The notes below the pieces were generated by a model. The model was not told the DNA's origin. It saw nothing but the letters and a program-made list of their open reading frames with translations, and made no database searches. From Lasiosphaeris hirsuta (lineage: Eukaryota > Ascomycota > Sordariomycetes > Sordariales > Lasiosphaeriaceae), in assembly GCA_030549175.1 (NCBI GenBank), contig JAUKUA010000002.1, positions 4,836,001 to 4,900,000 of the forward strand: 64,000 nt of DNA, read 5' to 3'. Position 1 is the first letter of the stretch. Every line of letters begins with the position of its first letter. Of this stretch, positions 1 through 64,000 are shown piece after piece. The position numbers and the translations under genes are program-made.

Positions 1-1327
1 TGATATAGGCTAGCCTACAAAGGTCTAGGATATAACAATAACAAAGTAAGATATTAAATGAAAGGTTAGACTATAGAGCTTTAATCTTTTTCTAACTTTC
101 GACTTAACCGTTTAGTAAACTACCCCGATAATTATTATTAGTCTAGTTTAAAGCTTTTATACGACGAACTTAAGGACTTAATCTTCATAAGGTTAATAAG
201 TAAAAGGTCTAATTTAAAGGTTTAAAATAGAACGGTAAGGGAGTTAACTATAGTAATATAAAGTAGTAGAGAACTAGGGAGAAGGAGGTTTAGGGAGATA
301 GAATGATCTAACAGAAGATAAGACATAATACTTCGTAGTTACAAGTTAAAAGAAATAAAAGGGTTTATAAGGTTATATTACCCCTTAGCTTTACTAAAGT
401 TTAGTTAATAATCTTTTTAAGTTTATCTAAAAAGAACTAGGAAGTTTCTTTCTCTCGAGGATCTATCGTAACGTACCTGTCTTACTTATAGAAGGCTATG
501 TATAAGATATAAAGATACTAAGATACCTAAAGGATCCTCCTAGCTACCCGTCGGTCCTAAATCTCCTTTCTAGCTACCTATCTCTCACACCCTACAAATC
601 CGTAGCTACATACTAAGTGAAGCCGGCCTATTACACGTTAGTCCATGGCCGGTATCAATACTTATCCATATAGCTCTAGCGGCATAGTGTCTATTGCTGT
701 AGGTATTCTTTCACGTCCTTAGTACTTATGTTGGCCACAGCATTGTTAGGTTAATCTCTAGGTTAGCTGTCATAGCAACGGTTCCCTTCGTGACTCACAC
801 GCGGGAGTCACGGCTACCTGTCACTATTGAAGCTAGACTCCGGAGAACGTCGGGTTCCAAGTCTTCTAAAAGAATGCCAGCGATAACAGGGAGGTCTATG
901 ATTCGAAAGACTAGCTGTAGGATCTGGGCTGACTATATAGGCCTTGACTACGATACTAAGGTTGAATAGCTTGTCCATGATAAATCTAAAGTCTGATGAC
1001 GTTACCTAGCGCGGGCGAGATCCGTTATACGGCTACTCTGGCTTGTGAGTGGTTCTGGGTGTTCCATCGCAACCCGTGGGCGCTTAGGAGAATCCGCTGA
1101 CCTGTGTGTCGGCTGACTAGGCCATTAGCCACACGTAGGATCATGTCCCGAGGTTGAGCCACGTTGTGGCCATCCTCTGTGATAGTTCCCTTATCCACGT
1201 GATCTATGATAGGTGCTTGTGGGTCAATGGGTATGTGCTTCTTGTGTGTGGTTCGTGCCGCTGGTGTATAGTTCGGTCAAGGAGGTCAGTGACCCTGTTG
1301 ACCTTAGGTGAGCTCTACCAGTGTGAC
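1..1327 (-). repeat. Chromo-1 LTR, reverse orientation
   Basis: The segment aligns by eye along its whole length with the other reverse-orientation LTRs (3575-4901, 20757-22081, 60060-61372). It ends at 1327 in the LTR terminus CCAGTGTGACA. The window begins one or two bases inside the other terminus, so it may be a solo LTR or the last LTR of an element lying to the left. RIP is moderate: the first 600 bases are more TpA-rich than the second half. No duplication can be checked because the left flank is outside the window. Confidence 0.85.
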
Positions 1328-2269
1328 ACCTACATAGTCAGCTAGGATCTTATAACTAATCATTTAAATCATAAACCTCCTTACTATCGTTAGTATTCCT
1401 TTAAAAGACCTAGAATCTAACGCTCTCTGAAGTCTAGCTTCAGTAGTAACAAGTAGCCGTGACCCCCACATATAAGTCACGAAGGGAACTGTTATTATGA
1501 CAGCTGACGTGGGATTGACCTAACAGTACAATAGCTAACATAAGTACTAAGGACGTAAAGAAACACCTATAACGATAGATACTATGCTACTTAAGCTGTA
1601 TAGATAAGTACTAATACCAACCGTAGACTAACGTATGATAGGCCGACTTCACTTAGCTTGTAGCTACGAATTTATAAGATACGAGAGACGGGCGGCTAGA
1701 AAGGAGATTCGGGCCGGACGGGTAGTTAGAAAGATCCTTTAGATATTTTAGTAACCTTATATCTTATACATAGCCTTCCATAAAAGAATAGGTACGCCAC
1801 GATAGATCCTCGAGAGGAAGAAGCTCCCTAGTTCTCTTTGGACAAACCTAGAAAGATTATTAGCTGAACTTTAATGAAGCTGAGGGGTAATATAACCTTG
1901 TGAACCCTTCTATTTCTCCTGACTTATAATTACGAAGTATTATGTCTTATCTTATGTTAGATCATTCCATCTCCCTAAACCTCCTTCTCCCTAGCTCTCC
2001 ACCACTTTGTATTACGATAGTTAACTCTCTCACCGTTCTGTTCTAAACCTCTAAATCGGACCTTGAGCTTACTAGCCTTACGAAGATCAAGTCCCTGAGT
2101 TCGTCGTGTAAAAGCTCTAAACTAGACCAACAGTAATTGTCGGGATGGTTTGTTAAACGGTTAAGTCGAGAGTTAGGAAAAGGTTAAAGCTCTGTAGTCT
2201 GATTCTCCATTTGATATCTCACCTTGTGGTTGTCACACCCTAGACCTTCGGTGGCTGGCCTATGTCACA
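1328..2269 (+). repeat. Chromo-1 LTR fragment, forward, 5'-truncated
   Basis: This is the last two thirds of a forward LTR, ending in the terminus GTGGCTGGCCTATGTCACA at 2269. Its first 380 bases or so are missing at the junction with the reverse LTR at 1327. The simplest reading is that the reverse copy inserted into this LTR and that the missing part lies left of the window. Short open frames here (for example near 2224-2412) are LTR noise. Confidence 0.8.
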
Positions 2270-3574
2270 ATATATTAGCCGTTACAATTAGTAAATCACT
2301 TAATAAACTAGTCCTCAGATTTCGGCTAAGGTCCCTAGTGGACATTTTAACCGTAAAAGAAGATATAAAAGTAGATACTGAGGTAACAAAGGTTCTTAAG
2401 AGATATTACTAAAAGGAAGTAATTTAACTTCTTAATATTATTAACGTAATAACAAAACTTTACTATGATAACAAGTATATACCTAAAACCTTTAAGATCA
2501 GAGATACTATTTACCTACGCCTCTATAAAGGTTATTATTTATCTAGTAAGCTAAAAAGGAAATAATTACCTCAAAAAGTAAGCCCGTTTAAGATTATTAG
2601 TAAGATAAAAACAAGTAATCTAACTTATAAGTTTAACTTTCTGGTATCATAGAAAGTGTACCTAATCGTCTTAGTTACATAACTATACCGTCCATAATAA
2701 GGTAAGGATTCTTTTAACCGAAAGTAACGAATATTACTAGTTGTTAAAGTTAACGAATAAGAAGAATAAAAGCTCGACCATATTGTTAATAGTAAAGTAA
2801 GCTGGAAGAAAAAGAACCTAAGCGTTAAGTACCTCGTCCGTTAGAAAAACTATAAAGCTAAAGATAATATATAAGAACTAAGAGTAAACCTATTATTAAA
2901 TACGAGAGATACCGTCATAAGTTATAAAGTAAGAAATCATATTAACTAGGATAAGAAACATAAGAAGAAAGGTATTAAGGCCGTTAAATACGTTAAGGTC
3001 GATATTATCCCTACCATAGAAATAATAATTAAGCTTCTATAATACTAAACTGCTAGATAATAGGTATTTTTAAGAACGAATAACTTTCTTAACAAGGTAA
3101 GAAAGTATTCTAGCTATAACACCAAATCTTTTCTTTCTTTTACTTTCCTTTATTAACCTTACTTAGTGATATAAGCGTCTTTTTATTATGAGCTAAAAAA
3201 GATTAGATAATTAGATAGAAGTTTTATTCTAGTATCGTTTTTCCTTTGTTAATTTTCTTTATTATAAGACCCTAACTTACTAGGCTAGGCTAATAACAAA
3301 AAAAACCCCTGTTATAAAATTTTTACGTTTTCTTTCTTATAACTATTACTACTCTTATCGCCACTATTAAGTTATACCTTTATACTTTCTTTATACCTTA
3401 CTATTATATTTATTTACATTCTAAGATGGCTAAATTTAACTATTTATAAGAGTACATTTGTAAAATGAAACGTTAATTCGAGGTAGCTCGAGTTAAGTCG
3501 AACAATCTAAACGTGTCTAAAGATAGCCTAATAGCTAAGAATCCGGATCTTACATATCTTTAAATTTTAGCTAA
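2270..3574 (+). mobile_element. Old Chromo-2 copy, segment 1 (pol end, start of ORF3)
   Basis: Plus-strand remnant of Chromo-2, the reverse complement of about 12.4-11.15 kb. It holds the end of pol with a chromodomain-like stretch (YLVR*KNY near 2830, where the stop replaces Trp), a pyrimidine-rich spacer and the ATG of ORF3 at 3465. It is broken at 3574 by Chromo-1 and resumes at 22087 after the duplicated GCTAA. The counted ORF3 distance across the three segments, 110+680+967 = 1,757 bp to the LTR, equals that in the intact copy at 9274-18941. This confirms the nesting coordinates. Confidence 0.8.
2815..2905 (+). pseudogene. Chromodomain remnant of Chromo-2 pol
   Basis: The translation reads KYLVR*KNY followed by KDNI*ELR. 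This matches the chromodomain pattern of chromovirus integrase tails (YLVRWKxY ... D TWExR), with both Trp codons turned into stops by G-to-A change. In chromoviruses this domain tethers integrase to methylated histone H3 in heterochromatin. It is dead here. Confidence 0.6.
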
Positions 3575-4901
3575 TGTGACACAGGCCAGCTACTGAAGGT
3601 CTGGGATGTGACAACCACAAGGTAAGGTACCCGGTGAGGAATCGAACTGTAGAGCTATAACCTTAAATACAACTTTAACCGGACAGCTGACTACCCCGGT
3701 AGTAGTGTTGGTTCGATTTAGAGCTTTCAAGCCTTCTGACTTAGGGAGATGATCCTTACGAGGTTACGTACAACTTAATGGTTTAGTGACTTAGCATAAG
3801 GTTAGATTTAAAGCTTTGGTACAGTAGTTAAGGGAGTTGATCATCGCAACCCAAAGTGATAGTATACGCCGTAGGAAGGAGAGGTTCAGGGAGATGGAAC
3901 GATGCTATAGAAGATAACAAACGATACTTCGTAGTTATAAGTCAGGAGAAATAGAAGGGTTCACAAGGTTATATTATCCCTTAGCTTTACTGAAGTTTAG
4001 TTAATAATCTTTCTAGGTTTGTTGAAAGAGAACTAGGGAGCTTCTTCCTCTCGAGGATCTATTGTAGGATACCAGTACTACTTATAGAACGCTATGTATA
4101 AGATATAAGAATACTGAGATACCTAAAGGATCTTCCTAGCTACTTGTCGGTCCCGAATCTCCTATCTAACTATTCGTTTCTCACGCCTTATAAATCAATA
4201 GCTACAAGCTAGGTAAGGCCGGCCTATCATACGTTAGTCCATAGCCGGTATTAGTACTTATTTATATAGCTTAAGTAGTATAGTATCTATCGCTGTAAGT
4301 ATTCCTTCACGTCTTTAGTACTTACGTTAGCTATAGTACTGTTAGGTTGATCCTATGTCGGCTGTTACAGTAACGGTTCTCTTCGTGACTTATATGTAGG
4401 GGTCGTGGCCATTTGTTACTATTGAAGCTAGACTCCGGAGAACGTCGGGGTCTAGGTCTTCTAAAGGAATGTCAGTGATAGTAGGAAGGTCTATGATTTG
4501 AAAGATTAACTATAAGATCCTAGCTACTGTATAAGCCCTAATTATGATACTAAAGTTAAGTAGCTTGTCTATAACAAATCTAAAGTCTGGTAATGTTACC
4601 TAGCGCGGGTAAGATCTATTATATAGCTACTTTAGCTTCTGAGTAGTTCTAGGTATCTCATCGTGACTTATAGTCGTACCTAAGAATCTATTGACTTACG
4701 TACTCAGGCCGAATAGGCCTTGAGCTACGTGATAAGATGTGTGCCGAGGTTAAGCTATGTTATAGTAACCTTCTTAGTGTTAACTTTACATTGATAGGTT
4801 CAATACTCCTGTTATTATAGGTATATAGTATATGCCGGTAGTGTAACTCGGTTAAGGAGGTTAGTAACCCTATTAACCTAAGTAAGCCTACTAGTATAAT
4901 A
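3575..4901 (-). repeat. Chromo-1 3' LTR
   Basis: Begins with TGTGACACAGG and ends with AGTATAATA, the RIP form of AGTGTGACA. It is 1,327 bp and more heavily mutated in its second half than its partner at 20757-22081. Confidence 0.9.
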
Positions 4902-7900
4902 CTATCCCCCCTCCTAGGAGGACTCGCCTCGAGTCTTAAGGTTAATAACCCTAAGGTCCTTAGGCTTACGTAGGTACTTAGCGTAGAAGTCCTAAAGTTC
5001 CTAAGTGTCGAAGAAGTACTTATATAGTTCCTAAGTCTAATCCTTTTCTTCGAGATATCTATCTTATTTGACGAGATACTTTATTACCTTTTTCTTAGTA
5101 CGGAAGTTCATAATTTCTTTTACTATAAATTCCTTAGAGTAAACATCTCCTACTTACTCTAAGACCTAAATAACGTCGAAGATCGGCTAAGAGCCGGTTC
5201 GGAAAGGCTTAATAAGAGAGATATGAAAGGTAGGATAAATTTTCTAACACTCCGGAAGTTCGAGTTTCACGGCTATAAGGAATATTATCTTAGAGATTTT
5301 AAATAGTTTAAGTAACTTCTTATCTAACTTTTTTAAGGGTCTTTTAGTCTTAATGTTTTTAACGTCTAATATTACTAATTACTTCTTAGTAAAAGAGGAT
5401 GTTTCCGTTTACTTCTTATTTATGTACTTTTTTATCCGTTCTTAAGATTCTTTAAGAGTTTCGTAAAGGTTCTTATAGACCGTGGTTATCTAATATATTA
5501 TGATTTCGTTATACGGGTTACGTATAGATTCGTTAGGTAGATTATTAGTAGCCGAATAATATCTATAGTTAACGTAGAAGGGAGAGCTATTAGTAAAAGT
5601 TAATTTGGTGTTATTTTATGTAAATTTGGCTATAAGTAATAAGATATCTTAATTATTTATCTTATAGTTAACGAAAGCTCTGAGGTAAGCTTCGATATAC
5701 TAATTTAGATGTTTGGTCTAGTTATTTATCTTAGGGTAGAACGAGGTTGATATTCTTAACTTAACTCTGATATGTTTGAAAAAGTTATACCAAAGTCTTA
5801 TGTTAAACTATGAATCTCGATTAGAGATAATACTAATAGATATACTATGATATTTCTAACATTTATAGGTAAAGAGAGAGATTAAGTCTTTTATCTTCTT
5901 AATATCGTTTTTTAAGAAAATAAAGTATGTCATTTTAATAAAGGTATTAACAATGACCTAGATAAAATTATATCTATTAGAGAGGGGAAGGTCCGTTATA
6001 AAGTCTATTAAAATAAGCTTCCACAGGGAATATTTTAGCTTAATAAGATAAAGTAGTCTAAAAGGAAGGTAATGTCTTAACTTGTTACTTTGACACTTAT
6101 AATAGGAGTATATAAACTTAGCGACGTCCTTTTTAAGGTTTTGCTAGAATATGTACCGTCTAATAAGCTTAACGGTCTTATCTATGTTTATGTAACCTAT
6201 TACTTTGGTATTATGTTTAGAACGGATGATCTAAATCTTTAGTTCCTTGTTATTAAGGATCTAGATACGATTCTTCGTAAATAGGACTTTATCTTTGTTA
6301 GTTATATCTTTTTTAAAGGAAACTAGAGTCTTTTAATATGTTTCGTCTATAGAAGTAGTAGCTTTAATTTACTTAAAGAATTCTTTGTTCTATTTTAGTG
6401 TTAAAATATTATAAAGACGTACTTTTAAGAGTATGAACATAGGGACTTTAAAGTATAAAAAATACTTTTTGTTTAAAATAGAGGTTATCAGTTAGTTTTT
6501 ATCTCTCTCTTCTAGAAGGTACTTTTCATACCGTGAGAGAGTATCTACCTTGACATTTTATGTGTTGGGATAGAAATTAATAACGAAATCGAAGGTAACG
6601 AGCTACTAAGCCTAGTAGGCTTGGCGGCGGTTAAGAACCTTCATAGTCTAAAAGTATTCTTGATTACGGTAGTTTGAGAAGACTTCGATGTAGTACTTAG
6701 CTCCTTTTAAATAATGTCTTTATCGTTGGAATGAATTAACTATCACTAGGAGTTTCTTATTATAGATCTTATAGTTAATTTTTATAAAGATGAGTTTTTT
6801 AGAATAAAAGGTTATAAGGTAAATCCTACTATCATCTTACTTTTGTGATATGATCAAGCTGATTATAAAATCGGAGGTATCCGGTTTAATTATAGATAGT
6901 TTATTAAGGTTAAAATAAACTAGGACAGGAGCTTTTATAAAGGTTATTTTTAACGCTTAAAATGTTATATTTATCTAATTTGTTTACTTTTAGTTTTTCT
7001 AAGTTAGATTAGTAAAATCTGTAAGTAGTTTAGTAATACGTAAATAGCCTCCGATGTAGCATCTATAGAAATTCGTAAATTTATTAAATTACTAAACTCC
7101 TTTTACCAATATAGGTTGTTTCTATAAGAGGATATATTCTATCTTATCTTTTAATATCGTAATATCTTTAGTACTGATGATATAACCTAGGTACTTAAGT
7201 TTCTTAATATCTTATATGTACTTTGAAAGGTTAATCGTAAGGTTATATTTTTAGAGCTGTTTAAGTACTTCTATTATAATCTTATTATGTTATTTCTTCG
7301 AGTCGGTATAAATAAGAAGGTCGTTGATATAAGATAAGAGGCCTTAGTCGATAAGGTCTTAAAAGATATAATTTATCATATCTTAAAAGATAGTAGGAAC
7401 ATTAGTAAGGCCAAAGGACATTATATTAAATTTGAAGAGGCTATAATAGGTTTAAAACGCTATTTTCTATTCATAGCTCTTTTTTATCTAAATTAAGTTA
7501 AAACTTAACTTTAGATTTATCTTTATAAAGATAATAAATCTAACGAAGGCGTCTTAAAGTTTAGTGATTAGAGGTAATAGGTAGTAGTTTTTAACCATTT
7601 ATTTATTAATTTTTCGATAGTTAACTATAAGATAGAGATTTTCTAGGTCCCTAGTAGCTACCTTTTCTATAGATACTTTCTTATTTATAAAGAAGATAAG
7701 TAAAGAATAAGGTAACTTTAATTTCTATATCTTACCTTCTGAGAACATTTAGTCTAGTTATCTACGGAAGATCTTCTTTTTTAGATATAATATAAGATAG
7801 ATAGGTTTCTATAGAAGCTTCTTATCTTCTATTATATTAATCACATAGTCCTATGGCTAGTAATCTAGAAGCCGTTAAGCCACTTTAAGAGACATTAAAG

Positions 7901-9268
7901 ATATAAAAGTCCTAAATCTTTCGGGGATTTTTAAGATATAAGACGTTATAATACTAGCGATAAAGCTCTTCTTTCTAAGAATTATAAAGGAAGTATAATT
8001 TTAGTAATAATAATTAAATTCGAAGGTTACTTTCGAGATATTATAGTCTCATAGATAGTTTAGCTAGTACTATTATAGCTACTAGTAAGGTAGAAAAATA
8101 TCATATTCGGTATCAAGAGATGAAATTTTAAACGTAATATAAGAGAAGTATTCGGCTTAGTATCGTAAAATGATTTCCTTAATATAGGTTTTTCCGGAAT
8201 TAAGGTTAATTATAATATTAAAAGCTTCTAAAGATTTCGATATTATTCTAACTACATAAGAGATATTTTATTTTTTAACGAGGTCTTAGCTTATGACCGG
8301 GCCGGAGGCTCCTAGGTTAAGAAGTACTCGGATAGGAATTTCTATAGTTCCGTAATAGATAATAGTCATAGGAATAATCTTACGAACGTTATGATACGGC
8401 TCGTAGCTTCACTTAGCCTTTTTATAAGGGGGCCTTTCTTAGGTCTTAGCTTTGTCTTATTATTCGGGAAAGGAGTTTTCCTCGAGCGGAGAGGCGAAAC
8501 GGATATGTTTCATAGAACTTACGGCGATTCGAGGTACGGTTTTAGGTACCGTGAAGTTCTAGGTACTAGTCAAAAATCTAATATGTCTTTACTATTAGAG
8601 AGTTCAATTATATAAGAGAAAAGCTTAGAGTGATTTACTTTTGTTATAGAAGAGATCTTAGCCTTCTTAACGGGCTAAGATTTGGTTTCTTTAGTATCTT
8701 CGTCGTCGGCTTATCTTCCGTGTTTAGGCTTAACTCCGGAGATCTTCCTAGGAGGTTTTAAAATTTCCTTACCTCCTTTGGTTTTTTTATTATAACACTT
8801 AAGAATATTATAGCCTTACCTTCTATAACGGTAACATTTCTTACTTACCTTATGTTTGTTAATGTCGGCTTATTTTACCTCCGTAATAGCCTCCTTATAA
8901 GAGTTTTAGTACTTTGAATAGGTAGATGCCGGCGTCTTATCTTTATGATCTTGTCGTTTTTACTTAGGGCCCTTTTTAGCCTTTTTCGTAAGTACTTGAT
9001 CGGAACGGAAGCTAGAGATATTAATATCCTTCTTATTATTATCTCTTTTTAAATGTTCCTTATTATTTAAAGTAGACTTTCCTTTTCTTAACTTGGCCTT
9101 ACGGGTAATTTCTCGATTCTTTATTCGGTCCTCGTAAATTAGTCCGGCCGTAATAACTACTTTTAAGAAGTTAGCGTCTTTAGTAAGAAGGTGTCCCGTA
9201 CGTAAGTAAATCATATCTATTATAGCTTCGGGGATTATAGTCGTAACTAGTGACTATAAGGCTTAGTT
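4902..9268 (-). pseudogene. Chromo-1 pol and gag remnant
   Basis: Reverse-strand coding region of the element, parallel to 44757-40440 of the plus-strand copy. From right to left it carries the end of gag, protease, reverse transcriptase, RNase H, integrase and chromodomain. The longest surviving frame is a gag piece at 9214-8960 (84 codons), rich in Lys and Asp, matching about 40.5-40.75 kb of the other copy. Trp and Gln codons are widely replaced by stops. Nothing here can make a functional protein. Confidence 0.8.
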
Positions 9269-9273
9269 ACTAA

Positions 9274-9507
9274 TGCTACGGTCAAAAGGACCGCTTGTGT
9301 AAGCGTTACTTTGGTAGTCCTTTACATGAACACTGACATGACATATTATATGGTGGTGTAAATAATTTGTAAAGGATGGCCCGTTGGCAATCAGTCTGGA
9401 GGGCACGCTGCCATTATATGGCAACGTACCCCCTGTACTCAATTGAGCGTAGGGACTACGTATAACGGACTAACCTATCTAAGCTATCTACATTTTTCTA
9501 TGTAACA
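9274..9507 (-). repeat. Chromo-2 3' LTR
   Basis: 234 bp, running from TGCTACGGTC to TATGTAACA on the plus strand. In element sense it starts TGTTAC and ends TAGCA, so it has the usual TG...CA ends. Confidence 0.92.
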
Positions 9508-11264
9508 TGTGCCCGGGGTAAAGAATAAAGAAAAGGGCGTCCTCGCTATCGTCCTCCGCTCTCTTAAACTATAAGAAAAGTACCAATTTTCCCTAGCCCT
9601 TTCGTATACCGTTGCCATGCTTAGATCACCCCATTCCCTATACTTATGTCCCTCTAGTCTACAATGTCGAAGAGCGTCTTCCGTTTAGTCGTCTTAGGAG
9701 GTAACTTCTTGGCGGTAGGCTTCTTACGACCGATATCTTTAGTAGGGGTCTTTTGAGTAAGAGAAAAAACTACCGACTTGTTACGTGTATTAACCTTAGG
9801 AGTGTCAGTGCCAAATAGGTCAGTAAGGGTATCGTACTTATTCTACTTCTTAGGTAAAGTACCTATAGTTATGATTTCACTCTGGGTATCTTTAGTAAGG
9901 TACTTGTATAAGGTACCGAGGGTTATAATAGGTATAGGGATACTTAAACGAGTAGTCGAGGTAGCCATAGGTTACGTAGCTGATGATTACTTAATAGCCT
10001 TGTTAAGCTTTGTTAGATCCTTCTAAAGATCTTAGACTTAGTTGTTAAGTACTTTAGTCTTCGGGCTGACCTTATTTATACGGCCCGTTAAAGCGTTGAC
10101 TTATTTCTTAGTAATATACTTATCGAGGTTATTTATCGTTATTCTCTTTATAGCCTAGAAAGCTTCGTAGACCTTATCGTAACTCGGGAGCTTCTTAATC
10201 TTATTCTTAAGGACATTGATCTTACCCTTAAGATACTTCTAGAGATCGTATATATTAGTAAGCATATTAGCTGTAAAAGACGTATAAACTACTTTAACTT
10301 CCTTAAGCTTTATAGTCTTGTCGATAAGTTAGTACTTAAGACGTTAGAACTACGTACGTTAATACTAGTTCGTACCGGTGATAAGAACATTCGCTTAGTC
10401 GGCCTAAGTATGAACTTACGTAAGGTCGAGATGATTAAGGTAGATAAGGACTAAAGATAGTTTCTCGTTTAAAACGGCCATAAGATAATAATAGATAATC
10501 ATAAAGATAGATATCTTTAAAGGTAAATAGTTATCATTAACATCTTACTTATCGTATGTTACTTTGGCCTTATTTAATAACTTCTTTAACTAGTATATAT
10601 ATAAGTTATTAACTAGACCTTAGTTCTTAATAGCCGACTTTGATCTTCTAGTAAAGATACTCTTAATCTCTTCATTTATTATAAAGAGAAGCTTTAGATC
10701 GTCGATCATAAAGGTAACATACTTATAAGCTTCTTATCTACTTACTAACTTATTATAGTACTTAAACTCAAAGTGGGCTCTATAGTCTAGTAAGACCTTA
10801 GGCCCCTTACCGCCGGTAGTAGGTTACTTAGCTTTTTACTTAGCCTGTTTCTAAAGTATCTTTATGCCCTGGCGGTAATACTTCTTAGGGGTATAATATT
10901 TGACAGATAAGCCGGTAAAAAAGCTAGGTAAGCCACTTGAGAAATCTAAAGTTATCTTTTTATCTTCGTTATCGAGCTTACCTTCTATAGTAAGGTTAAA
11001 GTTATCATCTTCTATATACTTACTCTTATTATTATCGTAGTTAGAATTGTAATTAGGTAGATTGTTAGGCTTAGGCTCGTCGTAGTCGTCCTTACTATGT
11101 TCGATAGTAGCAGTAACACTTTCTTAAGCTTATTTAGCGTGTCTTAAGGTTTCTTCGGCTAAAATTTAGAGGTACGTAAGATCCGGACTCTTAGCTATTA
11201 AGCTATCTTTAAATACGTCTAGATTATTCGACTTAGCTCGAGCTACCTCGAATTAACGTTTCAT
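9306..11264 (-). pseudogene. Chromo-2 ORF3, downstream of pol and ending in the 3' LTR
   Basis: A third open frame starts at the ATG at 11264, after the chromodomain and a pyrimidine-rich spacer, and ends at a TAA at 9306 inside the 3' LTR. That is 653 codons including the stop. The copy in the other full element (27666-25708) has exactly the same 1,959-nt span. Internal stops are of RIP type: the TAA at 9564, for example, is CAA in the other copy. The sequence is acidic near the front (runs of Asp and Glu around residues 60-90) and has Lys-rich tracts (KKYYRQG, GRKKPTAKKLPPK). I recognise no domain. It could be an env-position accessory gene or a displaced gag-like gene. Confidence 0.6.
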
Positions 11265-11819
11265 TTTATAAATATACTCTTATAAATAGCTAAATTTAAC
11301 TATCTCAGAGTATGAATAAACGTGATAGTAAAGTATAAAGAAAGTATAAAGATATAACTTAATAACGGCGATGAGGATAGTAATAGTTATAAAAAAGAAA
11401 AACATAAAAATTTTATAGGAGGGGTTTTTTAGTTGGTAGCCTAGCTTAGTAGGCTAGGGCCTTATAATAAGAAAAATTGACAGAGGAAAAACGACGTTAT
11501 AATAAGGCTTCTATCCGATTATCTAGTCTTTTTTAACTCATAGTAAAAAGGTACTTATGTAACTAAGTAAGGTTAATAAAGGAAAGTAAAAGAAAGAAAA
11601 GATTTGGTGTTATGGCTAAAATATTCCCTTACCTTATTAAAAAAGCTGTTCGTCCTCGAAAACACCCCTTATCTAGCGGTTTGGTACTATAAAAGCTTAA
11701 CTACTATTTCTATAGTAGAGATAATATCGACCTTAACATACTCAACGGCCTTAATACCCTTCTTTTTACACTCCTTATCTTAGTCGATAAGGTTTCTCAC
11801 TTCGTAACTTATGATAGTA

Positions 11820-11910
11820 TCTCTTACGTTTAGTAATAAGTTTACTCTTAGCTCTTATATATCGTCCTTAGTTTCGTAGTTCTTCTAACGGACAAGGTAC
11901 TTAACGCTTA
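11820..11910 (-). pseudogene. Chromodomain remnant of Chromo-2 pol
   Basis: Minus-strand reading around 11.9 kb gives a YLVR*KNY-type motif followed by an acidic stretch, as in the plus-strand copy at 2815. It closes the pol region before the ORF3 spacer. Confidence 0.5.
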
Positions 11911-12549
11911 AGTTCTTCTTCTTCTAACTTACTTTACTATTAACGATATAGTCGAACTCCCATTCTTCTTATTCGTTAACCTTAACAGCTAATAGTACCT
12001 ATCACTTTCGGCTAAAAGGATCCTTACCTTATTAAAGACAGTACAGTTACGTAACTAAGACGATTAAGTACACTCCCTATGACACCGGGAAGTTGAGCTT
12101 ATAAGCTAGATTATTTATCTTTACCTTATTAATAATCTTAAACGGGCCCGCCCTTTAAGGTAACTATTTCCTTTTTAACTTACCGGATAGATAGTAACCC
12201 TTATAAAGATATAAGTAAATAATATCTTCGATCTTAAAGGTCTTAAGTATATACTTATCGTTATAGCGGAGTTTTGCTATTACGTTAACGATATTAAAAA
12301 GCTAAATTACTTCCTTTTAGTAATATCCCCTAAGAACCTCCGTTACCTCGGTACCTACTCTTATACCTTCTTTCATAGTCAAAATATCTACTAGAGACCT
12401 TAGCTAAAATCTAAGAACTAGTTCATTAAATAATCTACTAATCGTAATAGCTAGCATATTATTAATATTAAACTAAAGCGATAGTAATATATTAACCTAT
12501 GGAACCTCTCTATCTATTATAAAGATATAGAAACGAATAATAATCTCGA

Positions 12550-13330
12550 CCGTCTAGTTCGTCCTCTCTAACTAGCCATCGGTTTATAAGTAGTAAGTAA
12601 TAGAAAAGAGTAATTTAACATCGTAGATATCAAAAATCTCTTTCCATAATGCCGAGATAAACTTTAGGTCTCTGTCGTTAATAATTATCGTCGGTAGTCC
12701 CTAGTTATATATAAATAATAATCTCATTAATACCTTTACCTAATCCTTAGCTATATAAGTACAGTATCTCGTTAATAAGAATGTTTTTTTAGAAAACTTA
12801 TACGTAACTATACAGAGTATGTTAAGTATGTTATAACCTTTAAGATACCATATCGTTCTAGCTGATGGGACTATAGGTAGGCCGATAATAAAATCTATCG
12901 CGATAGTATAGAACGGCTGTAAGGTTACGTAGATAGGTATCATTTCTCCGTTCGTAGGCTACCTATCGGTCTGGTTCTAACGGTAAGTCTTATAGAACTA
13001 GATAAAACGTTTCACTTTCTATATCTTATTAGTAAAGTATATATTCTAAAGGTTATTTATTATCTTATAGAAACCGAAATGATACGATTTATCATAAACC
13101 ATCTCGAGTACTGTCTTAACGTACGCTCTTAGGATATAGAGGCGACGATTTTTATCGTGATTAACGTAATATAATAACTTATCTCTAATCTTAAATAGTC
13201 CCATTAGAAGTCGTAGGCACCTCTTAGGTACTCTAGCACATTCTACCTGTTATGGTACGATAGGTTTTTCTATCCTAACGTTGATACCGGCTATTAACTT
13301 ACTATATTTCGTATCATTCTTATAACCCTT
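12550..13330 (-). pseudogene. Integrase remnant of Chromo-2
   Basis: The frame at 12943-12740 reads QPFYTIAIDFIIGLP and, further on, KFSKKTFLL. These are typical of the Ty3/gypsy integrase catalytic core (DFI.GLP ... DKFSK). Parts of the frame are open for 67 codons, but flanking stops kill it. Confidence 0.75.
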
Positions 13331-14299
13331 ATATAGGACGGTTCTAAACGAGTCATTAATAACAAACTTAGTACTTACCTAAGTAACCGTAATAGATATC
13401 TCGTCTCCTACGTTCTATACCATAGCTTAGATATCATCGAGCTCGTTAGATTCATCTACCTTAAGCTCCTTAAAGTCCTATTCAAACGTTAAAAGTTATA
13501 AAAGTACATTAGAAACGACATTAAGAACGCCTAAGATATAAAAAATGTCGATCTCAAACTAGAAAAGTTAGTTTACTACATTCGTAAGCTTAAGGTTAGT
13601 CTTATTTAGGTCTATCGTTACTAAAGACGTATACTTAATAATACCTTTAGTAAGAGTATAATCTATTAAGATATTTAGATAATATTAGTTTAACTAAACT
13701 ATCTTCTTAAACTTCTTAACTATCTACATAACTACTATAACCTCTACTTCTATAGATTTATATTTCTACTTAGTCATAGTAGTTACTCTTAATAAGAACA
13801 TAATCGGTAAAACCCTCTCTATTACGAAGTCGTACCCTAGGATTACTTTCCTATCTTAGTTATCCTTAAGTTAGAAAACGAAGAGGCCAAAAGCTCCTTT
13901 ATAAGTATCGACTTTAAAGAATAATAACTTCGTTTTAACATAATAATAAGTCGTAAATTATATACATAAATATTCTTACAGTAGGTAAAAAGATTCTTAT
14001 TTATCTTTTAAAGGTTAAAAACGTATTTTCGATATGTAAGTCTTCCTTACGTTCTTTATACTTCCGTTCATAATCTTTCTTTTCTTACGGCCTAATACTA
14101 GTAATACCGTCTTTTTCTTCTATAACGGTCCGACTTTAACATCATACTAAGTAATCCCATGTCATAGCTATCTAGCTATCCCTAGATAAATCTCGAACAT
14201 ATCTAACGTGTCTAAGAACTTTATCTTTTAAAAAGCTATAATTCGATTATCCGTTTTCGTAACTCCTTCTCCGTTAACAATATATCCTAGGAGTTAAAT

Positions 14300-15050
14300 C
14301 GCTAGATAGGCCACGAATGACTTACTAACATTAATATATATCCTTACGTCCTCTAAGAACTTAAGTACCTTACTTATGTACTTATAGTACTCGTCTTCTA
14401 TAGTACTAAAGACGACGATGTTATCGATATATATTCATACGAAATCTTAACTATTATAGAATAGGTAGTCTATGAAACATTAAGCGAAAGTAAGTAAGTT
14501 CTTAAATCTTATAAGTACTACGTTTAATCGCTTAAGCCCTCTTTCCATAATAATGACTATACGATTACGGTATTCATTATAGATTAGTAATTAATGAAAG
14601 AAACCGGAGGTATCTATTATAAAGAAAATCTTTTTTTCTTATATTACGAGGATTATGTCGTCTTAGTCCGTAAGTAAGTAGACGTCTAGTACCGTAACTT
14701 TATTCAAGGTACATAAGTCGACGATAAGACGGCCCTTCTTTACTTCGTTAACCGTTCTCTATACCACGAAGGTAAGATATACGATAGGAGTTGGTTTATT
14801 AAGAAAGGTTAGCTTTCTAACTACGTACATAGTATCGAGTTTCTACACGGCGAAAACACGATCTTTCACTTCTTAAGAATATAACTTTACTAACTTAATT
14901 TAGTTTTATTATCTCTTAACAAGGTCAATTCTTATTTTACTCTCATTAGACATAGATACGATACCTCTATCGTAGAATATGTCATACTTATCTAAGAGGT
15001 CCTTGATCCTTTCTATAAAGGCTCCGTTTACTTTATAGATACTTATTCTA
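14300..15050 (-). pseudogene. Reverse transcriptase remnant of Chromo-2
   Basis: Minus-strand translation near 14.7-14.6 kb gives GRLIVDL.TLNKVTV and DVYLL followed by DDIIL and IDTSGF. This is the gypsy reverse transcriptase start (VVDLRxLN, YPLP, DxxxGF) with RIP changes. The copy at 30.7-31.45 kb is colinear. Confidence 0.75.
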
Positions 15051-15619
15051 ACCTTACTCTTAATAGTAGAAAAATCGGCTAGCTTCTCGACTTTATATAA
15101 TAATATATAATATCTTATCCTTAGAAAGAGTAACTATAAGATATCGACGATTTTTATCTCGTTACTTACCTAACCACTTAGAATATAAACGAAAATATCT
15201 TTTATTTTATCCTTAAGTTAGTAGATTTTATTAAGGATAACTAAATGATATTCTTCTATATTAACGTTATTAAACTTTACGTAATATCTCATAAAGGAGG
15301 CTTACGTAATCCTTACTCTTATGTTTACGTTATAGCTCGTTAAATCGAACATAAATACCTATTCTACTCTAGGCTATTCTTAAACTTTCTTAATCTTCTA
15401 GCCTCTCTTAATAATTATCGGCTCAGATGTCTAGTTATAAAAGTACGCTATATAAGATATTAGGTAGTTAATGTTACTATCTTAAATACCTTTCTATATT
15501 AACATAAGATAAAAAGTCTATAGCCTATTATAAATATACGTCTCCTTAAGTAATGGCTTTAGTAAATCATATATCTTAGTCTTAATGAAACCTTTCTCTC
15601 CGGGTATAAAAATAACACT

Positions 15620-15811
15620 TTAGAAAGTAATAACCTTATATATGATCTCTCGGCGAGGTTTAGTAACTAGGTCTATCCTTATTCTTATGTTTCTAACAGA
15701 TCGGAAAGTGATATTGTTTCTTAAGAAGTCGATGGTTACGTCATTATCATCCATAAAGGTAGTACCGATTAACATATACGGCCTTAACTCGTCGATAACA
15801 TCGGCCTTCAT
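15620..15811 (-). pseudogene. Protease-region remnant of Chromo-2
   Basis: A 63-codon frame reading ELRPYMLIGTTFMDDNDVT. This resembles the part of fungal gypsy aspartic protease after the active-site Asp, which lies about 200 bases upstream in a disrupted frame. It serves mainly as a landmark for pol. Confidence 0.55.
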
Positions 15812-15999
15812 ATAAAAGTAAGCGTTAACACTAGTTTACTATACTATACTAGGAATGTAAAAATCGAACTTAGCTTACTTATCGATACGAGTTCTTAAGT
15901 TAACTCCCTTAACGAAATAAGGTTCCTATGGTACCTAGCATAAATAGCGTGCCCATTTCTAAATCTACTTTTTATCGACGAGGTTAATTAAGCTACCAG

Positions 16000-18650
16000 T
16001 ATCAAAGTAGACGTGTGTAAGTTCATCGTTTAAGTCTACTTTGACGCTAATTTGAAGGTAGGACTTCTTCGGGTATTAAGAGCCCACGGGACGAAGTAGT
16101 AGGTTTACTTTAATAACCTACCCTTTCTTAAGGATAACGTAAGCTCCTTTATCACTCGAGTTATTACTACTTTAGTCCTTTATCGAGTGACTTTCCTAGG
16201 CTATGATAAATCCTTTATCTTCTTCTTCCATATCTTCTATAAATACTTATTTAAAACGAACCTTCTTTATATCATTTTTACTAATCCTCACATTTCCATT
16301 ATCCTCTAACTCCTTAAAGCTCTCTAACTCTTCTCTTAAACAGGTAGGCTACCTCGGAGTCATAGACTCTATAAGGGACCTTTACTTCCTAAAGATCACG
16401 GGCTTCACAGGAGGCATGAGAGACACGGGCTCTTCTAAGAACCTAGGTTCCTAACATATAATTAAACCTTCCTTTAGCTTCTATAGTTATTTAACATACT
16501 CTATCCGGATATATTACCACAGCTTATTTCTATAGTTAAATGTTTCTATATAACTTAAACATTTATACTTTTTCTTATTAAGTACCTTATACCGAATGAG
16601 GTTACCTAATACTATGGAGAAACGAAGAAAAGCTAAATAAAAAGGAGATATCATAACGTTAAAAAAAGTAGTAATATCCTCTTCCGATTCTTCTTTGCTA
16701 ATAAAGTAATATCTCTCGGCCTTGAGTTACTTATATTACTACTAGATATTAATACTTTCTCCGTAGATAAACTTATCGTTGATATAGGTAAAAGTGCCGT
16801 TGTCATGAGGTTAACGTTAGTTATAGTACCGCCACCTCTAGAATACTTAGTCCGGCTAGAAATCTCTAGGTACTTAGTTATTAAATCCTTAACGTAGGTA
16901 CGTATCATGGCTATGTTCGTTTATGTTACCAGAGTACGAACGTCCTTATTGTCTACTTCTCTAGTTACTAGAAGATAACCCTCTATTATTAAAGTATCCT
17001 CGATTACCGTTATTACCTTACTAAGTAACTTATCTTTCTTAATCGTTAACTTAACTTCGTCTTCTATCTCTACTAACTTAGTTAGTATTATCATCGCTAT
17101 AGGTTATAATATCGTTATTATATAATACTGTCTTAGTTACTCTTATAACTGTTCTTTTAGTAACTAACGTGTTATAAGATACCAATACCTTTTCTTTAAT
17201 CTTATTAAAGTAATCACAAAATATGTCTCTAGTAGTTAGTCAAATACAAAGCTGATATAATTTCTTATATAGGTTATTATATAACTTAATAAATAATTAA
17301 AAATCTTCCTTATCTTCTTATACTCTTACATACTTAAAACAATCTATCATATATATATAGACTAACTTACTGATAATATTATCTTCAGCCTTAAACTTAC
17401 TCATAGGTTAACTAAATTATCGTTTTATATCTACTAACTTTAGTCTAAACTATTAAAAGATAATTATAACTTAGTTAGAGACGTTTAGTCTTATGTACTT
17501 TTTGTCCTTAATTAATAATTAAAGCTTATATTATTAAAAGACTAATTTCCTAAATAATAAAAATAGTTCTTTATAAAAAATACTATATCTATTTAAATCT
17601 AAGGCCGCTTTCTTAACATACACGATCTAAAAATGAACGTTATAATAACAAAGTTACTTACTATCATAAAACAATTAAGCCTTACCGTCTTTCTCCGGTA
17701 GTACGTCTAACTAAAAGAGACCAATATAATAAATCTATTAGTTAAAGCTTCTTGTCGTCAATAGAACGTTTACTTAAGCCACAGGGCCGGTCGCCGACGT
17801 ACTAGTCCTTATAAGAATAATCGTAAGATATGTCTATATAACTTATATTATCTACATAAACTACTCTTCGATTATTAATTACCTCGGAGGTAGAAATAGA
17901 GATAGACTAGGAGGTTACTTATCAGTACGATCCTTAAGCGGATCCGGGTCTTATCCCGGCATATGGTCTTTCGCTATTTCACTTAACATTACGGATAAGA
18001 ATCCTTCGTCTTACGATATAATATCGGACTTCCTTAGTATAATATCTCGTCTAGCTACTAACATCGTGTTACTTAGTAATAAGATAGTTAGTATGTCCTT
18101 AAGTGTTAAGTCCATAGGTAGTAGCATTGTCAAGGTCTGTTAGATATCCCTTGGTTCTGGCATTTCTACCGTTCTTAAGTACTTTAGTACTAGGTAAAGG
18201 CCTTCCTATACTCCTTAAAGGTAGTTATCGACCAGAGGTTTAAAACGCTCTTTTAGAATGTAGTTATCAACGTTCTAGGCGTTTAGATAGCTGTTTTGAA
18301 TGGGGCTTCTTAAGTAGGTAAATGTTCCATTAGTAAGAAAAATTAGGCTTACTAACGCCACGAGTACTTACTTACGCTCCGGCTTTACGCTGGTCCACTA
18401 CTTAACTCTCAGATTTTTAGAGATGTAGTCGAATACCTGTTAGGCTTCGTGAAGCTTAACAATGTACATCCACTTATCTTGTTGTTTTAACAGTAAGTCA
18501 CCGACTCAGTTAAGAGCCTTCGTACCATTAACGCGTACGTTATCGTTGTTGTCTCAACAGTAAGCTACCGACTCAGTTAAAAGCCTTCGTACTGTTGACG
18601 TTGACGTTGTCGTTGTCTTTATTATAACGTGGTACAAGCTGGTGTTGGTC
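16000..18650 (-). pseudogene. Gag-region remnant of Chromo-2
   Basis: Minus-strand frames between the 5' LTR and protease are long and leucine-rich (for example TMLLPMDLTLKDILTILLLS near 18.1 kb) and are broken by stops at Gln and Trp positions. Position and composition fit gag, but no zinc knuckle was identified, so the assignment rests on gene order. Confidence 0.5.
18490..18620 (-). repeat. Tandem repeat in the Chromo-2 5' leader
   Basis: Two copies of a roughly 60-bp unit containing CCGACTCAGTTAAGAGCCTT lie end to end just inside the 5' LTR. The same pair occurs at about 34,880-35,020 in the other full copy. Each is followed by GTTGACGTTGACG-type short repeats. Confidence 0.65.
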
Positions 18651-18707
18651 CCGGAGGTGTCAAATTGACTAGTGAGGTCTATCCGATTCGATGGTGGGAG
18701 TACCACT

Positions 18708-18941
18708 TGCTACGGTCAAAAGGACCGCTTATATAAACGTTACTTTGGTAGTCCTTCACATGAACACTGACATGATATATTATATAGTGGTATAAATAAT
18801 TTGTAAAGGATAGCCCGTTAGCAATCAGTCTGGAGGGCACGCTGCCATTATATGGCAGCACACCCCCTGTGCTCAATTGAGCGCAGGGACTACGTACAAC
18901 GGACTAACCTATCTAGGCTATCTACATTTTTCCACGTAACA
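18708..18941 (-). repeat. Chromo-2 5' LTR
   Basis: 234 bp, partner of 9274-9507, differing from it by scattered transitions. The adjacent internal bases read AGTGGTACTCCCACC on the minus strand, a TGG-starting primer-binding-site-like stretch. I could not match it to a particular tRNA. Confidence 0.9.
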
Positions 18942-18946
18942 ACTAA

Positions 18947-20756
18947 GGTCGATGGTATGATTAAGTTCTTAGAACTTAGTTATGTATTTATTTCTATCTT
19001 TGTTATATGTTAGTACCTTTATAGACTCATAGTCCTTAACTTTATATATAGAGTCACGGAAACGTTTAACGATAGCAGTGGTATAGTTATTCTACTAATC
19101 TACTAAGCTAAGCTTTTTAATTTACGAGCTCCTCTTCTAATACTATTTAAGAGTAGTGTTTTTTGTAAAAATACCGATAAAACTAATTTTAACTTTGTCG
19201 TCGAGGAAACTTTACTCATAGATACTAAAATATTTCTTAATGAAACGTTACTAAGTCTTAAAATGTCTTTTATCCTTCCCGTTATATCTTTCGGGTTTTA
19301 TCATAGTTACAGTAACACCCTGACCGTAGGAGTCATAAATTACGGCTATGTATTTACGAATTATCGTTTAATTCGTGTAAATAAGGTTAAGTAAGATTAC
19401 CATAGAGTCAAGTAGAGGTTGTGATAATAAGCTTTGGAAACCCTAGCTTAGAGAGCTTAGGGGTTCCGGAGGCCTTGGTAAGCTTCCTAGGGGTCCCGGA
19501 GGCCTTAGTAAGCCTCTTAGGGGACCTAGAAGTCCGCTAAGAGGTCTAGAAGGTAGATTACCCTCTGGTAAGAAGCTTCTATTATTATTACTAGAGCCGT
19601 AGCTACTTAGAAGCGGCGGTAAGATAGTGGCCTTTAAGTGACTACTAGGAGGTTAGTTACTTCCTCCTAATCTTCTATTCCTTATCTTAGCATTGGAATT
19701 CCATATATTGTCGAGCTGTTATCGGGTCACTTTTCGTTAGAGGTTACGATTAGAGAGAGAATCTTCGTCGTTATCAAAGTACCGAGTCGAGGTTAATTTC
19801 TTCGACGGTTATAACGTCCGTCGAGAAGGTTTAACAGAGAGTGATTTTTATAAACGGGTCATAGCCCTTTAAATAATCTTATCCGTGTCATATGATCTTA
19901 CTACGGTAGCTCGTGTTATAAGTATTTCTTTAACTAAGTTCTTTAAATAGGCCTTAAGTTAGTTAAATAGTTCTTATTCCTTCGGGGTTTACGAGGCTTC
20001 TAACTGATAGAAAGCTATAAGTAAGTTAAGTTGTTTCTAGGCTGAAGTAGACTAGTGTTAAATATTAATGTTATGACGGTCTTAGCGGGCTTGTTTTTTC
20101 TTCTTAGATCCGGAGAAGCTTCTTAACCCGGACAAGCTCGTTAGTATATTTCCATACTTACTATTCCGTCTGTCATATTTATTACTCTGTTTGTTTTTTC
20201 TACCTAAGTATATCCTTACGGAGAGCTTCGGTTTGAGTAATAACAATGGAAAGAGATTTTTGTTATTACGTGTCTTAGGTAATAAAACGGGAGAGTTTCT
20301 TATTAACTTAGATGCCGAAGGATACATACGAAGCTTCGAGTTCTTATCGAGTAGCTTCAAGGACATACTGGTTTTTCTAAACGTGTTAGACTATATTTTT
20401 ATAGTCTAAGAGTAATACTAAGAACGTTAAAGCGAGGAAGTCGAATCTTTCCTAATGGGGAGTTATAGAGGTCACGAAAAGATAAAGCTCTTAGTAAGCT
20501 TAGGCTACTTGTTAATAGAGATCCATAAACTATTATGGTAGTTTAGTAATAGTAAGGAAACTCGAAGAGATAGTTAGAAATTTCCTAATGGCCGTAGTAG
20601 TTATCTCGGGAGGTTCCTGGATCATAAGGTCAGTATTAGAGATAAGCTCGATTATTTTTCTTATAGTAGCTATGTACGATGTTCTATAGATTAGAAAGGT
20701 TACTATCGTAACTAATTAAAAGATTTCGAGTTTAATAAATAAAAAGAAAGATTATC
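18947..20756 (-). pseudogene. Chromo-1 gag and leader, continued
   Basis: Resumes the Chromo-1 internal region exactly where 9273 left it. The flank matches about 40.4-38.7 kb of the plus-strand copy. It holds gag N-terminal frames, including a basic 95-codon frame at 20366-20082. RIP stops are throughout. Confidence 0.75.
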
Positions 20757-22081
20757 TATGACATAGGCTAGCTACCAAAGGTCTGGGATATAACAACCAC
20801 AAGGTAAGGTACCTAGTAAGAAATCGAACTATAGAGTTATAACCTCAAATATAACTTTAACCAGACAACTAATTATCCCGGTAATAGTGTTAGTTCGATT
20901 TAGAGCTTTTAAGCCTTCCGACTCAGGAAGATGATCCTTATAAGACTATACATGACTTAATAGTCTAGTAACTTAGTACAAGGTTAGATTTAAAGCTTTG
21001 GTATAGTAGTTAAGAGAGTTAATCGTCATAACCTAAACTAATAGTATACGCCATAGGAAGGAGAGGTTTAAAGAGATAGAGTAATGTTACAGAAAATAAT
21101 AAATAATACTTCGTAGTTATAAGTCAGAAGAAACAAAAGGGTTCATAAGGTTATATTACCCCTTAGCTTTACTAAAGTTCAGCTGATAATCTTTCTAAGT
21201 TTGTTCAAAAAGAACTAGGGAGCTTCTTCCTTTCGAGGATCCGTCGTAGGGTACTAGCACTACTTATAGAATACTATGTATAAGATATAAGAATACTAAG
21301 ATACCTAAAGGATCCTCCTAGCTATCCGTCAGTCCCGAATCCCCTGTCTAACCATCCGTTTCTTACGCCTTACAAATCAGTAGCTATAAGCTAGGTAAGG
21401 CCGGCCCATCACATATTAGTCCACAGCCGGTATTAGTACTTATCCATATAGCTCAAGTAGTATAGTGTCCATTACTACAGGTATTCCTTCACGTCTTTAG
21501 TACTTACGTTAGCTACAACGCTGTTAGGTTAATCCCATGTCGGCTGTCACAGTAACGGTTCCCTTCGTAACTCATACGCGGGGGTCGCGGCCATCTGTCA
21601 CTACTGAAGCTAGACTCCGGAGAACATCGGGGTCCAGGTCTTCCAAAGGAATGTCAGCGATAATAGGGAGGTCCATGATTTGAAAGATTAACTACAGGAT
21701 CCTAGCTACTGTGTAAGCCTTAATTGTGATGTTGAAGTTAAGTAGCTTATCTATGACAAATCTGAAGTCTGGTGACGTTGCCTAGCGCGGGCGAGATCCA
21801 TTGTATAGCTGCTCTGGCTTGTGAGTGGTTTTAGGTATCCTGTCGCGACCTGTGGTCGTGCCTGAGGATCCATTGACCTACGTGCTCGGGCCGAGTAGGC
21901 CTTGAGCCACGTGATAGGATGTGTCCCGAGGTTAAGCTACGTTGTGGCAACCTTCTTAGTACTGACTCCACATTGACAGGTTCAATGCCCCTGTTGTTGT
22001 GGGTGTGGTGTGTGCCGGTGGTATGGCTCGGTTAAGGAGGTCAGTGACCCTGTTAACCTAGGTGAGCCTACCAGTGTGACA
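20757..22081 (-). repeat. Chromo-1 5' LTR
   Basis: 1,325 bp, starting TATGACATAGG (RIP form of TGTGACACAGG) and ending CCAGTGTGACA. Its second half is nearly free of RIP, while the first 600 bases are heavily mutated. Confidence 0.92.
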
Positions 22082-22086
22082 GCTAA

Positions 22087-22766
22087 AGAAACCTTAAGAC
22101 GTATTAAATAAGCTTAAGAGAGTATTACCGTTATTATTAAATATAGTAAAGACGACTATAACAAGCCTAAGCTTAATAATCTACCTAACTATGATTTTAA
22201 CTATGATAATAACAAGAGTGAGTACAAAGAAAACGATAACTTTAATCTTATTATAGAAAGTAAGCTTAATAACGAGGATAAAGAAATAACCTTAGATCCC
22301 TTAGATAGCTTATCTAGCTTTTTTACTAGCTTACCTGTTAAATATCACATCCCTAAGAAGTACTATTGCTAAGGCATAAAGGTACTTTAGAAACAGGCTA
22401 AGTAAAAAGCTAAACGACCTATTACCGGCGGTAAAGAGCTTAAGGTCTTACTAAACTATAGAGCTCACTTCGAGTTTAAGTACTATAATAAGTTAGTAAG
22501 TATATAAAAAGCTTATAAGTGTACCGTCTTTATAATCGACGATCTAAAGCTTCTTTTTATAATAAATTAAGAGATTAAGAGTATCTTTATTAAAGGATTA
22601 AAGTCGGCTATTAAGAACTAAGGTCTAACTAATAACCTATATATATGTCAATTAAAAGAATTATTAAATAAAACTAAGACAATATATGATAAGTAAGGTA
22701 TTAATAATAATTACTTATCTTTAAAGATATTCATTTTTATAACTATCTATTATTATCTTATAGCTA
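22087..22766 (+). mobile_element. Old Chromo-2 copy, segment 2 (middle of ORF3)
   Basis: Continues ORF3 of the old plus-strand Chromo-2 after the Chromo-1 insertion. It is the reverse complement of about 11.15-10.48 kb. It stops at the TA (22765-22766) where the pogo-like element inserted. Confidence 0.85.
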
Positions 22767-24627
22767 ACGTATGTGATAAGTAAGCGGGCTAGATAAGCGA
22801 ACGAGCCACTTTTCCACCACCTACCACAACTATCCTCCATTACATAACCATAACACTAAGAATTTACAATAACTAAATTAGAAATAAATAAATCAGACGA
22901 TTCTACAGCCTCCTTACACGTACGTACATTATGGCTAGGCTTTCCGTATACACCATACCACTAAATCTTCGTACGTGACCCCCTTATACTACTACCACTT
23001 TGTCGTATTTCCTAGCCTAACTGCTCATCCATAGCCTTCTGATCTAATAGATCCTATGCCTCTTATATAGTAAGTAACCCTCTAAGCTACACACGTGTTC
23101 TTTTAGCTCTCCGTCACTTACTAAGGCCCTTATTAGCCTTTCATAGTATTAAGACCTCTATACGTAGAAGAGCTACCTCGTGTATTATAGTCATTGTACC
23201 TTTAGCTAATCGATCTACAGTAGTTAGTATCAAGGTTAGAGAGTTACTTTGATAGTTAGAAATTCGAGTTTTAATAAGTACTAACTATGAGGTAGCCTCT
23301 TAAGGGTTATGTAACGTTTAGGAGACCTAAGGTAGTATGGTAGTTAGGCTTGATATAAAAGGTGTTAAAGTTCAAATGTATATATCTAGGTTAGATATCA
23401 TCCTTTCTAGGTCGTACGGTATAAGGCCAGCTCTAGCAAAACCTCCTTAGATATTCTTTTTTGTTATTAAAGTAAAAAATACCTCTCTGAATACATAAAG
23501 AAACTTCAACTTACTAATGTGTGTGATACTTATCCGTATAAATTACTTAATTTAGTGGCTATATGCCTTCTTCAATAGGCTAAAACATCTAATATCTGAG
23601 GGCTAGAGTATGTGTAAAGAGTATGGAGGTATATAAAGTGGCATAATATTATGTTCTTTATAATACTTGTCAAATTTTTCGGAGTGGTAGCTTTCGTGGC
23701 TATCGAGGATTAATAGCCGGTGTGTACCCTTTATATAAGATATTGTATAAAAATCGAAGTGTTGAATTTAATCTATATCTTTCTTATTCGTAGTCTAGCC
23801 ATTTTCAGTTGTTATAATACGCCAGTCGGCTAAGAGGTTACACTCTTTATACTAGTTGGTAAGGTGATATTACCTAACTAAGATAATATATGGTAAGATG
23901 GCCTAGCCTCGAGTATTCATTCTTTGGATGATTATAACCTACTCTCGATTACCTAACTAGGTCTTTTTAATCTTATTAAGGCTATCTAAGGTAGTAACTA
24001 TTATATGAGCTATAATAATGCCTATCATAAACCCAGTCTCGTCGAAGTTATATATATCATCATCAAAAATGCTGTATTTAACCCTCATATTATATACAAG
24101 TACAAACCACTCATAAATAATCTTTAGATCTTCGTATTTAGCCCTCTGATAGTCGTATTTACGCGTAAAACGCGTCCGAAGTTCTGGTTAGCGCTTGACG
24201 AAGTTATGAGCCTAGCGTATGCCGACAGGGGGCGTGTCACGTTCGTGTAGTAATCGGTTAGCTATATCTTCCACATAACAAAGCCGAGGGTAGAATGTAC
24301 GTGAGCATAGCTCAATTATGTATCGAACAATTGTTTTCTCTTCCAAATCCGTAAGTTTACGTGAGTTAGCTGGAATATCGCGTCGTATAGGCCGACCATC
24401 ACGTCGGCTGGTAAGCGTAGTACGACTAACTTCGTAGATATCGGCTGTAGTTCGTAGGCTTAGCTTTTCGTCTTTTTCAAGGCTCTGGAGGGCCATGATA
24501 ATGTTTGCTTCATTTGAAGAAGTTGCCATTGTGGATGGTTAAGAAAAGTGATGTTTTGTGTAAAGGTGGTGCGACTCGTAAAAAGTGGCCCGTTCGCTTG
24601 TCTGGCCCGCTCGCTTATCACGTACGT
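22767..24627 (-). mobile_element. Pogo/Fot1-like DNA transposon
   Basis: 1,861 bp, bounded by TA on both sides (22765-22766, 24628-24629), with terminal inverted repeats of about 40 bp. The right end reads inward ACGTACGTGATAAGCGAGCG and the left end is its RIP-mutated form. Size, TA target and a helix-turn-helix-first transposase are the pattern of fungal Tc1/mariner pogo-Fot1 elements. It lies inside ORF3 of the old Chromo-2. Confidence 0.9.
23000..24529 (-). pseudogene. Pogo-like transposase, RIP-damaged
   Basis: Starts at 24529 with an intact 105-codon frame up to 24212. It contains the psq-type helix-turn-helix (ALQSLEKDEKLSLRTTADIY, then VSRTTLTSR) and the start of the CENP-B-type second domain (LTDLEEKTIVRYI, then DIANRLL). 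The downstream DDE catalytic part, normally to about 500 residues, is broken by stops, so it cannot encode an active enzyme. In intact relatives the protein binds the inverted repeats and cuts at TA. Confidence 0.8.
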
Positions 24628-24629
24628 TA

Positions 24630-25596
24630 CTTTAAATAAGAAGTTATCTTTAGTCTTTATCTATCTTAATTATCTCGACCTTATATAAGTTTATACCTAA
24701 GCCGACTAAATAAACGTCATTATTATTAGTACGAACTAATATTAATGTATATAGTTTTAACGTCTTAAGTACTAACTTGTTAATAAGACTATAAAGCTTA
24801 AGGAGGCTAAAGTAGTCTATGTATCTTCTATAGTTAATATACTTATTAACATGTATGATCTTTAGAAGTATCTTAAGGGTAAGATTAATGCCCTTAAGAA
24901 TAAGATTAAGGAGCTTCCGAGCTACGATAGGATTTGTGAAACTTTCTAAGTTATGAAGAGAATGACGATAGATAACCTTGATAAGTATATTACTAAGGAG
25001 TAAGTTAACGTTCTAACGGGCCGTATGAACAAGGTTAGCCCAAAGACCAAAGTACTTAATAACTAGGTCTAAAATCTTCAAAAGGACTTGACAAAGCTTA
25101 ACAAAGCTATTAAGTAACTATTAACTACGCGACCTACGGCTACCTCGACTACTCATTTAAGTACCTCTATACCTGTTATAACCCTTGGTACCTTATATAA
25201 GTGTCCTACTGAGGATACCCAGAACGAAATCATAGCTATGGGTACTCTACCTAAGAAGTAGAATAAATACGATATCCTTATTAACCTATTTGGTACTGAC
25301 ACTCCTAAGGTTGGTACACGTAATAAGTCGGTAGTCTTTTCTCCTATTTAAGAGACCCCTACTAAAGGTATCGGTCGTAAGAAGCTTACCGCTAAGAAGT
25401 TGCCTTCTAAGACGAGTAAGTGGAAGACGCTCTTTGACATTATGGACTAGGGAGGTATGAGCATAGGAAATGGGGTAATCTAAGCATGGCAACGGTATAC
25501 GAAAGGGCTGGGAGTAATTAGTACTTTTCTTATAGTTTAAGAGAGCGGAGGACGATGGCGAGGACACCCTTTTCTTTATTCTTTACCCCGGGCATA
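24630..25596 (+). mobile_element. Old Chromo-2 copy, segment 3 (end of ORF3)
   Basis: Last internal part of the old plus-strand Chromo-2, colinear with 10474-9508 on the reverse strand. It includes the Lys- and Pro-rich end of ORF3 before the LTR. Confidence 0.85.
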
Positions 25597-25675
25597 TGTT
25601 ACGTAGAAAAATGTAGATAGCCTAGATAGGTTAGTCCGTTGTGTGTAGTCCCTACGCTCAATTGAGCACAGGGGG
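25597..25675 (+). repeat. Truncated Chromo-2 3' LTR (first 79 bp)
   Basis: Starts TGTTACGTAG and stops after CAGGGGG, where the reverse-strand Chromo-2 begins. The rest of this LTR is not found after 35343. Confidence 0.85.
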
Positions 25676-28600
25676 TGCTACGGTCAAAAGGACCGCTTGT
25701 GTAAGCGTTACTTTGGTGGTCCTTCACATGAACACTGACATGACATATTGTATGGTGGTATAAATAATTTGTAAAGGATGGCCCGTTGGTAATCAGTCTA
25801 GAGGGCGCGTTACCATTATATGGTAACATACCCCCTATGCTCAATTAAGTATAGGGACTACGTATAACGGACTAACCTATCTAGGCTATCTACATTTTTC
25901 CACGTAACATGTGCCCGGGGTAAAGAATAAAGAAAAGGGCGTCCTCGCCATCGTCCTCCGCTCTCTTGAACTATAAGAAAAGTACTAATTTCCCCCAGCC
26001 CTTTCGTATACCGTTGCCATACTTAGATCATCCCATTTCCTATACTCATGTCTCTCTAGTCCACAGTATCGAAGAGTGTCTTCCGCTTAGTCGTCTTAGG
26101 AGGCGACTTCTTAACGGTAGGCTTCTTGTGACCGATACCTTTGGTAGGAGTCTCTTGAGTAAGAGAAAAAACTGCCGACTTACTACGTGTACTAACCTTA
26201 GGAGCGTCAATGCCAAATAGGTCAGTAAAGGTACCACGTTTGTTTTACTTCTTAGGTAGAGTATCTATAGTTATGATTTTACTTTAGGTATCCTTAGTAA
26301 GGTACTTACGTGAGGTACTGAGGGTTATAACAAGTACAGAGGTACTTGAACGAGTAGTCGAGGTAGCCGTGGGTTATATAGCTGATAGTTACTTAATAGC
26401 CTTGTTAAGCTTTGTTAGGTCCTTTTAAAGATCTTAGACCTAGTTATTAAGTACTTTAGTCTTTGGGCTAACCTTGTTTATATGGCCCGTTAGAGCGTTA
26501 ACTTATTTCTTGGTAATGTACTTATCGAGGTTATTTATCGTTATTTTCTTTATAGCTTAGAAAGCTTTGTGGACCTTATCGTAACTCGGGAGCTCTTTAA
26601 TCTTATTCTTAAAGATATTGATCTTACCCTTAAGGTACTTCTAAAGATTATATATATTAATAAGTATACTAGTTGTAGAAGACGTATAAACTACTTTAGC
26701 CTCCTTAAGCTCTATAGTCTTATTAGTAAGCTAGTACTTAAGGTGTTAGAACTACGTATGTTAGTATTAGTTCGTATCGGTAATAAGGACATTTACTTAG
26801 TCGGCCTAGGTATGAACTTACATAAGGTCGAGGCGATTAAGGTAGATAAGGACTAAAGATAGCTTCTCGTTTAAAGTAGCTATAAGGTAATAGTAAATAA
26901 TCATAAGGATAAATATCTTTGAAGATAAATAGTTATTATTAATACTTTACTTATCGTATGTTACCTTAGCCTTGTTTAATAACTTCTTTAACTAGTATAC
27001 ATATAAGTTATTAGCTAAACCTTAGTTCTTAATAGCCGACTTTAATCTTCTAGTAAAAATATCCTTAATCTTTTTATTTACTATAAAGAGAAGCTTCGGA
27101 TCGTCGATCGTAAAGGTAGCACGTTTATAAACTTTCTGTCTATTTACTAACTTATTATAATACTTAAACTTGAAGTAAGCTCTATAGTCTAGTAAGACCT
27201 TAGGCCCCTTATTACCGATAGTAAGTTACTTAGCTCTTTACTTAACCTATTTCTAAAGTACCTTTACGCCCTAGTAATAATATTTCTTAAGGATACGATA
27301 TTTGACGGGTAAACTAGTAAAAAAGCTAGGTAAGCCACTCGAGGGATCTAAGGTTATCTTTTCATCTTCGTTATTAAGCTTATCTTTTATAGCAAAGTTA
27401 AAGTCATCGTCCTCTATACGTTCACTCTTATTATCATCATAGTTAAAATCATAGTTAAATAAATTATCAAGCTTAGGCTTGTTATAGTCGTCCTTACTAT
27501 GTTCGGTAGTAGTAGTAACACTTTCTTAGGCTTATCTAGTATATTTTAAGGTTTCTTCGGCTAGAATTTAGAGATATATAAGATTTAGACTCTTAGCTAT
27601 TAAGCTATCCTCGGGTACGTCTAGATTATTTAGCTCAGCTCAAGCTACCTCGAATTGATATTCCATTTTACAAATGTACTCTTATAAATAGCTAAATTTA
27701 ACTATCTTAGAACGTAAATAAACGTGATAGTAAGGTATAAAGAAAGTGTAAAGGTATAACTTAATAACGGCGACGAGGGTAGTAATAGTTATAAGAAAGA
27801 AAAACGTGAAAATTTTATAAGAGAGGTTTTTTAGTTAGTAACCTAACTTAGTAAGCTAAGACCTTATGATAAGGAAAATTAACAAAGGAAAAACGACGCC
27901 ATAATAAAGCTTCTATCTGATTATCTAGTCTTTTTTAGCTCGTAGTAAAAAGGCGCTCGTATAACTAAGTAAGGTTAATAAAGGAAAGTAAAAGAAAGAA
28001 AAGATCTAATGTTATAGCTAAAATACTTTCTTACCTTGTTAAGAAAACTATTTGTCCTCGAAAACATCCTTTATCTAACGGTTTAACGTTATAGAAGCTT
28101 AACTACTATTTCTATGATAAAGATAATGTCGACCTTAACGTACTCGACAGCTTTAATACCCTTCTTTTTATGTTTCTTATCTTAGTCGATAAGGTTCCTT
28201 ACTTCATAACTTATAACAACATCTCTTATGTTTAGTAATAGGTTTACTCTTAGCTCCTATGTATCGTCCTTAGCTTCATAGTTCTTCTAACGGACGAGGT
28301 ACTTAACGCTTAGGTTCTTCTTCTTTTAACTTACTTTATTACTAACGATATAGTCAAGCTTCTATTCTTCTTATTTATTAACCTTAACGGCTAATAATAC
28401 CTATTACTTTCGGCTAAAAGGATCCTTACCTTATTAAGGGTAGTATAGTTATGTAACTAAGACAATTAAGTATACTCCCTATAATACCAGGAAGTTAAGC
28501 TTATAAGCTAAATTACCTATCTTTACCTTGTTAATAATCTTAAATAGGCCTACCCTTTAAGATAACTATTTCCTTTTTAACTTATCGGATAGATAGTAAC

Positions 28601-31600
28601 CCTTATGGAAGTATAGGTAAATAATATCTCTGATCTTAAAGGTCTCAGGTATATACTTATCGTCATAACGAAGTTTTACTATTATACCAGCGATGTTAAG
28701 AAGTTAAATTACTTTCTTTTAGTAATATCTCCTAAGAACCTCCGCTACCTCGGTACTTACTTTTATACCTTCTTTCACGGTTAAAATATCTACTAGGGAC
28801 CTTAGCTAGAATCCAAGGACTAGTTTATTAAGTAATCTACTAATTATAACAGTTAACATGTTATTAATATTAAACTAAAACGATAGTAACATATCAACCT
28901 ACGGAATCTCTCTATCTATTATAGAGGTATAGAAACGAATAGTAATCTCGACTATTTAGTTCGTCCTCTCTAACTAGCTATTAGTTTATAGGTAGTAAGC
29001 GGTAAAAAAGAGTAGTTTAACATCGTAGATATTAAAAATCTCTTTTTACAATACCGAAGTAAACTTTATATCTTTGTCGTTAATAATTATCGTCGGTAGT
29101 TCCTAGTCATATATAAATAATAATCTCATCAATACTTTTATCTAATCCTTAACTATATAGGTATAGTATCCCGCTAGTAAAAGTGTTTTTTTAAAAAACT
29201 TATACGTAACTATACAAAGTATATTAAGTATATTATAACCTTCGAGATACCATATCGTTCTAGCTAATAGGACTGTAAGTAGGTCGATAATGAAATTTAT
29301 CACGATGGTATAGAATGGCTATGGGGTTATGTAAATAGGTATCATTTCTCCGTTTGTAGGCCGCCTATCGGTTTAGTTCTGACAGTAGACCTTACAAAAC
29401 TAAATAAAACGTTTCACTTTCTATACCTTGTTAGTAAAGTATATATTTTAAAGACTGTCTATTATCTTATAGAAACCGAAATAATACGATTTATCATGAA
29501 CTATCTCAAGTATTATTTTAATATATACTCTTAGGATACAGAGGCGACAATTTCTATTATGATCAACGTAATATAATAACTTGTCTCTGATCTCAAATAG
29601 TCCCATTAAAAGTCGTAGGTACCTCTTAGGTACTTTAACACGTTCTGCCTGTTATAATACGATAGGTTTTTCTATCCTAGCGTTAATACCGGCTATCAAC
29701 TTGCTATATTTCGTATCGTTCTTATAACCCTCGTATAGGACAGTTCTAAACGAGTCATTAATAACAAACTCGGCACTTACCTAAGTAATTACAACAGATA
29801 TCTCGTCTCCTACGTTTTATACCATAGCCTAGATATTATTAAGCTCGTCAAATTTATCTACCTCAAGCTTCTTAGAGTCCTATTTAAACGTTAGAAGTTA
29901 TAAGAGTATATTAGAAACAACGTTAAGAACACTTAGAATATAAAAAATATCGATCTCAAACTAAGAAAGTTAGTTTACCATATTTATAAGCTTAAGGTTA
30001 GTTTTGTTTAAGTCTATTGTTACTAAAGACATATACTTAATAATACCTTTGGTAAGAGTATGATCCGTTAGGATATTTAAGTGATATTAGTTTAAATAAA
30101 TTATCTTTCTAAGCTTCCTAACTACCTACATAACTACTATAACCTCTATCTCTATAGATTTATATTTCTACTTAGTTACGATAGTTACTTTTGATAAGAA
30201 CATAATCGGTAGAACCCTCTTCGTTACGAGATCACGCCCTAAGATTACTTTCTTATCTTAGTCATCCTTAAGTTAAAAAACGAAGAGGCTAAAAGCTCCT
30301 TTACAAATATCGACTTTGAAAAATAATAGCTTCGTTTTAATGTAATAGTAAGTTATAAATTATATATATAAGTATTTCTATAATAGACGGAAAGATTCCT
30401 ATTTATCTTTTAAAGGTTAAAAACGTATTTTCGATATATAAGCCTTTCTCACGTTCTTTATATTTCCGTTTATAATCTTTCCTTTCTCACGGCCTAATAC
30501 TAATAATACCGTCTTTTTCTTTTATAACAGTCCGGCTTTGACGTCATACTAAGTAATCTTATATCGTAGCTATCTGACTATCCCTAGATAGATCTTAAAC
30601 ATATCTAACGTATTTAGAAACTTTATCTTTTAAAAAGCCGTAATTCGATCATCTATTTTCACGACTCTTTCTCCGTTGATAATATATCCTAGGAGTTAGA
30701 TCGTTAGATAGGCTACAAATGACTTACTAACATTAATATATATCCTCACGTCTTCTAAGAGCTTAAGTATCTTACTTATATACTCATAGTACTCGTTTTT
30801 TATAGTACTAAAGACGACGATGTCATCGATATATACCTATATAAAATCTTAACTATTACGAAATAGGTAGTTTATAAAACGTTAAGTAAAAGTAAGTAAG
30901 TTCTTAAATCTTATGAGTACTATATTTGATCACTCAAGCCTTCTTTCCGTAACGATAACTATACGATTATAATATTTATTATAGACTAGTAACTAATAGA
31001 AGAAACCGGAAGTATTTATTACAGAGAAAACCTTTTTTCCTTATATTATAAAGATCATGTCGTCTTAGTCTATAAGTAGATAGATGTCTAGTACCGTAAC
31101 CTTGTTTAAGGTATATAAGTCGATAATAAGACAGCTCTTCTTTACTCCGTTAACCGTTCTTTATACTACGAAGATAAGATATACGATAGAGGTTAGTTCG
31201 TTAAGAAAAGTTAGCTTTCTGGCCACATATATAGTATTAAGTCTCTACGCGGCGAAAACGTAATCTTTCACTCCTTAAGGATATAACTTTATTAACTTAA
31301 TTTAATTTTACTATCCCTTAATAAGGTTAATTCTTATTTTACTCTTATTAGATATAGGTACGATACCTCTATTATAGAATATATCATACTTATCTAAGAG
31401 GTCCTTAATCCTTTCTACGAAAGCTCCGTTTACCTTATAGATACTCATTTTAGCCTTATTCTTAATAGTAGAAAAATCGGCTAGCTTCTTAACTTTGTAT
31501 GATAACATATAATATCCCATCCTTAGAAAGAGTAGCTATAAGATGTCGACGATCTCTATCTCGTTACTTACTTAACCGCTTAGAATATAAACGAAAATAT

Positions 31601-34600
31601 CCTTCATTTTACTCTTAAGTTAGTAGATTTTATTAAAGATAACTAAATAATATTCTTTCATATTAATATTGTTAAACTCTACGTAATATCTCATAGAGGA
31701 GGCTTACGTAATCCTTACTCTTATGTTTACGTTATAACTCGTTAAATTAAACATAAATACCTACTCTATTCCGGGCTATTCTTAAACTCTCCTAATCTTC
31801 TAACCTCTCTTAATAATTATCGGCTTAGATATTTAGTTATAAAAGTATACTATATAAGATATTAGGTAGTCGATGTTATTATCTTAGATATCTTCTTACG
31901 TTAACATAAGATAAAAAGTCTATGGCCTATTATAAATATACGTCTCCTTAGGTAATAGCTTTAGTAAATCGTATATCTTAGTCCTAATGAAACCTTTCTT
32001 TCTAGACATAAAAATAACGCTTTAGAAAGTAATAATCTTACATATAATCTTCCGGCGAGGTTTAACGACTAGGTCCGTCCTTGTCCTTATGTTTCTAACA
32101 GATTAGAAAGTAACACTATTTCTTAAGAAGTCGATAATTACGTCATTATCATCCATGAAGGTAATACCGATTAACATATACGGCCCCAGCTCATCGATAA
32201 CATCGGCCTTTATATAAAAGTAAGCGTTAACATTAGTTTATTATACTATACTAAAAATATAAAAATCAAACTCGGCTTACTCATCGATACGAGTTCTTAA
32301 GTTAACTCCCTTAACGAAACGAGATTCTTATGATACCTAGCATAAATAGCATATCTATTTCTAAATCTACTTTTTATCGACGAGGTTAGTTAAGCTACCA
32401 GTGTCAAAGTAGACATGTATAGGTTTATCATTCAAGTCTACTTTAATACTAATTCGAAGATAAGACTTCTTTAGGTATTAAGAGCCTATGAGATAAAGTA
32501 GTAGGTTTACTTTAATAACCTATCCTTTCTTAAAGATAACATAAGCTTCTTCATTACTCGAGTTATCATTACTCTAGTCCTTTATTAAGTAACTTTCCTA
32601 AGTTATAATAAATCCTTTATCTTCTTTTTTCGTATCCTTTATAAATACTTGTTTAAAACGAACCTTCTTCACGTCGTTCTTACTAATCCTCACGTTCCCA
32701 TTATCCTCCAATTTCTTAAAGCTCTCTAACTCTTCTCTTAAACAGGTAGGCTACCTCAGAGTTACGGGCTCTATAGGGGACCTTTACTTCCTAAAGATCA
32801 TAGGCTTTATAGAAGGTATAAGAGACATAGGCTCTTTTAAGAACCTAGGTTCTTAGCGTACGATTAAACCTTTCTTTAGCTTCTATAGTTATTTAATACA
32901 CTCCGTCTGAATATATTACCACAGCTCATTTCTATAATTAAATATTTCTATACAGCTTAAATATTTATACTTTTTCTTATTAGATATCTTATACCAGATA
33001 AGGTTACCTAGTATTACGGAGGAACGAAGGAAAGCTAAATGGAAAGGAAACGTCGTAACATTAAGAAAAGTAGTAGTATCTTCTTTCGATTTTCTTTTAC
33101 TAATAAAGTAATATCTCTCGGCCTTAAATTACTTATATTACTACTAGACATTAATACTTTCTCCGTAGATAAACTTATCGTTAATGTAGGTAAAAGTGCC
33201 GTTGTTATAAGATTAATATTAGCTGTAATACCATTACCTCTAAAACACTCAGTCTAGCTAGAAACCTCTAGGTACTCGGTTGTTAAATCTTTAGTATAGG
33301 TACGTATCACGGCTATGTTCGTTTACATTATTAAAGTACGAATGTTCTTACTGTCCGTTTCTCTAGTTACCGGAAGATAACCCTTTGTTATTAAAGTACT
33401 CTCGATTACTATTATTATCTTACTAAGTAACTTATCTTCCTTAATCGTTAGCTTAATCTCGTCTTCTATCTCTACTAACCTAGTTAATATTATTATTACC
33501 ATAGGTCATGGTATCGTTATTATATAATACCGTCTTAATTACTCTTATGACCGTTTCTTTAGTAACTAACGTATCATGAGATACTAATATCTTTTCTTCG
33601 ATCTTATCGAGGTAATCACGAAGTATATCTTTAACGGTTAGTTAAACATAGAGCTGGCGTAATTTCTTATATAGGTTATTATATAACCTAGTAAGTAATT
33701 AAAAATCCTCCTTATCTTTCTATACTCTTATGTACTTAAAACAATCTATCACGTACATACGAACTGACTTACCGGCAATGTTATCTTCGGCCTTAAACTT
33801 ACTCGTAAGTTAACTAAACTATCGTTCTATGTCTACTAGCTTCAGTCTAAACTATTAAAGGATGATTATAACCTAGTTAAAGATACTTAGTCTTATGTAC
33901 TTCTTATCCTTAGTTAATAATTAAAGCTCGTACTATTAAAAGGCTAATCTTTTAAATAATAAAAACAGTTCTTTATAAAGAGTACTATATCTATCTAGAT
34001 CTAAGGCCGCTTCCTTAACACACGTAGTCTAAAGATAAATATTATAGTAACAGAGCTACTTACTATCGTAGAATAGTTAGGCCTTATTATCTTTCTCCGG
34101 TAACACGTCTAACTAGAAGAGACCGATATAATAGATCTACTAGTTAGAGCCTTTCGTTACTAACGGAGTACTTACTTAAGCTACGAAGCTAGTCGCCGGC
34201 GTATTAGTCTTTATAAAAGTAATCGTAAGATATATCTATATAACCTATATCATCTACGTAAGTTATTCCTTAATTATTAATTACCTCGGAGGTAAAAATG
34301 GAGGTAGACTAGGGGGTTACTCGTTAACACGATTCTTAAGTAGATCCGGGTCCTATCCCGGTATATAGTCTTCCGTCATTTTACTTAACGTTATAAGTAA
34401 GAATCCTTCGTCTTACGATATGGTATCGGACTTCCTTGATATAATATCCCGTCTAGCTACTAGTGTCACGTTACTTAGTAGTAAGATAGTTAGCGTGTCC
34501 CTAAGTATTAAGTCTATAGGCGGTGGCGTTGTCAAGGTCTATTAGATACCCCTTAGTTCTAACGTTTCTACCGTTCTCGAGTACTCTAGTATTAGGCAAA

Positions 34601-35343
34601 GGCCTTCCTATACTTCTTGAAGGTAGTTATCGACTAGAGGTTTGAAGCGCTCTTTCGAAATATAGTTGTTAACGTTCTAGACGTTTAGATAGCTGTTCTA
34701 AATGAAGCTTCTTAAGTAGATAAATGTTCCGTTAGTAAGAAAAATTAGGCTTACTAACGCTACGAGTACTTACTTACACTCCGGCTTTACGCTAGTCTAC
34801 TACTTAACTTTCGGATTCTTAAAGATGTAGTTAAATACCTATTAGGCTTCATAGAGCTTAACAATGTGTATCCGCTTGTCTTATTATTTTAATAGTAAGT
34901 CGCCGACTCAGTTAAGAGCCTTCGTACCGTTAACGCGTATATTGTCGTTGTTGTCTTAACAGTAGGCTGCCGACTCAGTTAAGAGCCTTCGTACTATTGA
35001 CGTTGACGTTATCGTTGTCTTTATTACAACATGGTACAAGCTGGTGTTAGTCCCGGAGGCGTCAAATTGACTGGTGAGGTCTATCCGATTCGATGGTAGG
35101 GGTACCACTTGCTACGGTCAAAAGGACCGCTTATGTAAGCGTTACTTTGGTAGTCCTTCACATGAACACTGACATGACATATTATATGGTAGTATAAATA
35201 ATTTGTAAAGGATGGCCCGTTGGCAATTAGTCTAGAGGGCGCGCTGCCATTATATGGTAGCGCACCCCCTATACTCAATTGAGCGCAGGGACTGCGCACA
35301 ACGGACTAACCTATCTAGGCTATCTACATTTTTCCACGTAACA
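25676..35343 (-). mobile_element. Second full-length Chromo-2 copy
   Basis: 9,668 bp, the same length as the copy at 9274-18941, with LTRs 25676-25909 and 35110-35343. Colinear remnants, right to left: gag about 35.0-32.9 kb, protease about 32.2 kb, reverse transcriptase about 31.45-30.7 kb, integrase about 29.7-28.95 kb, chromodomain about 28.3 kb and ORF3 27666-25708. No target-site duplication is seen: the left flank is GGGGG and the right flank TCTTT. This suggests recombination with another LTR after insertion. RIP is heavier than in the first copy. Confidence 0.9.
25708..27666 (-). pseudogene. Chromo-2 ORF3, second copy
   Basis: The ATG at 27666 reads MEYQFEVA then a stop. The frame runs 653 codons to the TAA at 25708, within the LTR, the same length as 11264-9306. 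Over the last stretch before the LTR this copy keeps CAA where the other has TAA, so the natural frame continues into the LTR. The less mutated LTR at 35989-36222 keeps that frame open, reading TWKNVDSLDRLVRC and so on to PPK and a stop. Confidence 0.6.
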
Positions 35344-35988
35344 TCTTTATCTGTTCTCGAGATTTCTTAAGGGTTTCGTAAAGGTTCTCATAGACTGTCG
35401 TCATCTAGTAGGCTATAATCTTACTGTATGGGTTACGTATAGACTCATCTGGTAGGTTATTTATAGTCGGATAGTAACCGAAGTTAGTATAGAAAGGAAA
35501 GTTATTAATAGAAGTCAATTTAATGTTATTCCACGTGAATTTAGCTATAGGTAATAAGATATCTTAATTGTTTATCTCGTAATTTATAAAGACTCTAAGG
35601 TAGGCTTTAATATATTAGTTAAGACATTTTATCTAGCTATCTGTTTCGGGATAGAACGTGGTTAATATTCTTAGTTTAACTTCGACATACTTAAGAAAGT
35701 CATATCAAAGTTTTATATTAAATCGTGAGTTCCGATCAGAGATAATACTAGTAGGCATACCATGATATTCCTAATATTTACGGGTAAAGATTAGGATTAG
35801 GTCTTTTGTCTTCTTAACATCGTCTTTTAAGGCGATAAAATGTACTATTTTAATAAAGGTATCGACGATAACTTAGATAGAGTTACATCCGTTAGAAAGA
35901 AGAAGGTTTGTTATAAAGTCTATTGATATAAGCTTTTAAGGAGAGTATTTTAACTTAATTAGATAGAGTAGTTTAAAAGGAAGGTGAC
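35344..35988 (-). pseudogene. Chromo-1 integrase fragment, reverse orientation
   Basis: Corresponds to about 61,908-62,555 of the reverse Chromo-1, the integrase region. It lies between two Chromo-2 LTRs of opposite orientation and is reversed relative to the Chromo-1 piece that follows at 36223. This looks like a segment inverted or patched by LTR-LTR recombination. Confidence 0.7.
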
Positions 35989-36222
35989 TGTTACGTGGAA
36001 AAATGTAGATAGCCTAGATAGGTTAGTCCGTTGTGCGCAGTCCCTGCGCTCAATTGAGCACAGGGGGTGCGCTGCCATTATATGGCAGCGCGCCCTCCAG
36101 ACTGATTGCCAACGGGCCATCCTTTACAAATTATTTACACCACCATACAATATGTCATGTCAGTGTTCATGTGAAGGACCACCAAAGTAACGCTTACACA
36201 AGCGGTCCTTTTGACCGTAGTA
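35989..36222 (+). repeat. Solo Chromo-2 LTR, forward, little mutated
   Basis: 234 bp, TGTTACGTGG to CCGTAGTA. It has the least RIP of all Chromo-2 LTRs here and keeps an ORF3 tail frame open to the stop at about 36190. The flanks (GTGAC and ATAGC) do not match, so it is not a simple solo-LTR insertion. Confidence 0.88.
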
Positions 36223-36597
36223 ATAGCCGTAAAACTCGAACTTCCGGAATATTAAAAGACCTATCTTACCTTCTATATATCTCTTATTAAACCTTTTTAA
36301 ACCGGCTTTTAGCCGATCTCTAACCTTATTCAAGTCTTAGAGTAAATAGGAGATATTTATCTTAAGGAATTTATAATAGAAGAAATCATAAACTTCTATA
36401 TTAAGAAAAAGATAGTAAAATATCACGTCAAATAAGAGAAATATCCTAATAAGAAAGACTAAACCTAAGAACTATACGAGTATTTCTTTGATATCTAGGA
36501 ACTTCAGGACTTTTATATTAAAAACCTATATAAGCCTAAGGATCTTAGGGTTACTAACTTGGAGATTTGAGACGAATCAACCTAGGAGAAAAGATAA
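36223..36597 (+). pseudogene. Chromo-1 chromodomain end fragment
   Basis: End of pol on the plus strand. It reads EEIINFYIKKK then VK*EKYPNKKD*T*EL, a chromodomain whose three Trp codons are stops, as at 44.5-44.7 kb. It leads into the LTR at 36598. Confidence 0.7.
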
Positions 36598-37351
36598 TAT
36601 TATACTAGTAAGCTTACCTAGGGTAACAGGGTTACTAACCCCCTTGACTAAGTTATATCACTAGTATAAACTATATATATACCCATTGACTTATAAATTA
36701 ACGTAAAGAAGGGAACTATTATACAGAAGATAAGCTATAACATAGTTCATACCTCGGGACATACTCCTATATGTAGCTAATAGCTTATTTAACTAATACA
36801 CAGGTTAGTAAATTCTCTTAAGTACCTATAGGTTATAATAAAATATCTAAAACTACTTATAAGCTAAAGTAGCCGTATAACGGATCTTACCTGTACTAAG
36901 TAATATCATTGGACTTTAAATTTGTTATAGACAAATTACTTAACCTTAGTATTGTAATTAGAGCCTATATAGTTAGCTAAGATCTTATAGTTAATCTTTT
37001 GAATCATAGACCATTCTATTATCGTTAGTATTTCTTTGGAAGACTTAGAAAGTAACGTTCTCCAGAGTCTAGCTTTAGTAGTGACAGGTAGTTGTGACTC
37101 CTACATATAAGTCATAAAAGGAACTATTACTATAACAGCTAATATAAGATCGATCTAATAACGCTGTAGCTAACGTAAGTACTAAGGACGTGAAAGAATA
37201 TCTGTAGTAATAGATACTATGTTACTTAAGTTATATAGATAAGTACTAATACCGGCCGTGGACTAACGTATAATAGGCCGGCTTTACTTAGCTTATAGCT
37301 ACGAATTTATAGGGTGTGAGAGACGGGTGGCTGGAAGGGAGATTCGGGACC
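36598..37351 (+). repeat. Chromo-1 LTR, first part (split)
   Basis: First 754 bp of a forward LTR, interrupted after GGACC by the complete Chromo-1 at 37352-46078. It continues at 46084-46636. The two parts sum to 1,307 bp, a normal LTR length. Confidence 0.9.
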
Positions 37352-38669
37352 TGTTACACTGGTAGGCTCACCTAGGTCAACAGGGCTACTAACCTCCTTA
37401 ACCGAGTACCAGCGGCACGAACTACACACACACAAATCATATACCCATTGACCCACGAGTATCTATCATAAATCACGTGGATAAGGGAACTATCATAGAG
37501 GATGGCTATAACGTAGCTTAACCTCGGGACACGATCCCACGCGTGGCTTATGGCCTATTCAGCCGACACGTAGGTCAGCGGATTCTTCTAAGTGCCTACG
37601 GGTTACGATGGAATGTCTAGAACTACTCATAAGCCAGAGTAGCCGTACAACGGACCTCGCCCGTGCTAGGTAATGTTATTAGACTTTAGATTTGTCATGG
37701 ACAAGCCATTTAACCTTAGCATCGTAGTTAGGGCTTATATAGTTAGCCTAGATCCTATAGCTGGTCTTTCGAATTATAGACCTCCTTGTTATCGCTGGCA
37801 TTCCTTTAGAAGATCTAGAACCTAACGTTCTCCGGAATCTAGCTTTAGTAACGACAGGTGGCCACGACTCCCGCGTGTAAGTTACGAAGGGAACCGTTGT
37901 TATGACAGCCGACCGGGGGATCAACCTAACAGTGCTGTAGCTAACATAAGTACTAAGGACGTGAAGGAATACCTGTAGTAATGAATACTATGCCGTTAGA
38001 GTTGTATAGATAAGTACTAATACTGACTATAGACCGACGTATGATAGGCCGGCTTTACTTAGCTTATAGCCGTTGATTTATAAGGCGTGAGAGACGGGCG
38101 GCTAGAAAGGAGATTCGGAACTGACGGGCGGCTAGGAAGATCCTTTAGGTATTTTGGTATCTTATACATAGCCTTCCATAAGTAGGATAGGTACGTTATG
38201 ATAGATTCTCGAGAGGAAGAAGCTTCCTAGTTTTCTTTGGACAAACTTAAAAAGATTATTAGTTAAACTTTAGTAAAGCTGAGGGGTAATATAACCTTAT
38301 AAACCCTTTTGTTTCTTTTAACTTATAACTATGAAGTATTATGTCTTATCTTCTGTTAGATCATTTTATCTTTCTGAACCTCCTTCTTCTTAACTCTTTA
38401 TCACTTTGTATTATAACAGTTAACTCCTTTACTATTCTGTTTTAAACCTTTAAATTGGACCTTGTGCTTATTAGCCTTATAAAGATTAAGTTCTTAAGTT
38501 TATCGTATGAAAGCTTTAAACTAGACTAATAGTAACTATCGGGATCGTTTATTAAATAGTTAAGTTAAGAGTTAGGAAAAGGTTAAAGCTTTATAGTTTA
38601 ATTTCTTTATTTGATATCTTATTTTATGGTTATTATATCCTAAACCTCCGAGGGCTAGCTTATATTATA
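37352..38669 (+). repeat. Chromo-1 5' LTR
   Basis: 1,318 bp from TGTTACACTGG to TTATATTATA. The first 750 bases are close to unmutated, and the last 550 are heavily RIP-altered. Confidence 0.9.
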
Positions 38670-41130
38670 GATAATCTTTCTTTATCTAAAAACATCTCCT
38701 TACCTATCACTCCATTTACGATAGCCAGTAATCTTATATTATATTCGGTTATATTCCGGGGTCGGGAAACCGAACCTAACCCTAGGACCGACCTTATGAT
38801 TTAGGAACCTTTTAAGATAGAAATATAGACTATTAAGAGGTTTCTTACACTTCTATCGAGCTTTAAAACCCTTACTAAACTACTTTAATAATTTATCTAT
38901 CTTTATAATTAGGTCGTCGAAGTTTATAAGGAACTTTATTTCTTTGTTAATAACATATATAAAGACTAGGAGAGGCTTAATTTATTCGTTTTTACATTTA
39001 CTACCTTAGTTACTAATTACTAGTCGATAATATAATATGTTAAGACAAATTAATATATTTTTAAAAGTACTCGGTAGAAATTAAAAGCTTTTTATATTAC
39101 TTTTAGTATCGAGGTTAACTAGAAATTAACCCAGTTTACTACTTAAATAGCCTAATATAAAAAGTCCCTTAATCTTATTATCGTATATACCAAAGCCCTC
39201 TGTAAAGAAATTGCTAAGTAAAAATTACGGTAGGTATGGTAGACATAGGAATAAGAAACGTATACTAGAGAATAAAACGTTAAGCTTGTTAAAGTTAAGA
39301 AACTTCTCCATATCTAAGAGAAAAAGTAAGCTCGATAAAACTACTATAATATAGAATTTAGCTACTAGTTTACTACGGCCTAAAGTTAGCTTAATTTTCT
39401 TATAGTATTTTAACAACTAGAAGTATTACAGACTCCGAAGGACTAAGAACTATTTAAATAACTTAAGGCTTATTTTAATAACTTTATAAAAGAAGCTCTT
39501 ATATTAAGGTTAATTTAAGTAAGGCCTTATAATAAGAAATAGATTATTTAGAAAGTTATGATATGTTCATAGAAAATCTTATCTATTAAACCTTTACGAC
39601 GGCTATTATAACCGTTTAAAAAATCAACTTCTATATAATACTTCGATTAAGATAAAGATTCTTTCTTAGACTATAACTTCTAAAGAAGGGTTATCCGAGA
39701 GATCTTAACATAAGCTTAGAAATAGGTTGATAGTATATAAAACTCCGATACTAAAATAAAAAGTAGAAATACTAGAGGAAATTTACTTCCTTATTATACT
39801 AAGATAGAAATATTACCTCCTTTAGATAATAGTAATAATAATAACGACTTAGACGACGATCTCTATCGTATAAGTTTATCTCTTAGTCCTCCTAAACTAC
39901 TAAGAGACTTACCTAAACTTCTAAGACCTCTAGAACCTTAGGGTTTAGACTTTTAAAGTCCTTTATCCTTATGTAACTCTATAGTAATCTTTCTTAATCT
40001 TATCTATACTAACTAAGACCTAATTTATAATAATATTAATGTAATTTAAGAATCCCGTAGTCAAGGTGTTACCGTAACTATAATAAAGCTTAAAAAGTAT
40101 AATAGAAAAGATAAAAGTAAATTTAAGACATAGTAACATTCCATTAAGAAGTACTTTAGTATCTATGAATAAAGCTTCCTCGACGATAAGGTTAAAATTA
40201 GTTTTATTAATACTTTTATAAAAGGTATTATCCTTAAATGGTATTAGAAAAGAGAGACTTAGATCGAAAAGTTTAGCTTAGTAGATTAGTAAAACAACTA
40301 TGTTATTACCATAGTCAAACGTTTCTGTGACTTAGTACGAAGAGCTAAGGACTATAAGATTATAAAAGCTTTGACTTACGATAGAGATATAAACAAATAT
40401 ATAATAAAATTCTAAAAACTTAATTATACCATTAATCTTAGTAGTTAGGCCTTATAATCGTTAGTTACTAATATTATTTCCGATATTATAATAAACTTAA
40501 TCTATTTACATATAAGATATCTCCTTCCCGATAATGTCGACTTTCTCGAAACTATTATTACCGCTAGCTTAATTTATGAAGACAAAATGAAGAACCGCGA
40601 ATCAATCATAAAGTTAAGTAAGGAAAAGGAAAGTCTACTTTGAATAGTAAGAAACGTTTAAAGAAGAATAATCACTAGGAAGAAACGAATATCTCTAGCT
40701 TCCATCCCGGTCTAATACTTATAAAAGGAAAGCTTAAGAAAGGCCCGAAGTGGAAGTAATAAGATAAGGAAGATAAGCCCTTGATATTTATCTAAACGAA
40801 GTATTAGTAAACCTATAAGGAAACTATCACTAAGATAAACTAAGTCGAAATTAATAAACATAAAGAAAGTAAGAGATATTACTGTTATAGACGTTAAGGC
40901 TATAACATTCTCGAATATTATAGTAGAAAAACCGAGAATAGTAAGGATATTTCTAAGTTACCTAGAAAAATCTCTAGAACTAAGACTAAATATAGAAGAA
41001 ATGAGAACGAGGATATTTCTTCTTAACTATCTAAAAAGGCTAAAGTCTTTACAATAATAAAAAAGAACCATCCCGAACTTTTTCCTCATATTATTAAACT
41101 ATCCGATAATAAGAATACATCGGATTTTTA
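38670..41130 (+). pseudogene. Chromo-1 gag remnant
   Basis: Plus-strand frames between the 5' LTR and protease. Around 40.85-40.93 kb there is a Lys-rich stretch followed by YYCYRR*GYN, which could be a mutated CCHC zinc knuckle. The capsid part at about 40.5-40.75 kb matches the minus-strand piece at 9214-8960. Interrupted throughout by stops at Gln and Trp positions. Confidence 0.6.
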
Positions 41131-41299
41131 ACAGATATTCCAAATCTCGTGGTATCAAGAACCGTACCTTAATATGCCATAACCTCTGTTAAAAGGTATA
41201 CCTATTATAATAACGATACTAAGAAACCTTCTTATAAGAAGGTTAAGCAAAACTACGAACTATACTATAGTACTTATAAGATCGTCCCTATGACTATTA

Positions 41300-43150
41300 T
41301 CTACTATGGAGCTGAGAAAATCTTTGTCTAAGTACTCTTAGACCCTAGTACTTTTAACCTAGTCATAAGTAAAGACCTTATTAGAAAATAAAATATCTCT
41401 TACGTATATAAAACAATCTTAAAACCTTTAGAAGCTTTCAATGGAACTATTAACCTTAAATTAGGTAAGGAATATACTAAGGAAATCGTTCTACGGTACT
41501 AGGTAGAATACTTTTCTCATATAACGTTCGAAATCTCTCTCTTCGATATAGAATATAATATCCTCTTACTATACTAGTAGTTATAATAATACTAGCTAGA
41601 CTATCTATAGGATATTGACATAACGAAAGTAGCTTTTAGTTTAGACTATTATCGCCGAAACTATACTTTCTTCGTAATCTTAAGAAATAAAAGCTTAATC
41701 GTAAACGTTACGATATCTTACGTTTTAAACATCTTTAAAAGATTTAGGAATTTTATATCTTTAGTATCTTTTGAAGTGGCCTAATAACTTCTAAACTACT
41801 AACCTTGGGATTATATAATTAATATTATTAAAGACGAAAAGTTCCTATAGAGACCTTTTTATCCTATGTTACCTTTAGAAAAGAAAATCCTTTATAAATA
41901 GTTAGACTAGATATTTAGAGAAGGTAAGATATGGAAATTAAAGTTACTATATTCTTTACTCATTTTTTTTATAAACAAGGAAGTATCGTTAGAAAAAGTA
42001 GCTATAAGGGACCTAGAAAACCTCCGTCTTATAGTCGACTACCGAAGAATTAATAAACGAACTATTAAGAACTATTATTTATTACCTCTTATTACCGAAC
42101 TTTAAGACGCTTTTACTAGATTAATTATCTTTATAAAGATAAACTTAAAATTAGGCTTTAACTTAATTTAGATGAAAGAAGGCTACGAGTAGAAAATAGC
42201 GTTTCGAACTTATTATGGCCTTTTTAAATTTAACATAATATCCTTTGGCTTTACTAATATTTCTACTACCTTCTAAGATATAATAAATCATATCTTTTGA
42301 GACCTTATTAATTAAGGCCTTCTGTCCTATATTAACGACCTTCTTATCTACATAAGTTCTAAGAAAGAATATGATAAAATTGTCGTTAAAGTTCTTAAGT
42401 AACTTTAGAAGTATAACCTTATGATTAACTCTTTTAAATATATATAAGACACTAAGAAACTGAAATATTTAGGTTATATCATTAGTACTAAAGGTATTAT
42501 AATATCAAAGGATAAGATAGAATGTATTCTTTTATAAAAATAGTTAAAATCGATAAAAGAAGTCTAGTAATTTAATAGATTTACAAACTTTTATAGGTGT
42601 TATATCAAAGGCTACTTACGTATAGCTAAACCACTTACTGATTCTACCAACTTAACTTAGAAAACCTAAACGTGGAATAATTAGATAAATATTACGTTTA
42701 AAGTATTAAAAAAAGCCTTTACTAAAGCTCTTGTTTTAGTCTATTTCGACCTTAATAGACTACCTATTATCAAACCTGACATTTCAGACTACGTGTTAGG
42801 AGAGATAATGTTACAGAAGTAAGATAACGATAGGATATATCCTATAGCGTTCTACTCGAGGAAATTAATCCCTATAGAAATTAACTACGAGATCTATAAT
42901 AAGAAACTTCTAGTGATAGTTAATTGTATCTAATGTTAGAGACATTATCTTAAGGGTACTAAGTACTATATCAAAGTCTTCTCGGACCATCGTAATCTAA
43001 AATACTTCTAGATAGCTAAGGTTCTTAACTATCACCAAGCCCAATAGGCTTAGTAGCTCGTTACCTTCGACTTTGTCATTAATTTCTATCTTAACATATA
43101 AAATACCAAGGCTGATACTTTTTCGTGGCACGAAGAGTATTTTTTTAAAG
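41300..43150 (+). pseudogene. Chromo-1 protease, reverse transcriptase and RNase H remnant
   Basis: At about 41.33 kb LDPSTFNLVISKDLI fits a degraded retroviral-type protease. From 42.0 kb, LRLIVDYRRINKRTIKN, then YYLLPLI and MKEGYE.KIAFRTYYGLF, is a classic gypsy reverse transcriptase. YINDLLIYI (about 42.33 kb) corresponds to the YxDD box with the first Asp changed to Asn. From about 42.75 kb, SDYVLGEIM, PIAFYSRKL and YEIYNKKLL are the RNase H motifs. The frame closes near ADTFSWHEE at about 43.13 kb. Confidence 0.85.
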
Positions 43151-43399
43151 GAGGGGATAAAAACTAGCCGATAACCTTAGTTTTGAACAAAGAATATTTT
43201 TCCTACTTAGAAGTCTTAACGTTTATACTTTTAAAAGTACGTCTTTGTAACATTCCGATATTAAAATAGAATAAGGAATTCCTCGAGTAAATTAAAGTTA
43301 CTACTTCTATAGACGAAACGTATCAAAAGGCTTTGGTTTCTTTTAAAAAGAACATAACTAACGAAGATAGAATCTTATTTATAAAGAATCATATTTAGA

Positions 43400-44690
43400 T
43401 CTTTAACAATTAAAAACTTAAGATTTAAATTATCTACTTTAAATACGATACTAAAGTAGTAGGTTACATAGGTATAGATAAGACCGTTGAACTTATCAGA
43501 CGGTATATATACGTATAAAACTTTAAGAAGGACGTTGTTGACTTTATACGCTCTTATCATAAGTACTAAAGTAACAAGCTAAGACGTTACCTTCTTTTCA
43601 GACTGTTTTATCCTATTAAGTTAGAATACTTTCTTTAGAAGCTTATTTTAATAGACTTTATAACAAATCTTCTTCCTTCTAATAGATATAACTTTATCTA
43701 AGTTATTATCGATACCTTCACTAAAATAATATACTTTATCTTTCTAAAGGACGATACTAAGAAGATAGAAGACTTAATCTCTCTCTTTACCTATAAATGT
43801 TAGAAATATTACGGTATGTCCTTTAGTATTATTTTTAATCGGGATTTACGGTTTAACGTAAGACTTTAGTATAACTTTCTTAAGTATATTAGAGTTAAGC
43901 TAAGGATATTAACCTCGTTCTATCCCGAAACGGATAGCCAGATTAAACGTCTTAACTAACATATCGAGGTTTATCTTAGAGCCTTCATTAACTATAAGAT
44001 AAATAATTGAGATATCTTATTACCTATAGCCGAATTTATGTAAAACAACGTTAGATCAACTTTTACTAATAGCTCTCTTTTCTATACTAACTACAGATAC
44101 TATCTAGCCGTTAATAATCTATCTAACGAATCTACATGTAACCCGTATAGTAAGATCATAGTATATTAGATAACAACGGTCTATGAGAACCTTTACGAAA
44201 CTTTTAAAAAATCCCGAGAATAGATAAAGAAGTATATAGATCAAAAGTAAACGGAAGTACTTTCCTTTAAAGAAAAATAACTAGTGATACTTAATACACG
44301 GAATATTAGGACTAAGAAACCTTTTAAGAAGTTAGATAGAAAGCTACTCAGCCCGTTTAAAATCTCTAAGGTAGTATCTCCTATAGCTATGAAACTTAAA
44401 CTTTCGGAGTGTTAGAAAATTTATCTTATCTTTTATGTTTCTTTTATTAAGCCTTTTCGAACCGGCTCCTAACCGATTCCTAACCTTATTTAGGTCTTAA
44501 AGTAAGTAGGAGATATTTACCCTAAGAAATTCGTAGTAGAGGAAATTATAAACTTCCATACTAAGAAAAGGATAGTAAAGTAACTTGTCAAATAGAATAG
44601 GTATCCCGAGAAAAAAGATTAGACTTAGGAACCATATAAGTACTTCTTTGATACCTAGGAACTTTGGAACTTCCACGTCAAGTACCTATA
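43400..44690 (+). pseudogene. Chromo-1 integrase and chromodomain remnant
   Basis: Integrase core pieces (LILIDFITNLLPSNRYNFI, DTFTKIIYFIF, FYPETDSQIKRLNQHIE) occur from about 43.6 to 44.0 kb in the expected order. The C-terminal chromodomain follows at 44.5-44.69 kb: KFVVEEIINFHTKKRIVK, then LVK*NRYPEKKD*T*EPY. The three stops sit exactly at the aromatic Trp positions (TGG to TAG/TAA). Confidence 0.85.
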
Positions 44691-44757
44691 TAAGCCTAAG
44701 GACCCTAGGGTTATTAACCTAGAGATTTGAAGTAAGTCTTTTTAAGAGGAGAGATAA

Positions 44758-46078
44758 TATTATACTAGTAGGCTTACCTAGGTTAATAGAGCTACTAACC
44801 TCCTTAACTAAGTACTAACGGCACAAACTACATACATATAAGTCATATATCCATTAACCTACGAGTATCTATTATAAATTATATAAATAAGGGAACTATC
44901 ACAGAGGATGGCTATAACGTAGCTTAACCTTGGGACACAATCCTACGTGTAGCTTATAGCCTATTTAGCCGACACGTAAGTCAACGGATTCTCCTAAGTA
45001 CCTATAGGTTACGATGGAATGCTTAGAACTATTCATAAGCTAAAGTAGCCGTATAACGGATCTTACCCGTACTAGGTAACGTCATTAGATTTTAAATTTG
45101 TTATAGACAAGCTATTTAACCTCAGTATCGTAGTTAGGGCTTGTATAGTTAGCCCAGATCTTACAGCTAGTCTTTCGAATCATAGACCTTCTCGCTATCG
45201 TTGATATTCCTTTAGAAGACCTAGAACCCGATGTTCTCCGGAGTCTAGCTTTAGTAGCGACAGGTAGCCGTGACCCCCGTATATAAGTCACGAAGGGAAC
45301 TGTTACTATGACAGCTAACCGGGGGATTAACCTAATAGCGTTATAGCTAACGTAAGTACTAAGGACGTGAAGAAACATCTGTAGTAATGGATACCATGCC
45401 GCTAGAGCTGTATAGATAAGTACTAATACCGACTATGAACCGACGTATGATAGGCCGGCTTTACTTAGCTTGTAGCCGCGGATTTGTAAGGTACGAGAGA
45501 CAGGTGGCTAAAAAGGAGATTCGGGACCGACGGGTGGCTAAGAGGATCCTTCAGGTATTTTAGTATCTTATACATAGCCTTCCATAAATAGAACAGGTAC
45601 GTTACGACGGATCCTCGAGAGGAAGAAGCTCCCTAGTTCTCTTTAGATAAACCTAGAAAGATTATCAGCTAAACTTCAGTAAAGCTAAGGGGTAATATAA
45701 CCTTATGAACCCTTCCGTTTCTCCTAACTTACAACTACGAAGCATCGTACGTTATCTTCTGTCACATCGTTCCATCTCCCTAAACCTTCCTCTTCCCACG
45801 GTACATACTACCACTCTGGGCTACGACAATCAACTCCCTCAACCACTGTGCCAAAGCTCTAAATCCCACCTTATGCTCATTAGCCTTACGAAGATTAAGT
45901 CCCTAAGTTCGTCGTGTGAAAGCTCTGAACTAGACTAACAGCAACTGTCGGGGTGGTTCGTTAAACGGTTAAGTCGAGAGTTAGGAAAAGGTTAAAGTTC
46001 TATAGTCTGACCCCTTCATTTGATATCTCACCTTGTGGTTGTCACACCCCAGACCTCCGAGGGCTGGCCTGTGTCACA
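44758..46078 (+). repeat. Chromo-1 3' LTR
   Basis: 1,321 bp, TATTATACTAG (RIP form of TGTCACACTGG) to CTGTGTCACA. Its last 400 bases are among the least mutated Chromo-1 sequence in the window. Confidence 0.92.
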
Positions 46079-46083
46079 GGACC

Positions 46084-46636
46084 AATAAGTAACTAGGAAG
46101 ATCCTTTAGGTATTTTAGTATCTTTATATCATATATATAGCCTTCTATAAAAGAATAGGTACGCTACGACGGATCCTTGAGAGAAAAAAGCTCCCCAGTT
46201 CTCTTTAGACAAACCTAGAAAGATTATTAGTTGAACTTTAGTAAAGCTAAGGGGTAATATAACCTTGTGAACCCTTTTGTTTTTCCTGACTTGTAACTGC
46301 GAAGTCTTATGTCTTATCTTATGTTAGATCATTCTATCTCCCTGAACCTCCTTCTACCTGGCTCTCTACTACTTTATATTATGATAGTTAACTCCCTTAC
46401 TGTTCCGTTCTAAAGCTTTAAATTGGACCTTGTGCTTATTAGCCTTGCGAAGATTAACTCCCTAAGTTCGTCGTATGAAATCTCTAAACTAGACTAATAG
46501 CAATTGTCGGAGTGGTTCGCTGAACGGTTAAGTCGAGAGTTAGGAAAAGGTTAAAGCTCTGTAGTCTGACTCTCCATTTGATACCTCACCTTGTGGTTGT
46601 CACATCCTAGACCTTCGTGGGCTGGCCTGTGTCACA
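46084..46636 (+). repeat. Chromo-1 LTR, second part (split)
   Basis: Resumes the LTR begun at 36598, after the duplicated GGACC, and ends in CTGTGTCACA at 46636. Confidence 0.9.
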
Positions 46637-47137
46637 GATTAGTAGGACGTAAGAAATGAGCAGTTAAGGCCTTAAGCCAGCGAAGCGGCTAAGGAAAGAT
46701 CTTTAGATATTCTAATACCCTTATATATTATACATAACCTCTATAAAAGAGATAAAGGCCCTATAACGGATCCTCAAGAGGAAAAAGCTCCCTAGTTCTT
46801 TTTAAAAATAACCTAGAAAGATTATCAGCTGAACTTTAGTGAAGCTGAGAGATAATATAACCTTATAAACCCTTCTATTTCTTATTAACTTATAACTACG
46901 AAGTATCATTTGTCATCTTCCTTATAATCGTTCCATATCCCTATATCTACCTTCTCCCTCATAACTACCAGGACTTTAGGTTACGAAGATCATCTCCCTC
47001 ACCTTGTGTAAAAGCTCTGAGTTAGACTAACATCATTACTGGCTTAGAGTGGACGGTTAAGTTGATCTAGATCATAGCTCTACAGTTTGGTTACACTGAA
47101 GGTGACACCCCAGCCCTCGGTGGCTGGCCTGTGTTAC
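46637..47137 (+). repeat. LTR-B fragment, left border of the MAT island
   Basis: A diverged relative of the Chromo-1 LTR, here called LTR-B. It matches the 3' half of 53664-54787 better than it matches Chromo-1 and ends GGCCTGTGTTACA at 47137. The 5' half is missing at the junction with the previous LTR. Host-like composition begins about 150 bases further on. Confidence 0.75.
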
Positions 47138-47450
47138 ATTAATATAAGCTTAAGTTAAAAAAATAATTATATACTTTATATAAGAAAAATATACTTTTGT
47201 TATTCATTTTTATTATAAAGATAATATTATATTTCCCTAGAATCATAAAGAAGATTAGAAAGATGAAGAAACAAACTCCAGCACTCTATAATACACAAAG
47301 AATGACTTGCTCAGACTACCTATTCTAGCTCTCTTTGTGATGTTAATGCTGATGTTGATCTTCATCTTTATGATCCTGATCTTCATCTTCAATTCTTCCA
47401 CTCTAGACTCACGTTATCATGCATGCTCCTCATTCTACTCTCTCAAGCTA
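47138..47450. other. Junction between repeats and MAT island
   Basis: The first 130 bases are very AT-rich (runs of A/T, no TpA-only pattern). From about 47270 the composition becomes balanced. Plus-strand frames here are hydrophobic shadows of the acidic minus-strand coding sequence that begins at 47451. I see no gene in this stretch itself; it is probably the 3' flank of the minus-strand gene. Confidence 0.5.
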
Positions 47451-48420
47451 TTACCAATTATCCCAATCATTCCAATCATGGAGGTCATCGAGGTCGTTGT
47501 CGTCGTCGTTATGGTGGAGATGCTCTAGATTGTGATTGTGATTATCGAGATTGTAAAACCAATCGTCGTCGTCCTCGTTGTCATCCTCCTCCTCCACATC
47601 CCCCCACACTTGATGCTTTTATACTGAGGTCGAAACGCTAAAGTCAGTCTGCGAAATCTTAGGCTCAGGTTAGCTTACAACATCCTCATGAGGTCCCCCA
47701 GATACGTAATTCCCTTCCAAACTACGACGACTCAACCAGTATGTTTCTTGGGAGATATCTGTGACTGTGGGTTCTTTTTTACTCACATTTATTTTCTTTT
47801 TTGCAGGCGCTGAGGCGTGACGTTAATTAGACTCGTTTTCAGATGCTAATAACGCACTCACCCCCAATCCCTCATGATACTCGGAATACCGTTGACTCAT
47901 GAAAGACTCAATCTCTAGTCCTGGCTCTGGGATAAATCGTGAGATTCCTGGTCGTGAGCCTGGGAATCGTGAGATTCGTCCTGAAATTTGCGCCTCAAAA
48001 ACTGCCGCTTTTAACCCCAGATTTCCCAAAAACTTGTGCCAAGGAGCTCCTGGGACCACAACCACAGGATGTGGCAATTGGGATAATGCCACTCGTCGTT
48101 GTCTTTGTTGTCTTCGTCGTCTTTGTCTTCGGCCTCGTTTCTGATCATCACCGACCCGTCCACGATTTTGGTATCTTACATGCCCAGAAGGAAGCCAGGC
48201 CGGCCAATTCAGTTTTTGTGAAGCTCGTACGCAGTTTTAAAGGTTTCCACAAGCCTTTGCCCTCCTTGAACCATTTTTTGGAGCTATATGTTGCCACAAG
48301 GCAGCTCAGTGACTTTTTCGAGAAAATCCAGGTATGCGAGGATGTTCTTGGGACCACGTGAACTCGTGGAGTTTGAGTTATCTCATACTCGAGATCTTCA
48401 ATTGACGTATTGAAGGATTC
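47451..48420 (-). pseudogene. Unknown MAT-island gene with RIP-type stops
   Basis: A minus-strand coding trace, patched across frames, reads ESFNTSIEDLEYEITQTPRV, then NILAYLDFLEKVTELPCGNI, an Arg-rich tract, and SQLPHPVVVVPGAPWHKFLG. After an intron (47810-47861, GTGAGT...CTCAG) it reads KKKINVSKKEPTVTDISQ and ends in an acidic, Asn/Asp/His/Trp-rich tail at the TAA 47451-47453. Three in-frame stops (48284-48286 TAG, 47670-47672 TAA, 47619-47621 TAA) would each be Gln before a C-to-T change, as RIP produces. Single-base slips at homopolymers (about 48350, 48213-48217, 47861-47865) also break the frame. No start or domain was identified. Its place suggests a MAT1-1-type gene, but no clear alpha box is visible. 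The opposing plus-strand 140-codon frame (47939-48361) is an alternative I consider less likely. Confidence 0.4.
47810..47861 (-). other. Intron in the unknown MAT-island gene
   Basis: 52 nt on the minus strand: GTGAGT donor, CTAATTAAC branch-like sequence 18-20 nt before the CTCAG acceptor. The coding traces on both sides differ by one base in phase, which one more G in the run at 47861-47865 would fix. Confidence 0.55.
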
Positions 48421-48639
48421 TCATTCTAAGTGTTATTCATTTTAACGTTGGGCTTCAAGTTATCTCAGTCTCAGTGGGGATTTCCCAACGTTCAACACTG
48501 CAAATGAAGCTAATGTTTCTGGGCGACTGGCTGTCCAATCATCTTCATTTATCATCTCGCTTACCGCGCTAAGGAAGAAAAGGTTAAGTGTGACAGTGTT
48601 AATTATTGACGGCGGGTGCGAGAACAAAGACGTATCACG

Positions 48640-48944
48640 TGGCTTTTTCATTTCCAATTTCTTTCACTCTACCCCTCTCTCCCGCTAATTTTCTTTCTTC
48701 CTACTTCATCCTTTTCCACCAATTCTTCTTTCTTCCTACTTCACCTTTTTCTACCAATTCCTCTTTTCTTTCCTTCTTACCTTTCCACAAAACTCATCAG
48801 GGCCCAGTAAATTTGCCAACGACACTCCCATTCCCAATTATCACCCCTTATTCTTTGGAGTCTGGTACTTCAATTCCCCTCAATCATCAATTATTGAGTT
48901 CCGTGCTTGAATCTCAATTTTGAACTTCCCATTACCAATTCATT
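48640..48944 (+). promoter_or_regulatory. CT-rich promoter of the MAT fusion gene
   Basis: A pyrimidine-rich stretch (about 48657-48795) includes a roughly 40-bp near-perfect tandem duplication centred on TTCTTTCTTCCTACTTCA. It lies 150-290 bases before the ATG at 48945. CT-boxes just upstream of transcription starts are typical of filamentous ascomycete genes. No TATA box is obvious. It lies outside the invertible segment, so it would drive whichever HMG box is joined to exon 2. Confidence 0.55.
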
Positions 48945-50225
48945 ATGTCAAAACAGTTCAAAATGGAAATTCATGATCCCGCTTGGGTCCTTCAAACCGT
49001 GGCCGAACACTGGAGTTTATTATCTGCTCAGCTTGGTCACTGGAACGCGAAGAATATTATCGCGATAGATTCTCCCATGTACCGTCGACTTCCCAAGCCC
49101 GTCCTCACAGGCCTATCTTCTGAGGCTTCGTAAGTTCCATTCCCTACTTTCTTTTCTTTTCTGACATTGCTTCAGCAAAACACTCGGAACCGACTGCATA
49201 TGGTTGCGCGATGGTTGTAACACAGATATTTATCTACTCGGTCCGAAGACAACGTTTGAGCCAGATATCATTACTATCAACGATGTCATTTATTGGGACC
49301 CAAAACAAGCCCAGATCCCCCCTCAGATTCCGCCGACCATTCTCCCCGTCGCACGACGGCAGACAGAGACAAAGACAGAGGCAGGGACAGTCACAGGCAC
49401 AGATTGGGATTTTTCGACTTTTCCGTGGGCAGGGCAAAGTTTTGGTGATTCAGCAGATTCGTGGAGAGGGGACGCTGGGAATCTTGGAAAGATTTCTGGA
49501 CAAGATTCTGGCCAAAAGGATTCCTGGGCAGGCCAAACATCAGGGCAAGATTCCTGGGGCCATACAGGACAGAATTTCCAGAATTCCTGGGCAGGAAAGG
49601 ATTGGCAAATGGCAAAAAACTGGACATCAACAACAGCAAACTCGACAACAAACTCGACAGCAAACTGGACATTGGCCTCGACATGCCCAAAAACCTGGAC
49701 ATCGTCCTGTTTGTCAAAGCCAGGCGAGTCAGAGTCTGACCTAACATGGATATCTTGGACAGAACCAGGACAGCAGCCTCACTCACAGTCCAAAATCCCC
49801 CGCCCAAGAAACAAATTCATGTTGTATCGACAATGGAAGGCAAAGAGTATGAGAAAAGAAAATCCAGGGTTGACAGCGGGGTTTTGTGTGAGTTCTCTTA
49901 TCCACAAATATCGTTTTTACTAACGCAGGCAGCCAAACTCATTGGTGAAATGTGGCGATCAGAAGATGCCTCTGTTATTCGACATTTTTCTGAACTTGCA
50001 AAACAAGAAGACAAGAAGCACAAGGAGAAATATCCAGGATATCAATATGCGAGGACCGAGCCACGAAAGCCTCTGAAGTACCCCAGAGGTCACCCAAAGT
50101 CGATAGCATCAAAGACTATTGAGACGACGAAGAAGACTGAGACGAAGACTGAGATTGAGACTCAGATTCAGTCTCAGTCCCCCTATCGAGTCAGGTTTCG
50201 AGAGGTTGAGATGGGAGGGAGATGA
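48945..50225 (+). CDS. Chimeric mating-type HMG protein: MAT1-2-1 N-terminus joined to a MAT1-1-3-like HMG box
   Basis: Exons 48945-49129, 49176-49887 and 49929-50225 give 397 aa with both introns canonical. Residues 1-120 are a MAT1-2-1 N-terminus (SAQLGHWNAKNIIAI at 27-41; YLLGPKTTFEPD at 81-92; IYWDP at 100-104), as in Neurospora mat a-1. Residues 121-266 are a low-complexity linker rich in Gly, Gln, Ser, Trp and Thr. Residues 268-345 are an HMG box (IPRPRNKFMLYRQW, NPGLTAG, IGEMW, KYPGYQYARTEPRK), the PRPRN/GLTAG pattern of MAT1-1-3. The Lys/Thr/Glu/Gln tail ends at 50225. The left inverted repeat (49198-49350) encodes residues 70-120, so the join at 49350 is the inversion junction. The ATG is the first in the exon, after a CT-rich leader; Met7 is an alternative. 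HMG MAT proteins are nuclear transcription factors for mating and sexual development. The open frame across the join suggests it can be expressed. Confidence 0.82.
49130..49175 (+). other. Intron 1 of the MAT fusion gene
   Basis: 46 nt: GTAAGT donor, CTGAC branch site, CTTCAG acceptor. It joins codon 62 (TC/C, Ser). Present only on the left side, so the minus-strand MAT1-2-1 piece lacks it and exon 1. Confidence 0.8.
49198..49350 (+). repeat. Left arm of the 153-bp MAT inverted repeat
   Basis: Identical at all 153 positions to the reverse complement of 51399-51551. It is wholly inside exon 2 and encodes residues 70-120 of the fusion protein. Similarity stops sharply at both ends: before ATATGG and after CCCCGTC. 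At this length it is below the size RIP usually needs, and it shows no RIP changes. Confidence 0.97.
49351..49790 (+). other. Low-complexity linker with several open frames
   Basis: Coding frame residues 121-266 are repetitive (GQDSWAG, SGQDSWGHTGQ, NSTTNSTANWT). The other two plus frames and one minus frame are also open for 90-180 codons, one of them Gln/Arg-rich. This is a by-product of repeated CAG/GGN-type triplets. Only the frame in register with the HMG box is taken as coding. Confidence 0.65.
49888..49928 (+). other. Intron 2 of the MAT fusion gene, inside the HMG box
   Basis: 41 nt: GTGAGT donor, ACTAAC branch site, GCAG acceptor, phase 0. It falls in the same part of the HMG box as the conserved intron of MAT genes. 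The splice leaves the box one residue longer than usual (TAGFCAAKLIGEMW). Confidence 0.7.
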
Positions 50226-50622
50226 TGGAGATGATCGAGGGAGGCTGTTGAGGAGATAAGTTCAGTGATAAAGTGATTTCTGAGATTTCTAAGTTCGTAG
50301 TCTATAGCGCTTCATTCGTAGTTTAGCGCTTCATAGTCCACGTTAAAAGTATCCAGCTTGCATCACGGCTCAGATACGTGATCCTAGAATGAGAGAGCAC
50401 AAAAACCACGAAAAAAATACACACACCCACCCATCAAAATTGAATACCCCCCCCCAAAATACCCAGTCCTGCTGGCCCTCCAACTATCAAAATCTCCCCT
50501 GTGGAACTCTGCGCAAGCACGCTCTTCCCAGTCATCATCCTGATTTGTTAGATTTGTGTGGCAGAGAGGAAAAATTTATAACCAGAGAGAAAAACTCACT
50601 CGTATTGTCCATAACCTGCTCC
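50226..50622. other. Spacer between the convergent MAT genes
   Basis: Shared 3' region of the two convergent genes. It contains a short direct repeat (GTAGTCTATAGCGCTTCA / GTAGTTTAGCGCTTCATAG near 50297-50340) and a run of nine C near 50448. A plus-strand open frame (50389-50730) overlaps the antisense of the MAT1-2-1 C-terminus and has no support of its own. I see no gene here. Confidence 0.6.
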
Positions 50623-51244
50623 CTATTCCAAAAAGTACTGCATCATCGGCGAACCAGACGGCGTGATTCGAACAATGACCTGATTGTCGTGAATCACGGC
50701 CGTGAACTCTGCAGCCAGAAGGGTGAATAGGCGTTGAATGAGGGAGATGGAGTCAAGTTGAGGAAGAGTTTTTACAGCTTGTTCCCACCCCGAGCTCCCC
50801 AGGAATCAGCCCAAAACTCCCCAGCCCCAGGGCACGCAGGCCCAAAAAGCACGCTTCGGTCAACCATGGACAAGTCGCTTGATGATGTGAAGAAAGGCTG
50901 TAGGTCGCTGTCGACTAGCGACGGCGACCATGGGACCTTCGGTTGTATGGGTTTGTCGTTATTGTCAACGTCTATGACATCAGGGAAGAGGTCGCAGAGC
51001 GTTTCGTCGGGGTCAACAGGTGAGGCCAGCCTTCGTCTTCGAACGTTATACTGCTTGAGCTCAAACTTATTTTTTCCTGCCATTGGGGGCAGGTTTCTTC
51101 TCTTGATCTCGGACGACCTTCGTGGTTTGTAGCGGTATTCAGGATGTCGACGGATAATTTCGTCCTTCATAGCCAGAGATTTTGCGTAGTATTTCGCTCG
51201 AACTTCAGGCGTCTCGTTCTTCCACATGGCACCAGTGAGGACGG

Positions 51245-51293
51245 CTGAAAGAATTAGTAAACATAGAGGAGTAAATTGTTAAGAGACGCTCAC
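51245..51293 (-). other. Conserved HMG-box intron of MAT1-2-1
   Basis: 49 nt on the minus strand: GTGAGC donor, ACTAAT branch site, TTTCAG acceptor. It splits a Ser codon (T/CC) in HNNEIS-V, the hallmark intron position of ascomycete MAT1-2-1 genes. Confidence 0.88.
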
Positions 51294-51398
51294 AGATCTC
51301 ATTATTATGAATCCCACCGTGGCTCTCCTTCAGCTCCTTGTGTTTGTCCTTACGGTACAAAATGTAGGCGTTGGGGGGTCGTGATACTTTTCTTTAAT

Positions 51399-51551
51399 GA
51401 CGGGGAGAATGGTCGGCGGAATCTGAGGGGGGATCTGGGCTTGTTTTGGGTCCCAATAAATGACATCGTTGATAGTAATGATATCTGGCTCAAACGTTGT
51501 CTTCGGACCGAGTAGATAAATATCTGTGTTACAACCATCGCGCAACCATAT
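51399..51551 (-). repeat. Right arm of the 153-bp MAT inverted repeat
   Basis: Exact reverse complement of 49198-49350. It ends at ATAT (51548-51551), immediately before the palindrome at 51552. Confidence 0.97.
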
Positions 51552-51611
51552 CTCAAACGTTGTCTTCGGTCCGAGTAGATTTATCTACTCGGACCGAAGA
51601 CAACGTTTGAG
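51552..51611. repeat. 60-bp palindrome built from the inverted-repeat core
   Basis: Perfect 29-base arms (51552-51580 and 51583-51611) around a 2-base loop. Each arm is a copy of a 28-base core also present in both inverted repeats (49233-49260, 51489-51516), with one difference (CGGACCG in element sense instead of CGGTCCG). The core thus occurs four times in 2.4 kb. It could form a cruciform or hairpin. On the minus strand it adds a second in-frame LLGPKTTFE before WLRDGC. Confidence 0.93.
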
Positions 51612-51686
51612 CATATCTGCCTCTGAAATAAATGATGACATGAATGTCCCTGTTTCCAACGAATCTCCTGTCGAATTCTCTGACAT
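51585..51686 (-). other. Short open frame upstream of the decapitated MAT1-2-1
   Basis: Minus-strand frame starting MSENSTGDSLETGTFMSSFI and ending at a TAG inside the palindrome. Balanced composition, preceded by a CTAAC...CAG acceptor-like sequence near 51745. It could be the remains of an exon that once led into this side of the locus, or chance. Plus-strand frames (51526-51759, 51644-51865) overlap it and are equally unsupported. Confidence 0.2.
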
Positions 51687-51960
51687 CAATGCTGTCGAAT
51701 CTGTCGTCGTCGTCTCTCTCCCAAGAATCCGTCTATCTCCCTGTCTCTGTCCTCGTTAGAAAAGTCCAGAGTAGAATGGTATTGAAAAGGCAGAAAACCT
51801 CGACTAAGATTGAGTCCAAGACAAAGGACAAAAAGATAAAAGTAAAGTGGCAGACAGAAATATAGGGAGACTAACCTCCAGATACTTAGATCCTTATTGT
51901 TTCATCTAGTCACTATTTACTATCGATTTCTAATTCGTCCCATTGCAGATGTTTGGCTTA
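51612..51960. other. Right edge of the MAT island
   Basis: Composition falls from balanced to AT-rich over this stretch. It contains GTCGTCGTCGTC, a short purine-rich part near 51800-51860 and the short frames described above. No recognisable gene, and no sign of APN2, SLA2 or COX13, the usual MAT neighbours. Confidence 0.5.
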
Positions 51961-53650
51961 TTTTGGGTTAATTTATATGTTAAAAATACGAGACTTGTAT
52001 TAAGAGTGTTATTTATCTATAATCTTAATAATTTTCATTGATAACATAGCTCTTTATATTAAATATATTAAAAGAACTATCTTATACCCAATCTTAATGA
52101 TATTAATTGAAGTTTATAGTTTAGCTCTTATTTTAAATACGCTAAAATATTTAAGACTTATCTTATACGAATTATCTTTAAAATTGATCGTAGAAATTTT
52201 ACTTTATTAGCTAACATCTTACATTAAATATATTAAAAATTTAAAACTTTTGTTAAGAACTGTAATTTTATACTTTATTTTAGTACTCTTGATTTATTAC
52301 CAACGTTATTTTAAATATATTGAAAGATTTCAAAACTTTTATATAATAACTATTTCATTATTTAATAGTATTAACCTTGACTAGTAATTATCATTATTTA
52401 ACTATTGCCTTAATATATAAAGAATATATAAGACTTATTTTAAGATATGGTTTTATACGTAATCTTATTAATCTTAATTTAACTTTGAAATTTAAATATT
52501 CAAGATATATTTTGACAATTATCTTTATAGTTAATCTTTACAATCTTAATTTATAATCTAACCATTTTATTTAAATACGTTGAACTTATTTATTACTTAC
52601 CTTAGGAGATCTATTACCGTTCTACTTAATCTTAGTAATTATCATTGAAATTTATAGTTTAATAATAACTATTATCTTCACATTTAATTTTAATAATTTT
52701 TTATATAAGCTTATGAGCTTATACAGCTTTTCTTAAATTAAATAACTTTAAAATAATTGATACTTATTTTGTTTAAACTATTGTCTTATAATAAGTTATA
52801 GTAAGTTTAATTTACGTTTATAATTATTATTTATATAATTAATCTTAAAAATCTTAATTGAAGGTTATAATTACTTACCTCTTTATATTCAATGTCTTTT
52901 CCATATGTAAGATATTTAAAACTATTACTTCATCTTAATAAGTACTTAACTTAAGATTAAATATGTTAAAAGTATTTAAGCCTTATTATTAAAACTTTTA
53001 TCATCTTTACAAAAATATAGGGTTTAAGTTAATAATTTACAGTTAACCATTTTATATTATATATAATATAATACATCTTTAAAAACATATGTCTTACTTA
53101 ATTTCTTTTACTCAATATATTAATATAACTTAAATGTTAACTATACGAGCTTTAACTTTATCTTCCTCAGAAATCTTTACTATAGTAAGTATATAATCTT
53201 ACTTAGAAAATATCATCTTCTATAATAGTTATTAACCTTAGTAAGTCCTTAATGAACGTTTTAGTCGTTTAATTAACTCTCTATTATATTTGGCACCTTG
53301 GAAAATCTTAAGCTACGCTCTTTTATTATACTTAACCTTAACTACCTTTCATTACCTTTATAATTTATTTTACTCTTACTATAATAAACTCTTTGAAATA
53401 TTTAAAACTTTTTAATTTTAGAAGAACTATTTTATTATATTTCATGACCTTATGAATCTTCATTTATCTTTATACTTAATCATCGCAGCATTAATTTTAA
53501 TTTCAAGTTACGTACCTTTTCATATTAAATACATTAAACCTATATAAGATGTATCTTCTAAAAAAGATTATATTATACTTAAACTAAGTAATTATAATTT
53601 ATTACGTAACTCATTTTTTCAAGTACATATATTTTTTGACTTAATCTTAT
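51960..53650. repeat. Degenerate AT-rich tandem array
   Basis: Loose repeats about 85-100 bases apart with the pattern AATCTTAATNATNTTAATTG, a stretch like TTTATAGTTTAACTCTT, then TTAAATATGTTAAAANNTTT. Examples of the AAATATTTAAGACTT-type line are near 52145, 52230, 52325 and 52425. Too decayed to give a consensus by eye. No gene is visible. Confidence 0.55.
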
Positions 53651-53663
53651 TAACCATAGTTTA

Positions 53664-54787
53664 TATCACACTGTTAGGCTTACCTAAGGTTAACAGGGTA
53701 ACTTACTCCTCTAACTTAAGCCCACAGTGATGGCTACATTGTAGCTCAACCTATGGAACACACACACCTAGATTCACACTAATAGGTTTATACGACTTCA
53801 TGAAGCGGAACTAAAATCTACGAGGGAACTAAGGGATATTTAGGCTAGGCCTCGGGAACTTAAGTACTACTCATAAGATGATCTGGCCTACCTAGTGGAC
53901 CTAGCCTACACTTAGTATGTTATCTGACTTTAGAATTGTTATATACGGCCGTATAACCTTAGTATTGTAGTCAAGAGTTACATTAGCTGCTAAAAGACCT
54001 ACCTAATATTTCAACGGTTTTTTAAATGACAAACCTCTTAGCTATTGTAATAGCTTTAGTAAAAAACCTAAATCCTGACATTTTCTAGAGTCTAACTTTA
54101 GTAGTAACAAATATCAGTAGTTAAACCTCTATAAGTCATAAAGAGAAACGTTATCATTTGACGAAAGTACTAAGAACGTAAAGGAACCTTCGTAGTCAAG
54201 AATATCATGTTATTGGAGTAAGTATTAATATCGGCTGTAGACTATTCGGCTATAGACTATTAAGAAGAAGGTTAATAGTACTTAACTTAAACCTTAATTT
54301 ATAAGATGTAAGAGATAAGTGACTAAGGTTCTATACTGGTAGGTAACTAAGGAATGATCTTTATATATCTAGCCTTTATAAAGAGACGAAGGTTCTATAA
54401 TCGATCCTCAAGAGGAAGAAGCTCTCTAGTTCTTTTTAAAAATAGCTTAGAAAGCTTATTACTTAAACTTTAGTAAAGTTAAGAGGTAATATAACTTTAT
54501 AACCCTATTTACTTCTTATTAACTTATAATTATAAAATATCGTCAATTATCTTTTTTATTATCGTCTTATCTCCTTAAATCTACCTTCTTTCTTATAACT
54601 ATTAAGACTTTAAGTTATGAAGATTATCTTTCTTACTTTATAAAAGCGCTAATTTAAACTAATATTATTACTAGCTTAGAGTAGATGGTTAAGTTAATTT
54701 AGATCGTAGTTTTATAGTTCGGTTATACTAAAGCTAATATAACTTGTGATTATTATATCTTAGTCTTAGTAACTACCCTATGTTATA
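53664..54787 (+). repeat. LTR-B, complete copy
   Basis: 1,124 bp from TATCACACTGTTAGGCTTACC to CCTATGTTATA, with the same general ends as the Chromo-1 LTR but consistently diverged and shorter. Shares its 3' half with 46637-47137. RIP-altered, more strongly after about 54,000. No clear target duplication. Confidence 0.75.
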
Positions 54788-54910
54788 AATAATCTTTTTA
54801 CTTTAAAAATACTTACTTTAATAATGACTAAGATAATATCTTTACTCTTCTCTAACTTAAACGTTATAATAATTTAGGAAAGAGAGCTTAACGTAACTAC
54901 AGAAACGAAA
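54788..54910. other. Short AT-rich spacer
   Basis: 123 bases between LTR-B and the solo Chromo-1 LTR. It ends in the first CTTAT of the duplication. No feature seen. Confidence 0.5.
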
Positions 54911-54915
54911 CTTAT

Positions 54916-56240
54916 TGTCACACTGGTAAGCTCACCTAGGTCAACAGGGTCACTGACCCCCTTGACCGAGCCCTACACCAGTGGCACGAACTACATACAT
55001 ACACATACCCATTGACCCACAAACATCTATCATAGATTACGTGGATAAGGAAACTATCACAGAGGATGGCCACAACGTGGCTCAACCTCGGAACATGATC
55101 CCACGTGTGGCTAATAGCCTATTCAGCCCACACACAGGTCAGCGGATCCCCCGAAGCACCTACGGGTTACGATAGAATACCCAGAACCACTCACAAGCCA
55201 GAGTAGCCATACAATAGATCTCACCCGTGCTAAGTAACGTTATCAGACTTTAGATTTGTCATAAACAAGCTACTTAACCTTAGTATCGTGGTCAGAGCCT
55301 ACACAACCAGCCCAGACCCTGTAGCTAGCCTTTTAAATCATAGACCTCACTACTATCGCTGGCATTCCTTTGGAAGACCTAGAACCCGCCGTTCTCCGGA
55401 GTCTAGCTTCAGTGGTGACAAGTAGTCGTGACCCCCGTGTGTAAGTCACGAAGGGAACCGTTGCTATGACAGCCGATATAGGATCGACCTAACAGTGCTA
55501 TAGCCAACGTAAGTACTAAGGACGTGAAGGAACACCTATAGCAATAGATACCACGTTACTAAAGCTATATGGATAAGTACTAATACCGGCCGTGGACCGA
55601 CGTGTAATAGGCCGGCTTCACTTAGCTTGTAGCCGTTGATTTGTAGGGCGTGAGAGACGGGCGGCTAGAAAGGAGATTCAGGACCGACGGACAGCTAGGA
55701 AGATCTTTTAGGTATTTTAATATCTTTATATCCTATACATAACCTTCCATAAGTAGAACAGGTACGCTACGACGGATCCTTAAGAGGAAGAAGCTCCCTA
55801 GTTCTCTTTGGACAAAACCTAGAAAGATTATCAGCCGAACTTCAGTGAAGCTGAGGGGTAATATAACCTTATAAACCCTTCTGTTTCTCCTGACTTGTAA
55901 CTACGAAGCATTGTATCTTATCTTCTGTTAGATCATTCCATCTCCCTAAACCTCCTTCTCCCTGGCTCTCCACCACTTTACATTACGACAGTTAACTCCC
56001 TCACCGTTCTGTTCTAAACCTCTGAATCAGACCTTGAGCTTATTAGCCTTACGACGATTAAGTCCCTAAGTTCGTCGTGTGAAAGCTCTGAACTAGACCA
56101 ACAGTAATTGTCGGGGTGGTTCGTTAAACGGTTAAGTCGAGAGTTAGGAAAAGGTTAAAGCTCTGTAGTCTAATCCCTCATTTAATATCTCACCTTGTGG
56201 TTATCACACCCCAGACCTTCGTGGGCTAGCCTGTGTCACA
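54916..56240 (+). repeat. Solo Chromo-1 LTR with target duplication
   Basis: 1,325 bp from TGTCACACTGG to CTGTGTCACA, flanked by the perfect 5-bp duplication CTTAT (54911-54915, 56241-56245). This is an insertion whose internal part was lost by LTR-LTR recombination. One of the least RIP-mutated copies and a good reference for the family. Confidence 0.95.
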
Positions 56241-56245
56241 CTTAT

Positions 56246-56791
56246 AATTTATGGATTTTTTAAGATAACTGTTATAATTATTAAGAAATATCAATTACTT
56301 TCTTAAACCTCTCAAATTATCTCTAATATACCTAGATAACTTACAGAAGCTTACTAGTTAATAGTAAATATATGTTAAGAACTTCGTTTTTATATAATTA
56401 ACGTCTAAAACAATAAAAGCTAGTTTAATATCTTAGTTAATAACTTACTACTTTGGATTATACATATATGAAAGAACATAGCGAAGGGCTTTGAGATTAT
56501 TACCATGTACATTATAACCTCTCGCATTCATACGAAGGTAAGGCTTATGAAATTCGTTACAACTTGTAACCTTGTAGAACGATTTAATACCATACAATTT
56601 GTAACAAGAATAACTAACGGATATTACGATTTTAAAAATTGAGATAATGTTAGTAGAGTCGTGATAACAAGCGGTAAAGAGACGAGGTTTCTTAGTAACA
56701 CAATTGTTAAGTATGATACAAAAGGAAGAAGGAAAAGGTTTATCCCGTAGTCCTTTATAAGAAAAGAACCGAGGAAAAGGAAGGAGGTACG
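56246..56791. other. AT-rich sequence without recognised features
   Basis: Strongly AT-rich up to about 56,450, then somewhat more balanced, with purine-rich stretches (AAAGGAAGAAGGAAAAGG near 56,720). No long frame and no similarity to the other repeats here was seen. Confidence 0.45.
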
Positions 56792-57223
56792 TATCACATC
56801 CTATTTCATACTAAGAAGTCATATGATATGGAGCGTGAGATTAGATGGCGAAGTAACTAATTAACAATGTAGGTAGAGAAGAATACTCTTACTCTCCTTA
56901 CACTTTGCTACAAAGTAACAGAATAAGTAGGTCAAAGGATATAATCTACTTAGTACGACTACCTTCTAAATAGATACAAATTGCTAACGTATAGACACCT
57001 TAGAACGTGAGGATTCGTATTCCTACGTAAATAATTATATTTTATTATATCCCAAGGTACTACTTCACAACTCTGTTAATAATAATCTGTTTGACAGAAT
57101 GTGACACACGTCTAAGAACTTTACCTTCAAATTAATCAATCCCCTTCATCCACTTAGGCGTTCTACCTTACGATCTATTATTCAACACTGAGTAATCTAT
57201 TACTCAGTGCACAGGTTGTAACA
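56792..57223 (+). repeat. Third LTR family, RIP-altered copy
   Basis: 432 bp, TATCACATCC to GGTTGTAACA, matching 58265-58738 along its length but with many C-to-T and G-to-A changes and some deletions. No matching flanks. Confidence 0.8.
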
Positions 57224-58264
57224 GAAATATCAATTATAGACACAGGGCTTTGTAATCTAGTCTACCATAACTCTCCCATCCTCCTTTACGTTAGATAAAC
57301 CTTGGGAAATCCAAAGTGTAGGCGGCTCCGTGAGCGTGTAACTTTACCTAAGAAATAGGTTACCTTCCTCTAATCTATCTTTTCATATCTCAATATGAGC
57401 TTAAGAAATCTTAACTATAGGTAGCTCTGTAAGCATGAAATCTTACTTAACTATCATCTTCCTTTATACTCAACGACCTTAAAGAAATCTTAACTATGGA
57501 TAGCTCTATGAGTGTATACTCTTACCTAAGAAATATCTCATTCTCCTTTTGCATTTAACGACCTTAAGAAATCTCAACTGTAGGCACTCTATGGGGGCTG
57601 TCAAGGCTTTAAAATCTAACTAAGAACTATTATCTTCCCTCATCTGCCTTTTAAATATTAATACGGCCTCAAATGTTAACTGTGGAGCTCTGTGAGCTTG
57701 CAATCTATCCTAAGAACCATTTTGATACTACCTCAAATCTTAACTCTTGGCGTTGTAATCTCTCAATATGAGCTTAAAGAAATCTCAACTGTGAGGCTTT
57801 GTAAACGTCTCTATGGGCTGATGGTTTGTTTATCTAACACTCCTCCTTCATACGTTAGATATATCCTTGACAAATGTTAACTAGGTAGCTTTATAAGTAT
57901 ATAATCTTACATAAGAAACATCTTGATACGGTCTTAAATCTTAACTCTGAACGTTATAATCTACTTACCCAACTCTCTTATCCTTCTTTAATACTTGATA
58001 GGTAAGAAATATTAATTCTAGATATTATATTTAACCTAAGAACCATCTAGATACAACCTTAAAGAAATGTCAATTTTAGACGGCTCTATAAGTGATATAA
58101 TCTTTTTACCTAACTCTCCTTACGTTAGATATACCTTAAGAACTACTGGAGACTTTATAATCTTGCCTGGAATTATCATCTACCTCTCATCTACCTTTGC
58201 ATCTTAATATAACCTTAAATTTTAACTATTAGCGGCTTTATACGTTGTAATCTTACTAAGAAAT
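57224..58264. repeat. Degenerate tandem array, part 1
   Basis: Repeats about 75-95 bases apart of the pattern CTTAAGAAATCTTAACTATNG, then GNAGCTCTNTNAGCNT and ATCTTACCTAAGAA. Clear examples are near 57402, 57481, 57554 and 57776. Continues after the LTR at 58739. No gene is seen. Confidence 0.65.
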
Positions 58265-58738
58265 TGTCACATCCCACTTCGTGACAAGGAGTCATGTGAC
58301 ATAGAACACATAATTGGACGGCGGAACAGCCAATCGTACGACGACGCTCTCGTGCTCTCTCCACTCTGTCACGGAGCGACAGAGCAAACAGATAAGGACG
58401 CTCCTAGTTCCCCAGCACTCCCACACAGGGCAGCAGAGTAGGCAGATCAAAGAATACAATCTACTTGATATGACTACCCACTAGATAGGTATAAGTAGCC
58501 AACGTATTAGACACCTTGGAGCGTGAGGATTCTTGTTCCTCACGCAAGCAATTACATTCTGCTGTATCCCAAAGTTTACTCTATAACTCTGGCGATAGCA
58601 ATCTGTTTGACAGAGTGTGAACCCCGTCTAAGAACCTTACCTTCCAATTAATCAATCCTCCCGTTCTATTAGGCGTTCTGCCTAGCGATCTGTCATTCAA
58701 CACTGAGTAGCCCTCTACTCAGTACACAGGTTGTAATA
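58265..58738 (+). repeat. Third LTR family, solo LTR with target duplication
   Basis: 474 bp, TGTCACATCC to GGTTGTAATA (TG...CA type with one RIP change at the end), flanked by GAAAT on both sides (58260-58264, 58739-58743). Nearly free of RIP, unlike its neighbour 1.5 kb away. Inserted in the tandem array. Confidence 0.88.
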
Positions 58739-59092
58739 GAAATATCATCCTCTTTTATACTTAACGACTTTAAGAAATCAAACTATAAGTATCTCTATGG
58801 CTAAAATCTATTTCTTAACTTTCCTCTATACTAAATATAACCTCAAAGAATCTTAACTATATGTAGTTAATAAGCTTTAATCTATTTACCCTCTACTATT
58901 CGGCTTATCTACGTTTTCCACCTTTACCTCGACAACCTTAAATATTAACTATAGGTTATAATCTTAAGAAATATCAACTCTAGTTATTATAATCTTACTT
59001 AAGAATTATCCCGTATGACCTTAAAGAAATTTCGAGATAGCTCCATACACGATGTAATTTATTTACCTAACTCTCTTCTTTTATAAAAGATA
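58739..59092. repeat. Degenerate tandem array, part 2
   Basis: Same pattern as 57224-58264, resuming after the LTR insertion and running to the TA where the pogo-like element starts. Confidence 0.6.
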
Positions 59093-59094
59093 TA

Positions 59095-60059
59095 ACGTAC
59101 GTGATAAGCGAGTGATACAGATAAGCGAGTGACACACTTTCTACCACCTCAATATAACCAACGTCAATTACACAACCATAATACTAGGAAACAACAATAA
59201 CTAAATCAGAAACAGATGAATCAGACGACTCTACAGCCTCCTTACATGTACGTACATTATAGCCAGGCCTTCCGTACACGCTACAGCACCGAATCTTCGT
59301 ACGAGACCCCCCTGAACCACTACCATTTTGCCGTGTTTCCTAAATTACCTACTCACCCATAGCCTTCTGATCCAGTAGATCCTATACCTCTTGTACAGTA
59401 AGTAACCCTCTAAGCCGTACACGTGTTTTTTTAGCTCTCCGTCACTTACTAAGCCCCTTATTAGCCTTTCGAAGTACTGAGACCTCTATACGTAGAAAAG
59501 CCACTTCGTATATCACAGCCATCGTACCTTTAGCTAATTGGTCCATAGTAGTTAACATTAGGGTTAGAGAGCTACCTTGATAGTTAGAAATTTAAGTTTT
59601 GATAAATGCTGACTATGAGTTAGCCTCTCGAGGGTTATATAATGTTTAGGAGATCTAATATAATACTGTAGTTAGGCTTGAGGCTAGGGGTGTTAGAGTC
59701 CGGATACGCACATCCAACGTAGATATTACCCTCTCTGGGTCGTATGGTATAAGACCGGCTCTAGTAAAACCTTTCTAGATATTCTTTTCTATGATCGAAG
59801 TAAAAAATACTTCTTTAAACTTACAAAGAAACTTTAACTTACTGATATGTATAATGTTTATCCGTATCAACTACTTAATTTAGTAGCTATACACTTTCTT
59901 TAACGGCCTAAAACAACTAACATCTAATGGCTAAAGTAGATGTGAAGAGTACGGAGGTATATAGAGTATGATGATATTATACTCCTGGCAGTAGGTCTCG
60001 AATTCTTCGGAGTGGTAGCTATCGTAGCCGTCGAGAATCAACAGTCGGTATATACCTTT
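59095..60059 (-). mobile_element. Pogo-like transposon fragment
   Basis: Begins after TA (59093-59094) with the inverted repeat ACGTACGTGATAAGCGAG and follows 22767-23730 of the complete element closely. At 60060 it is cut by the Chromo-1 LTR. Only the 3' half of the transposase region is present and it has many stops. The other half would lie beyond the window. Confidence 0.85.
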
Positions 60060-61372
60060 TGTGACACAAGCCAGCCCTAGGAGGTCTGGGGTGTGACAAC
60101 TACAAGGTGAGATATCAAATGAAGAGTCAGACTGTAGAGCTTTAACCTTTTCTTAACTCTCGACTTAACCGTTCAGCGAACCATCCCGACAATTGCTATT
60201 GGTCTAGTTCAGAGCTTTCACACGATGAACTCAGGGACTTGATCTTCGCAAGGCTAATAAGCACAAGGTCTGATTTAGAGGTTTAGAACAGAACGGTGAG
60301 GGAGTTAACTGTCGTAATGTAAAGTGGTAGAGAGCCAGGGAGAAGGAGGTTCAGGGAGATGGAATGATCTAACAGAAGATAAGACATAATGCTTCGTAGT
60401 TATAAGTCAGGAGAAACAGAAGGGTTCACAAGGTTATATTACCCCTCAGCTTCACCGAAGTTCAACTGATAATCTTTCTAGGTTTGTCCAAAGAGAACTA
60501 GGGAGCTTCTTCCTCTTGAGGATCCATCGTAGTATACCTGTCCTACTTATGGAAGGCTATATATAAGATATAAAGATACCAAAATACCTGAAGGATCTTC
60601 CTAGCCGCCTGTCGGTCCCGAATCTCCTTTCTAGCCGCCCGTCTCTCGCGCCTTACAAATCCGTGGCTACATACTAAGTAAAGCCGGCCTATTACACATT
60701 GGTCCATGGCCAGTATTAGTACTTATCCATATAGCTTTAGCGGCATAGTATCTATTGCTATAGGTGTTCCTTTATGTCCTTGGTACTTACGTTAGCTATA
60801 ATGCTATTAGGTCGATCCTATGTCGGCTGTCATAGTAACGGTTCCCTTCGTGACTTATACGTAGGGGTCGCGGCTACCTGTTACTACTAAAGCTAGACTC
60901 CGGAGAACGTCGGGTTCTAGGTCTTCTAAAGGAATGTTAACGATAGTAAGGAGGTTTATAATTTAAAAGACTAGCTGTAGGGTCTAGGTTGACTGTGTAG
61001 GCTCTGACCACGATGTTAAGGTTAAATGGCTTGTCTATGACAAATCTAAAGTCTAATGACGTTATCTAACGTAGGTAAGATCTGTTATACGGCTACTCTA
61101 ACTCGTGAGTAGTTTTGGTCATTCCGTCGTAACCCGTAGGTACTTATGAGAATCCGCTGACCTACGTGCCAGCTGAGTAGGTTACAAGCTACGTGTAGGA
61201 TCATGTCCTAAGGTTAAGCTATGTTATAGCCTTTCTCTGTGATAGTTCCCTTATCTACGTAATCGTGGGTTAATAGATATATACTTTTTGTATATAGTTC
61301 GTGCCGTTAGTATAGGGCTCGGTCAAGGAGGTCAGTGACCCTGTTAACCTAAGTGAGCTTACTAGTATAATA
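60060..61372 (-). repeat. Chromo-1 3' LTR, reverse
   Basis: 1,313 bp from TGTGACACAAG to AGTATAATA, inserted in the pogo-like fragment. It is followed directly by Chromo-1 internal sequence, as at 4902. Confidence 0.9.
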
Positions 61373-64000
61373 CCATCCCCCTCCTAGAAGGACTTATCTC
61401 AAGTCCTAGGGTTAAGAACCCTAGGGTCTTTTAGCTTATATAGGTACTTAATGTAGAAGTCCCAAAGTTTCTAGATGTTAAAGAAGTGTTTATATGGTTC
61501 CTAGGTCTAATCCTTCTCTTCGGGGTATCTATCCCATTTAACGAGATATTTTACTATCCTTTTCTTAGTATAGGAATTTATAATTTCTTCTACTACGAAT
61601 TTCTCAAAGTAAACATCTCCTACTTGCTCCAAGACCTAAATAAGGTCAGGGATCGGCTAAGAGCCGGTTCGGAAAGGTTTAATAAGAGAGACATAGAAGG
61701 TAGGATAAATTTTCTAACGCTTCGGAAGTTCGAGTTTCATAACTATGGGAGATATTATCTTAGAGATTTTAAATAGGCTGAGTAACTTTCTGTCTAGCTT
61801 TTTGGAAGGTCTCTTAGTCTTAATATTCCGTACGTTAAGTATTACTAGTTACTTTTTCTCAAAGGAAGATATTTCCGTTTACTTCCGATCTATATACTTT
61901 TTTATCTGTTCCTAAGATTTCTTAAGGGTTTCGTAGAGGTTCTCATAAACCGTGGTCATCTAATGTATTATAATTTTATTATACGGGTTACGTGTAGATT
62001 TATTAGGTAGGTTATTCGTGGCCGGATGATATCCGTAGTTAACGTAGAAAGGAGAGCTACTAATAGAAGTCGACCTAGTGTTATTTTATGTAAATTCGGC
62101 TGTAGGTAATAAAGTGTCCCAGTTATTTATCTCATAGTTAACGAAGGCTCTGAGGTAAGCCTTGATATACTAATTAAGACGTTTAGTCTAACTATCTATT
62201 TCGGGGTAGAACGAGATTAATATCTTTAGCTTAACTCCGACGTATTTAAGAAAGTCGTACCAAAGGCCTATGTTAAATCGTAAGTCCCGATCAGAGATGA
62301 TATCAAAGGGTATACCGTGGTATTTCTAGCATTTGTAGGTAAAGAGAGAGATTAAGTTTTTTATCTTCTTAGTGTTATCCTTTAAAGGTATAAAATGTAC
62401 TATCTTAGTAAAGGTATCGATAATGACTTAGATAAAATTATATCTATTAGAGAGAGAAAGGTCTATTATGAAGTCTATTAAAATAAGCCTCTACGGGAAA
62501 TATTCTAGCTCGATAAGATAAAATAGTCCGAAAGGAAGGTAACGTCTTAGCTTGTTACTTTGACACTTATGATAAGAGTATATAAAGTCAGTGACGTCTT
62601 TCTTGAGATTCTGCTAGAACATGTACCGTCTGATAAGTTTAACGGTCTTATTTATACCTATGTGGCCTACTACTTTAATGTCGTGTTTAGAACGGATGAT
62701 CTAGATCTTAAGTTCCTTGTTGTTAGAGATCTAGATACGATTCTTTATAAATAAGATTCCGTCTTCGTTAGTTATGTCTTTTCTAAGGGAAACCAAGGCC
62801 TTTTAATAAGTCTCGTCTATAAAGGTAGTAACTTTAATTTACTCGAAGAATTCTTCGTTCCATTTTAGTGTTGAAATGTTATAAAGACGTACTTTTAAAA
62901 ACATAAATATAAGAACTTTAGAATGTAAGAAATGTTCTTTGTTTAAAACAGAGGTTATTAGTTAGTTTTTATCCCCCCTTCCAGAAGGTACTTTTCGTGC
63001 TGTAAGAGAGTATTTGCCTTAGCATTTTGTGTACCGGGACGGAAATTAATGACGAAATCGAAGGTAGTAAGCTACTAAGCCTATCGGGCTTAGTAGCAGT
63101 TAAGGACCTTGGTAGTCTAGAAGTATTCTAGATTATAATAGTCTAAGAAGACCTCGATATGATATTTAACTCTTTTAAAGTAATATCTCTAACGTTAGAA
63201 GTAATTAACTATCGCTAAGAGTTCCTTATCGTAGATCTCGTAGTTAATTTCTATAGGAATTAGCTTCCTTAAGTAGAATATTATAGGATATATCTTGTCG
63301 TTATCTTACTTCTATGATATTATTTCTTCTAACGTATAGTCTGACGTGTTAAGTTCGATAATAGGTAGTTTATTAAGGTTAAAATAGACTAGAATAGAAG
63401 CTTCGGTAAATGCTTTCTTTAACGCTTTAAATGCCGTGTTCATTTAGTTGTTCTATGTCTAGGTCTTTTAGGTAAGGTTTGTAAAATCAATAAGTAACTT
63501 AGTAATATGTAAATAGCCTTTGATATAGTACCTATAAAAGTTTACAAATCTATTAAATTACTAAACTTCTTTTACCGATTTTAGCTATTCTTATGAAAGG
63601 ATATATTCTATCTTATCCTTCGATATTATGATACCTTTAATATTGATAATATAGCCTAGGTATTCCAATTCCTTAGTATCTTATATGTATTTAATAAGAT
63701 TAATAGTTAGATTATATTTCTAAAGTCACTTAAGGACTTTAATAACAATTTTGTCATGTTCCATTTTAGAACTTGTATAGATAAGAAAGTCGTCAATGTA
63801 AGACAGGAGGCCTTAATCAATAAGGTCTCGAAAGATATGATTTATCATATCTTAAAAGGCCATAGAAATATTAGTAAGGCCGAAAGACATTACGTTAAAC
63901 TTAAAAAGACCGTAACAAGTTCGAAATGTTATTTTCTACTTATAATCTTTTTTTATCCGAATCAAATTAAAGCCTAATTTCAGATCTATCTTTATAAAGA
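61373..64000 (-). pseudogene. Chromo-1 pol, 3' part, running off the window
   Basis: Colinear with 4902-7530. From left to right on the plus strand: chromodomain about 61.45-61.62 kb, integrase about 61.92-62.78 kb, RNase H about 62.96-63.43 kb and reverse transcriptase from about 63.56 kb to the edge, where the minus strand reads FGLTN and DMINHIF. Several short plus-strand frames (61486, 62560, 63756) are antisense shadows. RIP stops throughout. The 5' LTR lies outside the window. Confidence 0.85.

Follow-up and report, generated by a model that had tools for sequence, protein, structure and literature searches.

The window analysed here is a 64,000-nucleotide stretch of contig C7 of the Lasiosphaeris hirsuta assembly (Sordariales, Lasiosphaeriaceae), and its mating-type sequences lie close together. 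An open frame on the minus strand (47823..48236) matches MAT1-1-2 (PF17043, E 1e-07, profile positions 74-145 of 146); this divergent neighbour lies outside the invertible segment described below and was located, as an open frame, by a genome search. The intergenic region at 48421..48944 would, judging from the gene models, contain the putative single promoter of the gene to its right and perhaps of MAT1-1-2 too. That gene opens on the plus strand with an ATG in exon 1 (48945..49129), a MAT1-2-1-type N-terminus conserved in MAT1-2-1 orthologues. It continues across a 46-bp intron (49130..49175, plus, GT...AG in frame) into the first part of exon 2 as modelled (49176..49197, plus), which lies just outside an inverted repeat.

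The arms of this repeat occupy 49198..49350 on the plus strand and 51399..51551 on the minus strand. By exact string search they are 153 nt long, 100% complementary and separated by 2,048 nt, just as the initial annotation had described them. The same annotation had placed 120 codons outside the repeats; exon 1 and exon 2 up to 49350 do amount to 120 codons, of which about 69 precede the arm and stand outside, while the remaining 51 are the repeat itself and encode the stretch of the MAT1-2-1 N-terminus that stops just before the HMG box. A chance origin of the arms was rejected, as perfect inverted repeats in 50 first-order Markov sequences built from the 12 kb around the locus had a maximum length per sequence of 12-22 nt (mean 14.8). 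A dispersed repeat or transposon end was rejected as well: when the 44.4-Mb genome was searched with window positions 48900-51900 and the best candidates were scored, the arm sequence was found only at this locus and on C6, a small contig of the same assembly. No known RNA element reached its gathering score within the window.

Two gene endings converge between the arms across a spacer at 50226..50771, and each carries an HMG box that passes the Pfam cut-off, which bears out the earlier description of two different boxes at opposite ends and in opposite directions. Ending A, on the plus strand at the left, consists of a low-complexity linker and the first part of HMG-A (49351..49887), in frame here with the shared N-terminus, an intron within the box (49888..49928) whose exact splice sites are uncertain, and the second part of HMG-A with the C-terminus up to the stop (49929..50225), as read from the frame and Pfam. 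Its box lies at 49795-49878 and in the next exon (Pfam E 2.2e-12 for the spliced pieces), and on C6, where the NCBI model splices HMG-A slightly differently, the box scores E 3.8e-16. Ending B, on the minus strand at the right, has the first part of HMG-B at 51294..51398, an intron read by eye within the serine codon of NNEIS (51245..51293), and the second part of HMG-B plus C-terminus at 50772..51244, which reading frame, profile and homologue matches support. This box spans 51268-51384 and 51132-51236 (Pfam E 1.8e-19, spliced pieces).

The identity of the gene as MAT1-2-1, proposed in the initial annotation, was upheld by a protein homologue search with the shared N-terminus joined to HMG-B, an X being placed at a frame break. 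It returned 18 matches, 17 from outside Lasiosphaeris hirsuta; those bearing mating-type names were mat a-1, MAT1-2-1 or FPR1, the rest being mostly hypothetical, and the top match, from Cercophora newfieldiana, had 37% identity over 92% of the query. In an alignment (A1) of 14 of the 17 non-self matches (P0017, P0018 and P0019 left out), the N-terminus belongs to MAT1-2-1 and the arm stops just ahead of the HMG box, so that joining the shared start to HMG-B restores the MAT1-2-1 order and the orientation in the window cuts the gene at that point. Together, the N-terminus and HMG-B make up the conserved N-terminus plus HMG box of a MAT1-2-1 protein. The genome has 13 HMG matches; six of them belong to C6 and C7, and the remaining seven do not resemble MAT1-2-1. 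In a 24-row tree of HMG boxes, from which P0017 was omitted on purpose and P0019 was missing because the motif did not pick it up, HMG-B groups with the MAT1-2-1 rows; this group has 17 members, one of them a stray on a long branch, and its support is 87/86.

At the far side of the segment, beyond the right arm, the minus strand has a stop 11 codons ahead of the arm in the arm's own frame, and whichever ending is joined there has neither the exon 1 start nor the sequence upstream of exon 1. The anatomy therefore suggests that the two endings would be used in a mutually exclusive manner.

Both orientations of the segment are present in the assembled data. The assembly comprises 14 contigs, four of which (C3, C4, C5 and C6) are 21-30 kb long. 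C6 (21.6 kb; 21,614 bases) follows the normal order against window positions 46445-49350 and from 51399 onward, into C7 past the window, and runs in reverse against 49198-51551; it thus covers the same locus, but with the segment flipped and the breakpoints falling precisely at the arms. The initial annotation had called for a search for both orientations, and C6 provides the second, with both flanks in normal order (2.7 kb on the left, 16.5 kb on the right, collinear with C7 and with 0 substitutions). A comparison of the complete C6 sequence (21,614 bases) with the locus in flipped form showed 46 indels and 0 substitutions. Of the indels, 43 involve one base and three involve two; 42 of the 46 are bases missing from C6, and most lie in or beside homopolymers. 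Both C6 arms are exact by string search. Homopolymer indels are an error pattern of low-coverage long-read consensus, assuming that long reads were used. Judged by their sequence context, the indels between C6 and C7 are of this sequencing error pattern and not divergence, and since they sit mostly at homopolymers the flip is the only difference between the two contigs that does not resemble sequencing error. A second, duplicated MAT locus was rejected because 0 substitutions point to the same place and not to a diverged copy, and a genome search in which the best candidates were scored found the locus on C6 and C7 and nowhere else.

On C6, exon 1 and with it the 120 shared codons run into HMG-B, the MAT1-2-1 (mat a-1) domain order that is shared by the 14 aligned orthologues. 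The 2,048-bp segment is bounded by perfect 153-bp arms that belong to the MAT1-2-1 coding sequence, and it is assembled in both orientations. As read from the two contigs, exon 1 and the 120 codons stay constant, and the segment presents them with either HMG-B or the linker and HMG-A, the other ending being headless. The proposal in the initial annotation that a flip would exchange the ending on a shared N-terminus is supported by this arrangement, with HMG-B on C6 and HMG-A in the window. The reading frames are not flawless. In the window an apparent single-base indel puts HMG-B and the arm in different frames. The C6 copy of HMG-B, which departs from the window sequence in two homopolymers, is likewise out of frame, and exon 1 of C6 carries two one-base indels. 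Because the two copies disagree with each other in homopolymers, these coding-frame indels are likely to be consensus errors in both C6 and the window, although the frame break in HMG-B may alternatively mark a real pseudogene.

We consider it probable, and clearly the better bet, that MAT1-2-1 contains a switch which works by reversible DNA inversion and alternates the HMG-B and HMG-A endings. Homologous recombination between the arms would flip the segment and at the same time keep the arms identical. In one orientation nuclei would possess MAT1-2-1; in the other they would be without it and would instead make an N-terminus::HMG-A protein and be MAT1-1-like, this protein acting alongside MAT1-1-1 and MAT1-1-2, which stay the same in both orientations. 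One haploid could thus give rise to unlike nuclei able to mate, and a flip at meiosis or in the mycelium would fit equally. The fuller form of this proposal, in which a constant N-terminus is alternately joined to the DNA-binding domain of MAT1-2-1 or MAT1-1-3 by programmed inversion, with two-way mating-type switching and both nucleus types in a single culture, is advanced more tentatively, and we would put its chances a little short of even.

HMG-A belongs to an HMG box gene adjoining MAT1-1-2, and since homothallic Sordariales cluster these genes it is probably MAT1-1-3, an assignment that draws on synteny and HMG type. Protein searches with 22 and 1711 candidates found no relatives of HMG-A outside Lasiosphaeris hirsuta. 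Its box is about equally similar to L002, another HMG gene of this genome (39%), and to MAT1-2-1 (up to 38% over the full box), and in the tree of 24 rows it forms a long branch and is unplaced. An NCBIfam search of proteins P0002 and P0003 gave no match, and a PDB search of P0002 returned generic HMG boxes only.

The strongest rival, which we regard as a serious possibility likewise somewhat short of an even chance, is that the inversion is real but serves only as an on/off device for MAT1-2-1, with the HMG-A fusion a by-product or not expressed. The long branch of HMG-A and its lack of recognised relatives outside the species agree with this, as does the flip in Sclerotinia sclerotiorum, which truncates MAT1-1-1 with no alternative ending mentioned in the available text of the report (PMC3574095). 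The earlier statement that the left half reads open holds, as one frame of 397 codons connects the shared start with the linker, HMG-A and a stop, and this continuity speaks for a functional ending; however, at least four of the six frames are open across the low-complexity linker (49391-49739), which makes the open fusion weak evidence of selection, and this point, too, is compatible with a by-product. The on/off reading accounts less well for a box that stays above the Pfam cut-off and has an intron inside it, and for two short linker arrays whose period of 12 preserves the frame.

A less likely explanation, which we would nonetheless give a sizeable minority of the probability, is a stable inversion polymorphism in a mixed culture (several ascospores or a heterokaryon), in which each nucleus type breeds true. 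A single assembly fits such a mixed origin as well as it fits switching. Against this, the 0 substitutions over 21.6 kb fall in an AT-rich, RIP-mutated region and point to the same lineage, and arms without a single mismatch are what recurrent exchange would produce. If such a pair went through meiosis the same mixture could arise anew, and the polymorphism thereby shades into a meiotic flip of the S. sclerotiorum type.

Least probable is that the organism has one fixed orientation and that C6 arose artefactually, from a read that was chimeric or wrongly corrected or from a fold made by the assembler at the repeats. The contig is small and of lower quality, with its 46 indels, and C5 is an example of a contig seeded by a read that looks artefactual, but C6 spans the entire 2.35-kb unit and both flanks, reads of the length we infer should not be misled by a repeat of 153 bp, and the other three small contigs are collinear. 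Read correction could lift a single read to 99.8% identity, as in C6, whereas ligation chimeras and missed adapters would give no clean inversion between normal flanks. The three other small contigs served as controls. The middle 6 kb of C3, C4 and C5, compared by search only, each match a large contig at 99-100% (the C3 middle being 86 bases shorter than its counterpart), and all three are redundant but collinear with large contigs. C6 is the only one of the four small redundant contigs that is rearranged, which counts against an assembler making random inversions. C3 and C4 differ from their counterparts in that about 10 kb at one end is rich in indels (outside the middle 6 kb, the base-by-base comparison covered C3 from base 95 onward and C4 from base 226 to 228 bases short of its end), and C5 has a poly-C run of about 300 bases where the main contig has about 20 (L043:3213-3523, G000:C5), an expansion that is probably a sequencing artefact. 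These indel-rich ends and the poly-C expansion suggest that contigs in this assembly can rest on few or odd reads.

The nearest parallel to the proposed switch is found in S. sclerotiorum, in which Inv- and Inv+ forms differ by an inversion between 250-bp motifs that is argued, in the portion of the report available, to come about by homologous recombination and to leave the repeats unchanged; the two forms segregate 1:1, MAT1-1-1 is truncated, and both are self-fertile (PMC3574095). As both orientations are self-fertile there, a flip need not set mating identity. A MAT inversion has likewise been proposed for Ciboria shiraiana in the part of the source at hand (PMC10569646). So far as these excerpts go, L. 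hirsuta and S. sclerotiorum have in common identical inverted repeats within MAT coding sequence (250 bp there, 153 bp here), a kb-sized segment whose flip leaves the repeats unaltered and alters the gene that contains them, and a complete gene in one orientation only with a startless gene end on the far side. Both orientations with otherwise identical sequence occur here as well, in C6 and C7 of one assembly. In contrast, the gene changed in L. hirsuta is MAT1-2-1 rather than MAT1-1-1, whereas in S. sclerotiorum MAT1-1-1 is truncated and MAT1-2-1 and MAT1-2-4 lie inside the segment, according to the accessible text (PMC3574095). L. hirsuta also has an HMG box on both endings, where that text mentions no alternative ending, belongs to the Sordariales, and has its MAT1-1-1 about 127 kb away.

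Flip/flop inversion is also described, in the sections available, for the budding yeasts Ogataea, Komagataella, Pachysolen and Ascoidea, where inversion between inverted repeats likewise selects the MAT information, and in Ascoidea rubescens the repeat takes in the 5' end of MATa1, a likeness to L. hirsuta (PMC6692504, PMC4238957). In these partial accounts the yeast MAT genes change places between a site where they are active and one, close to a telomere or centromere, where they are repressed, with the silencing mechanism in Pachysolen unclear, whereas in L. hirsuta one of two endings would be fused to a single promoter and N-terminus and the other would, by its anatomy, lose the promoter. 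Homothallic Sordariales of the Sordaria macrospora type carry mat1-1-1, mat1-1-2, mat1-1-3 and mat1-2-1 clustered in one genome, as far as the consulted extract reports (PMC12734299). The same four genes occur together in L. hirsuta, MAT1-1-3 only probably; however, in that extract they are separate genes, while in L. hirsuta two of them would take turns, by inversion, at a common start, and about 127 kb separates the alpha gene from them. Outside the fungi, bacterial HsdS and phage tail-fibre inversions join a constant N-terminal part to alternative C-terminal parts, usually with dedicated recombinases and short sites, whereas the present case involves 153 bp of homology in a eukaryote.

Window positions 1-47000 and 52000-64000 are AT-rich, bear a signature of RIP and contain no open frame of 150 codons, and the mating genes therefore form an island in RIP-mutated DNA. 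The composite RIP index is positive in 59 of 64 one-kb intervals, namely all those outside 47001-52000, and ranges from -0.16 to -1.21, without a RIP signature, in the parts of the island; that arms and core are free of the signature counts in favour of the switch. Arms of 153 bp are below the size usually attacked by RIP. Direct repeats at 44844-45726 and 55002-55962, in RIP-mutated DNA, flank the island; they are 69-83% identical and represent two families, spaced about 10.16 kb apart. Some 127 kb to the right of the switch, at C7:5014605, is MAT1-1-1, identified by its alpha box (E 1.8e-32). This alpha gene (L023:4599-5843) is overlapped by a low-complexity frame of 1,050 codons that has no Pfam match (L023:5282-8434), and its second exon continues into low-complexity sequence. 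About 80 kb beyond MAT1-1-1 is an I/LWEQ gene, which we take to be of the SLA2 type. Two APN2 candidates from a GRF zinc-finger search, on C1 and C9, were set aside as their reading frames were, by eye, not APN2-like.

No inversion that exchanges a DNA-binding domain on a shared start was found in the literature searched, in part through extracts and mostly outside subscription journals and preprints. Within the same range of sources, inversion-type MAT switching was found in Sclerotiniaceae and budding yeasts only, and none in Sordariales. If the proposed switch is real, it would bring inversion switching to the order of Neurospora, Sordaria and Podospora, with a flip that swaps a DNA-binding domain instead of merely cutting a gene, and would offer a testable system for the origin and upkeep of repeat-mediated inversion and for haploid self-fertility. 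Since both states could be read from one assembly, small redundant contigs elsewhere may hide similar switches. Directly outside the right arm, at 51552..51615, lie partial extra copies of the arm sequence, and across 51488-51615 a piece of the arm recurs in both directions as a palindrome (34 nt, 97%), which looks like a template-switching scar from the birth of the second arm.
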